From positions 1 to 49,562 of the forward strand of contig WFXF01000032.1 of assembly GCA_015490755.1 (NCBI GenBank): a stretch of DNA of 49,562 nucleotides. The letters are read 5' to 3'. The DNA is from Gammaproteobacteria bacterium (GTDB taxonomy: Bacteria; Pseudomonadota; Gammaproteobacteria; JAADGQ01). Positions 1 to 49,562 of the stretch are shown here, in pieces. The first letter of the stretch is position 1. Each line of letters opens with the position of its first letter. The notes beneath the pieces are model-generated. The model saw nothing but the letters and a program-made list of their open reading frames with translations. It was not told the origin of the DNA and ran no database searches. Position numbers and translations under genes: made by a program.

Positions 1-1118
1 ACAACCCATAAAAGGCAACCACCTATAATGGCCCAGCCTAAATTGTGTGTTGATAAGAAACTGGTCCATTGAGTAAGTGCCAGAATGGTAAATGAGCCAA
101 AAACTTTAAATATTCGGTAGCCAAACATATCAATCCACGCTTTAGCTCGGTACATAGTATCAGGATCAACAGGGATATAGAGCAGCTCTTTAGAAGCTCT
201 ATTGATTGAGTAGGATAGACCGCGATCGCTAATTTTCATTGTGGCTGCGGGATAGAGCGTTGGATGTGACATAAAGCCAAAAGCAGATGTAGCCAATACA
301 ATCGGCTGGACGAGCAGACCAGAAAGCACACCAAAAGATCTCAAGATCCAGGGTGTGATAAGCAGATTGATAAAAATTGAAATAGCACTTAATACACTGA
401 AAAATAATGATAATACTGCAGTGCGCTTCTCCATGTCATCAAAAGTTTTTTCGATGATGGAGAGGAATTGATACTCAACAATTGGGGATACTAACTGAGC
501 GAGTAGCAGAGCAGACGCAATAAGCATAAGATAGCGATTATGTATCAATAAACGCCAGCTGTTATGATCTGGCTTTTCATTATTAGGTAAGGGTGTTTTT
601 TCACTATAGATTTTGAGGTGACTCATCAACAGGGTTAAACCATAGATCAGAGCAACAATAGCGGCAGCAACGAGCAAAAGGTCGGCTGTTTCTAGAGGGG
701 TGTAACTAATAATAAATGCAGCACTACCACCGCCAACCACTCCACCGATCAGTCCGCCAGTACCGACCCAACCATACCAGCGCTTTCCTTCGCGAGTGCT
801 GTAGATGCTGTTGGCAAGGCTCCAGAACTGTTCAACCAGGATTACACCGAAAATATCGACAAAAATATAAAGACCGATGGTTGTGATTTGAGAGTAGTGG
901 TCAACAAGTACTCGACCTGATAATAAAAGCAGTAAAAATGTTAAACAGCTCCCAAGAACAACATTAAGGCGGCTGTAACGGTTCAAAATATGATGGTATA
1001 CACCGATAGTCACCAATAATACGAGAGCTGAGCCAATCCATACATAAGGCAAACTGCTGGAGCCATGAGACTCCAGCAATAGAGAACGGCTCGCAGGTTT
1101 TAGTTGGTAGAGAGCCAT
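1..1118 (-). CDS. NTP/NDP exchange (TLC-type) transporter-like membrane protein, partial at window edge
   Basis: I translated the minus strand from an ATG at 1118 and found an unbroken frame to base 1, so the C-terminus lies outside the window. The product is strongly hydrophobic with repeated membrane spans (residues about 25-45, 55-70, 75-95, 125-145, 155-175 and more). Two segments resemble the ATP/ADP translocase family of Chlamydia, Rickettsia and plastids: an EQFWSLAN...GKRWYGWVG stretch near residues 90-115, and SKELLYIPVD...YRAKAWIDMFGYR near 310-335. These carriers exchange or import nucleotides across the inner membrane. It starts 154 nt from, and divergent to, an exported serine hydrolase. 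Substrate and direction cannot be read from sequence; some homologues are annotated simply as MFS proteins. Family moderately sure, function uncertain. Confidence 0.72.
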   Translation of the reverse strand, partial: MALYQLKPASRSLLLESHGSSSLPYVWIGSALVLLVTIGVYHHILNRYSRLNVVLGSCLTFLLLLLSGRVLVDHYSQITTIGLYIFVDIFGVILVEQFWSLANSIYSTREGKRWYGWVGTGGLIGGVVGGGSAAFIISYTPLETADLLLVAAAIVALIYGLTLLMSHLKIYSEKTPLPNNEKPDHNSWRLLIHNRYLMLIASALLLAQLVSPIVEYQFLSIIEKTFDDMEKRTAVLSLFFSVLSAISIFINLLITPWILRSFGVLSGLLVQPIVLATSAFGFMSHPTLYPAATMKISDRGLSYSINRASKELLYIPVDPDTMYRAKAWIDMFGYRIFKVFGSFTILALTQWTSFLSTHNLGWAIIGGCLLWV

Positions 1119-1272
1119 AATGATAAGGAAAAAATTAGTGAACAACACAGTGCTTCGAACAAACAGATTTGCAAACGGTTTTTCTATTTGTGAATTTGGT
1201 TCCAGCATGGTTGGCATTTTCCTTTTGCTATGTTCTTTCCTGTTTGCAGTTTTTTATAGGTGGGTAGTGAAT

Positions 1273-2166
1273 ATGTTTAGATATTTTACACTGATTGTCT
1301 CTCTTTTATTTTTTCTGGTTCAACCAGCCACCGCTGAAGAGAGTTATCCACACCTTATCGATAGCAGTGACAGCTTTCTTCAATCCCAGTTAGAAAGCGA
1401 GTTGCAACAACTCGGTTTAAGTGGTGCCGCAGCACGGGGCGAGCTCTCTTTAACATTGGTTGATATTACTGACCTATCTCACCCCAGAATGGCAGCCATC
1501 AATGGTGAAAGCATGATGTATGCGGCCAGCCTGCCAAAAATAGCGATTCTTCTAGGTGTATTCTCTTCCATTGAACGTGGTGAGATGGAGTTGAATGACG
1601 AAGTTCGTGAAAAATTAGTGAACATGATTCGTTTTTCTTCTAACAGTGCTGCGACTGAGATGTTAAATCGCGTTGGTAAAGAAAACTTGGCTGGCATTCT
1701 ACAGTCGCCCCGTTTTGCTCTATATGATGCTAAGCTTGGAGGTGGTTTGTGGGTCGGTAAAGACTATGGTAAAGCAGCAGCCTGGAAGCGTGATCCACTG
1801 CACAATCTATCTCATGGTGCGAATACGCTTCAGGTGGCACGTTTATATTATTTGCTGGAAACAGGGCAACTGTTTTCTCCTGAACTGAGTCAGGAAATGA
1901 AAACTATTTTAAGCAAACCCGGTATTAATCATAAATTTGTAAAGGGTTTGAATCAGAGCCGTCCGGGTTCAGATATTTATCGTAAGTCAGGAAGCTGGCG
2001 CTCATGGCATGCGGATAGTGCAATTATTGAACGCGACGGACGCCGCTATATCGCAGTTGCATTAGCGCACAGTGCCAGAGGTGGTGCCTGGTTGCAGAAA
2101 ATCATCGTTACTATGGATGACCTTGTTTTTCAAACGGCTCCGGTTCAGGTGGCGTTGCTTGATTAA
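1273..2166 (+). CDS. Exported class A beta-lactamase-like serine hydrolase
   Basis: A 297-residue protein starting at the ATG at 1273, where a clean signal peptide begins (positively charged start, hydrophobic core, cleavage near ATA-EE at residues 19-23). The open frame runs back to 1120, but that extension has no family character and would enter the divergent promoter region. Active-site motifs of the penicillin-recognising serine hydrolase fold are present: SxxK as SLPK at 86-89, SxN as SSN at 122-124, and KSG at 238-240. No obvious class A Glu166 motif was seen, so antibiotic hydrolysis is not implied; a role in peptidoglycan or another envelope ester/amide substrate is as likely. Its 3' end overlaps the oppositely oriented serine hydrolase by 105 nt. 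Confidence 0.82.
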   Translation: MFRYFTLIVSLLFFLVQPATAEESYPHLIDSSDSFLQSQLESELQQLGLSGAAARGELSLTLVDITDLSHPRMAAINGESMMYAASLPKIAILLGVFSSIERGEMELNDEVREKLVNMIRFSSNSAATEMLNRVGKENLAGILQSPRFALYDAKLGGGLWVGKDYGKAAAWKRDPLHNLSHGANTLQVARLYYLLETGQLFSPELSQEMKTILSKPGINHKFVKGLNQSRPGSDIYRKSGSWRSWHADSAIIERDGRRYIAVALAHSARGGAWLQKIIVTMDDLVFQTAPVQVALLD

Positions 2167-3414
2167 CGTGTGTAATTTGCCGGCAAGCACTCGATGTTTC
2201 CAGGCGGCATTTTCTTTTAGGAGGTTTGTGCTAAGAACGACCATATAAAAAAGATCATCACTTTTAGAGTCTGACGTTGATTCGATAATCGCTATTGAGT
2301 TCAATTGGTTGATCTTGTTCCCCTGATATTTTCCACATATAAAGCCAGGCTCAGGCTTACAGCTATAAAGTGAGCCTGATTTAAAGTATAAAGCACTATT
2401 TTTCAGGATAGGAGCTGAGGCATAACGAACCCGTTTGCGTGTGAGATAAAGTAATTTTTTGAGTTCGAGGCTTGAGAAGGAGTCAACTACTTTACCTTGC
2501 TCAAGGTATAACAAGAGTTTCATCATTTCACGCGCAGTCATTCGGCTGCCTCCAGTAGATGCTACACGCCGTTTTCCTTCCCGGGTAAAAAACTTTCCCT
2601 GTTTCAGTTTGTTTGGATCCAGTGCATTGGCACTAATACCATTTGATAGTGCTGAATCTAATAAAACCCCAAGTTTCTTTCTGGAAGTTGTTTTAAAAAA
2701 CAGCTTTTCCTGCTCACTGGAAACAGGGTATTTTTTTCCAAAATGGTTCAATAAAATAAGTTGTTTCATCACCATGGATGCCGCAGCGTTTGAACTGGCC
2801 GACAACATCCAGTCCAGATAGCTCCACAGATTTGCCTGATCACCCTGTTTTATTGGACGGTATGAACGCTTCTTCCTGGATGCATTCCAAAAAGGTACTT
2901 TGTGATGATCCGTTTTAATAAATTGATCGGCAGTAATTATGGAGTTACGTAAAATCTGTTCTCTTGCCTGAATGTCATCAGGGTAGATATCGCTAAGTTT
3001 CTGAAATAGTGCAATTGCAACAAATATTTTCCCTAAACTGGCGGGGTTAAAGTTTTTTTCTGCCTGGTGCGCTGCATAAATAGGGCGTTCGCTATCTGAT
3101 AAATCCAATACAGATACAGAGTAATATTTGGCATCTTTTCCCATAAGTTTTAAAAGTGCCAGGGATAGTTCATTATCGATCCCGGGAAGCTCTATCTCTG
3201 TATCAGTTAATAAATTTAATTGGACTTCTTTGGATTTCAAGAGTGCCCCCTGAGGGAGCTTTGTACCGTGAGCAAAGCCATTTTGAATTTGCCAGGCTGC
3301 TTCGAGCCGCTCAATACCTGTGCGGCCAGCATCATCAATCGGATAAGCTTGAGCGCTGCCTTGAAATATCACAGTCGATAATAGTATGGCATGGAGTGTA
3401 TATAATTTATTCAT
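2062..3414 (-). CDS. Exported serine hydrolase, beta-lactamase/PBP-like fold
   Basis: A 450-residue protein with an N-terminal signal peptide (cleavage near AQA-YP, residues 21-25). The three catalytic motifs of the fold are visible: SLGK at 126-129, SSN at 207-209 and KSG at 345-347. It is longer than typical class A beta-lactamases because of an N-terminal extension of about 90 residues, insertions around 150-195, and a basic C-terminal tail. The gene starts 2 nt after the stop codon of the large dikinase-like gene upstream, so the two are almost certainly co-transcribed. The last 105 nt overlap the 3' end of the convergent serine hydrolase gene. The substrate is unknown; placement with the dikinase suggests work on the same envelope polymer or metabolite. 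Confidence 0.78.
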   Translation of the reverse strand: MNKLYTLHAILLSTVIFQGSAQAYPIDDAGRTGIERLEAAWQIQNGFAHGTKLPQGALLKSKEVQLNLLTDTEIELPGIDNELSLALLKLMGKDAKYYSVSVLDLSDSERPIYAAHQAEKNFNPASLGKIFVAIALFQKLSDIYPDDIQAREQILRNSIITADQFIKTDHHKVPFWNASRKKRSYRPIKQGDQANLWSYLDWMLSASSNAAASMVMKQLILLNHFGKKYPVSSEQEKLFFKTTSRKKLGVLLDSALSNGISANALDPNKLKQGKFFTREGKRRVASTGGSRMTAREMMKLLLYLEQGKVVDSFSSLELKKLLYLTRKRVRYASAPILKNSALYFKSGSLYSCKPEPGFICGKYQGNKINQLNSIAIIESTSDSKSDDLFYMVVLSTNLLKENAAWKHRVLAGKLHTLIKQRHLNRSRLKNKVIHSNDDFLQPGTTSGTVR

Positions 3415-3416
3415 AT

Positions 3417-6332
3417 TTACTCTTTTGCAATGTCATCAAGAAAAATCATCCTGTTCTCATGCTCTTTTAGACCTCGATCCATTTGTGCTAAAAATTGGCT
3501 TTGCTGAGCTTTTTTGCTTTGTAAATAAGGCCTTATTTGAAATAGCACCAGCTTACCTTTTTGAAAACCAAACTCAACATCTGCTGGCGTTGAGTGTCCA
3601 GCTTCATTTTTCATAGGAAAGTGGTTGGGTAATTTAAGGGCGATATTCATGAGCTGAAAAATATCATTATTATTCAATATTTGTGCGTTACTTGAAACAG
3701 GCACTTTTTTTAAGCCGCTTTTACCGGCTAATACACGGCGAGTGGGTGAGGTGGCTTCCGCCAGCAACCAGAATTCACCATTGCGTATATTATATTTAAT
3801 CTCTTCCGCAGCTTGCCCTGCGACAGCTCCGCCAATACCTTCATTACTTACAATAGTGATCCAGTCAGGTTGATTGGTTTCAACATCGCTGGTGACCATG
3901 ACACCTGATTTTTCAACCGGGATACTTTTCATAAGCAGTAACGATACATAAACATGTTCGGGCTGAGCCATGCGTTGTTGACGCCAGGCGAATGCCCGAT
4001 CAGAAAAGGGTGATGCCCAGACACGGGTGATTGCATCAATTAAGTCATCAAAGCCAACAACACCAGGTACAGTCAAGTTAAGACCCGCACCGCTAAACCC
4101 GGGTAAATCTTCTACGTTTGTATCGCTTCGCACAAAAAGAGAGTAACTGCCCTCTTTGCCAAAAGTTTTATCAAGAGCGGCTCTTAATCGTGTTTTAAAT
4201 TTTTCACCAGGATTGGATTGATGAATCCACTGACGTAACTTCCTTAAAAAATTATCTCGGACAATTTGCTGTGAGTGCGGATCATCCCGTAACGTATCAA
4301 TCAGATGGTACTGCTCTGTCATCCATCTAAATACAGTTTTCCCTTCAGACTCCATGACTTGATTGAGTTGTGCACGAAAAGCACCAAATGGAATGACTAA
4401 ACCGTTCGGTGTATTGTCAGGAAAGTGGTGGCGTAATTCAGCAAGGTTGGCTGCTTTAGGCCCCACGATGCGTCCAGAATCACTCGCACGTAACTGGTCA
4501 AGGGTAAAAAAATTTAGTGTGGCGAGGTTCAGTTTATCCAGATCAGGATAAATCGGGGTTGTTTTTTGACTGTTTTCCTCCCCAAATATTTTGTCCCACT
4601 CTGGCCCGTCTTTAGCCAGCATGATACGCCCACCCGGGCTGACAGCGAGCACTGCCGCTTGATTGTTAAATGCATGCAGCTGATTTGCAGTTTGCGAATC
4701 GATTGCAATATTGGGGATACCAAGGTTACGTGCAAGAATTTGTATATGTGAAAGCGTATTACCTTCACCTGATGTTAAAATACCAGCGACAGGTGGTAAC
4801 TCTTCAGTTGTTTCCGGCAGCACATAGATGCCATCAGGGGTGAGTGATTTTACGGCGAAATTGGAGGTGCGTAATACTCCCCTGGTGAACCCCGGATTTA
4901 GCATACGCAGCCCGACTCCTTTTTCCTCTCCAAACAGACTATGGCTGATTGAGGCTTGCTGGTTAGCATCCACCAAAAGTGTATCGAGAATAGCAGAATA
5001 GGTGAGCAACAAACTTGAGCGCAGCTGTTCCGGAATAAAGTGCTGGGTTTTGGGTTCAATCTCTGTTAGTTTTTGAATCGCTTTAGAGAAGTGAAACTGA
5101 TACCAACGCTCTGTCCATGAGAGTGTACGAGAAAGGTATTGCAGTTCTGTCCTGTAGTTAGAGAGCGGTAATTTTTTGCGGTTCAGCCAGTTTGTTGTGC
5201 TTTTAATTGCTGCCCATTGTCTGAGCGAAAGTGGACCACTGCCATAAAGTGCTTTGCCGACCTCCTTGAGCCATAGAATTTTGACGCGACGACTTTTGTA
5301 TGGAAGCTGTGCCCGTAAACGGGCACCTGCAGTAAAAGCTTCTTGCTCCAGTACCAAGCTAGCATCTAATGCGGCTAGTTTTTGCCTTTTATTTTTAAAA
5401 GCTGAAAAATTTTGACGAATGGCCATGAGTAGATCGGCGGTGGTGCTGAGTCTGGTTTCCGGGTCAAAATGAGTTGAAAGCAGCTCATTACCTTCTATAA
5501 AGAGTGTTTTCAGTGGGCCTTGTGGTAGCTGCTTAATGAGTGATTTTAATATTTCATCAAAGTTGCCAGATTGATATAACTGTTCAATTGTATGTGCCAG
5601 ACGTTCAAAGCCCAGCTTCAGTGAATCAAGCCCTTTTGATTCAGCATACTCTCGAACACGCTCTGCATCTAAAGCATCGGGAGAGGAGTGAATCTTGTTT
5701 CGCAAGTATTCAAATGCAGGGTCAAGTTCACCGAGTGCACTGGCGAGTTCACGTACTTCTGTGACGGCGGACGACCCCGTTCCATGATCAAGCAGACTGA
5801 CTGCTTCACGCAGTAGTAGAAAATTACGGTCATTACCACGGCTGATGTCAGTAAGCTTGAGTAATAGTTCACGGGAGTGCCAAGCCTCATCTTCGACCTG
5901 GAGAGCTCCCCTGTAAAATTGAGCTTTACGAAAGATCCAGCCATTGTCATGAGCAATCAAAAACTTCTCTAACAATATATGTTTGAGTGTTTCATGACTT
6001 TCATCGTTATAAACAAGCGCTTCGATGTCAGCTGAAGCCAGAACATTTCCTATCATATAACCCGATTGGCGGAGCTTTTTTGTACGTTGACTCCATTCCC
6101 CATGTTGAACACCGCCACCATACTCTTTGCAGGCAAAAGGTTCAGGTGGCAATATCTGGCCCTCTTTACAGAACCAGCGAATTCGTGAAAAAGGCCCTTT
6201 ATGGGCGTTTTTCATCTGCTCAATCCACTTTGAATAAGTTTCTGTGCTGGCTTGTGTTGGCGCTGCGCCGGGGATTATCCAAAATAGCAAAATAACCAGC
6301 AATATAGTTTTTAAATGGGATGATAAATCCAT
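3417..6332 (-). CDS. Exported PEP/pyruvate-binding (dikinase-like) protein: phosphohistidine domain then ATP-binding domain
   Basis: A 971-residue protein. Residues 1-29 look like a signal peptide (Lys8, then a hydrophobic run, then PTQA-ST). Residues 30-500 are a helical region I do not recognise. Residues about 510-575 resemble the phosphohistidine swivelling domain of PEP-utilising enzymes, with the motif LSHIQILARNLGIPN and His529 as the likely phospho-acceptor. Residues about 620-940 resemble the PPDK/PEP-synthase ATP-binding domain, with VRSDTNVEDLPGFSGAG at 734-750 and VEFGFQKGKLVLFQIRP at 919-935. PEP synthase and PPDK have the opposite order; this one is that of glucan/phosphoglucan water dikinases. 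No PEP-binding TIM barrel is present. An ATP-using enzyme with an export signal is odd. First gene of an operon with the serine hydrolase at 2062-3414. Substrate unknown. Confidence 0.75.
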   Translation of the reverse strand: MDLSSHLKTILLVILLFWIIPGAAPTQASTETYSKWIEQMKNAHKGPFSRIRWFCKEGQILPPEPFACKEYGGGVQHGEWSQRTKKLRQSGYMIGNVLASADIEALVYNDESHETLKHILLEKFLIAHDNGWIFRKAQFYRGALQVEDEAWHSRELLLKLTDISRGNDRNFLLLREAVSLLDHGTGSSAVTEVRELASALGELDPAFEYLRNKIHSSPDALDAERVREYAESKGLDSLKLGFERLAHTIEQLYQSGNFDEILKSLIKQLPQGPLKTLFIEGNELLSTHFDPETRLSTTADLLMAIRQNFSAFKNKRQKLAALDASLVLEQEAFTAGARLRAQLPYKSRRVKILWLKEVGKALYGSGPLSLRQWAAIKSTTNWLNRKKLPLSNYRTELQYLSRTLSWTERWYQFHFSKAIQKLTEIEPKTQHFIPEQLRSSLLLTYSAILDTLLVDANQQASISHSLFGEEKGVGLRMLNPGFTRGVLRTSNFAVKSLTPDGIYVLPETTEELPPVAGILTSGEGNTLSHIQILARNLGIPNIAIDSQTANQLHAFNNQAAVLAVSPGGRIMLAKDGPEWDKIFGEENSQKTTPIYPDLDKLNLATLNFFTLDQLRASDSGRIVGPKAANLAELRHHFPDNTPNGLVIPFGAFRAQLNQVMESEGKTVFRWMTEQYHLIDTLRDDPHSQQIVRDNFLRKLRQWIHQSNPGEKFKTRLRAALDKTFGKEGSYSLFVRSDTNVEDLPGFSGAGLNLTVPGVVGFDDLIDAITRVWASPFSDRAFAWRQQRMAQPEHVYVSLLLMKSIPVEKSGVMVTSDVETNQPDWITIVSNEGIGGAVAGQAAEEIKYNIRNGEFWLLAEATSPTRRVLAGKSGLKKVPVSSNAQILNNNDIFQLMNIALKLPNHFPMKNEAGHSTPADVEFGFQKGKLVLFQIRPYLQSKKAQQSQFLAQMDRGLKEHENRMIFLDDIAKE

Positions 6333-6481
6333 ATTTATGGGCAGTTATTCATTAGTGCTTCTATTTTTAAAATTCATAATATCCTGAGAAATCCTATCTG
6401 CGTTGTGCAATATAGTAAAGCGACTGGTTCGCACCCTGGCAAGAATCGGCATATTAAGGCATATGCTGAACCTGTTTCAGC

Positions 6482-6509
6482 TAAAGCCTTGGCCGTATAT
6501 AAACGATAA
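6482..6509 (+). promoter_or_regulatory. Possible sigma-28 (FliA)-like promoter before the pilus locus
   Basis: TAAAGCCT (6482-6489) and AACGATAA (6502-6509) each match the FliA consensus TAAAGTTT / GCCGATAA at 6 of 8 positions. The spacer is 12 nt rather than the usual 11. It lies 57 nt upstream of the first pilus gene. Suggestive only. Confidence 0.35.
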
Positions 6510-6566
6510 AGCTATCAATAAGTTATTTATAAATAATCTAAAGCAATCGTGCACAGGGAAAATGGC

Positions 6567-7943
6567 ATGTATTATAACTTTTTTGGTCTGGAACAAGCGC
6601 CCTATAAAGTAACACCTGATATCCGTATGTTTTACCGTGGCGGACAGCGTGGAGCGATTTTGGATGCACTGTTGTATGCGATCAATAGTGGTGAGGCAAT
6701 TACAAAAGTCGTCGGTGAAGTCGGCAGTGGAAAAACCATGCTGTGTTGTATGCTGGCCTCGCAGCTGCAGGAAGAGGTTGATGTTGTTTATTTGGCGAAC
6801 CCTAATATAAAACCCGATGATGTATTGAAAGCAATTTCCATGGAACTGGGGTTGCTTATTGGAGCCGATGCGGATCGGCTGCAAGTCATGAAAAATCTAC
6901 ATGAATTTTTATTGGAGAAACATGCACAAAAGCGCCGTGTCGTCGTGCTGGTTGAAGAAGCCCATCAAATGCCGTTGGAGACACTGGAAGAGATACGCTT
7001 GCTCAGTAATCTGGAAACACAGCACAATAAACTGTTACAGATTGTGCTGTTTGGCCAACCCGAGCTGGATAAAAGCCTGAATCTCCCTCATGTAAGGCAA
7101 ATAAAGGATCGTATTTCAAATAGTTTCTACCTGCCAGCGCTGGAGCGCCATGAGATCTGTGATTATTTAATTTTCAGATTGCATCGGGCGGGGTACTGTG
7201 AATGCAATCCTTTCAGTCGTAGTGCAATCAATTTATTGGCATGGGCTTCAAAGGGTCTGTTTCGACGAATTAATGTGCTTGCTGACAAAACGTTGCTGGC
7301 GGCTTTCTCCGATCATAGCAAAACAGTTAATAAATCACATGTACGAGCCGCAGTAGCGGATGTTGAATTTAAACCAAAGCGCTTTTTTATGCGTCCTGAA
7401 TTTTCGGTGCTCACGATTGCATTGATGGTTGTCTGGTTTGCGTTATCTGGTGTGAGCCAGACAGCTGCAAATGCCTGGGTTGATAAACCGAAGAGTGAGA
7501 TTGCAGTTCAAGTGGCTTCACTAAATGACTCTAAACTGGAAGATTCGTCTATACAGGTTGCAAAAAACAGAGCAATAAAGAAAAAACAGGAAACAGTGGG
7601 GTATTTTCAACAGCGCTTGAATATGACAAAACATTGGCTTGATCAAGCAAGTCCCGATCACTTTACGATTCAGATATTAGTCACAAAAAGTGATGATCAA
7701 AAGGGGGTTGAACAATTTTTTAAATATCAACTTAACCAGGAGCCTCCAGGTAAATTAACCGATCAATTATACCTTTATCGGGAAAATATAGGAGGTGAAA
7801 TGATGTTAAGTGTGGCTTACGGAGAGTTTTCAAGCTTGGGTGAAGCACGGGCAGCTCTGAATAATTTACCCGATGAATTGCAAAGCAATAAACCCTATCT
7901 GCGTAATATCAGTCAGGTTCTGGGTGCTGTGCAAGGTGCTTGA
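6567..7943 (+). CDS. mshM: MshM/ExeA-like AAA ATPase with C-terminal SPOR-type domain
   Basis: A 458-residue protein. I start it at the ATG at 6567, preceded by AGGGAA at a good distance; the upstream GTG at 6549 adds six residues foreign to the family, whose proteins begin MYY.FFGL. Walker A GEVGSGKT spans 50-57, Walker B (VVVLVEEAH) lies near 125-133, and the ATPase domain ends near 265. A single membrane span follows at about 280-296. The periplasmic part ends in a region (about 370-450) with the spacing of a SPOR peptidoglycan-binding domain. ExeA/GspA/MshM proteins help insert the secretin through the cell wall, which fits the secretin gene just downstream. First gene of the locus. Confidence 0.82.
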   Translation: MYYNFFGLEQAPYKVTPDIRMFYRGGQRGAILDALLYAINSGEAITKVVGEVGSGKTMLCCMLASQLQEEVDVVYLANPNIKPDDVLKAISMELGLLIGADADRLQVMKNLHEFLLEKHAQKRRVVVLVEEAHQMPLETLEEIRLLSNLETQHNKLLQIVLFGQPELDKSLNLPHVRQIKDRISNSFYLPALERHEICDYLIFRLHRAGYCECNPFSRSAINLLAWASKGLFRRINVLADKTLLAAFSDHSKTVNKSHVRAAVADVEFKPKRFFMRPEFSVLTIALMVVWFALSGVSQTAANAWVDKPKSEIAVQVASLNDSKLEDSSIQVAKNRAIKKKQETVGYFQQRLNMTKHWLDQASPDHFTIQILVTKSDDQKGVEQFFKYQLNQEPPGKLTDQLYLYRENIGGEMMLSVAYGEFSSLGEARAALNNLPDELQSNKPYLRNISQVLGAVQGA

Positions 7944-7959
7944 TAGAAACAAGACAAAA

Positions 7960-9573
7960 ATGAGAATTTTCACGATTTTAGGAGTTGCTCTTGCTATTGG
8001 TAGTTGCTCAGCAACTAAACCACCTTCAAATTCGGTAGGGCATTTACAAGCGCCACCAGCCATTGTACACGGCATTCCTGACCCTGTGATCAGACCACCG
8101 GCATTAATGCCCCCCAAGCCTGTTTCACGCCTGGAAACCTACACAGTCGTAGTCAACGAGGTTTCTGTAAAGGAGTTACTGTTCCAATTGGCTCGAGATG
8201 CAAAAATTAATGTAGATATTGACCCCGGTATTGAAGGCATTGTTACATTAAATGCATTTAATCAGACATTACCTCAAATACTGGACCGTATCAGCCGTCA
8301 GGCAGAATTACGTTATCGGCTTGATGGAAATAACCTGGTGATTGGCCCTGATCTACCTTATTGGAAAACTTATTCACTGAACTATCTGAACATGTCTCGT
8401 TCAAGTGTGGGTGAGATTGGTGTCGCCACACAAATTTCCACGGCGGGTGGAAGCGTTGCAACCGGAGCTTCTTCCCAGTTTGGTAATATTTCGATAACCA
8501 AAGTTACAAACAAATCCAATAATGATTTTTGGAGGCTTATTGAAGCCAATATTCAAGCTTTTACAGGAGAGCGTAAAACTGAAGAAGGTGGCCCAGATAA
8601 TAGTGGACAAACAGTCGCTAATGTATTGATTAACCCTATGACCGGAATGATTTCTGCGCAGGCAACACAGAAGCAACATGATAAAATTCAACACTTTTTA
8701 GATCAAACAATTGCTCATGTTTTGCGCCAGGTATTGATCGAGATGACAATCGTTGAAATAGAGTTGAGTGATCGCTATCAAGCAGGGGTTGATTGGCAAA
8801 GTCTTGCAAACGGCGAAGGAATCAACGTTCTGAACTCTTTGTTAGGCTCTAATTTGAAATTACCTCCTGTGTTCTCAATGAGCTATAACAAAACATCATC
8901 CTCAGGTCGTGGTATTACCGCGACGATCAAGATGCTGGAGGAGTTTGGTAATGTAAAAGTCCTGTCAAGCCCTAAAATTATGGCTCTTAATAATCAAACG
9001 GCTTTACTTAAGGTTGTTGATGAAAAAGTATATTTCACTGTTGAGCGTGAAGTGACAGAAGCAATCAGCGGTGCCAGCAACAGAATAGAGACATTTACCA
9101 GTAAAATTCATACCGTACCTGTGGGTTTGGTGATGAGTGTGACTCCACAAATTAATGTGGATGATAATGTGATGCTCAATATTCGTCCAACAATCTCTCG
9201 TATTACCGGCTTTGCGGTAGATCCTGCCCCTCAATTGGCAAATGCAGGGTTTGATAATTTAATTCCAGAGCTTCAGGTTCGTGAAATGGAGACATTACTG
9301 CAAGTTGCAAATGAACAAATGGTCGTCATGGGTGGCTTGATGCAGAATAAAATTAATAAAAAGAGTACAGGAGTACCATTACTTTCCAGGCTCCCTTGGG
9401 TCGGATCAGTTTTTAACTATAAAAACGATGAGCTAATAAAAACAGAGCTGGTTATTTTTTTAAGGCCCAAAGTTATAAAGGGGGCTGGAGTCGGTTTTGA
9501 TATTTCACCCTACAAGAGCTATATAGACTCTGTGGAAAAGCAAGAGATTGATCATGAAAAAGGTGAATCATGA
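7960..9573 (+). CDS. mshL: MSHA/type IV pilus secretin, MshL-like lipoprotein
   Basis: A 537-residue outer-membrane secretin. The ATG at 7960 gives a lipoprotein signal ending in an IGSC lipobox (Cys14); longer frames from 7873 would overlap the previous gene and lose this. An STN/secretin N-domain lies at about 60-130, followed by a Ser/Gly/Thr-rich stretch (about 160-190) and the C-terminal secretin domain, which ends in the characteristic TELVIFLRPKVIKG. A short-repeat/N1-type domain lies between. It forms the gated pore through which the pilus exits. It ends in a 4-nt overlap (ATGA) with the next gene. Confidence 0.9.
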   Translation: MRIFTILGVALAIGSCSATKPPSNSVGHLQAPPAIVHGIPDPVIRPPALMPPKPVSRLETYTVVVNEVSVKELLFQLARDAKINVDIDPGIEGIVTLNAFNQTLPQILDRISRQAELRYRLDGNNLVIGPDLPYWKTYSLNYLNMSRSSVGEIGVATQISTAGGSVATGASSQFGNISITKVTNKSNNDFWRLIEANIQAFTGERKTEEGGPDNSGQTVANVLINPMTGMISAQATQKQHDKIQHFLDQTIAHVLRQVLIEMTIVEIELSDRYQAGVDWQSLANGEGINVLNSLLGSNLKLPPVFSMSYNKTSSSGRGITATIKMLEEFGNVKVLSSPKIMALNNQTALLKVVDEKVYFTVEREVTEAISGASNRIETFTSKIHTVPVGLVMSVTPQINVDDNVMLNIRPTISRITGFAVDPAPQLANAGFDNLIPELQVREMETLLQVANEQMVVMGGLMQNKINKKSTGVPLLSRLPWVGSVFNYKNDELIKTELVIFLRPKVIKGAGVGFDISPYKSYIDSVEKQEIDHEKGES

Positions 9574-10955
9574 GCTTGTTAATGGATGCATTGAGCAAAG
9601 CGGAAAAGGAGCGCCATAAAGTTGAAAATCGACTTGATAAGAAGCCTGAAGATGAAATACTTATCGAGCCGGATGAGCTGCTTTTTGAAAGCAGGCAGCC
9701 TGTAGAAGAAAAAAAGCCAATTGATGAAAAACCATTAGATCTCTCTTTTTTGTCGCTATCCGGTGATGGCAAAAAGGATGAACCTGAGCCTTCAGAGACG
9801 AAAATAGAGGTTGATGCAGAGAGTTCAGCTTTAAAGCTTGCTACAGAGTTACCCACAGACCTTCCATTAAATGATCTGATTGAGCAGAAGCCCGAATTAT
9901 CGCCAGAGCCTTCCGTGGTTTTTGAACCACCAGCACCCAAAATTGAAAGCAAGAAAAATTACGATATACCCGTATTAGGTATTGCAAAAAAAGCATCAAA
10001 TCTGACCCATTGGATTATTGGAGGAGGTGTTTTATTGATCGCTTTAATAGCGGTTGTCTACTATTTTAAAAGTACAGAAGCTAATAATAGCTCTATCACA
10101 AGAAATACCGTATTTGACCATAATTCACTTCAAGGTCAGCGAAATTATGAAGCTGAAGAGGTGGAATTAACTAAAGAGAGAGTGGTTGAGGTACTAGAAA
10201 AGCCTAAAACAAATTTAGTGGCAGAGATTAAGTCCGATAACCAAGCAGTTAAAAAGCAACAAACTGTTGAAAGGGTAATACCCAAACTGAAAACCGGAGA
10301 AATCTCGGCTTCAATTGTACCTTCCCGGAAAGAAGATACTATCCATGTTCAACGAGAAGAGCCAAAAATTGATTATTTGCAGCAGGCATTAGAGCAAGCG
10401 TATGAGGCGTACCAGACAGGGTATATGGTTCATGCAGAACAGCAGTATCAAATAGCATTGCAATACGAACCAGATAACCAGGATGCATTATTAGGGATGG
10501 CAGTTATTTCTCAAAGTTTAAATAATGAACAGCAGGCAAAAACTTACTATCAGAAACTACTGAACCTTAATCCCAAAAACAGCATTGCAATGAGTGGCTT
10601 GATTTCGATGCAACAAGGCCTGGTTCGGTCAGCCAGTGAAAGCCGCTTGAAATTACTATTGAGTGAGGAGCCAGATGCCGCTTATCTACATGCTGCTTTA
10701 GGCGCTCAATATGTGGCAGAGTCACGTTGGTCAGAAGCACAGCAGGCTTTTTTAAAAGCTCATCACTATGACTCAAATAACCCTGACTACACTTATAATC
10801 TGGCGATCACTCTGGATCATTTGGGACAAATTCAGGCTGCAATAAAATATTATAAGCAAGCACTATTTTTATCAAAGCAATTTTCAGCAGGTTTTAAAAG
10901 TTCAGTGATTGAATCAAGGTTGCTGAGTTTGTCTGATTCGGTGAAAGTACAGTGA
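9570..10955 (+). CDS. mshN: MshN-like TPR protein of the pilus assembly system
   Basis: A 461-residue bitopic inner-membrane protein. The N-terminus MSLLMDALSKAEKER is typical of MshN-type proteins. A long acidic, Pro/Glu-rich cytoplasmic stretch follows (20-130), then one membrane span (about 147-167), then a periplasmic part. That part holds several tetratricopeptide repeats from about 270 to 445 (for example AYQTGYMVHAEQQYQIALQY and repeats with ..A...Y..AL). TPR proteins of this kind act as assembly or secretin-localising factors. It overlaps the preceding secretin gene by ATGA and the following mshE by GTGA, showing tight translational coupling. Exact MshN equivalence is by position and architecture rather than strong motifs. 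Confidence 0.75.
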   Translation: MSLLMDALSKAEKERHKVENRLDKKPEDEILIEPDELLFESRQPVEEKKPIDEKPLDLSFLSLSGDGKKDEPEPSETKIEVDAESSALKLATELPTDLPLNDLIEQKPELSPEPSVVFEPPAPKIESKKNYDIPVLGIAKKASNLTHWIIGGGVLLIALIAVVYYFKSTEANNSSITRNTVFDHNSLQGQRNYEAEEVELTKERVVEVLEKPKTNLVAEIKSDNQAVKKQQTVERVIPKLKTGEISASIVPSRKEDTIHVQREEPKIDYLQQALEQAYEAYQTGYMVHAEQQYQIALQYEPDNQDALLGMAVISQSLNNEQQAKTYYQKLLNLNPKNSIAMSGLISMQQGLVRSASESRLKLLLSEEPDAAYLHAALGAQYVAESRWSEAQQAFLKAHHYDSNNPDYTYNLAITLDHLGQIQAAIKYYKQALFLSKQFSAGFKSSVIESRLLSLSDSVKVQ

Positions 10956-12691
10956 GTGAAACTAAAAAAAGACCCGCCCGCTTAGGTGAGATGTTAGTTG
11001 ATAAAGGCTTGATTACGGAGGATCAGCTGGGTATTGCTCTGGTTGAGCAAAAGCGGCGTGGCATACCTCTTGGTAAAGTTTTGGTCACAATCGGCTTTGT
11101 AAGTGATGCCGTCATGCGGGATGTTCTGGCTGAGCTTTTAGGGCAAAAGAGTGTTGATCTTACGAAAGTGGTTCCTGAAGGTGAAGCGCTCAAGCTTGTT
11201 CCAAAAGATATTGCGAGACGTTACCAGTTGATTCCTGTGACCTGGGACAGTGAAAAGCATGTGCTGACTGTTGCGATGGCGGATACTTACAATGTAGTCG
11301 CCCTGGATCAAACGGCTGCATTATTGGGTGGTGATCTGGATATTCACCCATTGTTAGCGACTGAAGTTGAAATAGAAGCTGCCATTGACAATTTTTACGG
11401 TTATGAACTTTCAGTAGAGGGGATTCTTAATGAGCTAGATACGGGTAAAGTTGATTATCAAAGCCTGCAACTGGGTACAGATGAGTACAGTCAACCCCTG
11501 GTGCGTCTGGTTGATGCTCTATTGGCAAACTCAGTCAAACGGGGTGCTTCAGACATACATTTTGAGCCTGAAAATGGTTTTTTACGTATTCGTGATCGCA
11601 TTGATGGTGTATTACGCTCAGTTCTGGTATTGCATAAAGGGTATTGGTCAGGCATTGTGGTTCGTCTAAAGGTCATGGCAGGTATGAATATCGCTGAAAC
11701 ACGCGCTCCACAAGATGGAAGAATTTCATTAACATTAGGTGGGCGGCATGTCGATTTTCGCGTAGCGACTCAACCCGTGACCTTTGGTGAAAATATCGTA
11801 TTGCGTGTACTGGATAGTAAAAAAGGCATTGTGCCATTAGAAAAGCTCAATCTGACAGAGCATTCACTCTCATTGATCAAACTGATGATGGCGCGCCCTG
11901 AAGGAGTGATCCTTGTAACAGGACCTACCGGAAGCGGAAAAACTACGACACTCTATTCCATGCTGAATCATCTGAATGATGAATCGGTCAATATCATGAC
12001 GCTTGAAGATCCGGTTGAATATACCATTCCACTGATTCGGCAAAGTTCAGTCAACAAGTCGGTTAAAATGGACTTTGCTGAGGGTATTCGCTCCATGATG
12101 AGGCAGGATCCGGATATTATTTTGGTGGGTGAAATTCGTGATAGTGCTACATCAGAAATGGCATTTCGAGCCGCAATGACGGGGCATCAGGTTTTTAGTA
12201 CGTTGCATACTAACTCAGCACTGGGTGTTGTGCCCCGTTTGCTCGATATTGGTGTGAAACCGGATATTATGGCGGGAAATATTATCGGTATTATAGCGCA
12301 GCGTTTGGTACGCACACTTTGTAATCAGTGCAAAAAGGCTTATTTTCCAACCGAGATTGAAAAAAAACTCTTAAGTCTTGAAAACAGTGATGACAATGAA
12401 CTCCAGATCTATCAATCCGTAGGCTGTAAACAGTGTGACAATATTGGTTATAAAGGTCGCACCTCATTGATGGAAGTATTAAAAATGGATAGTGAACTGG
12501 ATGAACTGATTGTCAATCACGCATCAATGCGCCAATTAAAAGAGATGGCACTTGATAAAGGGTTTATTCCATTAGCAGATGATGGAATACGTGCAGTACT
12601 GCATGGAGTGACAAGCCTGGATGAAGTATCCCGTGTGATTGATTTAACCGAGAAAGTTGTAGAGATCAAGCCCGGTTATGGTTATCTATAA
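10952..12691 (+). CDS. mshE: MshE, pilus extension ATPase with c-di-GMP-type N-domain
   Basis: A 579-residue GspE/PilB-family hexameric ATPase that powers pilin polymerisation. It uses a GTG start overlapping the previous stop (GTGA). The N-terminal 70 residues carry the MshEN pattern (RLGEML at 10-15, L26, L30, Q33) followed by a second copy (LGKVL at 40-44, G48, L59), the module known to bind cyclic di-GMP in MshE. In the second copy the terminal Gln is Leu62. Walker A GPTGSGKT is at 324-331 and Walker B with GEIRD near 388-398. A zinc tetracysteine site (CNQC... and CKQC...) lies toward the C-terminus. It overlaps mshG by 14 nt. Confidence 0.95.
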   Translation: MSETKKRPARLGEMLVDKGLITEDQLGIALVEQKRRGIPLGKVLVTIGFVSDAVMRDVLAELLGQKSVDLTKVVPEGEALKLVPKDIARRYQLIPVTWDSEKHVLTVAMADTYNVVALDQTAALLGGDLDIHPLLATEVEIEAAIDNFYGYELSVEGILNELDTGKVDYQSLQLGTDEYSQPLVRLVDALLANSVKRGASDIHFEPENGFLRIRDRIDGVLRSVLVLHKGYWSGIVVRLKVMAGMNIAETRAPQDGRISLTLGGRHVDFRVATQPVTFGENIVLRVLDSKKGIVPLEKLNLTEHSLSLIKLMMARPEGVILVTGPTGSGKTTTLYSMLNHLNDESVNIMTLEDPVEYTIPLIRQSSVNKSVKMDFAEGIRSMMRQDPDIILVGEIRDSATSEMAFRAAMTGHQVFSTLHTNSALGVVPRLLDIGVKPDIMAGNIIGIIAQRLVRTLCNQCKKAYFPTEIEKKLLSLENSDDNELQIYQSVGCKQCDNIGYKGRTSLMEVLKMDSELDELIVNHASMRQLKEMALDKGFIPLADDGIRAVLHGVTSLDEVSRVIDLTEKVVEIKPGYGYL

Positions 12692-13880
12692 ATACAGGGC
12701 CGTCAATGCCAGTGGCAAGGTCATTCAAGGCCGGATGGACTCGGTGAATGAGGCTGATTTGGAAGCTCGTTTGTCAGGAATGCAGTTAGAGCTCATTTCA
12801 TGTTCGCGGGCAGTTGCTAAAAAAAGATGGGTGTTGAGTCGAAAGGTAACGATTCGGGATCTCATTGTTTTTTGTTTTCATATGGAGCAATTAACGGGGG
12901 CGGGTGTGCCCGTTCTGGAAGGGTTGGATGATTTGCGCAGCAGTATAGATAATGAACGGTTTCGCGAAATATTATCTGCCATTATTGCGTCCATCGAAGG
13001 TGGCCTGACACTTTCTGAAGCTTTAACCGAATTTCCTTCAGTATTTGATGAAGTGTTTATTAGCCTGATTCGTGCGGGTGAGACCAGTGGTGATTTAAGC
13101 GTCGTTTTAAAAGATATGACAGAGTCACTGAAATGGCAGGATGAGTTAACCGAGCAGACTAAAAAACTGATGATGTACCCGTTATTTGTAGGTGGAACTG
13201 TAGTTTGTGTGATTCTTTTTTTAATGATCTATCTTGTACCTCAACTCGTGGGTTTTGTCAGCAATATGGGTGAAGAGTTACCTATGCATACAAAAGCATT
13301 GATAACTGTTTCTGATTTTACTATTGAGTTTTGGTATCTGCTTTTTTTATTACCGGTATTGTTTTTTTTGATTCGGTATTTATCTAAGAGATCTGAAAAA
13401 TTTCGCTATGGAGTGGATCATATTAAATTAAATCTATGGTTGATCGGGCCAGTGCTGAGAAAAGTGATACTGAGCCGGTTCACTCGTTACTTTGCTCTGT
13501 TGTATTCCTCTGGTGTCAGTGTGCTGGCCAGCATCAGAATTTGTGAAGGCATTGTAGGCAACAAGGTGATTGCTCAAGCGTTATCCAATATAGAAAAAAA
13601 TATTTCAAATGGAAAAAGTTTGAGTGAAAGTATTGAAATAGCCGGTCTGTTTCCGCCTCTTGTATTACGTATGGTTAAAGTGGGGGAAAGTACGGGGGAA
13701 ATAGATAAAGCGTTGGTGAATGTCGGTTATTTTTATGATCGCGACGTAAAAGGTTCTATTGAAAGATTACAAGCCATGATTGGCCCCCTTATTACGGTTA
13801 TTTTAGCACTGGTTTTGGGGTGGGTCATGATCTCGGTATTAGGGCCTATTTATGACATTATCGGTAACCTGAGTATTTAG
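12678..13880 (+). CDS. mshG: MshG, inner-membrane platform protein (GspF/PilC family)
   Basis: A 400-residue polytopic protein. It begins with the family's IYKYRAVNASGKVIQG opening and has two homologous T2SSF domains (about 60-185 and 265-385). Membrane spans occur near 165-190, 210-230 and 370-390. Family motifs include GVPVLEGL in the first repeat, and SGVSVLASI plus VGESTGEIDKAL in the second. It couples ATPase rotation to pilin insertion. The start lies inside the end of mshE (14-nt overlap) and the gene ends one base before the next ATG. Confidence 0.93.
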   Translation: MVIYKYRAVNASGKVIQGRMDSVNEADLEARLSGMQLELISCSRAVAKKRWVLSRKVTIRDLIVFCFHMEQLTGAGVPVLEGLDDLRSSIDNERFREILSAIIASIEGGLTLSEALTEFPSVFDEVFISLIRAGETSGDLSVVLKDMTESLKWQDELTEQTKKLMMYPLFVGGTVVCVILFLMIYLVPQLVGFVSNMGEELPMHTKALITVSDFTIEFWYLLFLLPVLFFLIRYLSKRSEKFRYGVDHIKLNLWLIGPVLRKVILSRFTRYFALLYSSGVSVLASIRICEGIVGNKVIAQALSNIEKNISNGKSLSESIEIAGLFPPLVLRMVKVGESTGEIDKALVNVGYFYDRDVKGSIERLQAMIGPLITVILALVLGWVMISVLGPIYDIIGNLSI

Positions 13881-13881
13881 G

Positions 13882-15423
13882 ATGGCTCGGCGTATCTTTT
13901 ACATTGCCTGTAACGAACTGGTTGTTTATTTATGCAAGAAGGGTGTCGTTGAAGAGGGTAAGCGGTTTTTAAATACGGATAATGGGTTGGAACTATTTGA
14001 ACAATATCTATTAAAAGAGGCAGATATTGTCAGTTATGTTTTATTGGATGTCATCGAAGAGGAGTATCGCTATGAAACGATTCCTCATATTTCGAGACGA
14101 GATCGCCAATCGATGTTACAACGAAAAATAGGGCAGGCATTCAGGGGAACACGTTGGCGTGACGGTCTGTTTCAAGGGCGGGAGAAAGGGGGAAGACGTG
14201 ATGATAAGGTGATGCTTTCAGCCATTACAAACCCTGAAGTTCTTAATCATTGGATCAGAGTGATTAAAAAGAACCGTATTCCACTGGAAGGGGTCTATTC
14301 CGTTGCGATGATGGGGCAGATTTTATTAAAGCGGCTTAAGCTTAAATCCAGAAATGCTTTGTTGCTGACTCAACAACGTGGCTCACTGCTTAGGCAAACG
14401 TTTCTTAATGGGTATTTTCTCAAACTCAGTCGATTAACCAACTTACCTATATTCAATATTGACGAGTACAGTAATTTATTATCCAAGGAGATAGATAAGC
14501 AGCTACGTTATTTAAATCGTATCGGTGTATTACCTTATGGGCAAAGTATCGATATTTATGTAGTCACCCAGGAAGGCATGATGGATCAGTTTACAGCTGG
14601 CCATATGGAATCAAGCCTGGTCAATTATCACTTACTTGATATGGGGAGCATTTCTCTAAGCATCGGTATGAAAAAAGATCTGGTTGCCGGCATGTGTGAG
14701 CCTCTATATGTTCATCTTTTGACACTTGAACGTCCGGTAATGAATTACGCATCATTTTATGATCGCCGTTATTTTTTTATGAAAAGAGCCAAGTCATGGC
14801 TTATTTATACGGGCGCTTTTTTAGCCTCAGTGAGTTTGTTGTGGAGTGTTAATAATATTTTAAATGCAAATACAATTTATAAAAATACGTTATTGAGCCA
14901 AACGAAAACGGTTCAAATTATAGAGCGCTATCACAAACAGGTAGAGACTATGCCAGAGCTGCCTTTGCGTCCTTCTGATATGCGTCTTGCTGTAGAGATC
15001 AATACTCAACTGGGAAAGCATAACAATCGTCCCAAACGCGGGTTGCTCGTTGTGAGTGAAAGTTTATCTGTTTATAACGATATTCAGATTGATGATATTG
15101 TTTGGCAAGCCAAAATAAGAGAGACGAATAATCAAAATAGCGATGAATATAACGAGACAATACCCAAAGTTTTTCAGGGCATGATTTTAAAAGGCCATTT
15201 ATCACCTTTTAATGGCCGGTATAAAAAAGCATTTCGGAGAATTAATAGCTTTATCAGATCACTACAGAGCAATCCTGATGTTGTTTCTGTTGAAATATTG
15301 GCTATGCCTCTGAATGTTGATTCGGCCTCATCCATGAAAGGAGAAGAGAGGTATAAAGGTAAAATTGTAGATCCCGGATTTGAATTACTAATCTTTCTGG
15401 AGGATGAATCATATGAAGATTGA
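13882..15423 (+). CDS. PilM/PilN (GspL)-like pilus assembly protein, MshI position
   Basis: A 513-residue protein. Residues 1-300 form a cytoplasmic domain without clear motifs that could be an actin-like PilM/GspL fold. A single membrane span lies at about 305-325 (WLIYTGAFLASVSLLW). The periplasmic remainder starts with a coiled-coil-prone stretch and ends in a ferredoxin-like PilN pattern (RINSFIRSLQSNPDVVSVEI ... FELLIFL). It sits directly after mshG and before PilO- and PilP-like genes, so it completes a PilMNOP-like subcomplex in which M and N appear fused, as in GspL. Assigned mainly from architecture and context; equivalence to Vibrio MshI is plausible but not proven. Confidence 0.62.
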   Translation: MARRIFYIACNELVVYLCKKGVVEEGKRFLNTDNGLELFEQYLLKEADIVSYVLLDVIEEEYRYETIPHISRRDRQSMLQRKIGQAFRGTRWRDGLFQGREKGGRRDDKVMLSAITNPEVLNHWIRVIKKNRIPLEGVYSVAMMGQILLKRLKLKSRNALLLTQQRGSLLRQTFLNGYFLKLSRLTNLPIFNIDEYSNLLSKEIDKQLRYLNRIGVLPYGQSIDIYVVTQEGMMDQFTAGHMESSLVNYHLLDMGSISLSIGMKKDLVAGMCEPLYVHLLTLERPVMNYASFYDRRYFFMKRAKSWLIYTGAFLASVSLLWSVNNILNANTIYKNTLLSQTKTVQIIERYHKQVETMPELPLRPSDMRLAVEINTQLGKHNNRPKRGLLVVSESLSVYNDIQIDDIVWQAKIRETNNQNSDEYNETIPKVFQGMILKGHLSPFNGRYKKAFRRINSFIRSLQSNPDVVSVEILAMPLNVDSASSMKGEERYKGKIVDPGFELLIFLEDESYED

Positions 15424-16030
15424 TATTGACTGGTCTTATATGAAACCATCACTTGTGATAACCGGTGTTCTCATTTTATTTGCTATGGGTATTGCATTTT
15501 CTAGCTGGATTTACCTGACAAATCATGAAGATGGTGCAAGCAGGCAATATCAAGAAATGCTTGAAGCCAACTCAAAACTATCTGACATTCTGGATGATAA
15601 GAGCTTGTTTAATAGCTATTTCGATCAATACCAAACACTTGTTGATAGCGGTGTCATTGGTAATGAGCAGCGTTTGGAGTGGGTGGATGCAGTTAAAAGT
15701 CGAATTGAGGTTCTCAAGCTTCCAGAGTTATTTTATAAAATAAAACCTCAAAAAAAATTTGAATCACCGGATATTGCACAGAGTGAAGGGGTTTCAGTTA
15801 CGCAAAGCCAGATAGAATTAACGTTTGGAATCTATCATACCGAAGATCTTATTGACCTCCTGTCCGAAATGGAACGACAGATTGCAGGGGCATTTCATGT
15901 GGAGTCGTGCAAACTGACACGTATTGAAAAGCGCTTCAGCTTTTTTAAAGACAATACCAATGTGAAAGCTGTTTGTAATATTAACTGGTTTACTCTACAT
16001 ACAAAATTGATTGTGGGCGATGAGTCATGA
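15413..16030 (+). CDS. PilO-like pilus assembly protein, MshJ position
   Basis: A 205-residue bitopic protein. I start it at the ATG at 15413 because GGAGG at 15399-15403 lies 9 nt upstream; the ATG at 15404 directly abuts that site. It overlaps the end of the previous gene by 11 nt. One membrane span lies at about 11-33, then a coiled-coil-prone segment (about 40-90) and a small C-terminal alpha/beta domain with Cys residues near 165 and 185. This is the usual layout of PilO/GspM proteins, which align the inner-membrane platform with the secretin. It ends in an ATGA overlap with the next gene. Confidence 0.6.
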   Translation: MKIDIDWSYMKPSLVITGVLILFAMGIAFSSWIYLTNHEDGASRQYQEMLEANSKLSDILDDKSLFNSYFDQYQTLVDSGVIGNEQRLEWVDAVKSRIEVLKLPELFYKIKPQKKFESPDIAQSEGVSVTQSQIELTFGIYHTEDLIDLLSEMERQIAGAFHVESCKLTRIEKRFSFFKDNTNVKAVCNINWFTLHTKLIVGDES

Positions 16031-16482
16031 TTAAAGCTATTTTGTTGTGTATCTCCATTTTTATGATTGCTTTTCCTGTTTATGCGGCTGAATTAGGCCG
16101 ATTATTTGTTTCAGAAAGTGAGCGATCAAAAATTGATTTTATGCGAAAAAATGAACTCTATGAAGATCGAATCAAAAGGTCTGAAAATAGTAGTGATAAA
16201 GAGAAAAGTGTGGGTACACTCGTTAAAAATGCACCAGGAAAAAAAGTGGAGCCTGAAAATAGTGTGGTGACAATAAATGGTTTTATTCTCCGTGAAAATG
16301 GAGATACAACCGTTTGGGTGAATGGCGCTGTGAACAATAAAAATTTATTAAAAGAGATTGAAATTCAGAAGAAACCTGATAGAAAAAATCAAATTGTTTT
16401 AAAGTCAAAAAAAGAGATGAAGCGGCTTAAGGTTGGCCAGAAATGGGATTATAAAGCAGATGAAGTCTATGATTTCTACTAA
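16027..16482 (+). CDS. Exported MshK/PilP-like pilus biogenesis protein
   Basis: A 151-residue secreted protein with a signal peptide (cleavage near VYAA-EL, residues 18-23) followed by LGRLF, a start typical of MshK-like proteins. The C-terminal half (about 80-148) has beta-strand-like alternation with TVWVNG and KVGQKWD, resembling the small beta domain of PilP/GspC proteins that contact the secretin. The middle is charged and probably disordered. ATGA overlap with the PilO-like gene; its 3' end overlaps the next gene's start. Function is inferred from position. Confidence 0.6.
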   Translation: MIKAILLCISIFMIAFPVYAAELGRLFVSESERSKIDFMRKNELYEDRIKRSENSSDKEKSVGTLVKNAPGKKVEPENSVVTINGFILRENGDTTVWVNGAVNNKNLLKEIEIQKKPDRKNQIVLKSKKEMKRLKVGQKWDYKADEVYDFY

Positions 16483-17188
16483 GCAGTCAGGTGCTATGCT
16501 TTTAGTCATGATGCTTATTGTTGTTGTAGGTTCCATGACTGTGATTGTCACGGAACTAGGTCAAAAAAGCTCAATCATCAAACGTGATATCAAAAATACA
16601 ACAACATTAACCCGTGCAGAAGAAGCCTTGATTGGCTGGGCTTTAACAAACTCAGCAAATACGGGAGAGTTACCACTACCTGATACAGATAATGATGGCC
16701 AGGGTAATTGTCCTGTAGTCGTGACAAACTCTGATCGCATCGGACGTTTACCCTGGTTAAATTATCCTGCACCCTGCAGTAATCCGCGTAGCGGCACTGG
16801 TATGAACTTTAAAGATCAGAGCGGCGAAACATTATGGTACGCCGTGAGTGCTAACCTGATTGATGATGGTACTGCACCTGTAATTAATGCCGCAATGCTT
16901 TCATTAACAACCGGCTGGCTTTCAGTGTTCGATGGTACCGGCGCGTTGTTAAGTGATCGGGTTGCCGCTGTGATTATTGCTCCGGGCGAGGCTTTACCGG
17001 GGCAAAATAGAGATGATGCAAATAGTATCAGTGACTACCTTGATGCCATTAATTCAAATGCAGATGACCAGTTTGTTATAGATCGCACTCAGGAAAACTT
17101 TAATGACCGTTTAATTTATATCACTGCCGATGAGTTTCTGAATGATTCCGTTAAAAAAGTTGTAGAAGGGCAGGGAGGCGTTTGGTAG
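16469..17188 (+). CDS. Atypical type IV pilin-like protein lacking Glu5
   Basis: A 239-residue protein. The start is chosen at the ATG at 16469 (MISTKQSG), inside the 3' end of the preceding gene; 16460 is an alternative. The N-terminus shows a prepilin-like basic leader ending in Gly, then AMLLVMMLIVVVGSMTVIVTELGQ, a hydrophobic helix like that of MshP/PilX-type minor pilins. The usual Phe1 and Glu5 are absent: position 5 would be Val. The globular part begins near residue 55 with ALIGWALTNSANTGELPLPD and contains a DxDNDGQGNC segment suggestive of calcium binding. It ends one base into the next pilin gene. Likely a minor or initiating pilin; whether it is processed is uncertain. Confidence 0.6.
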   Translation: MISTKQSGAMLLVMMLIVVVGSMTVIVTELGQKSSIIKRDIKNTTTLTRAEEALIGWALTNSANTGELPLPDTDNDGQGNCPVVVTNSDRIGRLPWLNYPAPCSNPRSGTGMNFKDQSGETLWYAVSANLIDDGTAPVINAAMLSLTTGWLSVFDGTGALLSDRVAAVIIAPGEALPGQNRDDANSISDYLDAINSNADDQFVIDRTQENFNDRLIYITADEFLNDSVKKVVEGQGGVW

Positions 17189-17844
17189 TGCAACCAAAAA
17201 TAGCGGATAGAGGCTTTACACTCATTGAAATGGCGATGGTATTGGTCATTATTGGTCTGTTATTGGGCAGTATATTGGGTCCGCTTTCTACTCAAATCGA
17301 TATCAAGCGTTATAAAGATACAGCAAAGTTATTGACAGAAATCAGTGATGCCTTGACAGGATTTGCAATTGTAAATCAACGGTTGCCCTGCCCTGACTCT
17401 ACGGGAGACGGGTTTGAAGATTCAGATTGTGCAATTGAAGGTGACCTTCCCTGGGCAACACTGGGTTTGGGGCAGTGGGATGCCTGGGGAAGACGTATAC
17501 GTTACCGTTCAGATGCTGCTTTTAATACTGCCGGCATCATTCCTGATCCACCTGTTACGATAAGCTCACTGAGTGTAACTGACCTTAATAGCGTCGCATT
17601 AACACCTGCAGGTGACCCTGTTGCAATTATTTTTTCCTGTGGGAAAAATGGATTTCCTGAAAATGAAAATGATGCTGACGGCATTCCAAATATAGACGGC
17701 GTATGCAGCAATCCCGGTGTTGGCACTTCGAACAGCATCTATGTACATGATGTTTATACAAAAAATTTATTTGACGACTCTCTGATATGGATCTCAAAAA
17801 ACAGCTTGATCAGTCGTATGGCTGCGGCTGGGAAATGGCCATAA
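17188..17844 (+). CDS. Type IV prepilin (minor pilin)
   Basis: A 218-residue prepilin. I start it at GTG 17188 because GGGAGG at 17173-17178 is 9 nt upstream; the TTG at 17182 is too close. The leader ends in RG before FTLIEMAMVLVIIGLLLG, the canonical prepilin peptidase site with Glu at +5. The globular domain has Cys pairs and an acidic loop (STGDGFEDSDCAIEGDLPW), like the loop of the previous protein, so the two may be paralogous partners. Overlaps the preceding stop by one base. Likely a minor pilin of the tip. Confidence 0.85.
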   Translation: MQPKIADRGFTLIEMAMVLVIIGLLLGSILGPLSTQIDIKRYKDTAKLLTEISDALTGFAIVNQRLPCPDSTGDGFEDSDCAIEGDLPWATLGLGQWDAWGRRIRYRSDAAFNTAGIIPDPPVTISSLSVTDLNSVALTPAGDPVAIIFSCGKNGFPENENDADGIPNIDGVCSNPGVGTSNSIYVHDVYTKNLFDDSLIWISKNSLISRMAAAGKWP

Positions 17845-17917
17845 CAGGAGTGTTTAATTTAATAGAAAACCGAGCCGATATATTACTGATACTTTTATTA
17901 ATCAAGGGAGTGTAACG

Positions 17918-18571
17918 ATGATATCAAGGCGAAAGGAGGCAGGTTTTACATTAGTTGAGATTGCCATTGTATTAGTTATTATTGGCTTGTTGCTCGGCGG
18001 TGTATTGAAAGGGCAGGAGATGATTGAAAATGCAAAGATTAAAAATTTGCGCTCTGATTTTGAAGGGGTGTCAGCGGCTTTTTATGCGTATCAAGATCGT
18101 TATAAAGTGATTCCTGGTGATGATAGTCGTGCGGCAACACGAGGCTGGACGGATGCAGCAGCAGGTAACGGCAATGGTGTTTTACCCAATAACAATGCCT
18201 TTTTTAATGGTGGAGCAGGAACAAATGAATCCTCACTTTTATGGCAACATTTACGTTATGCATCACTGATTTCAGGTGACCCGGCGAATCCAAACGGGCG
18301 AGTCAATCCAATGCATTCATTTAGTGGAAAAATAGGTGTGACGGGGTTGGATACAAATAGATATGGTGGCGGTATGAGTGGTTTGGCAACCTGCGCAAGC
18401 CTGGTGCCTGGTAAAGCAGCCTCTTCTATTGATGCTACGCTGGATGATGGAATGCCCAATAGGGGCTCGATTCGTGCAAACGCAGCCACTAATATCAATA
18501 CTGAAGCCGCCACAACTGCCGCAACGGGCTATGATGAATCTTTAACATATACTCTCTGTAAACGGATGTAA
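17918..18571 (+). CDS. Type IV prepilin, probable major (MshA-like) pilin
   Basis: A 217-residue prepilin with AAGGGAG 7 nt before the ATG, one of the best ribosome-binding sites in the locus. The leader ends in AG before FTLVEIAIVLVIIGLLLGG, with Glu at +5. The globular part contains VIPGDDSRA, a Gly/Asn-rich region (NGNGVLPNNN), and a C-terminal Cys pair (ATCAS near 165 and TLCKRM at the end) that could form the D-region disulfide. It is separated from the preceding gene by 73 nt and followed directly by a strong terminator. The strong RBS and last position suggest the most abundant pilin; this is an inference. Confidence 0.83.
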   Translation: MISRRKEAGFTLVEIAIVLVIIGLLLGGVLKGQEMIENAKIKNLRSDFEGVSAAFYAYQDRYKVIPGDDSRAATRGWTDAAAGNGNGVLPNNNAFFNGGAGTNESSLLWQHLRYASLISGDPANPNGRVNPMHSFSGKIGVTGLDTNRYGGGMSGLATCASLVPGKAASSIDATLDDGMPNRGSIRANAATNINTEAATTAATGYDESLTYTLCKRM

Positions 18572-18591
18572 CTTTAAAAGGTATATAAAAA

Positions 18592-18617
18592 ACTGCCCAC
18601 AATTGGGCGGTTTTTTT
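18592..18617. terminator. Bidirectional rho-independent terminator between pilin and cheR
   Basis: ACTGCCCA / TGGGCGGT hairpin with a short CAAT loop, flanked by A-rich sequence on the left and a seven-T run on the right, so it can stop transcription from both convergent units. Confidence 0.85.
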
Positions 18618-18631
18618 ATATCTGAAATTTT

Positions 18632-19459
18632 CTACCGGGTTTTATATATTATTCCACGGTCACTTCGAATCATTTCAAAACACTGTTTTAAATCCGGTGG
18701 CATACTTTCTGATGATCCAAGAATAAGGTAGCCGCCAGGGTTGAGAGCTTTAGCAAACTTCTTGATAATTTCAGCTTTGTTTTTCTGGGAAAAATAGATC
18801 AAAACATTACGGCAAAATATGATATCGAACTTACCGAGGCTAACTGGACTATCCAGCAAGTTAAACTCTTTAAAGGTGACACGCCTGGATATCTCATCAT
18901 TTAACTTCCATTCATTATTGATTTTTCGGAAAAACATTTTTTGTCGAGCAGCACTTAAACCGCGCGATATGGATAGTTGATCATAAGTAGCTTTTTTTGC
19001 TTCAGATAATATCGTGGGTGAGATATCAGTTGCAGTAATTTTGATATTATTGGAAAAACTTACCAGGTTATTTTTTAAATACTCCTCAATCGTCATGCTG
19101 ATGGTGTAGGGCTCTTGTCCTGAAGAGCAGGCCGCAGACCAAATTCTTAAAGAGCTGTTTTTTTTCAGTTCAGGGAGTATCGTGTTTTTCAGAGAGTCAA
19201 AAGGGTGCTGATCACGAAACCAGCTGGTTTCATTAGTCGTCATTGCATCAATAATCTGTTTTCTCAGCTGAACATTGTTTGAGTTTTTCAGACGGCGGGT
19301 CAACTCTGTAATGGATGAAATATCGTATTCATTCATTAAGCCTTTTAAACGATTGTTAATTAGATAATGACGATTACTTCCCAGTACAATACCGCACGCT
19401 TTTTCAAGAAACTTCTGAAAATCAACATACTCTTGTGAAGACATTCCATTGTCAGTCAT
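18632..19459 (-). CDS. cheR: CheR, chemotaxis protein methyltransferase
   Basis: A 275-residue protein. An N-terminal CheR helical domain (about 5-70) is followed by the SAM-dependent methyltransferase domain. Visible motifs are TTNETSWFRD at about 89-98, the SAM-binding AACSSGQEPYT at about 129-139, and FDIIFCRNVLIYF at about 215-228. It methylates glutamates of methyl-accepting chemotaxis receptors using S-adenosylmethionine. It lies 63 nt downstream of cheV in the same direction and was probably transcribed with it. No C-terminal TPR extension. Confidence 0.95.
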   Translation of the reverse strand: MTDNGMSSQEYVDFQKFLEKACGIVLGSNRHYLINNRLKGLMNEYDISSITELTRRLKNSNNVQLRKQIIDAMTTNETSWFRDQHPFDSLKNTILPELKKNSSLRIWSAACSSGQEPYTISMTIEEYLKNNLVSFSNNIKITATDISPTILSEAKKATYDQLSISRGLSAARQKMFFRKINNEWKLNDEISRRVTFKEFNLLDSPVSLGKFDIIFCRNVLIYFSQKNKAEIIKKFAKALNPGGYLILGSSESMPPDLKQCFEMIRSDRGIIYKTR

Positions 19460-19522
19460 AATATTAACTCATGTTTTGTTAGGGGTAATATTTTGCCATA
19501 AAGCGGAGAATTATCACCCCTT

Positions 19523-20482
19523 TCAGGCCAAGGCCTCTCTTCGTGTCAAATCAATAGCCTCACAGGCTTCAAGTACTGTTTTAGCCAGTTCATCAGGATT
19601 GTATTTAGCAATAAATTTATCTGCACCGACTTTTTCCACCATGGCTTTATTGAATACACCACTTAATGATGAGTGAAGAATGATGTATTCATTGGCAAGC
19701 CGAGCATCTTCACGTATTTTTGTCGTGAGTGTATACCCATCCATTTCAGGCATCTCTATATCAGACAACACAAGATCTACTTTTTTAAACATTTCAGGGT
19801 TATTGGTATGCCAATCGATGAGCATATCAAGTGCTTCACGTCCATTTTTTGCTAAAGTGCAGTTCATGCCAAGCTGCACTAAGGTACGTTTGACCTGATT
19901 CCTTGCAACACTGGAATCATCAACAACCAGTACATGAATTTCATCATTCTCATCGGCTCCTCTATCTTTTCCCCGTTCAAGGATCTCATCGGAAGGAGCC
20001 GTGTTTGTAGTAATAATTTCAGCCCTTACTTTTTCGACATCAATAATCTCTACCAGCTCTTTATCAATTTGAGTTACAGAGATGACGTAGCTGTTTTTAC
20101 CTGCTCCTGCAGGAGAGGGGAGTATTTCCTCCCAAGGTTTATTCACAATCCGGTCAACACTCCATACTATGAATCCGATTACGGCATGATTAAATTCACT
20201 GACGACAATAAATTTATCAGACAGGTCTTCAATAGGTGTTCTGCCTATTGCTTTTCCCAGATCAATGACTGGGATTGTATTGCCCCGGATCGTTGCAACA
20301 CCACGTATCATTGGATGAGTGTTTGGAACTTGAGTGAGCGCAGGACACTGAATGACTTCCTGAACTTTAAATACATTAATGCCATAACGCTGTTTTCCTT
20401 TAAGCCTGAAGAGTAGTAGCTCGATACGGTTATGTCCTACAAGCTTGGTTCGTTGATCAACACCGGCTAATAAGTCAGTCAT
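19523..20482 (-). CDS. cheV: CheV, CheW-REC hybrid chemotaxis adaptor
   Basis: A 319-residue cytoplasmic protein. The N-terminal CheW-like domain (about 15-155) includes GINVFKVQEVI and RGNTIPVIDLGKAIG. The C-terminal receiver (about 183-305) has the acidic pair DD188-189 and the likely phospho-acceptor Asp241 in LVLSDIEMPEMDGY. CheV couples receptors to CheA and may act as a phosphate sink during adaptation. It heads the cheV-cheR unit, behind a good sigma-28 promoter, and is divergent to flgA, matching the order cheR-cheV-flgA-flgM-flgN known in Vibrio and Pseudomonas. Confidence 0.95.
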   Translation of the reverse strand: MTDLLAGVDQRTKLVGHNRIELLLFRLKGKQRYGINVFKVQEVIQCPALTQVPNTHPMIRGVATIRGNTIPVIDLGKAIGRTPIEDLSDKFIVVSEFNHAVIGFIVWSVDRIVNKPWEEILPSPAGAGKNSYVISVTQIDKELVEIIDVEKVRAEIITTNTAPSDEILERGKDRGADENDEIHVLVVDDSSVARNQVKRTLVQLGMNCTLAKNGREALDMLIDWHTNNPEMFKKVDLVLSDIEMPEMDGYTLTTKIREDARLANEYIILHSSLSGVFNKAMVEKVGADKFIAKYNPDELAKTVLEACEAIDLTRREALA

Positions 20483-20539
20483 TTAATAATCCCTTATAAA
20501 CATTTTATTGCAATTGTCTGAATTCAAGTCATAGATGCA

Positions 20540-20566
20540 TTATCGGCATACTGGATATTGCCTTAA
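20540..20566 (-). promoter_or_regulatory. Sigma-28 (FliA) promoter of cheV-cheR
   Basis: On the minus strand the -10 box GCCGATAA (20540-20547) is a perfect FliA match. The -35 box TTAAGGCA (20559-20566) is a weaker match, at the standard 11-nt spacing. It lies 57 nt upstream of cheV. Confidence 0.65.
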
Positions 20567-20575
20567 ATGGTTACC

Positions 20576-20591
20576 TGGTTTTAAAATTGCA
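20576..20591 (+). promoter_or_regulatory. Sigma-54 promoter of flgA
   Basis: TGG (20576-20578) and TTGCA (20587-20591) give the GG-N10-GC spacing required by RpoN, with an A/T-rich spacer and tail. The -24/-12 elements end 54 nt before flgA, consistent with RpoN-dependent flagellar genes in polar-flagellated gammaproteobacteria. Confidence 0.5.
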
Positions 20592-20645
20592 TATTTTTTA
20601 AGGAGTGAGTTTTTACATAGATGAATTTATTGAGAGGTAAACAAA

Positions 20646-21356
20646 ATGAACAATATAAAAGCTGTCTTTCAATCCACCGTTTTTTTTGTACTTTTAATCT
20701 GTTCTGATGTTTATGCAGTTGAATTTCATTCGCATGATTTAATAAAACAGTCTGTGAATAACTTTTTGGAGCTTAATATTGCTAAAAATGAGTACCAACA
20801 ATATGAAATTAACGTAGGTTCTATAGATTCACGCTTGAGATTAACAAAGTGTGATAGCCCTTTAAATATTGATCGTCCTATGGGACAGAGGCAATTTGGG
20901 CGCGTTACTGTGAGTGTGAAGTGTAAAGGCAGCCAGCCTTGGTCACTTTATGTACCTGCAACAATTAAAATTTATGGAAAAGTATTGACAACAAATCGGT
21001 CACTACCCGCTGGCTCTATGATCACTATGGATGATGTGACTTTAGTTAAAAAGGATATCAGCCATTTGACACAGGGTTATTTTAAGAAGGCTGAAGAGGT
21101 AACAGGTAGTTTTGTAAAGCGCCCTTTGGTTAGTGGATCGGTTTTGACTCCTTCAAATATACGTCCTCCCAATATTGCTGAACGTGGTGAACGTGTCATT
21201 ATTTTGGCAAAAGGGGAGGGAGTGGTCGTTCGTATGCAAGGGCAGGTGATGAAAGATGCAGTTGCAGGTGATCGGGTACGGGTGAGGAATTTGTTATCAA
21301 ACCAGATCGTCGAAGGGCGTATCTACAAAAAAGGTGTGGTGGAAGTCGCAATGTAG
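20646..21356 (+). CDS. flgA: FlgA, flagellar P-ring chaperone
   Basis: A 236-residue periplasmic protein. It has a signal peptide (cleavage near VYAV-EF, residues 23-26), an N-terminal domain with Cys residues (TKCDSPL near 62-68; VKCKG near 98), and a C-terminal SAF domain (RSLPAGSMITMDDVTLVKKD near 118-140; final GDRVRVRNLLSNQIVEGRI). FlgA assists FlgI assembly into the P ring. The start is preceded by GAGAGG. It is followed by flgM and flgN, the standard order. Confidence 0.93.
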   Translation: MNNIKAVFQSTVFFVLLICSDVYAVEFHSHDLIKQSVNNFLELNIAKNEYQQYEINVGSIDSRLRLTKCDSPLNIDRPMGQRQFGRVTVSVKCKGSQPWSLYVPATIKIYGKVLTTNRSLPAGSMITMDDVTLVKKDISHLTQGYFKKAEEVTGSFVKRPLVSGSVLTPSNIRPPNIAERGERVIILAKGEGVVVRMQGQVMKDAVAGDRVRVRNLLSNQIVEGRIYKKGVVEVAM

Positions 21357-21425
21357 GTGCGAATATCTTAAGTTTCCTATGATCACGCCGTTACGTGGGA
21401 TAGGTAAGCAAGAGGTGATGAACCT

Positions 21426-21629
21426 ATGGGTATTCAGTTTTTTGGCAATCAATCAATACCAATTTTTAGTAAAAAAAAGGCTGTTAATGAAAACGGAGTT
21501 TTTGATCTGGGTCGTGTTAAACGTATTCAAAGATCTCAGACAGAAGGAGAGTATCTGGTCGATTTTTCACGTGTTTCAGAAAAATTGTTTTATTTTGAAA
21601 GACTATTAAACCATGCACTAATAAAGTGA
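21426..21629 (+). CDS. flgM: FlgM-like anti-sigma-28 factor, short form
   Basis: A 67-residue protein with GAGGTGA 7 nt before its ATG. The C-terminal half (about 30-55: RVKRIQ, then GEYLVDFSRVSEKLF) matches the conserved helix-turn pattern of FlgM that binds FliA. The N-terminal half is shorter than the 90-105 residues usual for the family and low in recognisable features. FlgM holds FliA inactive until the hook is finished and FlgM is exported. Position between flgA and flgN supports the call; the sequence alone would be weak. Confidence 0.75.
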   Translation: MGIQFFGNQSIPIFSKKKAVNENGVFDLGRVKRIQRSQTEGEYLVDFSRVSEKLFYFERLLNHALIK

Positions 21630-21630
21630 A

Positions 21631-22131
21631 ATGACTGATCAACCTTCAAATAAATATGCCTCTCTGGCTTTTGGCGGGCTGCTGATTAAACAGTTAAAGT
21701 TATCAACAAAATTGTTAACATGTTTAACTGAAGAGTACGATGCACTAAAAGCCCGATCACTTGATCAACTGCAAAAACTGGCGGGAGTTAAGCATGATTA
21801 TCTGGTGCAACTGGAGCAATTGACACAAAGCTCTTATGGCATCCTTGAAAAAAAATCATACCCGGTTAATCGAACCGGTGCTGAAGCGTTTGTTAAAGAG
21901 TGTGAAGCTCATGGTATGCAGGGTATGGAAAAGCAGTGGCAGAATTTAGGCGATGTTTTGAAGAGGTGTCAGAAGCAAAATCAAGTGAATGGCAACATTA
22001 TTCAAGTGAGTCGAAAAAATATCCACCATGCGCTTAATATTATCTATAACGAACCCACAGAGAGTTCTTCGTATGACCCCACCGGGAAGTGTGCACCCAA
22101 ACATATAAAACATACGATGGATGTCGTCTGA
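21631..22131 (+). CDS. flgN: FlgN-like flagellar hook-filament junction chaperone
   Basis: A 166-residue cytoplasmic, mostly helical protein (heptad-like Leu/Gln spacing from 15 to 75 and again near 95-125). FlgN binds the junction proteins FlgK and FlgL before export. The gene starts one base after the flgM stop and ends 17 nt from the convergent DUF58 gene. The family is poorly conserved, so the call depends on order, size and the N-terminal helix pattern. Confidence 0.8.
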   Translation: MTDQPSNKYASLAFGGLLIKQLKLSTKLLTCLTEEYDALKARSLDQLQKLAGVKHDYLVQLEQLTQSSYGILEKKSYPVNRTGAEAFVKECEAHGMQGMEKQWQNLGDVLKRCQKQNQVNGNIIQVSRKNIHHALNIIYNEPTESSSYDPTGKCAPKHIKHTMDVV

Positions 22132-22148
22132 AACTACCTGTCTATTAT

Positions 22149-23099
22149 TCAAAGCTGACGATGCAACGCATCAAAAATATTTTGATGCGTTGATAACTCA
22201 ATTAAACGCGCACTGTGTTTGCGGAAGATGCTATTAATACGCTCATATTTTTCTTGAAAAAAGGAGTGATATTTTTCTTGTATTTTTTTGCTACTGGTAT
22301 TAAATACGGATACATTTTGGCCATTACTGATACTGTAACGATCAGGCGGTGGCGGTGTAACTTCTAGCGGATCACGTATCAATACACCAACAATATCATT
22401 ATGCCGGGACAGATAGCTGAAGTGACGTTCGGCTTCTTCATTAAGGTGATAAAAGTCACTTGAAATAAAGATCAAGCTGCCAGGGTGAGTGATTTTTCTC
22501 AATCGATTGAGTGCTTGAGTTAAACCTTGTGTGACGGATGAGCCATCATTTGGAGTGGAATCTAATTTTTCCAATGTTTTCAGAAGGCGCAACACGCCAT
22601 GTTGACGGGCTTTTGGTGGCAATTCAATGTGCTGTTTATCCGAAAAAACAACGCCACCCACACGGTCTCCATGATCTGAGGCCGCCCATGCCAATAAGGC
22701 TGTGGCCTGTGCAGCAATCACTGATTTAAATGCGCCACGTGTTGCAAAGTGCATGGAAGCACTGAGATCTGTGACAAAAAAAACAGGGCGCTCACGTTCC
22801 TCTTTAAATATTTTGGTGTGCGGTTGGCCCGTGCGGGCAGTCACGCGCCAGTCCATGCTGCGGATATCATCTCCCGGTTGGTAAATACGTGTTTCATCAA
22901 AATCCATGCCTCGTCCTTTAAAAGAAGAAGCGTAGTTTCCAGATAATGCGCTGCGGACCTTTCGGCGAGTTCCAAATGATAATTGACGTGCTTGATGGTG
23001 TAACTTAATCAATGGGTTAAGTGATATTGTTACACTGTTTTCTATGGCTTTATCAATGTTATGTGGTTTGTCAGTTTTTTTGAACAGGGTATTTAACAT
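22149..23099 (-). CDS. DUF58 family protein with von Willebrand A-like fold
   Basis: A 316-residue protein. The hallmark DUF58 segment is visible near 60-95 (GRGMDFDETRIYQPGDDIRS ... DWRVTARTGQPHTKIF), followed by FFVTDLSASMHF, a MIDAS-like metal site of the vWA fold (about 107-118). DUF58 genes usually sit with MoxR ATPase and Bat-type vWA genes; here it is about 20 kb from the DUF4381-BatA-BatB-BatD cluster and has no MoxR neighbour in the window. It overlaps the phosphoesterase gene upstream by 7 nt. Role in envelope or stress physiology is inferred from the family. Confidence 0.85.
   Translation of the reverse strand: MLNTLFKKTDKPHNIDKAIENSVTISLNPLIKLHHQARQLSFGTRRKVRSALSGNYASSFKGRGMDFDETRIYQPGDDIRSMDWRVTARTGQPHTKIFKEERERPVFFVTDLSASMHFATRGAFKSVIAAQATALLAWAASDHGDRVGGVVFSDKQHIELPPKARQHGVLRLLKTLEKLDSTPNDGSSVTQGLTQALNRLRKITHPGSLIFISSDFYHLNEEAERHFSYLSRHNDIVGVLIRDPLEVTPPPPDRYSISNGQNVSVFNTSSKKIQEKYHSFFQEKYERINSIFRKHSARLIELSTHQNIFDALHRQL
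22164..22192. repeat. Perfect 13-bp inverted repeat inside the 3' end of the DUF58 gene
   Basis: CAACGCATCAAAA at 22164-22176 and its exact complement at 22180-22192, with a 3-nt ATA gap. It lies in the last codons of the minus-strand DUF58 gene, 33 nt beyond the convergent flgN stop. It may end or protect the flgAMN transcript; there is no T-run directly after it. Confidence 0.6.
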
Positions 23100-23569
23100 G
23101 ACAATAGTTCGACAATTTGAGCTTTTAAACCAGCAGATGTGACATCAATACGCCCCACTGAAATGGGCAGATCAAAGCGCCGAGGACCACAACTTCCAGG
23201 GTTGATGTATAGTACATCCTCTATGTATTCAATTAGAGGTTTATGCGTATGCCCACTGATCACAACATCAAAACCGGCGGCAGCGGGGTCAATATCAATC
23301 TCTCTGAGAATATGGATAGCATAAAAATAAAAATTTTCATGGCGGATCACATCAACTTCAGGGGCGTGTTGATGCGACCAGCTGCAATAATCTGTATTTC
23401 CACGCACGAACATCACGGGAGCCACTTCTGAAAATTGGTGAATGATATTTTTTCCGCCAATATCCCCAGCATGAATAATCAGATCAGCCCCTTGCATGGC
23501 CGCAATGGCTTCAGGTCTCACGAGGCCGTGTGTATCTGATATAACGCCGATGAATTTATTTTTTGACAT
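23093..23569 (-). CDS. YfcE/MJ0936-type metallophosphoesterase
   Basis: A 158-residue calcineurin-like phosphoesterase. Metal-binding motifs occur in order: SDTHG at 11-15, HAGDIGG near 33-39, RGNTD near 56-60 and SGHTHKP near 105-111. Short enzymes of this family hydrolyse simple phosphodiesters in vitro; the natural substrate is often unknown. It overlaps the downstream DUF58 gene by 7 nt, so the two are translated together, and it is divergent to the PLP enzyme with a 138-nt intergenic region. Confidence 0.88.
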   Translation of the reverse strand: MSKNKFIGVISDTHGLVRPEAIAAMQGADLIIHAGDIGGKNIIHQFSEVAPVMFVRGNTDYCSWSHQHAPEVDVIRHENFYFYAIHILREIDIDPAAAGFDVVISGHTHKPLIEYIEDVLYINPGSCGPRRFDLPISVGRIDVTSAGLKAQIVELLSC

Positions 23570-23707
23570 GAATCTATACTGTTTTTGATTGAAGTTTTGA
23601 TTTCAAGTGTAACAAAAAAAAACAGGAGAATAACCTCGAAAATTGCTTATTGAATTACGTTCTTTTACTCTGTTTTTGTCTATATATAAAGGGTGTTTTA
23701 AGTTTTC

Positions 23708-24937
23708 ATGAAATCTGAAGGTTTTACTACAAAAATTTTACACAATGATCGTCAAAGCACGATTGAGCATGGTTCATTGCACAAGCCGATCCACACTTCG
23801 GTTGCATTTGAATATGGTGATGCGCGAGCACTGGCGGATGTTTTTCAAGGAAAGGCGAGTGGTTATTCATATGGCCGTCAAAATAACCCGACCACTTCGG
23901 CGCTGGAAGAGAAAGTGAGCTTGATGGAAGGGGGAGTGGCCACAGTCTGTTTTGCAACAGGAATGTCGGCGATTACTTCGACCATGATCGCTTTATTGCG
24001 TACGGGGGATCACCTGATTTCAAGCTCTTTTTTGTTTGGTAATACCAATAGTCTGTTTAATACGTTAAAAACTTTGGGTATTGAAGTCACTTTTGTTGAT
24101 GCGACTGATGTTAACAATGTGGCGACAGCGGTTCAGCCTAATACCAAAGCAGTGTTTGTTGAAACGATTGCCAATCCTTGTACTCAGGTGAGTGATCTTG
24201 AAGGAATCGGTAATTATTGTGAAAACAATAATCTGCTTTATATCGTTGATAATACCGTCACATCACCTTATCTTTTTCAGCCTGCATCAGTAAAAGCAGG
24301 ATTAATTATTAATTCACTAACCAAATACATCGGTGGTCATGGTAATGCGTTGGGTGGAGCCGTCACCGAGACTGGTTGTTACGATTGGTCTCAATTTGAA
24401 AATATTTATGATAACTATAAAAAAGGCCCTGTTTCTAACTGGGGGCTTTTGCAAATAAAGAAAAAGGGACTCAGAGATACAGGAGGGACGATATCGCCTG
24501 AGTCGGCTCATCACTTGTCAATTGGTACGGAAACATTGGCCTTGCGCATGGAGCGCTCTTGTGAAAATGCTGCGACATTGGCCGGTTTTTTTGAATCGCA
24601 CCCAAAAGTTAAAAAAGTATTTCACCCGAGCATTAAAAGTCATCCTGAACATGAGCGTGCTCAGAAACTATTTAAACACTATGGTTCATTGATGAGTATC
24701 GAGCTGACTGATCAAGTGGACTGTTTTGATTTTCTGAATTCCCTGGAAGCCGTGGTAGCTTCGAGTAATTTAGGTGACAACCGGACGTTAGGCATTCCTG
24801 TGGCTCATACTATTTTTTATGAAATGGGGCCACAGCGTCGTGCTTCTATGGGAATTTCTGACAGCATGATTCGATTATCGATTGGTATCGAAGATCAAAA
24901 TGATTTGCTGGAAGACTTTGGTCAAGCGCTGTTATGA
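23708..24937 (+). CDS. Cys/Met metabolism PLP-dependent enzyme (O-acetylhomoserine sulfhydrylase/gamma-lyase type)
   Basis: A 409-residue fold-type I PLP enzyme. Lys206 in SLTKYIGGHGN is the probable Schiff-base lysine and Asp181 in YIVDNTVTSPYL the pyridine-nitrogen partner. YSYGRQNNPTTSALEEK near 54-70 and ETIANPCTQVSDLEGI near 152-167 are family signatures. Members transfer sulfur to acetyl-homoserine, form cystathionine, or cleave methionine-type substrates; which applies here is not decidable by eye. It overlaps the next SDR gene by ATGA. Confidence 0.88.
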   Translation: MKSEGFTTKILHNDRQSTIEHGSLHKPIHTSVAFEYGDARALADVFQGKASGYSYGRQNNPTTSALEEKVSLMEGGVATVCFATGMSAITSTMIALLRTGDHLISSSFLFGNTNSLFNTLKTLGIEVTFVDATDVNNVATAVQPNTKAVFVETIANPCTQVSDLEGIGNYCENNNLLYIVDNTVTSPYLFQPASVKAGLIINSLTKYIGGHGNALGGAVTETGCYDWSQFENIYDNYKKGPVSNWGLLQIKKKGLRDTGGTISPESAHHLSIGTETLALRMERSCENAATLAGFFESHPKVKKVFHPSIKSHPEHERAQKLFKHYGSLMSIELTDQVDCFDFLNSLEAVVASSNLGDNRTLGIPVAHTIFYEMGPQRRASMGISDSMIRLSIGIEDQNDLLEDFGQALL

Positions 24938-25671
24938 ATGTCGTGATAGTTGGTGCGACATCCACAGTTGCTCAAGCGATGGCAGTGCAGTTTGCAGCGC
25001 GCGGGGATCGTCTGTTTTGTCTGGCGCGTAATGAACAGAAACTGGAAAAGCTCGCTGAGAAATTATCACAGACTTACACGGGTGGTTTCTGTTTTGATTT
25101 TAACGACAGTGAGCGTATCGAAGAGGCACTGGCGGCATTGTATAACGTGATGCCTATCATTGATATCGTGATTTTTGCGCACGGCGAATTGCTGGATCAA
25201 CAGTTGAGTGAGCATGATTCTAGTGTGGCCCGGAAAACCTTTGAGGTAAATTTGTTAAGTGTGTTGGAGATATTGATTCCTTTGTCGAATCATCTGGAAC
25301 AACAGGGCAGAGGGAAAATCGGAGTGATTACCTCAGTGGCAGGTGATCGAGGTCGGCCACGAAATTATACTTATGGCGCAGCCAAGGGCGCATTGAGTTT
25401 ATATTTGCAAGGCTTGCGTTCAGGCCTTTGGGGCAGTGGCGTAGCAGTCTATGATTTTAAAATGGGACCAGTGGATACGCCGATGACTGTAGATCATGAG
25501 AAAAACTTTTCATTTTCCACACCAGAAAAAGTAGCTACGATTATGGTGAATGCCTTGCAGAAAAAGCGATACACAGTTTATGTGCCAGGCTATTGGGCGT
25601 GGGTGATGAGAGTTGTACGTTTACTGCCTGAAGCTTTGTTTCAAAGGTTGAAATTTTTGTCTGCGAGGTGA
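24934..25671 (+). CDS. Short-chain dehydrogenase/reductase (DprE2-like)
   Basis: A 245-residue Rossmann protein. The nucleotide-binding turn is VGATSTVAQA at 6-15. The catalytic Ser134 lies in ITSVAGDRG, with Tyr147 and Lys151 in YGAAKGAL. The SVAGDRGRPRNYTYGAAKGAL stretch and the amphipathic C-terminus (YWAWVMRVVRLLPEALFQRL) resemble decaprenylphosphoryl-ribose epimerase subunit-type SDRs. In bacteria without arabinans such enzymes have unknown substrates. Translationally coupled (ATGA) to the PLP enzyme; the shared pathway is not evident. Confidence 0.82.
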   Translation: MNVVIVGATSTVAQAMAVQFAARGDRLFCLARNEQKLEKLAEKLSQTYTGGFCFDFNDSERIEEALAALYNVMPIIDIVIFAHGELLDQQLSEHDSSVARKTFEVNLLSVLEILIPLSNHLEQQGRGKIGVITSVAGDRGRPRNYTYGAAKGALSLYLQGLRSGLWGSGVAVYDFKMGPVDTPMTVDHEKNFSFSTPEKVATIMVNALQKKRYTVYVPGYWAWVMRVVRLLPEALFQRLKFLSAR

Positions 25672-25758
25672 GGATGCAAAAAACTACCTGATCTGATTAC
25701 CCATATACCCTCAGTAGCTCGATACAAAAGGTTGCAATGACATTTTCGGCAATTTTAC

Positions 25759-26733
25759 TCATAGCAATTCCCAATGTCCTGTTTTATCCGATCCCACCCG
25801 TTTTAACTGCTGCCTTTCCTGTAACTGCTTAATAGCTCTGCCGATGGTGCGAATATCCTTATCAATATGTTTTGCCATCTCTTGTCGGGTGATCTCTCCA
25901 TTTTGAGCAACCAGCGCCAGAATTGCCTCAGTCGTCTTCAAACCTTCTAACTTTACAGGGGCGCTTTCAAGGGCGTTTACAGAGGCACTTTTGTCGAGTG
26001 TTTGTAAAATGGCATCCAGCATAAAGACGATAAAGGCAGTTGCCTTCGCTTCATTATCCGCTTGTGCCAATGCCTGATAATAGGCTTGCTGATGGTCACG
26101 AATAATACTTTCCAGTGGTAAATATTCAAAAACAGGCTTCCAGCAGGACAAAATCAAAGTTTGCCACAAACGCCCCATACGACCGTTGCCATCCATAAAC
26201 GGATGGATGAATTCAAATTCATAATGAAATACCGAACTGCTAATCAGTGGATGATGCTCACAACGATCAAGCCAGCTCAATAAGTCCGTCATTAACCCCG
26301 GTATCTGATGGGCAGGCGGGGCAACATGAATCACTTTTTTTCCTTGATGAATACCGACCGACTGGCTTCTGAAATGCCCTGCATTTTTGAGTACATCGCC
26401 CATTAACAAGGCGTGAGCTTTAAGCAAATCATCCGTACTGCCTGGCTTAAACTGGTTTAATTGCTCATAAGCCGCAATTGCCCCTTGCACCTCTGCCAGT
26501 TCACGGGTAGAACACAATACCCGCTTGCCCTCCAGAATGGCTGAAACTTGCTCCTCAGTCAGGGTATTACCTTCAATTTGCAACGTCCCCGTAATGGTTT
26601 TTATCTTGTTGGTTTTGCGCAATTTTGGTGACAAATTCTGTTCCGATAAGGAAAGTTCAGCCACTTTTTCACTAATCAGGCCAACCTGATTTATTATGGT
26701 GGGGGTGATTTCAAACGGTGGTTGGTAGATCAT
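25759..26733 (-). CDS. Fic domain protein (class II, N-terminal inhibitory helix)
   Basis: A 324-residue protein. The Fic active-site motif HPFMDGNGRMGR is complete at 177-188, with His177 as catalytic base. The auto-inhibitory motif (S/T)xxxE(G/N) is present as TLQIEG at 50-55, so this is a self-inhibited class II enzyme. The C-terminus (about 255-324) looks like a winged-helix domain (TRQEMAKHIDKDIRTIGRAI). Fic enzymes transfer AMP or related groups from nucleotides to target proteins. It is the last gene of the vapBC-small ORF-fic unit, joined by an ATGA overlap. The target is unknown. Confidence 0.92.
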   Translation of the reverse strand: MIYQPPFEITPTIINQVGLISEKVAELSLSEQNLSPKLRKTNKIKTITGTLQIEGNTLTEEQVSAILEGKRVLCSTRELAEVQGAIAAYEQLNQFKPGSTDDLLKAHALLMGDVLKNAGHFRSQSVGIHQGKKVIHVAPPAHQIPGLMTDLLSWLDRCEHHPLISSSVFHYEFEFIHPFMDGNGRMGRLWQTLILSCWKPVFEYLPLESIIRDHQQAYYQALAQADNEAKATAFIVFMLDAILQTLDKSASVNALESAPVKLEGLKTTEAILALVAQNGEITRQEMAKHIDKDIRTIGRAIKQLQERQQLKRVGSDKTGHWELL

Positions 26734-26831
26734 TGTACCGCCTTGCTATAATTTACCCGAACTTCACCACTCATGAGTTTGAGCTTCTGCTGAGCATATG
26801 CATAATTAAAATCCCATGCATCAAACATCAT
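26730..26831 (-). CDS. Small ORF (33 aa) coupled between vapC and fic
   Basis: An ATG at 26831 lies 4 bases into the end of vapC, and the frame ends in a TGA overlapping the fic ATG. The predicted peptide starts MMFDAWDFNYAYAQQKLKL and ends KAVQ. Overlaps on both sides (ATGATG / ATGA) are the pattern of a translated coupling peptide, but the frame could also be the leftover of a truncated gene. I do not recognise the family. Confidence 0.4.
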   Translation of the reverse strand: MMFDAWDFNYAYAQQKLKLMSGEVRVNYSKAVQ

Positions 26832-27232
26832 CCATAACTGAATAGCTGTATTGGTATGTGCTTTCCATAATAAAAAAAATCATTATCAGTTGTGAATATT
26901 TCTGACTTTAATCGAAAAGCCACTGCACAGATCAAAAAATCAATATGTGAACCTTGAATACCTTTTGAACGGCATGTGTTTGAAAATATCGCTGCTTGAA
27001 CATAATCATCATCGATGATCGGAGTGTTTTCAAAATATTTTAATTTTTTATTGAGCTTTTCGAATCTGGACTTGTCACTATAACCAGATAATACTTCTTG
27101 TTTGATTGGCCCAAGCATAACCACTCTTTGATCCGAAATGAGGGTTTCAAACTCCTGGACATGCAATTCATATCCCTCTCTTTTTGACCTTAAAGCATAT
27201 GACCAAATTGGCGTATCTACGACAACCTTCAA
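26828..27232 (-). CDS. vapC: VapC-type PIN-domain ribonuclease toxin
   Basis: A 134-residue PIN-domain protein. The conserved acidic residues are visible: Asp6 in VVVDTPIWSYAL, Glu near 46 in KQEVLSGY, and Asp residues near 98 (SHIDFLICAVA) and 116 (FTTDNDFF). It begins with TTG at 27232, overlapping the vapB stop as TTGA; no better start keeps the PIN N-terminus. VapC toxins cleave RNA, often tRNA, when freed from VapB. Confidence 0.85.
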   Translation of the reverse strand: MKVVVDTPIWSYALRSKREGYELHVQEFETLISDQRVVMLGPIKQEVLSGYSDKSRFEKLNKKLKYFENTPIIDDDYVQAAIFSNTCRSKGIQGSHIDFLICAVAFRLKSEIFTTDNDFFYYGKHIPIQLFSYG

Positions 27233-27426
27233 TATTCTCTGGCCTTTTTATAATCATAATCAGCGTCTGGATCCAACTTACCAAATAAATCCAGGATTTC
27301 CAATTGCTTACGACGATTTACAAACTCTTTCAAAGCATAATTAACGGTATCCTTTTTTGTTTTTAATCCACTGAGTAATAGCGCTTCTTCCAATAATTTG
27401 TCATCAATTGCTAAATTTGTTGCCAT
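27229..27426 (-). CDS. vapB: VapB-type antitoxin
   Basis: A 65-residue protein. I start it at ATG 27426, which has AGAGGTG at a proper distance and gives the typical MATNLAIDDKLLEEALLLSG opening; a longer frame to 27465 runs into the promoter. The N-terminal half is a ribbon-helix-helix-like DNA-binding domain of the type II VapB kind (GLKTKKDTVNYALKEF). The C-terminal tail (residues 45-65) would wrap the VapC toxin. First gene of the operon, likely autoregulating the operator just upstream. Confidence 0.85.
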   Translation of the reverse strand: MATNLAIDDKLLEEALLLSGLKTKKDTVNYALKEFVNRRKQLEILDLFGKLDPDADYDYKKAREY

Positions 27427-27446
27427 TTTGAACACCTCTTTTTTAC

Positions 27447-27475
27447 ACGTTAATTCACACAACAAGATGTGTCAA
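27447..27475 (-). promoter_or_regulatory. vapBC promoter with embedded inverted-repeat operator
   Basis: On the minus strand TTGACA (-35, 27470-27475) and TAACGT (-10, 27447-27452) are 17 nt apart. Between and overlapping them is an ACACA-N6-TGTGT inverted repeat (27457-27472), a natural binding site for the VapB/VapC repressor complex. Confidence 0.55.
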
Positions 27476-27555
27476 CTATAGTTTCTATCTCGGGTCAATG
27501 GCGAAACTTTTTCTTTAGTTTGGTTATTAGGCTGTAATTTATAAAAAATAGTACC

Positions 27556-28287
27556 TCAATCCTGCCGAAACAACCCCTGATAAGCCCGACTCACCGATAG
27601 TTTATGTGTACCAATATTGATTAGTAATTTCCCCGAGAGCATTTTACTGATCGATTCAATGGCTTCCACTCTCACCAGCGTACCGCGATGTACGCGCCAA
27701 AACTTGTCAGAATCAAGCTGTGACTCAAGCTTTTTTAAACTGCTTCGCAAGATATGTTCTTTGCCTTTGATGTAAGCGGAGGTGTATTTGTTGCCAGATT
27801 GAAAATAGTCGATATCATCAACATTGATTAACAGCACTTCTTCCTGATGAACGACTTTAATCCATTGTAAATAGGATTGTCTGGAGGGTAGGCTTGAGAG
27901 TAGATGGGTTAAATCTTGAGGGCTATTTTCCAAACGAGCTTCGACTCTTTTTCGTGTTTCCAGGAGACGCTCTTTATTCACCGGTTTGAGCAGGTAGTCG
28001 ATCGCTTCATTTTCAAAAGCCTCAATGGCGTATTGATCATAAGCGGTGATAAAAACAATGTGACATTCGCCTTTGCACTGCTCTGCAACTTCAAGCCCTG
28101 TGAGGCCGGGCATGTTGATGTCTAAAAAGGCAATATCAGGTTGATGTTTAAAAATAGCTTTGAGGGCATCCACTCCATTTTCTGCCTGGTAACTAATCTC
28201 TAAATCTGGCCAGTTTTCACTCAATAACTTGCGTAGATAGTCTCGAAGTGGTGGTTCATCATCAGCAATGATTGCGGTGGTGCTCAT
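27556..28287 (-). CDS. LytTR-family response regulator
   Basis: A 243-residue protein. The receiver domain (1-120) has the acidic pocket ADDE at 8-11, phospho-acceptor Asp56 in IAFLDINMPGLTG, and Lys near 102 (LLKPV). The LytTR DNA-binding domain (about 140-240) is shown by VDDIDYFQSGNKYT and FWRVHRGTLV. It overlaps the kinase gene by ATGA and is the last gene of the seven-gene ABC operon, so it probably controls that transport system. Confidence 0.93.
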   Translation of the reverse strand: MSTTAIIADDEPPLRDYLRKLLSENWPDLEISYQAENGVDALKAIFKHQPDIAFLDINMPGLTGLEVAEQCKGECHIVFITAYDQYAIEAFENEAIDYLLKPVNKERLLETRKRVEARLENSPQDLTHLLSSLPSRQSYLQWIKVVHQEEVLLINVDDIDYFQSGNKYTSAYIKGKEHILRSSLKKLESQLDSDKFWRVHRGTLVRVEAIESISKMLSGKLLINIGTHKLSVSRAYQGLFRQD

Positions 28288-29321
28288 ATCTTTTCCAGTG
28301 GAATGTGTAACGTAACGATGAGCCCTTTAGGGCTGTTAGGCTCTATTTTTATCTCGGCTCTATTTTGGAAAATAGAGGTTAATCGATCTCTGATATTTTT
28401 GAGGCCAATGCCATCACTTTGCATATTTTCCGCTCCTTGTCCAGTATCACTAACAGTAATGATGAGGGTATTCTCTTTTTGCTTGACCTCAACGCTGATT
28501 TCACCGCCATCGATCTCTGATTCCAGGCCATGCCGTACGGAATTCTCGACCAGGGGTTGAATGAGCAGAGGAGGGAAGGGGTGGGCTGTTAATTCTTCAG
28601 CGATGATAATTTTATAATTGAGCCTTTTCCCCATGCGTATTTTTTGAATACTCAAGTAGGCACTAATAATTGCAATTTCATCCTCTAGTGTCGTATCAGA
28701 TTCTCTTGTTCGGGATAAGCTGGATCGCAGATAATGTGTAAAGTGCTCCAGCATTTTTTTTGCGTCATCGGGGCGTTGATCAATGAGGCCAATGACGTTG
28801 GAGAGTGTATTAAAAAGAAAGTGGGGTTCGATTTGTGCTTGCAGAATTTTTAAATTGTTTTCAGCCAGTGCTTGTTCATATTCAGCTTGTTTAAGTTTTT
28901 CAATAGTGAGTTGATTACTCATCTCTTTTTGATTGGCCACAAGGAAGAAGTAATAGGCCACAACAGAGCCAATAATAGTGGAGTAGAAAAAGCTTGAGAT
29001 GAGGAGCCATTCTCCTTCCTCTGGTGTGACGGTTTTGTAGCTCCCGCTGACCAGCGTTGCAAATGTCGATCCAATTAAAACACCGGAGACAATGGCTATG
29101 GCCAGCCAAATAATTGAGGCTTCTTTATCTTGCCTGCGTAAAAAAAGGATTGATATTGCGGTCGCAACTGAAATACCAATTGATTGAGAGTAGAGCAAAT
29201 TCAGCCAGAAACTATTTTTTGTAATAAGGCTCAGCGTGATTGCGATCAAGGTGTTAATGGCGATGAGCTTTAACCATTGGCTGCGATCAAATGATGTCGA
29301 TTTTTGGCAGGTGGAATTCAT
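28284..29321 (-). CDS. LytS/AlgZ-type sensor histidine kinase
   Basis: A 345-residue membrane kinase. I start it at the ATG at 29321 because GGGGAG lies 8 nt upstream; the longer frame begins with a TTG at 29327. Four to five membrane spans occupy about 15-135. They are followed by a short coiled coil and the His_kinase domain with the phospho-acceptor motif IEPHFLFNTLSNVIG, then an HATPase region (PPLLIQPLVENSVRHGLE and SDTGQGAENM). The signal sensed is unknown. Pair of the LytTR regulator. Confidence 0.92.
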   Translation of the reverse strand: MNSTCQKSTSFDRSQWLKLIAINTLIAITLSLITKNSFWLNLLYSQSIGISVATAISILFLRRQDKEASIIWLAIAIVSGVLIGSTFATLVSGSYKTVTPEEGEWLLISSFFYSTIIGSVVAYYFFLVANQKEMSNQLTIEKLKQAEYEQALAENNLKILQAQIEPHFLFNTLSNVIGLIDQRPDDAKKMLEHFTHYLRSSLSRTRESDTTLEDEIAIISAYLSIQKIRMGKRLNYKIIIAEELTAHPFPPLLIQPLVENSVRHGLESEIDGGEISVEVKQKENTLIITVSDTGQGAENMQSDGIGLKNIRDRLTSIFQNRAEIKIEPNSPKGLIVTLHIPLEKI

Positions 29322-29323
29322 GA

Positions 29324-30565
29324 TCAATACTCCCCGGAAAGTGTCATAAACACAGTATTACTGACTATGAGGCCACCATAAATAGAGTCGTTAGCGCCAT
29401 TAAATGTTCTGATGCCCGCTTCAAATTTGAACAGGTGAGTTGAACGTGTGGTTGATAGTGTGATCATGCTGCTTTTATCGACAGGGGAGAGCAAGATATT
29501 TGCGGTGGGTTTCCAGTAATCTGCATCATAGCTCCACTGCAGCATCAAGTTATGCTGTGCCAATGCTTGTGTTTGGGTGGCTGCGGCTGTCCAGGCAATA
29601 TTTCCATGAATGATTGATTGAGGAAGCGATGTGTTATTCAACAGGTTTTGTTGTTGCTCTGCAAGTTTGAAAAGTTGATCCCACTGTTTATCCGAGTAGG
29701 CCAGTTCGTTATACCAATATTCTATAATCAAATTGTTTTTTGATAAACCACTCCAACTTAACCCTGTAAGTATTTGAAAACCAAAATCATAATCAACCTC
29801 TTTATATGGCAGATACTCTGCAAGTAAAATCGAGCTTTGCCCGCTAAGTTGGTGTATCTGCTTTTGGTAAAGTTGGCTAAAAAGCAGGGAACCATGGACA
29901 GCAACTTCATCCGACATGATATTAATTCCCCCTAATCCCAGCTGAAACCGGTTTTTTTCATTGTAACGAAACACGGCGTGTAAATCGTAATTCTCCTGAC
30001 TGGTGGAGTACTTGGATACGATTGATTCGACTTCATAATTTTTATTCTTGCTATTTTTAGAATGAGCTGGATTGACCCATAACAGTGACCAGGATGACAT
30101 ACCTGAAAAATACTCTAAAGCAACCATATTTTTACCCATGTCAGACTGTCGGGAGATGGTCTGCTGGTCATATTGTTGCACCACATCCAGAGGGCGGAAT
30201 CCATAGCCGACACCCCAGCTTCTGATTTTTCTACCGAGCATTATTTCCCAGTTATTTAGACTTTTGCTGAGGTAGAGCTCATTTGTTTTAAAGGTTGTAT
30301 CCGGTGAACGGCTACTGCTTAGTTGATTGTGCAGGCTGAAAAGGTAACTCAAATCGACGAGTTGATTTGGGTTGGCTCCTGTGAATTCTATGATCTGTTG
30401 GCTGGTCGCTTTTGGTTTTTCAATGATACTGTCGGGCACAGCAAACAGTGTATCGGATGAGTAGTTATTGAGTTGCGGATTGATTAAAAGGCTGATGGAA
30501 TTTTCCGCCAATGCACTGCTCGTTACAAACAGTGCACTTAACAGAATTGCCCAGATTTCTTTCAT
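29324..30565 (-). CDS. Outer-membrane beta-barrel protein, unknown family
   Basis: A 413-residue exported protein, started at ATG 30565 (GTG 30574 is an alternative overlapping the previous stop). It has a signal peptide (cleavage near ALA-EN, residues 18-22). Amphipathic alternating strands throughout, aromatic girdle residues (RKIRSWGVGYGFRPLDVV near 113-130) and a C-terminal aromatic residue (LSGEY) are beta-barrel signs. I do not recognise the exact family. It sits between a LolA-like protein and the two-component system, so it may be the outer-membrane partner of the ABC system. Confidence 0.7.
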   Translation of the reverse strand: MKEIWAILLSALFVTSSALAENSISLLINPQLNNYSSDTLFAVPDSIIEKPKATSQQIIEFTGANPNQLVDLSYLFSLHNQLSSSRSPDTTFKTNELYLSKSLNNWEIMLGRKIRSWGVGYGFRPLDVVQQYDQQTISRQSDMGKNMVALEYFSGMSSWSLLWVNPAHSKNSKNKNYEVESIVSKYSTSQENYDLHAVFRYNEKNRFQLGLGGINIMSDEVAVHGSLLFSQLYQKQIHQLSGQSSILLAEYLPYKEVDYDFGFQILTGLSWSGLSKNNLIIEYWYNELAYSDKQWDQLFKLAEQQQNLLNNTSLPQSIIHGNIAWTAAATQTQALAQHNLMLQWSYDADYWKPTANILLSPVDKSSMITLSTTRSTHLFKFEAGIRTFNGANDSIYGGLIVSNTVFMTLSGEY

Positions 30566-30570
30566 GACAA

Positions 30571-31305
30571 TCACCGTATGAGCAGTGATGGATTTCTGGC
30601 AAGATAGGTTGGGTTGTAATACTTGTCGCTAAGCGAATGGGGTGCTCGTGCGATGTATTCAATCTCAGTGCGGCGGTTTTTTTGAATTTCATCTTTCAGA
30701 ATCATTTTACCGACTTGTTGTTCTCCATCAATTTCAGTCATTTCAAAGCAAGCTATTTTGGCGAGCTTTCCTGAAATCAAATAAAGTTTGGCTTGTATCG
30801 GTATGTTGGTTTCTGGCGCTAATGATAGCTCAATATTTTCATATGTCACTCCTTTGCGTTTGGCTGTGAGTTTTAGTTCGTTATAGCCCGTACCACTTGT
30901 TTCATAAGGAGCGATGAATTCAGCGCTATAATCTTCATGCCACTTCATTGTGGCGATATCACCTGTCGAGGCTTCACCCAACAGTTTTTGCATGGGTGTG
31001 ATGCGAATGGGGCGCTTTGTTTTAGGCAGCAGCATCCAGAATTTATCATCAATCATGAGGACTCTCTGCCCCTTTTCTGACGGAGATTGGGAGATGACCA
31101 GTGATTTCCGGTCAGGTTTAATATAAACATCGTATAAACGCTCTTTGTCCAGTTTGTCATTTTTATAAAGTTTGATCAGACTGGTGACTTTTAGATTATC
31201 TGCACTTTGCCGGTATTGATCTGCTTTATAGACCAGTTCATCCGCCATATTGGCATGAGCTATAAGAGGCGCGGCAAGAAGTAAAGTGATCAATAATTTA
31301 TACAT
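30571..31305 (-). CDS. LolA/LolB-like outer-membrane lipoprotein-sorting protein
   Basis: A 244-residue periplasmic protein with a signal peptide (cleavage near AHA-NM, residues 16-20). The pattern of long beta strands with DVYIKPDRKSLVISQSPSEKGQRVLMIDDKFWMLLP and RPIRITPMQKLLGEASTGD matches the MucB/LolA-fold sorting-protein family, in which an open barrel carries a lipid or lipoprotein. It overlaps the permease gene by 8 nt, supporting a dedicated ABC-plus-carrier pathway. It is not the housekeeping LolA by sequence feel. Confidence 0.78.
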   Translation of the reverse strand: MYKLLITLLLAAPLIAHANMADELVYKADQYRQSADNLKVTSLIKLYKNDKLDKERLYDVYIKPDRKSLVISQSPSEKGQRVLMIDDKFWMLLPKTKRPIRITPMQKLLGEASTGDIATMKWHEDYSAEFIAPYETSGTGYNELKLTAKRKGVTYENIELSLAPETNIPIQAKLYLISGKLAKIACFEMTEIDGEQQVGKMILKDEIQKNRRTEIEYIARAPHSLSDKYYNPTYLARNPSLLIR

Positions 31306-32515
31306 GAGATAACGCTCCTACAATCGGTTTTTTTGCCGCTTTATAGCTGGATAGCCATGCCGCAAGAATACAGATAAAAAGACTCATGGCCACCGCGATC
31401 AGATAGAGGTTGGCCGGAATATCGATAATTAATGGATAGCCATTCGTTTGCCCGGGAGGAGGGGGCATTTGAATGTCCGCAAGGGATAATCCTAATGAAG
31501 TCAGTGCCGCAATGGTGATTCCAGTAACAGCACCGATCACACCAATCACAAGGCCTTCTAAAATAAAATTTCGAGTGATTTCACTGGCATAAGTGCCGAT
31601 GGCGCGTAGTGTTCCTATTTCACGAGTGCGTTCAACAACACTCATATTGACCGTATTGTAAATTGAGAAGAAGACCATCATAGCGATGATTAAACCCAGC
31701 AGACCAAATATTCGGTTATAAAGGTTTTTAACGCCAGTATAGAAAAATGCCTGATCTAACCAGGTTTCCCATGATAGCTCGGGGTACTGCGCTGAAAATT
31801 CATCATATTTATTGAATGTTGTTTCTGTGTCTCGTAAGTGCAGAGCAATGCTGCTTACCTTATTTGTCACTAAAAGCGACTGGGCAGTATTGATGTTGAC
31901 AATAATGCTTCGCTTGTCGACTTCCGGTGTACCTGTACTGAAAATTCCCTGCACGGTGACATCAATTGCATTCAAGCCGCCATCAACGGTCGTGCTCATG
32001 AGTGTTAATGAATCGTTGACTTTTGCATTGAGTGATTTGGCAAGATCAGTGCCGAGCATCACCCTGGGATCATCTTCTTTTTCACGTTTGCTTAGCACGT
32101 TTCCTGATTCTATAACGAGAAAAGGACCTTTGACTTTGAATTCGTATTTTGCATCAACACCTGACCCCATGAAGATGGTTGATTTTTCACCATTACTAAT
32201 CAGTCCACTAAAATCAATGCGTGGAATGGCGTAACGTACATCGCTATCAGACTTTAATGTTTTTGCCAGTGCCCGATACTCTTCCAGTCCGAACTCCATG
32301 GGTGTGTTTTCTTCTTTGTCGAAGTAATTTTTATGAGCCACAATCAAGTGACCACTGGAGCGGGCCGCCATCTCTTTAAGAGAGACATAGGTGAAGTTGG
32401 CAAAGCCTCCACCAATCAGAATGGCTGAAACACCGACGGCGGTGATAAGTACCGTGACTAATGCTCGGCGACGATTTCTTAGAACATTTTTTATTGCGAG
32501 TTTTAACCATTTCAT
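31298..32515 (-). CDS. ABC transporter permease, FtsX/LolC-MacB type
   Basis: A 405-residue protein. One membrane span near 18-40 is followed by a large periplasmic domain (about 45-270) and three C-terminal spans (about 280-300, 325-350, 370-395). The FtsX domain signature MSVVERTREIGTLRAIGTY is at about 293-311. Type VII ABC permeases of this kind do not move solutes across the inner membrane but extract substrates from its outer face and hand them to periplasmic carriers. Overlaps LolD by 4 nt. Confidence 0.92.
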   Translation of the reverse strand: MKWLKLAIKNVLRNRRRALVTVLITAVGVSAILIGGGFANFTYVSLKEMAARSSGHLIVAHKNYFDKEENTPMEFGLEEYRALAKTLKSDSDVRYAIPRIDFSGLISNGEKSTIFMGSGVDAKYEFKVKGPFLVIESGNVLSKREKEDDPRVMLGTDLAKSLNAKVNDSLTLMSTTVDGGLNAIDVTVQGIFSTGTPEVDKRSIIVNINTAQSLLVTNKVSSIALHLRDTETTFNKYDEFSAQYPELSWETWLDQAFFYTGVKNLYNRIFGLLGLIIAMMVFFSIYNTVNMSVVERTREIGTLRAIGTYASEITRNFILEGLVIGVIGAVTGITIAALTSLGLSLADIQMPPPPGQTNGYPLIIDIPANLYLIAVAMSLFICILAAWLSSYKAAKKPIVGALSHV

Positions 32516-33180
32516 TGCAGGACTCCATCATGAAGTTGATATGAGTTGTGGCAGTGGCTGGACATTCGCTCATCGTGCGTGGCAATGATGAATGAGGTGC
32601 CAAAGTCTTGATGCATCTGATACATAAGATCAATGATGCCGGTGGCTGTTTTTGTATCAAGATTAGCCGTGGGTTCATCCGCAATGACCAGCTTGGGCTT
32701 CGTGATAAGGGCACGGGCAATGGCGACACGTTGTTTTTGACCACCAGAGATCTGATCCGGCAGATGTTTTTTGAACTGGGAGATACCGACTCGATCCAGC
32801 ATTAAATTGACACGTTCATAGCGAGTTTTTTTATCCAGACCTAGCAGAGTGAGTGGATATTCAACATTATCAAACACTGTCATCACTGGAACCAGATTGA
32901 AGCCTTGAAATATAAATCCGAGTTGATGGCGGCGTATTGCAGTTAACTCTTTTTCTGAAGCAGCAGTAATATCTTTTCCACAAAAATAGAGTTTGCCCTG
33001 GGTCGGTTGATCAATCAGCCCAAAGATATTAAGCAAGGTGCTTTTACCACTTCCTGATGGCCCGAGCAGTGCCGTGAATGCTTTTTCAGGAATTTGAATG
33101 TTGATTCCAGAGAGTGCATTTACACTGATTTCTCCTTGCTTGTATTGTTTATATAGGTTTTTTGTTTCCAGAATATTCAT
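32512..33180 (-). CDS. ABC transporter ATP-binding protein, LolD/MacB type
   Basis: A 222-residue ATPase. The longest frame reaches 33300, but ATG 33180 with a GGGAGCG ribosome-binding site gives the proper N-terminus MNILETKNLYKQYKQG. Walker A is LGPSGSGKSTLLN near 38-49, the signature ISGGQKQRVAIARAL near 141-155, Walker B LVIADEPTANLD near 160-171, and the H-loop THDE near 196. It powers the adjacent FtsX-type permease. Confidence 0.94.
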   Translation of the reverse strand: MNILETKNLYKQYKQGEISVNALSGINIQIPEKAFTALLGPSGSGKSTLLNIFGLIDQPTQGKLYFCGKDITAASEKELTAIRRHQLGFIFQGFNLVPVMTVFDNVEYPLTLLGLDKKTRYERVNLMLDRVGISQFKKHLPDQISGGQKQRVAIARALITKPKLVIADEPTANLDTKTATGIIDLMYQMHQDFGTSFIIATHDERMSSHCHNSYQLHDGVLQ

Positions 33181-33202
33181 TGTTGATCGCTCCCAAGTGG
33201 CG

Positions 33203-33781
33203 TTACTGAATTTTTGATAAAAAAGCAGTTTGCTTTTGTTTGTCGCCATCTTTTTTTGCCATCGCTGCCGCGAGTTCATAAGTACTATTTTTGATTTCAA
33301 TATTGGCGCTTTTAAATTGAGGTGATTCGAGTATTTCGCTGATCAGGTCCTTTGAATCTTGATAACGGTTTAAAAAGTCAGGGAAGCTAAAGTAGCTGTG
33401 AGCGATATTTAGTCTAATGTGTATGCTGAGTGATGTGCCGTTAAGTTGGGTCGTATCATGAATTTCAGTCATTTCATCCAGCGCATCATCCATCAGATCG
33501 GAACCGAGCTCTACATGCTTCATTTTATTCCACGGCATATAAACGTGTGTTGCCATGACGGATTCAAGTGAACCACGATAGGTTTGAATCAGGCTGTCAT
33601 AAGGGGCGGGGATTGTGAGCTTGTTAAAGTATCTGATGGCTTTGCGTACACTGTTTTTATCTCCATTGACGGCAGAGAGGTAGCGTGCATTGAGTTCATT
33701 AAATTGAGTAACATCCATTGCCTGCGCTGTAGTTATAATGTTTAAAACTAAAAGAGATAATAAAAAAAGAAAGGTTTTCAT
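33203..33781 (-). CDS. Exported protein of unknown function, first gene of the ABC operon
   Basis: A 192-residue protein started at ATG 33781, where a signal peptide begins (cleavage near AQA-MD, residues 17-21); the extension to 33823 is untypical. The mature part is mostly helical with Asn/Tyr/Lys-rich segments and no motif I recognise. It lies 22 nt upstream of the ATPase gene and in the same direction, so it is likely a periplasmic accessory protein of the transport system. Confidence 0.65.
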   Translation of the reverse strand: MKTFLFLLSLLVLNIITTAQAMDVTQFNELNARYLSAVNGDKNSVRKAIRYFNKLTIPAPYDSLIQTYRGSLESVMATHVYMPWNKMKHVELGSDLMDDALDEMTEIHDTTQLNGTSLSIHIRLNIAHSYFSFPDFLNRYQDSKDLISEILESPQFKSANIEIKNSTYELAAAMAKKDGDKQKQTAFLSKIQ

Positions 33782-33953
33782 TGTTGGCTCTCTCTGGCTG
33801 AATTGATGAGAATGTAATAACATCCTAGAGGAGAAAAAATAGATGCGCCGAGGTTTGCGACGAATGGTGAATAGGGGGGATGAATCACCCTTTCCTTTGT
33901 CAGAGTTGTTTATTTCGTAAAACTTTTATGGCCAAAGAAGGTATTTGGAAATA

Positions 33954-34733
33954 ATGAAACTTCCCATCTATCAAATAGATGCATTTGCTGAAAAAACATT
34001 TCAAGGCAATCCTGCGGCAGTCTGTCCGTTAAAAGAGTGGCTGCCGGATGAGGTTATGCAATCCATTGCGGAAGAGAATAATCTTTCTGAAACTGTCTTT
34101 TTTCTGTCTACTGAAAAAGGCTTTCATCTTCGTTGGTTCACACCAGTAACAGAAGTGGACTTATGTGGCCATGCAACACTGGCAGCGGCTTATGTTCTTT
34201 TCGATTGTTTGGGCTACCCCCATGAAACCATTATGTTTGAATCCCGATCCGGTTTATTGAATGTGACAAAAAAAGAGGAGTGGCTGGTAATGGAGCTCCC
34301 CATCAGTTCACCTGTTCCTTGCGATACACCACAAGAGATTGAAACTGCATTTACTATCAAACCGATTGAATGTTTGAGAGCTGATGATTACATTGTTGTT
34401 TTTAAGAGTGAAGCTGATGTGTTGGCGGCGAAGCCTGATCCCGAATATTTAAAAAAACTATCTCTTAGAGGAGTGATTATCACATCAAAATCTAATCAGT
34501 ATGATTTTGTTGCGAGGTTTTTTGCACCAAAGTATGGGATTATTGAGGATCCTGTTACGGGATCAGCCTATACACAACTAGCGCCTTATTGGCTCTCAAA
34601 ATTGGGGAAATCAAAATTCCGGGTAAAGCAGATTTCCAAAAGAGGAGGAGAACTGCGTTGTGAAGTGATTAACCAAAGCATCCACATCTATGGAAAAGCA
34701 ATAAAATATTTACAGGGAGAGATTGAATTGTGA
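33954..34733 (+). CDS. PhzF-family isomerase-like protein
   Basis: A 259-residue protein. ATG 33954 is preferred to the TTG at 33945. Family features are IYQIDAFAEKTFQGNPAAVC at 5-24, the catalytic Glu in ENNLSETVFF near 44-53, CGHATLAAAYVLF near 69-81 and EDPVTGSAYTQLAPYW near 200-215. PhzF-like enzymes catalyse isomerisation in phenazine pathways, but most genomic copies have unknown roles; there are no phenazine genes nearby. It ends in a GTGA overlap with a small membrane-protein gene. Confidence 0.9.
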   Translation: MKLPIYQIDAFAEKTFQGNPAAVCPLKEWLPDEVMQSIAEENNLSETVFFLSTEKGFHLRWFTPVTEVDLCGHATLAAAYVLFDCLGYPHETIMFESRSGLLNVTKKEEWLVMELPISSPVPCDTPQEIETAFTIKPIECLRADDYIVVFKSEADVLAAKPDPEYLKKLSLRGVIITSKSNQYDFVARFFAPKYGIIEDPVTGSAYTQLAPYWLSKLGKSKFRVKQISKRGGELRCEVINQSIHIYGKAIKYLQGEIEL

Positions 34734-35005
34734 AACAGAAGTTACGAGCCTTATTTTCCCCGATTTTGAACCTCTTTGAATCAGGCACCGAACCATTCAC
34801 TTACAAACCATCACATCGAGTTATTTTAATTGCGATGGGTTCCATTTTTTCCGGTTTGGCGACGCTGGTATTTTTTATTGCACAAGGAGAAGATCCGGGT
34901 TATCTGTTACCTGTATTGGTATTTGGTGGGATTGGCTTAATGAGTTTACTGGTGGGCCTGATTGGCACGGATCGAGCTGTGGCCAAAATTTGGGGTTCTC
35001 GTTAA
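34730..35005 (+). CDS. Small two-span membrane protein, unknown
   Basis: A 91-residue protein with a GTG start overlapping the phzF-like stop (GTGA). Two membrane spans are visible (about 30-48 and 57-77) with a short acidic loop. The N-terminus is amphipathic. I do not recognise the family; coupling suggests it is made together with the PhzF-like protein. Confidence 0.6.
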   Translation: MKQKLRALFSPILNLFESGTEPFTYKPSHRVILIAMGSIFSGLATLVFFIAQGEDPGYLLPVLVFGGIGLMSLLVGLIGTDRAVAKIWGSR

Positions 35006-35028
35006 TCTGTGCAACAAGCTCTACTTCG

Positions 35029-35048
35029 CATAATACATATTATGTTAT
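35029..35048. terminator. Weak AT-rich terminator hairpin
   Basis: CATAATA / TATTATG hairpin with a 2-nt loop followed by TTATTTTTA, between two convergent genes. Low GC makes it weak. Confidence 0.35.
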
Positions 35049-35050
35049 TT

Positions 35051-36993
<1,943 letters not shown>

Positions 36994-37029
36994 AAGTTAT
37001 GCTTTTTTGGTTGGCTGTAAAATAAGTAT

Positions 37030-37057
37030 GGCCCGAATGCTAAATTGCACCCGAGCC
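37030..37057 (-). other. Intercistronic hairpin between dnaK and dnaJ
   Basis: In the transcript GGCTCGGGTGC pairs with GCATTCGGGCC over 11 positions (three G-U) around the 6-nt loop AATTTA. No T-run follows, so it is more likely a partial stop or processing element that sets dnaJ below dnaK. Confidence 0.55.
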
Positions 37058-37088
37058 AACTAAAACTCAAAAATTCAAAGCGATAAGA

Positions 37089-39017
37089 CTATTTTTTATT
37101 ATCTTTCACTTCTTCAAATTCGGCATCTACAACGCCATCATCTGATTTAGGTTTCTCTTGGGCACTCTCAGCATCAGCAGTACCTTTTTCAGAAGCTTGC
37201 TGACTATAAAGTCGCTCCGCCATTTTAGCTGATGCCTCTGTTAAAGCTTGAGTTTTTTGCTCAATAGCCTCTTTGTCATCACCTTTCATTGCTTCCTGCA
37301 AAGCTTCTATTGCAGATTCGATACTTTGCTTCTCATCACCATCAAGTTTATCTTCACCCAACTCTTTCATCGATTTTTGTGTGGCATGAATCATGGTGTC
37401 AGCCTGATTTCTTGCATCAACCAGCTCATGCATTTTGCGATCTTCATCTGCATGTGCTTCTGCATCTTTCACCATTTTTTCAACTTCTTCATCAGAAAGT
37501 CCACTGGATGCTTTAATGATTATTGACTGCTCTTTGCCTGTTGCCTTATCTTTCGCAGATACATTCAATATTCCATTCGCATCAATATCAAAGGTAACTT
37601 CAACTTGAGGCACACCACGAGGTGCTGGTGGAATATCCGCCAGATCAAAACGACCCAATGATTTGTTACCTGAGGCCATTTCACGCTCCCCCTGTAACAC
37701 ATGAACCGTAACAGCCGTCTGATTATCTTCTGCGGTAGAAAAAATTTGTGATGCCTTAGTCGGAATAGTCGTATTTTTCTCAATGAGTTTGGTCATAACC
37801 CCACCCATTGTCTCTATACCTAACGATAATGGTGTAACATCCAGCAGCAATACATCTTTCACTTCACCGCCAAGTACACCACCCTGAATAGCTGCGCCCA
37901 TTGCAACTGCTTCATCCGGGTTTACATCTTTTCTAGGCTCTTTACCAAAAAATTCAGCAACAGCCTCCTGAACTTTAGGCATGCGAGTCTGACCACCGAC
38001 CAGAATAACTTCATCAATTTCAGAGGCACTCGATCCTGCATCTTTTAAAGCAATTTTGCATGGTTCAATAGTGCGAGTCACTAAATCTTCAATCAACGAC
38101 TCCAATTTGGCACGAGTCAACTTGATATTTAGATGTTTTGGCCCTGAAGCATCTGCAGTAATATAGGGCAGATTAACATCTGTTTGCTGTGTTGAAGAGA
38201 GTTCAATTTTAGCTTTTTCCGCCGCTTCTTTTAAACGTTGCAGTGCGAGTGGATCACTATGCAGATCAATACCACTATCTTTTTTGAACTCATCCGAGAG
38301 ATATTCAATCAGGCGCAAGTCAAAATCTTCACCGCCAAGGAATGTATCACCATTGGTAGCAAGCACTTCAAATGTATGTTCGCCATCAATCTCGGCAATT
38401 TCAATGATTGAAACGTCAAACGTACCACCACCCAAGTCATAAATAGCGACAGTAGCACTGCCATGTTTTTTGTCCATTCCATACGCTAATGCAGCTGCCG
38501 TTGGTTCATTGATGATACGTTTAACATCAAGACCTGCAATTTTACCTGCATCTTTGGTGGCCTGACGTTGTGAATCATTGAAATAAGCCGGTACTGTGAC
38601 AACAGCTTCAGTCACCTCTTCACCCAGATAGTCTTCTGCCGTTTTTTTCATTTTTTGCAAAATGCGAGCAGAAATTTCTTGAGGTGCTATTTTTTTACCT
38701 TGCACCTCAACCCAAGCATCGCCATTATCAGCAGCAATGATGGAGTAAGGAACCATTTTTATATCACGTTGGACAACATCATCGGTAAACTTGCGACCAA
38801 TCAGACGTTTAATTGCAAACAGTGTGTTTTTAGGGTTGGTTACAGACTGGCGTTTTGCCGGTTGCCCAACCAATACTTCACCATCATCAGCAAATGCGAC
38901 GATTGATGGCGTGGTACGATCACCCTCACTGTTTTCGATGACTTTACTTTTGCCATCTTCCATGACAGATACACAGGAATTTGTTGTTCCCAAGTCAATA
39001 CCAATAACTTTACCCAT
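37089..39017 (-). CDS. dnaK: DnaK, Hsp70 chaperone
   Basis: A 642-residue Hsp70. The nucleotide-binding domain starts [15 protein letters not shown] and contains [20 protein letters not shown] (about 145-165), [13 protein letters not shown] (about 193-205) and [11 protein letters not shown] (about 335-345). The substrate-binding domain (about 390-505) and helical lid follow. The C-terminus ends in the acidic [10 protein letters not shown] tail typical of bacterial DnaK. It binds and refolds exposed hydrophobic segments with DnaJ and GrpE. A sigma-32 promoter lies just upstream. Confidence 0.99.
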
Positions 39018-39083
39018 TGTTTTTTCTCCGTTCGTTCACTCTTTCTTTTGGAAAGTTGATTAAATTACCGCGTTGATTTGAAT

Positions 39084-39110
39084 GATTGGGGCATCGAAAA
39101 GAATTTCAAG
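39084..39110 (-). promoter_or_regulatory. Sigma-32 heat-shock promoter of dnaK
   Basis: CTTGAAA (39104-39110) is a perfect -35 and CCCCAATC (39084-39091) a good -10, spaced by 12 nt. The -35 box overlaps the grpE stop codon. Confidence 0.75.
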
Positions 39111-39714
39111 CCATTTCATCAATTTCTGTATTTTCTTTATTGTCTGGGGCTTTTTGAGATACAACGACCATGGCAGGTCGTAATAGTCGACCATTCAGCA
39201 AGTACCCTTTTTGAAATACATTAAGTACAGTATTGGGCTCAACATCAGTGCTTGGCTGCGTTGACATTGCCTGATGGTGATCAGGATTAAATTTTTCTCC
39301 AGCAGCTTTGACCTCTTCAATATTGAACTTTTTAAATGCCGAATCCAGCATATTCAAAGTCAATGCAATCCCGTCTTGTATTTTTTTGAGTGATTCATCG
39401 GCATGATCATCAGTTGCCGCCGCCGCACCCAGCTCAAGACTGTCTTTTATCGGGAGCAGTTCCAGTGCAAATTTTTCCAGTGCAAATTTATGGGCATTTT
39501 CCAGGTCACGTGCTGTGCGGCGCTTGATGTTTTCCTGGTCTGCTTGAGAGCGAAGCAGCTTGTCCCAGTTCTCCTTTGCTTTACTTTCTGCATCTTCCAG
39601 TTTTGCTTTTAAAGTATTCAGCTCATCTTTAACGCCATCATCTGTAATGTGGGTTTCAAGCTCAGCAGGTTCTACGGATGAATTTTGCGAAGAACTCTTA
39701 TCTTCGTTGTTCAT
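39106..39714 (-). CDS. grpE: GrpE, nucleotide exchange factor
   Basis: A 202-residue protein. A disordered acidic N-terminus is followed by a long coiled coil (about 30-85) and the C-terminal beta domain with HHQAMSTQPSTDVEPNTVLN and QKGYLLNGRLLRPAMVVVS. GrpE releases ADP from DnaK. It is 88 nt upstream of dnaK in the same direction and has its own sigma-32 promoter. Confidence 0.97.
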   Translation of the reverse strand: MNNEDKSSSQNSSVEPAELETHITDDGVKDELNTLKAKLEDAESKAKENWDKLLRSQADQENIKRRTARDLENAHKFALEKFALELLPIKDSLELGAAAATDDHADESLKKIQDGIALTLNMLDSAFKKFNIEEVKAAGEKFNPDHHQAMSTQPSTDVEPNTVLNVFQKGYLLNGRLLRPAMVVVSQKAPDNKENTEIDEMA

Positions 39715-39754
39715 TGCTGTATATCTCCAATCAATTTAATAAATCACATCATCA

Positions 39755-39782
39755 CTATGGGGGGCAGTTGGCAAATATCAAG
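39755..39782 (-). promoter_or_regulatory. Sigma-32 heat-shock promoter of grpE
   Basis: CTTGATA (39776-39782) and CCCCATAG (39755-39762) are 13 nt apart, close to the RpoH consensus, 41 nt before the grpE start and divergent to nadK. Confidence 0.75.
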
Positions 39783-39824
39783 GTGCTATGGTAAGTTTGC
39801 TAACAGCAACCAGAACGGAAAATT

Positions 39825-40697
39825 ATGAAGCGCTCGGCATTTAATACTATTGGCCTTATAGGCAAGCGAAACGATACCAAGGTACAGGAAACTGCCCGGT
39901 TACTCGGAACTTTTTTAACAGGGCAAAACATCCATATATTAATTGATGAAACTGTTTCTGAGATTGCACCTGAATTGAATGTTGACCCTGTATCTCGAAA
40001 AATCATTGGCCAGAAAAGTGACCTGATTGTGGTCATTGGTGGTGATGGCACTCTGCTTTGTGCTGCTCGTGCAATGGTTGATTACAATATTCCCATGGTG
40101 GGGATCAATCTTGGGAGACTGGGTTTTCTGGTTGATATTTCATCAACAGAAGTCATAGGTGGCATAAAGAAAATTATTCAGGGCGACTATCTTGAAGAAA
40201 CGCGCTGTGCACTGCAATTTTCTGTTTTTCGTAACGAAACCTGTATTTGTGATGGCGTTGCTCTGAATGATGTTGTTATTCATAAGTGGAATATGGCTCG
40301 AATGATTGAGCTGGAAACTCGCATTGATGGCCGTTACGTCAATACCCAACGCTCTGATGGATTGATTATCTCCACACCGACCGGATCAACTGCCTATGCA
40401 TTATCTGGGGGTGGCCCCATACTTTATCCAACACTTAACGCCATGGCTTTGGTGCCAATTTGCCCACATACACTCAGCAATCGCCCTATTGTTATATCAT
40501 GTGATAGTGACATTGAAATTATAGTAACTCCTGATGATCAAGAGCACATCCAAATTACCTGGGACGGCCAAAATAGCTACAATCTGAAGTCCAATGATCG
40601 AATTAAGGTATGTAAATATTCACATGACATCAAGCTCATTCACCCAAAAGAGCACGATCATTATGAGGTGCTTCGGGCAAAATTACGCTGGGGATAG
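39825..40697 (+). CDS. nadK: NAD kinase
   Basis: A 290-residue enzyme that phosphorylates NAD to NADP. The ATP/NAD kinase signature VVIGGDGTLLCAA is at about 66-78, followed by NLGRLGFL near 95-102, and the second signature ISTPTGSTAYALSGGGPI near 183-200. It lies back to back with grpE and 9 nt before recN, a common arrangement in gammaproteobacteria. Confidence 0.97.
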   Translation: MKRSAFNTIGLIGKRNDTKVQETARLLGTFLTGQNIHILIDETVSEIAPELNVDPVSRKIIGQKSDLIVVIGGDGTLLCAARAMVDYNIPMVGINLGRLGFLVDISSTEVIGGIKKIIQGDYLEETRCALQFSVFRNETCICDGVALNDVVIHKWNMARMIELETRIDGRYVNTQRSDGLIISTPTGSTAYALSGGGPILYPTLNAMALVPICPHTLSNRPIVISCDSDIEIIVTPDDQEHIQITWDGQNSYNLKSNDRIKVCKYSHDIKLIHPKEHDHYEVLRAKLRWG

Positions 40698-40706
40698 ATC
40701 TCGAGT

Positions 40707-42383
40707 ATGTTAGAGCATATTCAAATCCGTGATTTTACGATTATTGATCAACTAGAGCTGTCATTCAAGAGAGGATTGACAGTAATGACTGGTGAAACCG
40801 GCGCAGGAAAATCAATACTCATTGATGCACTCGGACTTATTTTAGGTAACCGTGCTGATCCTGGCATGATCCGTCATGGCTGCCAGCGTGCAGAAATTTG
40901 CGCAGAATTTTCTGTAAAACCAGGTTCGATAGCTGCTGCGTGGCTTTCCCAGCATGAATTTGACCATTTAGATGAGTGTTTAGTGCGCCGAACCTTATCT
41001 CAAACAGGAAGATCAAAAGCATATCTCAATGGCCGTATTATTTCACTAAACCAGCTTCGTGAATTTGGCGGTTTGTTGATTGATATTCATGGGCAACATG
41101 AACATCAATCACTCATGCAACTCGAAAAGCAAGGAGAAATCCTGGATGATTATGCGGATAACAGTGATTTGCTCAAAAAACTCATATCGTCTTGCAAACA
41201 CTGGAACTCACTTGAACAACAGTTAGAGATGTTACGCCAAACAAATGAAGAGCGTAATGCCAAATTTGAACTATTAAAATATCAGGTAGAAGAGCTTGAT
41301 AACCTTGATTTAGCGGCTGGCGAACTTCAGGAGCTTGATGAGCAACACAAGCGTTTGGCAAATGCCAATCGGTTACGTCTTGAAGTGCAATCACTCCTGG
41401 AGCAACTGCATGACAATGACGAACATGCAGTAGTCAGGCAGTTATCCCAGCACACAACTGCGCTTGAACGACTCACTGAAGTAGATAGCAAACTGACTTC
41501 TGCATCTGTACAGCTTAATAGCATCTCACTTCAATTACAGGAAGTGGCCAGTGACTTGAGACACTACCTAGATCAACTAGAGATTGACCCCGAACAATTA
41601 AAATCAATCGAACAGCGCTTATCTGATATTTTTGATATTGCACGCAAACATCATGTTTCTACACAAGAACTAACCACACTGCATCAAACGCTAAAGCAAG
41701 AGTTATCTGAACTGGATGGTTTTTCTGTCCGTGCAGAACAAATTGAAGATGAAATCAAAGTTGCTGAAGGAAAGTACTATCGGTATGCATTGAAGTTAAG
41801 CGAAAACAGAAAAAAAGCTGCTGACATGCTAGTTTGTCATGTGAATCAAAAAATGCAGCAACTTGGTATGCCACATGGTTTTATTGAAATTTGTTTTACG
41901 CCAATTAAAAAACAGCCCTCTCCTTCCGGTTTGGAAAAAATAGAATTTTTTGTTGTAACAAACCCGGGGCAACCATTAAAGCCATTAACAAAGGTTGTTT
42001 CAGGTGGCGAGCTATCTCGTATTAGCCTTGCCATTCAGGTATCCCTTTCAGATAAGGTCAGTGTTGATACGATGGTTTTTGATGAAGTTGATGTGGGAAT
42101 TGGTGGAGGTGTTGCTGAAGTTGTCGGCCAACAGTTGCGGGCACTTGGAAAAAATCGCCAAGTCCTGTGTGTCACTCATCTTCCGCAAGTTGCAGCACTG
42201 GGTGAACATCACTTTCAGGTCAACAAAAAATCTGAACTGGAAAATACCCGTGCGAGCATTATTGAATTAAAAAACAGATCCCGTATCGAAGAAATCTCAC
42301 GAATGCTGGGTGGTATTAAAATTACCGAACAAACACGAGCTCATGCCAGAGAGATGATCACAAGGGCAGAACATATAAAATAG
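40707..42383 (+). CDS. recN: RecN, DNA repair SMC-like ATPase
   Basis: A 558-residue protein of double-strand break repair. Walker A TGETGAGKSILIDALGL is near 28-44. Two long coiled-coil arms (about 155-240 and 260-365) are visible from Gln/Leu/Glu-rich heptads. The ABC-like signature VSGGELSRISLAIQ is near 430-443, and Walker B MVFDEVDVGIGGG near 455-467. It is probably co-transcribed with nadK. Confidence 0.97.
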   Translation: MLEHIQIRDFTIIDQLELSFKRGLTVMTGETGAGKSILIDALGLILGNRADPGMIRHGCQRAEICAEFSVKPGSIAAAWLSQHEFDHLDECLVRRTLSQTGRSKAYLNGRIISLNQLREFGGLLIDIHGQHEHQSLMQLEKQGEILDDYADNSDLLKKLISSCKHWNSLEQQLEMLRQTNEERNAKFELLKYQVEELDNLDLAAGELQELDEQHKRLANANRLRLEVQSLLEQLHDNDEHAVVRQLSQHTTALERLTEVDSKLTSASVQLNSISLQLQEVASDLRHYLDQLEIDPEQLKSIEQRLSDIFDIARKHHVSTQELTTLHQTLKQELSELDGFSVRAEQIEDEIKVAEGKYYRYALKLSENRKKAADMLVCHVNQKMQQLGMPHGFIEICFTPIKKQPSPSGLEKIEFFVVTNPGQPLKPLTKVVSGGELSRISLAIQVSLSDKVSVDTMVFDEVDVGIGGGVAEVVGQQLRALGKNRQVLCVTHLPQVAALGEHHFQVNKKSELENTRASIIELKNRSRIEEISRMLGGIKITEQTRAHAREMITRAEHIK

Positions 42384-42459
42384 GCGTTGCTCATAAATCA
42401 GGTGCGTGTTAAGCTGCGCCGCCTTACAAGGCGCTGCAACCTGCATTTTTGTGATGGAG

Positions 42460-42551
42460 TTAACTAAACCGCCCCCCCTTTTAGACGCTATTAGGTGAGG
42501 TAGCTGCTTTAATGAGCAGAGCAGTCTCTTACAGGTTAGTTAAAGGAAAGG
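42460..42551 (+). promoter_or_regulatory. Structured leader upstream of the DUF3579 gene
   Basis: TTAACTAAACC (42460-42470) can pair with GGTTAGTTAA (42534-42543), directly beside the AAAGGAAAGG ribosome-binding site. Inside are a run of C (42472-42478), TTAGGTGAGG (42491-42500) and a CTGCT-TTAATG-AGCAG hairpin. The closing stem could open or hide the RBS. No known riboswitch class was identified with confidence. Confidence 0.35.
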
Positions 42552-42561
42552 TTATTAAATC

Positions 42562-42900
42562 ATGTTGGCAGCCGCAAAAAGAATGCACGGTAAATTGCAT
42601 AATGGTAAAAGAGATTCCATACCTATAATGGCAAAAAAATATAATACACTTATTATTGAGGGTGTCAGGGAAGATGGCAGTAAGTTTCGGCCAAGCGATT
42701 GGGCTGAAAGGCTGTCTACAACGCTTGCACAGTTTGGTTCAGATCACCGTTTGCTTTATGCTAAAGGTGTTCAGCCCGTTATGAGAAATGGCGTTAAATG
42801 CCTTGTGATTAATACTGATCTGGAAGTAAATAATCCGTCAGCCTATCGTTATATCATTGAGTTTTCTGATGCCAATCATTTACGAACACATCAAGAATAG
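42562..42900 (+). CDS. DUF3579 family protein
   Basis: A protein of 112 residues from ATG 42562, which has AAAGGAAAGG 10 nt upstream, or 90 residues from the ATG at 42628, which matches the family's usual N-terminus. The DUF3579 core is clear: IIEGVREDGSKFRPSDWAER, then NGVKCLVINTDLE and a C-terminal IEFSDANHL segment. The family has no known biochemical role. The gene is convergent with dksA across a strong terminator. Confidence 0.8.
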   Translation: MLAAAKRMHGKLHNGKRDSIPIMAKKYNTLIIEGVREDGSKFRPSDWAERLSTTLAQFGSDHRLLYAKGVQPVMRNGVKCLVINTDLEVNNPSAYRYIIEFSDANHLRTHQE

Positions 42901-42913
42901 CTCTCTAATACAA

Positions 42914-42947
42914 TAAACCCCTTGGTAAAATTTCACCAAGGGGTTTA
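42914..42947. terminator. Bidirectional terminator between DUF3579 and dksA genes
   Basis: A perfect 13-bp inverted repeat, TAAACCCCTTGGT and its complement, with an 8-nt loop AAAATTTC. Located between two convergent stop codons. Confidence 0.85.
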
Positions 42948-42959
42948 CGTCTATTTAAA

Positions 42960-43388
42960 TTAACCTCTTAGTTGTTTCTCTCGAATCTCATCTAGAACTT
43001 TGCAATCAATACATTGCTCGGCTGTAGGGCGTGCCTCTAAGCGGCGAATACCAATATTTTCACCGCATGATTCACAAAACCCATAATCACCTTTATCAAG
43101 AGCTTTTAGAGAGTTTTCAATTTTTCTGATTAATTTACGCTCCCGATCTCGAGCACGCAGTTCCATAGAGAACTCTGCCTCCTGGGAAGCTCGATCATTG
43201 GGGTCAGGAAAGTTTGCAGCTTCATCTTGCATATGATGAACCGTGCGATCAACTTCCTCCATAAGCTCATGTCGCCAGGAATCTAATATATCTCGAAAGT
43301 GCTGGGTCTGACGTTCCCCCATATACTCTTCGCCCTCCTCTTCCTGATAGGGTTCGAATCCTTTAAAATCAGTCACCGCTGAAGCCAT
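42960..43388 (-). CDS. dksA: DksA, RNA polymerase secondary-channel regulator
   Basis: A 142-residue protein. An N-terminal part leads to a coiled coil (about 30-105) with the tip motif DPNDRAS near 62-68, which carries the Asp residues reaching the polymerase active site. The zinc finger CESC ... CIDC is complete (about 110-135), so this is the zinc-bound form, not the Cys-less DksA2. DksA works with ppGpp in the stringent response. Expressed from a good sigma-70 promoter. Confidence 0.97.
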   Translation of the reverse strand: MASAVTDFKGFEPYQEEEGEEYMGERQTQHFRDILDSWRHELMEEVDRTVHHMQDEAANFPDPNDRASQEAEFSMELRARDRERKLIRKIENSLKALDKGDYGFCESCGENIGIRRLEARPTAEQCIDCKVLDEIREKQLRG

Positions 43389-43441
43389 TACAGATGTTCC
43401 TCTTGACTCTTAATTAAGGTTACCTTTAAATCAGGGCGGCA

Positions 43442-43470
43442 CTTATACCAAAAAAAACAACCAAGTGCAA
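43442..43470 (-). promoter_or_regulatory. Sigma-70 promoter of dksA
   Basis: On the minus strand TTGCAC (43465-43470) and TATAAG (43442-43447) are spaced by 17 nt, with a TGG just before the -10, giving an extended -10 element. Confidence 0.7.
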
Positions 43471-43590
43471 ACCCAATGTACCTTTGGGCACATCTTTTTT
43501 ATTATCGAATGAAAAGAAAAAAAACTTAGTGTATTGGTAATATTTTGTGTAAAAATTAAGTCATCACTAAAATTTAGAGTAGATAAAAGC

Positions 43591-44325
43591 ATGATTTCCA
43601 ACCCATTAACCGGAGCGCACTATCTTTTAAAAGGATTCGGCCTGATTACAAAACCATCCGTTCGCAAATATGTGATGATCCCATTGAGTATCAATATCAT
43701 ATTTTTTACAGCGCTGATCTGGTGGGGAATGTCTGCACTATTTCTGTTTTTTGATGAACAACTATTAGCTCTCCCCTCCTGGCTTTCATGGCTTGAGTGG
43801 TTACTTTGGCCGGTTTTGACACTAGCAACACTGCTTCTGGTATTTTATAGCTTTAGCGTGGTAGGAAATATTATTGCATCTCCATTTAATAGCCTCTTGG
43901 CAGAAGCCGTAGAGCACCATTTAACGGGAGAAAAATTACCCGAAATGAGCTGGAAAGAGACCGTGAAAACCATTTTACCTTCCGTCATGAATGAATTTAG
44001 AAAGCTATTCTATTTCATCTGCTGGGCAGTCCCTTTTTTACTGCTTTTTTTTATTCCTGTGATTCAGGTCATCGCTCCTTTCTTATGGTTGGCTTTTGGT
44101 GCCTGGATGTTAATGCTGCAATATGGTGATTATCCGATGGCCAATCATAATATTTCTGTGCCCGAACAACGTAAAAAACTCGCCGCCAACCGAATGACTT
44201 CATTGAGCTTCGGGGGGGCGACAATGCTGATGACTTTAATTCCATTCTTAAATTTTTTGGTAATACCCAGCGCAGTTGCAGGTGCCACTGCACTTTGGGT
44301 TGAACGAATAAAAAATCAAGAGTAA
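43591..44325 (+). CDS. cysZ: CysZ-like EI24 domain membrane protein
   Basis: A 244-residue polytopic protein. I start it at ATG 43591 (MISNPLTGAHYLLKGFGLI), as in the family; the open frame to 43534 is not conserved-looking. Membrane regions lie near 30-55, 70-95, 145-175 and 205-235. The SPFNSLLAEAVEHHLTGE segment near 95-115 is characteristic of EI24/CysZ. CysZ proteins import sulfate in enterobacteria, but the wider family may have other roles. It is 9 nt before the DUF4381 gene. Confidence 0.85.
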   Translation: MISNPLTGAHYLLKGFGLITKPSVRKYVMIPLSINIIFFTALIWWGMSALFLFFDEQLLALPSWLSWLEWLLWPVLTLATLLLVFYSFSVVGNIIASPFNSLLAEAVEHHLTGEKLPEMSWKETVKTILPSVMNEFRKLFYFICWAVPFLLLFFIPVIQVIAPFLWLAFGAWMLMLQYGDYPMANHNISVPEQRKKLAANRMTSLSFGGATMLMTLIPFLNFLVIPSAVAGATALWVERIKNQE

Positions 44326-44334
44326 TAATAGCTT

Positions 44335-44796
44335 ATGAATGAATTAGAGAATTTACGTGACATTCATAGTCCGCCTCCCATCTCTTTTTGGCCTCCAGCT
44401 CCTGGCTGGTGGATATTGGTGGCGCTGATTTTGCTGAGTGTCATCTCTGCATGGATTTTTTATCGGCGGCAAAAAAAACGCGCTTTACGAAAAACGGCTC
44501 TTATTGAATTGAATCAATTACAGCAATCTTTGTCGAAAGATCAAGATCTTTCCACTTTTTCAGCACAAATTTCTACGCTGTTGCGTCGTCTTGCACTGAC
44601 TCAATTTAATCGAAATGAAGTAGCTGGGCTAACGGGGGAAGCATGGTTAGAATTTCTTGACCGTACAGGCCAGACAAAAAATTTTACTCAGGGGGTTGGA
44701 AAAATAATTATCACCGCACCTTATCAGGCTACAACCGATATTGATGGCCAGGAATTAGTTGCTATTGTAAAAGACTGGATTCATTTCAATACATGA
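44335..44796 (+). CDS. DUF4381 family membrane protein
   Basis: A 153-residue protein. It starts with a short segment containing HSPPPISFWPPAPGWW, then one membrane span (about 22-42) and a basic stop-transfer RRQKKR. The cytoplasmic part ends with AWLEFLDRTGQT. This is the usual DUF4381 layout, and the family nearly always precedes Bat-type vWA genes, as here (ATGA overlap with BatA). Function unknown; likely a partner of the vWA proteins. Confidence 0.85.
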   Translation: MNELENLRDIHSPPPISFWPPAPGWWILVALILLSVISAWIFYRRQKKRALRKTALIELNQLQQSLSKDQDLSTFSAQISTLLRRLALTQFNRNEVAGLTGEAWLEFLDRTGQTKNFTQGVGKIIITAPYQATTDIDGQELVAIVKDWIHFNT

Positions 44797-45800
44797 TTAC
44801 ATTCGCCTGGTCCCAGCTGTTGTGGCTGCTGCCCCTGCCTTTTGTACTGCGCTATATTCTGCCCACAGCGTCCCGCTCGGAAGAGGCCACCATCAAAGTG
44901 CCTTTCTTTCAGGATATTGCGGCATTAAATGCCAAAAGCCAGTCAGTGCCCTCTGCAAGATTATCCTGGCTTAAACGCGTTTTGGCTTATTTTATATGGT
45001 TTTTGCTGGTGATTGCAGCGGCTCGCCCATTGCTCCTCGGTGAGCCTGTCACTTTACCCGCAAGTGGTCGAGATCTCATGATCGCTGTCGATATTTCCGG
45101 CAGTATGGAGATACCCGATATGGAGCTTAACGGACAACAGGTGGATCGTTTAACCATGGTAAAGGCCGTCGCAGGTGATTTTATTGAACGCCGCACAGGT
45201 GATCGCATCGGCCTGATTCTCTTTGGCCGACAAGCCTATTTGCAAACACCACTCACGTTTGACCGAAAGACAGTCCGCACCATGCTGGAAGAGGCAGAGA
45301 TTGGGCTTGCTGGTCAAGAGACCGCGATTGGTGATGGAATTGGTCTGGCGGCAAAGCGCCTGCGAGACCGTACGCAAGAGACGCATGTGCTTATTTTATT
45401 GACTGATGGAGCCAATACAGCCGGTGAAGTTGACCCTTTAAAAGCAGCATGGCTCGCCTCACAAATCAACGTTCGTATCTATACTATCGGTATCGGTGCG
45501 GATGAGATGCAGGTACGTACCCTGTTTGGCTCTCAAACAGTCAACCCTTCTCGTGACCTTGATGAAGAGACTCTGAAAAGTATTGCAAAAAGAACCGGTG
45601 GCACCTATTTTCGAGCAAAAGATACCGAATCTCTGGAAGAGGTCTATCGCCAACTGGATGCACTGGAACCCTCTGTCGTCGAAACTCAAACCTTCAGGCC
45701 GACAAAATCACTGTTCTACTGGCCTTTAGGAGGCGCTCTGTTGCTATCACTGCTGATCGCGCTGAGCTACTGTCGCTTTAGGGGGCATTTGAAGTCATGA
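44793..45800 (+). CDS. BatA-like vWA-domain membrane protein
   Basis: A 335-residue protein. Two N-terminal membrane spans (about 5-22 and 60-82) and one C-terminal span (about 305-325) enclose a von Willebrand A domain (about 90-290). Its MIDAS metal site is intact: DISGSM near 99-104, and LTDGAN near 209-214. The gene overlaps both neighbours by 4 nt. Bat proteins in other bacteria support aerotolerance or envelope stress resistance. Confidence 0.92.
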   Translation: MITFAWSQLLWLLPLPFVLRYILPTASRSEEATIKVPFFQDIAALNAKSQSVPSARLSWLKRVLAYFIWFLLVIAAARPLLLGEPVTLPASGRDLMIAVDISGSMEIPDMELNGQQVDRLTMVKAVAGDFIERRTGDRIGLILFGRQAYLQTPLTFDRKTVRTMLEEAEIGLAGQETAIGDGIGLAAKRLRDRTQETHVLILLTDGANTAGEVDPLKAAWLASQINVRIYTIGIGADEMQVRTLFGSQTVNPSRDLDEETLKSIAKRTGGTYFRAKDTESLEEVYRQLDALEPSVVETQTFRPTKSLFYWPLGGALLLSLLIALSYCRFRGHLKS

Positions 45801-47674
45801 TGATTCCTGAAAACTTTCACTTTCTTCGTCCTGAGTGGTTTTACGCCCTACTCCCGCTGGCACTTCTTTTTTGGAGGTTGCGCCATCGGCATGCTCAAAA
45901 AGGCAGTTGGAGTCAAGTCTGCGATGCTCACCTGTTACCTCACTTACTGGTACAGCCTGAAACGAATAAACGCCTTCAGTGGCTCCCCCTTTTATTGCTT
46001 GCATTGGGTTGGTTCATAGCCATCGTGGCGCTTGCAGGTCCTGCGTGGGAGAAACAACCGCAACCCGTTTTTCAAACCAGCGATTCTCGCATTATTGTGC
46101 TGGATCTTTCACGCTCGATGGATTCTGAGGATATCAAGCCTTCACGTTTGACCCGTGCCAAACACAAGGTGCTCGATATCCTAAAGCAGAGCAAGGAAGG
46201 AAAAACAGGTTTGATTGTCTTTTCCAATCAAGCCTATGTGGTTTCACCATTGACACAAGATGCCGCCACAATAGCAGCAATGATTCCGGCACTGGGCAGT
46301 GAGATCATGCCTCGTCAAGGCAGTCGTCCGGAACTTGCACTTGAAAAAGCGGATCAACTGCTGGCTCATGGCGGCGCGGTTGATGGCGATATCATCTTGA
46401 TTACGGACGGAATCAATGATGCAGCCATTGATGTTGCCAAATCACTGCAAAGCAAAGGGCGACGTATTTCAGTATTGGCCGTAGGCACGGAGCAAGGCGC
46501 GCCCATTCCGACAGAGGGCGGTGGATTTCTCAAAGACAGCCAAGGTGCCATCGTGGTTCCAAGACTGGATCGAGGTGCTTTACAAAACCTGGCGAATCAG
46601 GGAGATGGAGTTTACACAGAGCTGCGTGCAGATGACCGCGATATCACAACACTGCTTGCAGGTAGCAGCCAGCAACAACATCTCGATAAAAGTGAAGAGA
46701 TGCAACAAACGACGGATACCTGGCGAGAAGAGGGCCCATGGCTTGTATTATTGCTTCTTCCTTTGGCGGCACTTGCTTTTCGTCGTGGCTGGCTGGGCTG
46801 TGTGATTCTGGTTGTCGCGGCAAATAGTCTGCCTCAACCCGCTATGGCGATGGAATGGAGTGATCTATGGAGTCGTGCCGACCAACAGGCAATGCAACTT
46901 CTCAAGCAGGGAAAAGCGGCAGAAGCTGCTGAAAAATTTAAAGACCCTGCATGGCAAGGACAAGCTTATTACCAAGCGGGCGAATATGAAAAAGCGGCAG
47001 AAATATTCGCACAGCAAAAGAGTGCCGACGGACATTATAATTATGGCAATGCCCTTGCAAAACTGGGGCGTTACCCGGAAGCGATTGCCGCTTATGAACA
47101 GGCATTGGCAATCAATAAACAACATGATGATGCCAGGTTTAACCTTGACCTTGTCAAAAAACTGCTCGAGCAACAAGAAGAGAGTCCTGATAATGAATCA
47201 CAAAGCAAAGAAGAGAAAGAAGAGGGGCAAGACGGTGAACAGTCAGGCCAAGGCAGTGATACCCCTCAGCCCTCCTCTTCCGATGAAGCGGGACAAGAAG
47301 GTCAATCCGGTGAAAGTTCTGACCAGGGGGATGAACAATCAAGCGAAAGCCAAGGTCAACAGAACAGTGATGATCAAAACTCTCAGGATAATCAGAACAG
47401 CAATGAACAACAAAACAGTGAAGAAGAGCTCGCCGATCAGTCAGAGCAACTAACCGAAGGCACACCTCAGGAATCTCAGGAAGAGGGTGAAACAGAGCAG
47501 CAAACAGTACCAGAACTCTCAGAAGAGGATCAAAAGTCCATCGAAGCAGAGCGTGCATTGGAGCATTGGTTGCAGCGGGTTCCTGATGACCCCAGTGGTC
47601 TGTTAAGGCGCAAATTCAGCCGTGAATATCAACGTCAACAGAACAATCAACAAGACACAGAGCAAGCATGGTAA
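45797..47674 (+). CDS. BatB-like vWA protein fused to TPR and acidic low-complexity tail
   Basis: A 625-residue protein. Membrane spans occur near 12-25 and 65-85, then a vWA domain (about 95-290) with MIDAS motif DLSRSM near 105-110 and ITDGIN near 201-206. Membrane spans near 310-350 are followed by TPR repeats (about 385-455: YYQAGEYEKAAEIF, YNYGNALAKLGRYPEAIAAY). A very Gln/Ser/Glu/Asp/Asn-rich stretch (about 460-580) follows, then a C-terminal ALEHWLQRVPDDPSGLLRRKF motif typical of BatB/BatC fusions. So BatB and BatC seem fused. Overlaps BatD by 7 nt. Confidence 0.9.
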   Translation: MMIPENFHFLRPEWFYALLPLALLFWRLRHRHAQKGSWSQVCDAHLLPHLLVQPETNKRLQWLPLLLLALGWFIAIVALAGPAWEKQPQPVFQTSDSRIIVLDLSRSMDSEDIKPSRLTRAKHKVLDILKQSKEGKTGLIVFSNQAYVVSPLTQDAATIAAMIPALGSEIMPRQGSRPELALEKADQLLAHGGAVDGDIILITDGINDAAIDVAKSLQSKGRRISVLAVGTEQGAPIPTEGGGFLKDSQGAIVVPRLDRGALQNLANQGDGVYTELRADDRDITTLLAGSSQQQHLDKSEEMQQTTDTWREEGPWLVLLLLPLAALAFRRGWLGCVILVVAANSLPQPAMAMEWSDLWSRADQQAMQLLKQGKAAEAAEKFKDPAWQGQAYYQAGEYEKAAEIFAQQKSADGHYNYGNALAKLGRYPEAIAAYEQALAINKQHDDARFNLDLVKKLLEQQEESPDNESQSKEEKEEGQDGEQSGQGSDTPQPSSSDEAGQEGQSGESSDQGDEQSSESQGQQNSDDQNSQDNQNSNEQQNSEEELADQSEQLTEGTPQESQEEGETEQQTVPELSEEDQKSIEAERALEHWLQRVPDDPSGLLRRKFSREYQRQQNNQQDTEQAW

Positions 47675-49416
47675 AACGATATTTTCCAAAATTCACGACC
47701 CTTATTTTATTGATGCTGCTGGCTGTACTCTTAAGCAATATCGCCAGCGCACAAAACGTCACAGCTCGTGTTGATCGCACACAAATTCAGGAGTATGAAT
47801 CTGTGTGGCTCATTATTCGCAGCAGCGGCAGCACCTCACAAAGCCCTGACTTGACACCTCTGGAACAAGATTTTGACCTGTTAGGGCAATCCAAAAGCAG
47901 CCAGGTCAATATTATTAATGGCAAAATGGAGTCGAGTAGCGAATGGTCTATTAACTTGATGCCCAAACGCACCGGTGAACTACAGATTCCGGCGATTGCG
48001 CTGGGAGATGAATTTACAAACCCGATCACTCTCAAAGTGAAACCGGCCAGCAACCTCTCTGACAGCAATGAAAACCGTAAAATTTTCATCGAAACAGAAG
48101 TCGAAGAGCAACAGGTTTATGTACAAAGCCAAATCGTCTATACCGTACGGCTACTCTATTCAGTTGGGCTTAATGGCGGCAGCCTTTCAGAACCTGAGCT
48201 TAAAAATGCAATGGTTGAACGTCTGGGTGAAGATATCTCTTATAACACAGTACGCAACGGAAAAAGTTACAAAGTTATTGAACGACGTTATGCAATTTTC
48301 CCGCAAAACAGTGGTGAACTGATTATTCCCGCGATTGAATTTGATGGTCAGATTGTAGACGAAAACCGCCCATCTCAACGCCGTAATATTTTTGATCCAT
48401 TTGGACGACAGCAGACACGGCCTATACGTCTGAAGTCAGAAGTAGTACGCATGACGGTATTGCCTCAGCCTGACCAAAGTGCGACCTGGATTCCCGCACG
48501 TAAATTAACATTGCTGGAAAAGTGGTCGCCCAACAAGCCCGAATTTCGAGTCGGTGAACCCGTCACCCGCACGATTCAAATACAAGCGGAAGGATTAAGC
48601 GCTGCACTGCTTCCTGAAATCACATTGCCTGCGGTTGATGGCATTAAGTTCTATCCTGACCAACCGGTGACTGAAAACAAAACAGATGGCACCTGGATTA
48701 CCGGAACGCGCCAGGAAAAAATTGCGATGATTCCAACTACTGCAGGCTCTCTGACACTGCCTGAAATCAAGGTCACATGGTGGAATACTCAAACTAAAAA
48801 AGCTCAGGTCGCCACGCTTGCTGCCCGTCATATTGATGTATTGCCGGCTCTAACCAATGGCCAAACAGAACAACCCGTTACTCTCACGCAGCCACCTTCA
48901 CTTTCACAAGGAACAAAAAGCACCAACCTTTCATCTCAATCACCAAAAACAGATCAATTTCCATGGCATTGGCTCACCCTGTTCTTTGCTGTCGCATGGC
49001 TGCTCACACTGGTCGCCTGGTGGAAAGCTAAACATTCAACGCAGACATCAGCGCCTGTTCAGGAAGCAAAAAGCATTCATAATTCTTCATTAAGAAACGT
49101 GAAAAAATCACTTAAAATAGCTTGTGATAATAATGATGGCCGTCAAGCACGTATCGCCCTGCTGAACTGGGCAAATATTGCATGGCCGGAAAAAAAATGG
49201 ACAGGGCTCAGCAGTATTGCCGAGCAATTTGATCATCCGTCACTACAAAGTGCAATTATGGAACTTGATCAAAGCCTTTATTCAGATGATGCCGACGCAT
49301 GGAATGGAAAAAAATTATGGGATCTTATTTCAAAACAGAAGTGGCCGAAAAAAAGCAGCGCATCATCTCACACCGCACTTTCACCTCTTTATCCGCACAA
49401 AACAACTAATCCCTAG
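47668..49416 (+). CDS. BatD-like protein
   Basis: A 582-residue protein with a signal peptide (cleavage near ASA-QN, residues 25-30). The BatD N-terminal repeat-like domains (about 30-390) contain TARVDRTQIQEYESVWL and ERRYAIFPQNSGELIIPAIEF, found in this family. A membrane span lies at about 433-452 and a cytoplasmic helical tail follows. It is the last gene of the Bat cluster. The stop codon is immediately followed by what looks like an insertion-sequence end, so the natural C-terminus may have been altered. Confidence 0.88.
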   Translation: MVKRYFPKFTTLILLMLLAVLLSNIASAQNVTARVDRTQIQEYESVWLIIRSSGSTSQSPDLTPLEQDFDLLGQSKSSQVNIINGKMESSSEWSINLMPKRTGELQIPAIALGDEFTNPITLKVKPASNLSDSNENRKIFIETEVEEQQVYVQSQIVYTVRLLYSVGLNGGSLSEPELKNAMVERLGEDISYNTVRNGKSYKVIERRYAIFPQNSGELIIPAIEFDGQIVDENRPSQRRNIFDPFGRQQTRPIRLKSEVVRMTVLPQPDQSATWIPARKLTLLEKWSPNKPEFRVGEPVTRTIQIQAEGLSAALLPEITLPAVDGIKFYPDQPVTENKTDGTWITGTRQEKIAMIPTTAGSLTLPEIKVTWWNTQTKKAQVATLAARHIDVLPALTNGQTEQPVTLTQPPSLSQGTKSTNLSSQSPKTDQFPWHWLTLFFAVAWLLTLVAWWKAKHSTQTSAPVQEAKSIHNSSLRNVKKSLKIACDNNDGRQARIALLNWANIAWPEKKWTGLSSIAEQFDHPSLQSAIMELDQSLYSDDADAWNGKKLWDLISKQKWPKKSSASSHTALSPLYPHKTTNP

Positions 49417-49562
49417 GAGGCTGTCCGAGAATTAACTTCCAAACAAGACTTAACGGCCCAAATTACCCTGACAATTTTTATCGGCTAAATTAGGCGCCCT
49501 CTCTTCTTGATAGGTCGCTATTTTTCTGTTGAAAAACTCAATTTTGGCTCCTTTTGTGCCTA
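49417..49562. mobile_element. Probable insertion-sequence end
   Basis: GAGGCTGTCCGAGAATTAAC begins directly after the BatD stop, a look shared by terminal repeats of several IS families (for example IS1182-like). The other end is outside the window, so the repeat cannot be confirmed. Confidence 0.35.
49450..49562 (-). CDS. Possible transposase C-terminus, partial
   Basis: On the minus strand an open frame enters from the window edge and stops at 49450, 33 nt before the suspected terminal repeat. Its end reads KIEFFNRKIATYQEE...NLGR. The position (C-terminus close to an IS end) suits a transposase, but 37 codons are too few to name the family. Confidence 0.3.
   Translation of the reverse strand, partial: GTKGAKIEFFNRKIATYQEERAPNLADKNCQGNLGR

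Follow-up and report, generated by a model that had tools for sequence, protein, structure and literature searches.

Results

The window, a 49,562-nt stretch of gammaproteobacterial DNA, carries at positions 1-6332 a module of four genes, all of whose frames were judged to be real: an exported dikinase-like protein (DIK, 971 aa, 3417..6332, minus strand), two exported serine hydrolases (SH2, 450 aa, 2062..3414, minus strand; SH1, 297 aa, 1273..2166, plus strand) and a TLC/NTT-type carrier (405 aa seen, 3..1217, minus strand). SH2 begins 2 nt downstream of the DIK stop, as the first-pass annotation of this DNA had reported. The open frame of SH1 runs from 1120 to 2166 on the plus strand; its true start is likely the ATG at 1273 (MFRYF...ATA), since a start at 1120 overlaps the carrier gene and the homologues begin at the later position. 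The carrier gene is open at the contig start, where it is cut by the contig end; the part encoding its C-terminus was located on a separate contig (G000:C10:3-188). MSHA-like pilus genes at 6549-15423 were treated as unrelated to the module because they do not recur beside its other copies.

DIK consists of a signal peptide (residues 1-28, 6249..6332; by our own reading of the sequence, MDLSSHLKTILLVILLFWIIPGAAPTQA with cleavage before S), a new N-terminal domain recognised from an AF2 model and from invariant residues (about residues 29-460, 4953..6248), a swivelling phosphohistidine (PEP-utilizers) domain (about residues 480-580, 4593..4895) and a C-terminal ATP-grasp PPDK_N domain (about residues 610-947, 3492..4505), all on the minus strand. 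Pfam matched PPDK_N (PF01326) at residues 622-947 with 125.7 bits (E = 3e-36) and PEP-utilizers (PF00391) at residues 506-542 with 23.8 bits, barely above the cut-off of 23.1. His529 (codon 4746-4748, minus strand), which had been proposed as the phosphorylation position, is correctly numbered, lies within the PEP-utilizers domain and is invariant in 62/62 aligned DIKs, as are the PPDK_N residues K626, R735, D918, E920, Q932 and R934. The N-terminal domain was modelled as two short strands and a helical bundle (mean pLDDT 89) and contains the motif GPF.RIRWFC.DG..LPP..YAC..HGGG.QHGEW; its cysteines C55 and C68 are likewise invariant (62/62). This domain had no match in Pfam, and a PDB fold search with the DIK model gave, among the best matches listed, none outside the ATP domain.

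A signal-peptide-like N-terminus with a hydrophobic core was found in 78 of the 80 DIKs and in none of 23 control PEP synthases, which are cytosolic. The signal peptide noted earlier in the 971-aa protein is thus shared by its homologues. The invariant C55/C68 pair and the exported partners further support the predicted extracytoplasmic location of DIK, and the invariant cysteine pair of SH2 is likewise in keeping with export.

Two features link DIK to PEP synthase and PPDK: a PPDK_N domain in which K, R, D, E, Q and R are invariant, and a phosphohistidine domain with an SH motif. However, PEP synthase and PPDK are cytoplasmic and have no signal peptide, whereas DIK is exported, has its His domain ahead of its ATP domain, carries the new N-terminal domain, which spans some 430 residues, and lacks the C-terminal PEP/pyruvate-binding domain. 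No Pfam match to PEP-utilizers_C was obtained, and the protein ends about 25 residues past PPDK_N; the equivalog cut-offs of NF005057 and TIGR01418 were not reached. An identity as an ordinary PEP synthase was therefore rejected on domain content and export signals. The order of domains is instead that of the plant dikinases GWD and PWD, in which an acceptor region is followed by a His domain and a C-terminal ATP domain; dikinases of such order that act on polymers are known. Unlike GWD, which works within plastids, DIK is bacterial and exported, and its N-terminal part had no Pfam match to the GWD family or to starch- or carbohydrate-binding modules.

The reading of the carrier as a TLC-type nucleotide-transporter-like frame was borne out by a match to PF03219 (57 bits, cut-off 21), although the TIGR00769 cut-off of NCBIfam was not reached. 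Its best solved relatives are the ADP,ATP carriers 9j3n (E = 3e-15) and 9j3j. In plant NTT1, K155, E245 and K527 (PMC3306366), or all of K155, E245, E385 and K527 (PMC10654386), have been reported to matter. Among 27 carrier sequences, K371 corresponds to AtNTT1 K527 (27/27), E248 to E385 (24 E, 3 D) and D121 to E245 (27/27), while the K155 region aligns poorly, the alignment of the first half being weak. Because three of the four charged residues are kept, a nucleotide or phosphate-bearing substrate is likely. The carrier thus shares PF03219, the best PDB matches and the K527/E385/E245(D) positions with the known NTTs (AtNTT1, chlamydial and rickettsial), but belongs to a subfamily of its own, whose members are shorter (about 430 aa) and, in our sample, confined to DIK genomes. 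At several DIK loci there is, besides this carrier, a further TLC protein of greater length that bears HEAT or cNMP domains.

Both hydrolases matched Beta-lactamase2 in Pfam (SH1, 62 bits; SH2, 37.7 bits). The first-pass annotation had described two serine hydrolases with signal peptides and intact SxxK, SxN and KSG motifs; these motifs (S126-K129, S207-N209 and K345-G347 in SH2; SLPK, SSN and KSG in SH1, with S86 as the predicted active-site Ser when counted from ATG 1273) are conserved in alignments of 42 SH1 and 48 SH2 sequences. The hydrolase fold was modelled for SH2 only (pLDDT 92), and its closest solved folds were PBP-A and class A beta-lactamases; searches of solved structures with the SH1 and SH2 sequence profiles gave no match, so that the SH2 fold search alone was informative. 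PBP-A, the Thermosynechococcus DD-peptidase, acts as a DD-carboxypeptidase/endopeptidase (PMC11189452). SH2 has in common with it the class A beta-lactamase fold and the three motifs, but is only 11-13% identical to it, is larger, has an extra invariant cysteine pair (C352 and C360) and has a dikinase and a carrier as genomic partners. SH1 and SH2 also share their motifs with class A beta-lactamases but lack a conserved Glu near the place of the omega-loop Glu166: in neither alignment was there a Glu conserved at ≥90% in the region 34-36 residues after SxN. In two related genomes, SH1 is fused to LysM_OapA (28.5 and 26.4 bits, cut-off 22.3). Together with the PBP-A-like fold of SH2, this fusion points to peptidoglycan. 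An MshEN identity considered for the N-terminal extension of SH1 at one locus (L037) had no Pfam support.

Relatives of DIK were retrieved with an alignment query; a single-protein query matched nothing, its peptides being poorly conserved. They were found in no fewer than 542 genome stretches, of which 80 were read, and their hosts belong to at least four phyla (Pseudomonadota, Thermodesulfobacteriota, Myxococcota and Nitrospirota). Among these hosts are the cultured Guyparkeria hydrothermalis, Agaribacterium haliotis and Mariprofundus ferrooxydans. All four genes are present in 34 of the 44 DIK loci with enough flank. No further conserved neighbour was found among these 44 loci, the next commonest family being a generic ABC ATPase at nine loci. 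The neighbourhood is conserved across phyla and well beyond close relatives, amid flanking genes that are unrelated. In the 369 same-class genomes compared, the phyletic sets of DIK and SH2 are identical (the same 35 genomes; Fisher p = 8e-50, a value inflated by genome relatedness, yet the sets are identical). They share a contig in 31 of these 35, always on the same strand and mostly with a gap of <200 bp. SH1 was found in 33 genomes and the module-type TLC in 28, all within the 35. A strong-scoring module-type TLC was not found in the remaining 7, some of which carry a more divergent or longer TLC. In one genome (G011), both DIK, here with a TAG, and SH2 are present, whereas SH1 was unmatched and TLC is a fragment on a separate contig. 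A genome of the same genus (G001) and one of the same family (G002) are without the module. Searches of plasmids and of PADLOC families gave no match, and a mobile or defence cassette was rejected on these grounds. A literature search for the four-gene set found no paper describing it. These computations show the four genes to make up a single conserved unit, whose members are predicted to function together.

Discussion

Because little ATP is available outside the cell, ATP-splitting enzymes are expected to work within it. From the computed properties of the unit (its conservation, co-occurrence, export signals, intact catalytic residues, fold classes and carrier homology), we infer dikinase activity for DIK, ATP export by the carrier and a wall substrate, and hypothesise that the unit works as described below. 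DIK would leave the cytoplasm through Sec. Dikinase chemistry in its C-terminal ATP-grasp domain would split ATP into AMP and phosphate, the phosphoryl group would be carried on His529 of the middle domain, and the acceptor would be presented by the new N-terminal domain. The TLC/NTT-type carrier, placed in the inner membrane, would exchange adenine nucleotides, delivering ATP to the periplasm and taking spent nucleotide back. SH1 and SH2, as PBP-A-like serine DD-peptidases, would act on the same substrate as DIK, for which peptidoglycan or an attached polymer is the likeliest candidate. We give about even odds to this account of a carrier-fed, ATP-consuming phosphotransfer that acts on the wall outside the cytoplasm; against it counts that the periplasm is normally low in ATP and that exporting ATP is costly. 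The envelope-localised, ATP-using module put forward by the first-pass annotation is thereby strengthened as to the linkage of the four genes and their export signals, while delivery of ATP by the carrier and processing of the dikinase product by the hydrolases stay at the level of what the unit may do. A more specific version, a widespread bacterial 'wall water dikinase' in which exported ATP phosphorylates or activates peptidoglycan or a wall-bound glycan with the help of a dedicated NTT-type exchanger and PBP-A-like hydrolases, is offered tentatively, and we consider it possible rather than probable.

An alternative is nucleotide scavenging, in which DIK and the carrier handle ATP from outside (lysed neighbours or extracellular ATP), DIK makes a phosphorylated product, the carrier takes up AMP/ADP or this product, and the hydrolases breach the wall or break down the peptidoglycan of neighbours. 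The longer TLC proteins at several loci would suit such a role. However, the hosts are not scavengers or predators alone but include the chemolithoautotrophs Mariprofundus and Guyparkeria, and the neighbourhood comparison revealed no conserved nucleotidase, nucleosidase or porin, so that we regard scavenging as unlikely.

The best fold match of the DIK ATP domain is rifampin phosphotransferase (RPH; 5hv1, E = 9e-14), which converts ATP to AMP and Pi and phosphorylates an acceptor other than pyruvate, as DIK is predicted to do. DIK might accordingly be thought to phosphorylate an antibiotic or amphipathic compound in the periplasm, with SH1 and SH2 as beta-lactamase-like resistance enzymes, as their Beta-lactamase2 matches and the class A fold of SH2 would allow. 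RPH, however, is cytoplasmic and has its ATP domain first and a rifampin-binding domain in the middle, an order that DIK lacks, and DIK scored 76.7 bits against an NCBIfam cut-off of 999 bits, far below it. The lack of a conserved Glu at that place in both hydrolases, the lack of matches on the plasmids searched and in PADLOC, and a strict four-gene linkage across deep divergence that is unlike a resistance cassette also argue against inactivation, which appears rather improbable. The same low probability is assigned to an ATP-driven ligation, in which DIK would use its phosphohistidine relay to couple two building blocks extracytoplasmically, much as the PPDK-related ligase PigC does within the cytoplasm, and the product would be trimmed by the hydrolases. 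The ligases PigC and RedH are indeed distant relatives of the DIK ATP domain, and serine hydrolases beside a ligase would suit assembly and trimming; yet partner genes for small-molecule precursors are not conserved in the module neighbourhoods, and the N-terminal domain, having no known relative, does not fix the acceptor chemistry. Finally, the chance adjacency of a divergent PEP synthase, unrelated hydrolases and a generic MFS transporter, which would fit the calling of each protein by broad family alone and the module's absence from the same-genus and same-family genomes, is refuted by the conservation of exactly these four genes across phyla and their co-occurrence over 369 genomes, with identical DIK and SH2 sets; the export signals and the missing pyruvate-binding domain of DIK also count against it, and it is given almost no weight.

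Since the four genes travel together through many bacteria of at least four phyla, the conservation of the module suggests an extracytoplasmic reaction, powered by ATP, that has not been described before. An intact dikinase, whose homologues nearly all bear an export signal, co-occurs here with a member of an ATP-moving carrier family. A survey in 2017 found NTT carriers to be widespread in free-living bacteria and suggested roles broader than the known ones (PMC5381601). If the carrier feeds DIK, the unit would supply the Gram-negative envelope with ATP by a dedicated route and represent a novel type of wall chemistry, and would give the NTT carriers of free-living bacteria a physiological role. 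The phyletic and neighbourhood data make this question directly testable in cultured hosts.

Organisation of the four-gene module

The window was the entire contig C32 of a 2.6-Mb draft genome, and the four frames claimed by the first-pass annotation were all present. The gene for the exported dikinase-like protein (DIK; 3417-6332, minus strand) was followed two bases downstream by that for a serine hydrolase, SH2 (2062-3414, minus strand), the 2-nt gap being as annotated. The second hydrolase, SH1 (1120-2166, plus strand), had a likely start at 1273, and the TLC-type carrier (3-1217, minus strand) ran past the contig end. Since the C-terminal carrier residues were found on contig C10 (3-188) with unrelated genes coming next, the module comprises exactly four genes in this genome; divergent pilus-type genes lay upstream of DIK. 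Beyond the carrier end, C10 (L148:302-2012) encoded two proteins, one resembling an AAA ATPase (412 aa) and the other a PIN-domain toxin (129 aa). The divergent genes formed an MSHA-like pilus biogenesis cluster (6549-15423) encoding an ATPase (464 aa), a secretin-like protein (566 aa), a TPR protein (461 aa), an MshE-like ATPase (579 aa), an MshG-like protein (400 aa), and a 513-aa protein; this cluster did not recur next to other DIK copies.

Conservation and co-occurrence

The relatives in which true DIK homologues were found all belonged to other families of the class, and neither the sampled same-genus genome nor the sampled same-family genome had one. In three genomes (G047, G003, and G027), all four genes occurred together amid unrelated surroundings. 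An alignment-based scan over 84,980 species gave at least 542 DIK relatives, the best 80 of which came from Gamma-, Beta-, and Zetaproteobacteria, Desulfobacterota, Myxococcota, and Nitrospirota and included the isolates Mariprofundus ferrooxydans PV-1, M. micogutta, Guyparkeria hydrothermalis, Aestuariicella albida, and Agaribacterium haliotis. At 44 DIK loci with at least 3.5 kb of upstream and 5 kb of downstream sequence, SH2 was a neighbour in 41, SH1 in 37, and the carrier in 36; 34 loci had the full set of three. The neighbourhood, whose conservation the first-pass annotation had proposed to check, is thus conserved in several phyla. Clustering of all neighbouring frames yielded four large families (79, 69, 48, and 48 loci), the next-largest having only 9. 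The DIK tree was deep, with at most 47% identity between the window protein and each of 61 other members, and the phyla grouped into a few clusters. The distances of the four families were correlated across shared loci (rho 0.32-0.49), as would be expected for an old unit, although shared species history also contributes.

The co-occurrence check suggested in the same annotation was run on 369 genomes of the class, searched with alignments of all four families. DIK occurred in 35 genomes and SH2 in the identical 35 (Fisher p = 8e-50, only a guide because the genomes are not independent); SH1 (33 genomes) and strong carrier matches (at least 180 bits; 28 genomes) fell entirely within this set, while weaker carrier relatives were common outside it. 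DIK and SH2 shared a contig in 31 of the 35 genomes, always co-directionally, and the other four were fragmented assemblies (ca. 420-540 contigs). SH1 and the carrier adjoined on opposite strands in 27 of 27 cases.

Several loci varied. In one gammaproteobacterial clade, a gene for a 904-907-aa TPR lipoprotein-like protein resembling PrsT of the PEP-CTERM system was inserted between DIK and SH2 (L153:6345-9059 and L078:13963-16686); L078 also encoded a PEP-CTERM-like protein (13133-13894). In G011, a single TAG broke the DIK frame (L036:7832-10885; the same break in L120), SH2 was intact, and an SH1 match was absent genome-wide, so this module is probably decaying. In Mariprofundus (L115, L139, and L146), SH2 was followed by two tandem SH1-like genes. 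The carrier was not detected at L115 and L131.

Export of the module proteins

A signal-peptide-type hydrophobic core, often ending in AxA, was present in 78 of 80 DIK N-termini versus 0 of 23 cytosolic PEP synthases, as called by a single start-selection rule and a hydropathy rule rather than a trained predictor; nearly all homologues share the signal-peptide-like N-terminus first noticed in the window protein. Cysteines C55 and C68 of DIK (n = 62) and C352 and C360 of SH2 (n = 48) were invariant, and these pairs are candidate disulphides, which would fit an oxidising compartment. The module is almost certainly an exported, conserved unit.

Features of the dikinase-like enzyme and hydrolases

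DIK carried PPDK_N at its C-terminus, preceded by a PEP-utilizers domain, with H529, K626, R735, D918, E920, Q932, and R934 invariant; the pyruvate-binding C-terminal domain was absent. Its AlphaFold2 model was confident (pLDDT 89.3, pTM 0.85), and the top Foldseek matches, rifampin phosphotransferase (RPH; 5hv1) and PEP synthase (2ols), effectively covered the ATP domain alone. DIK failed the defining features of both enzymes; it shares its domain order with GWD but failed the remaining GWD features. Approximately residues 29-460 form a largely helical N-terminal domain bearing the signature GPFxRIRWFCxDGxxLPPxxYACxxHGGGxQHGEW; Pfam gave no hit to this domain at thresholds as loose as E = 5, and we infer that it presents the acceptor.

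Both hydrolases retained SxxK, SxN, and KSG, as first annotated, and neither had a conserved Glu at the class A beta-lactamase E166 position. The closest fold to the SH2 model (pLDDT 92.4) was PBP-A, which has DD-carboxypeptidase and endopeptidase activity (PMC11189452). SH1 carried an N-terminal LysM_OapA domain over the Pfam cut-off in two genomes from a single genus (L149:2521-3957 and L150:1767-3158). LysM_OapA is a peptidoglycan-binding type of module, and this fusion, seen in two related genomes, is the best clue that the module acts on the wall. SH1 of G027 (L037:13678-15054) had an N-terminal extension of ca. 150 residues of unassigned kind.

Carrier and proposed mechanism

The carrier profile first matched the solved ADP,ATP carriers 9j3n and 9j3j. 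Along the 9j3j alignment, chain residues 161, 301, and 443 match AtNTT1 E245, E385, and K527 (constant offset 84), and the residues of the module carrier at these positions were D121 (27/27), E248 (24 E, 3 D), and K371 (27/27); AtNTT1 K155 mapped to a weakly aligned stretch. In NTT1, K527 serves ATP binding, E245 translocation, and K155 ADP binding (PMC3306366). Judging from these conserved residues, the substrate is likely a nucleotide or similar phosphate-bearing compound; delivery of ATP by the carrier is slightly favoured. Longer TLC/NTT-like proteins (frames of ca. 730-1500 aa), some of which also had HEAT repeats or a cNMP-binding domain, adjoined the module at L076, L100, L106, L110, L116, L117, and L154, often as a second carrier. 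TLC proteins with such domains are widespread and of unknown function according to Major et al. 2017 (PMC5381601), where a dikinase is unmentioned.

In the most likely reading, the carrier would bring ATP across the inner membrane in exchange for spent nucleotide; DIK, once exported, would use His529 to hand a phosphoryl group on to an acceptor bound by its N-terminal domain; and SH1 and SH2 would cleave or trim the peptide moiety of the same wall material. The wall as substrate is a tentative assignment. Rival explanations are that the module scavenges external ATP, inactivates a compound, or carries out a ligation.

We know of no described system combining these four genes. No paper on the set was found in the openly licensed literature, to which this search was confined, and an earlier description elsewhere is possible. 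The individual proteins are all members of broad, known superfamilies; what appears to be new is the four-gene system as such, with a function that is hypothesised here.
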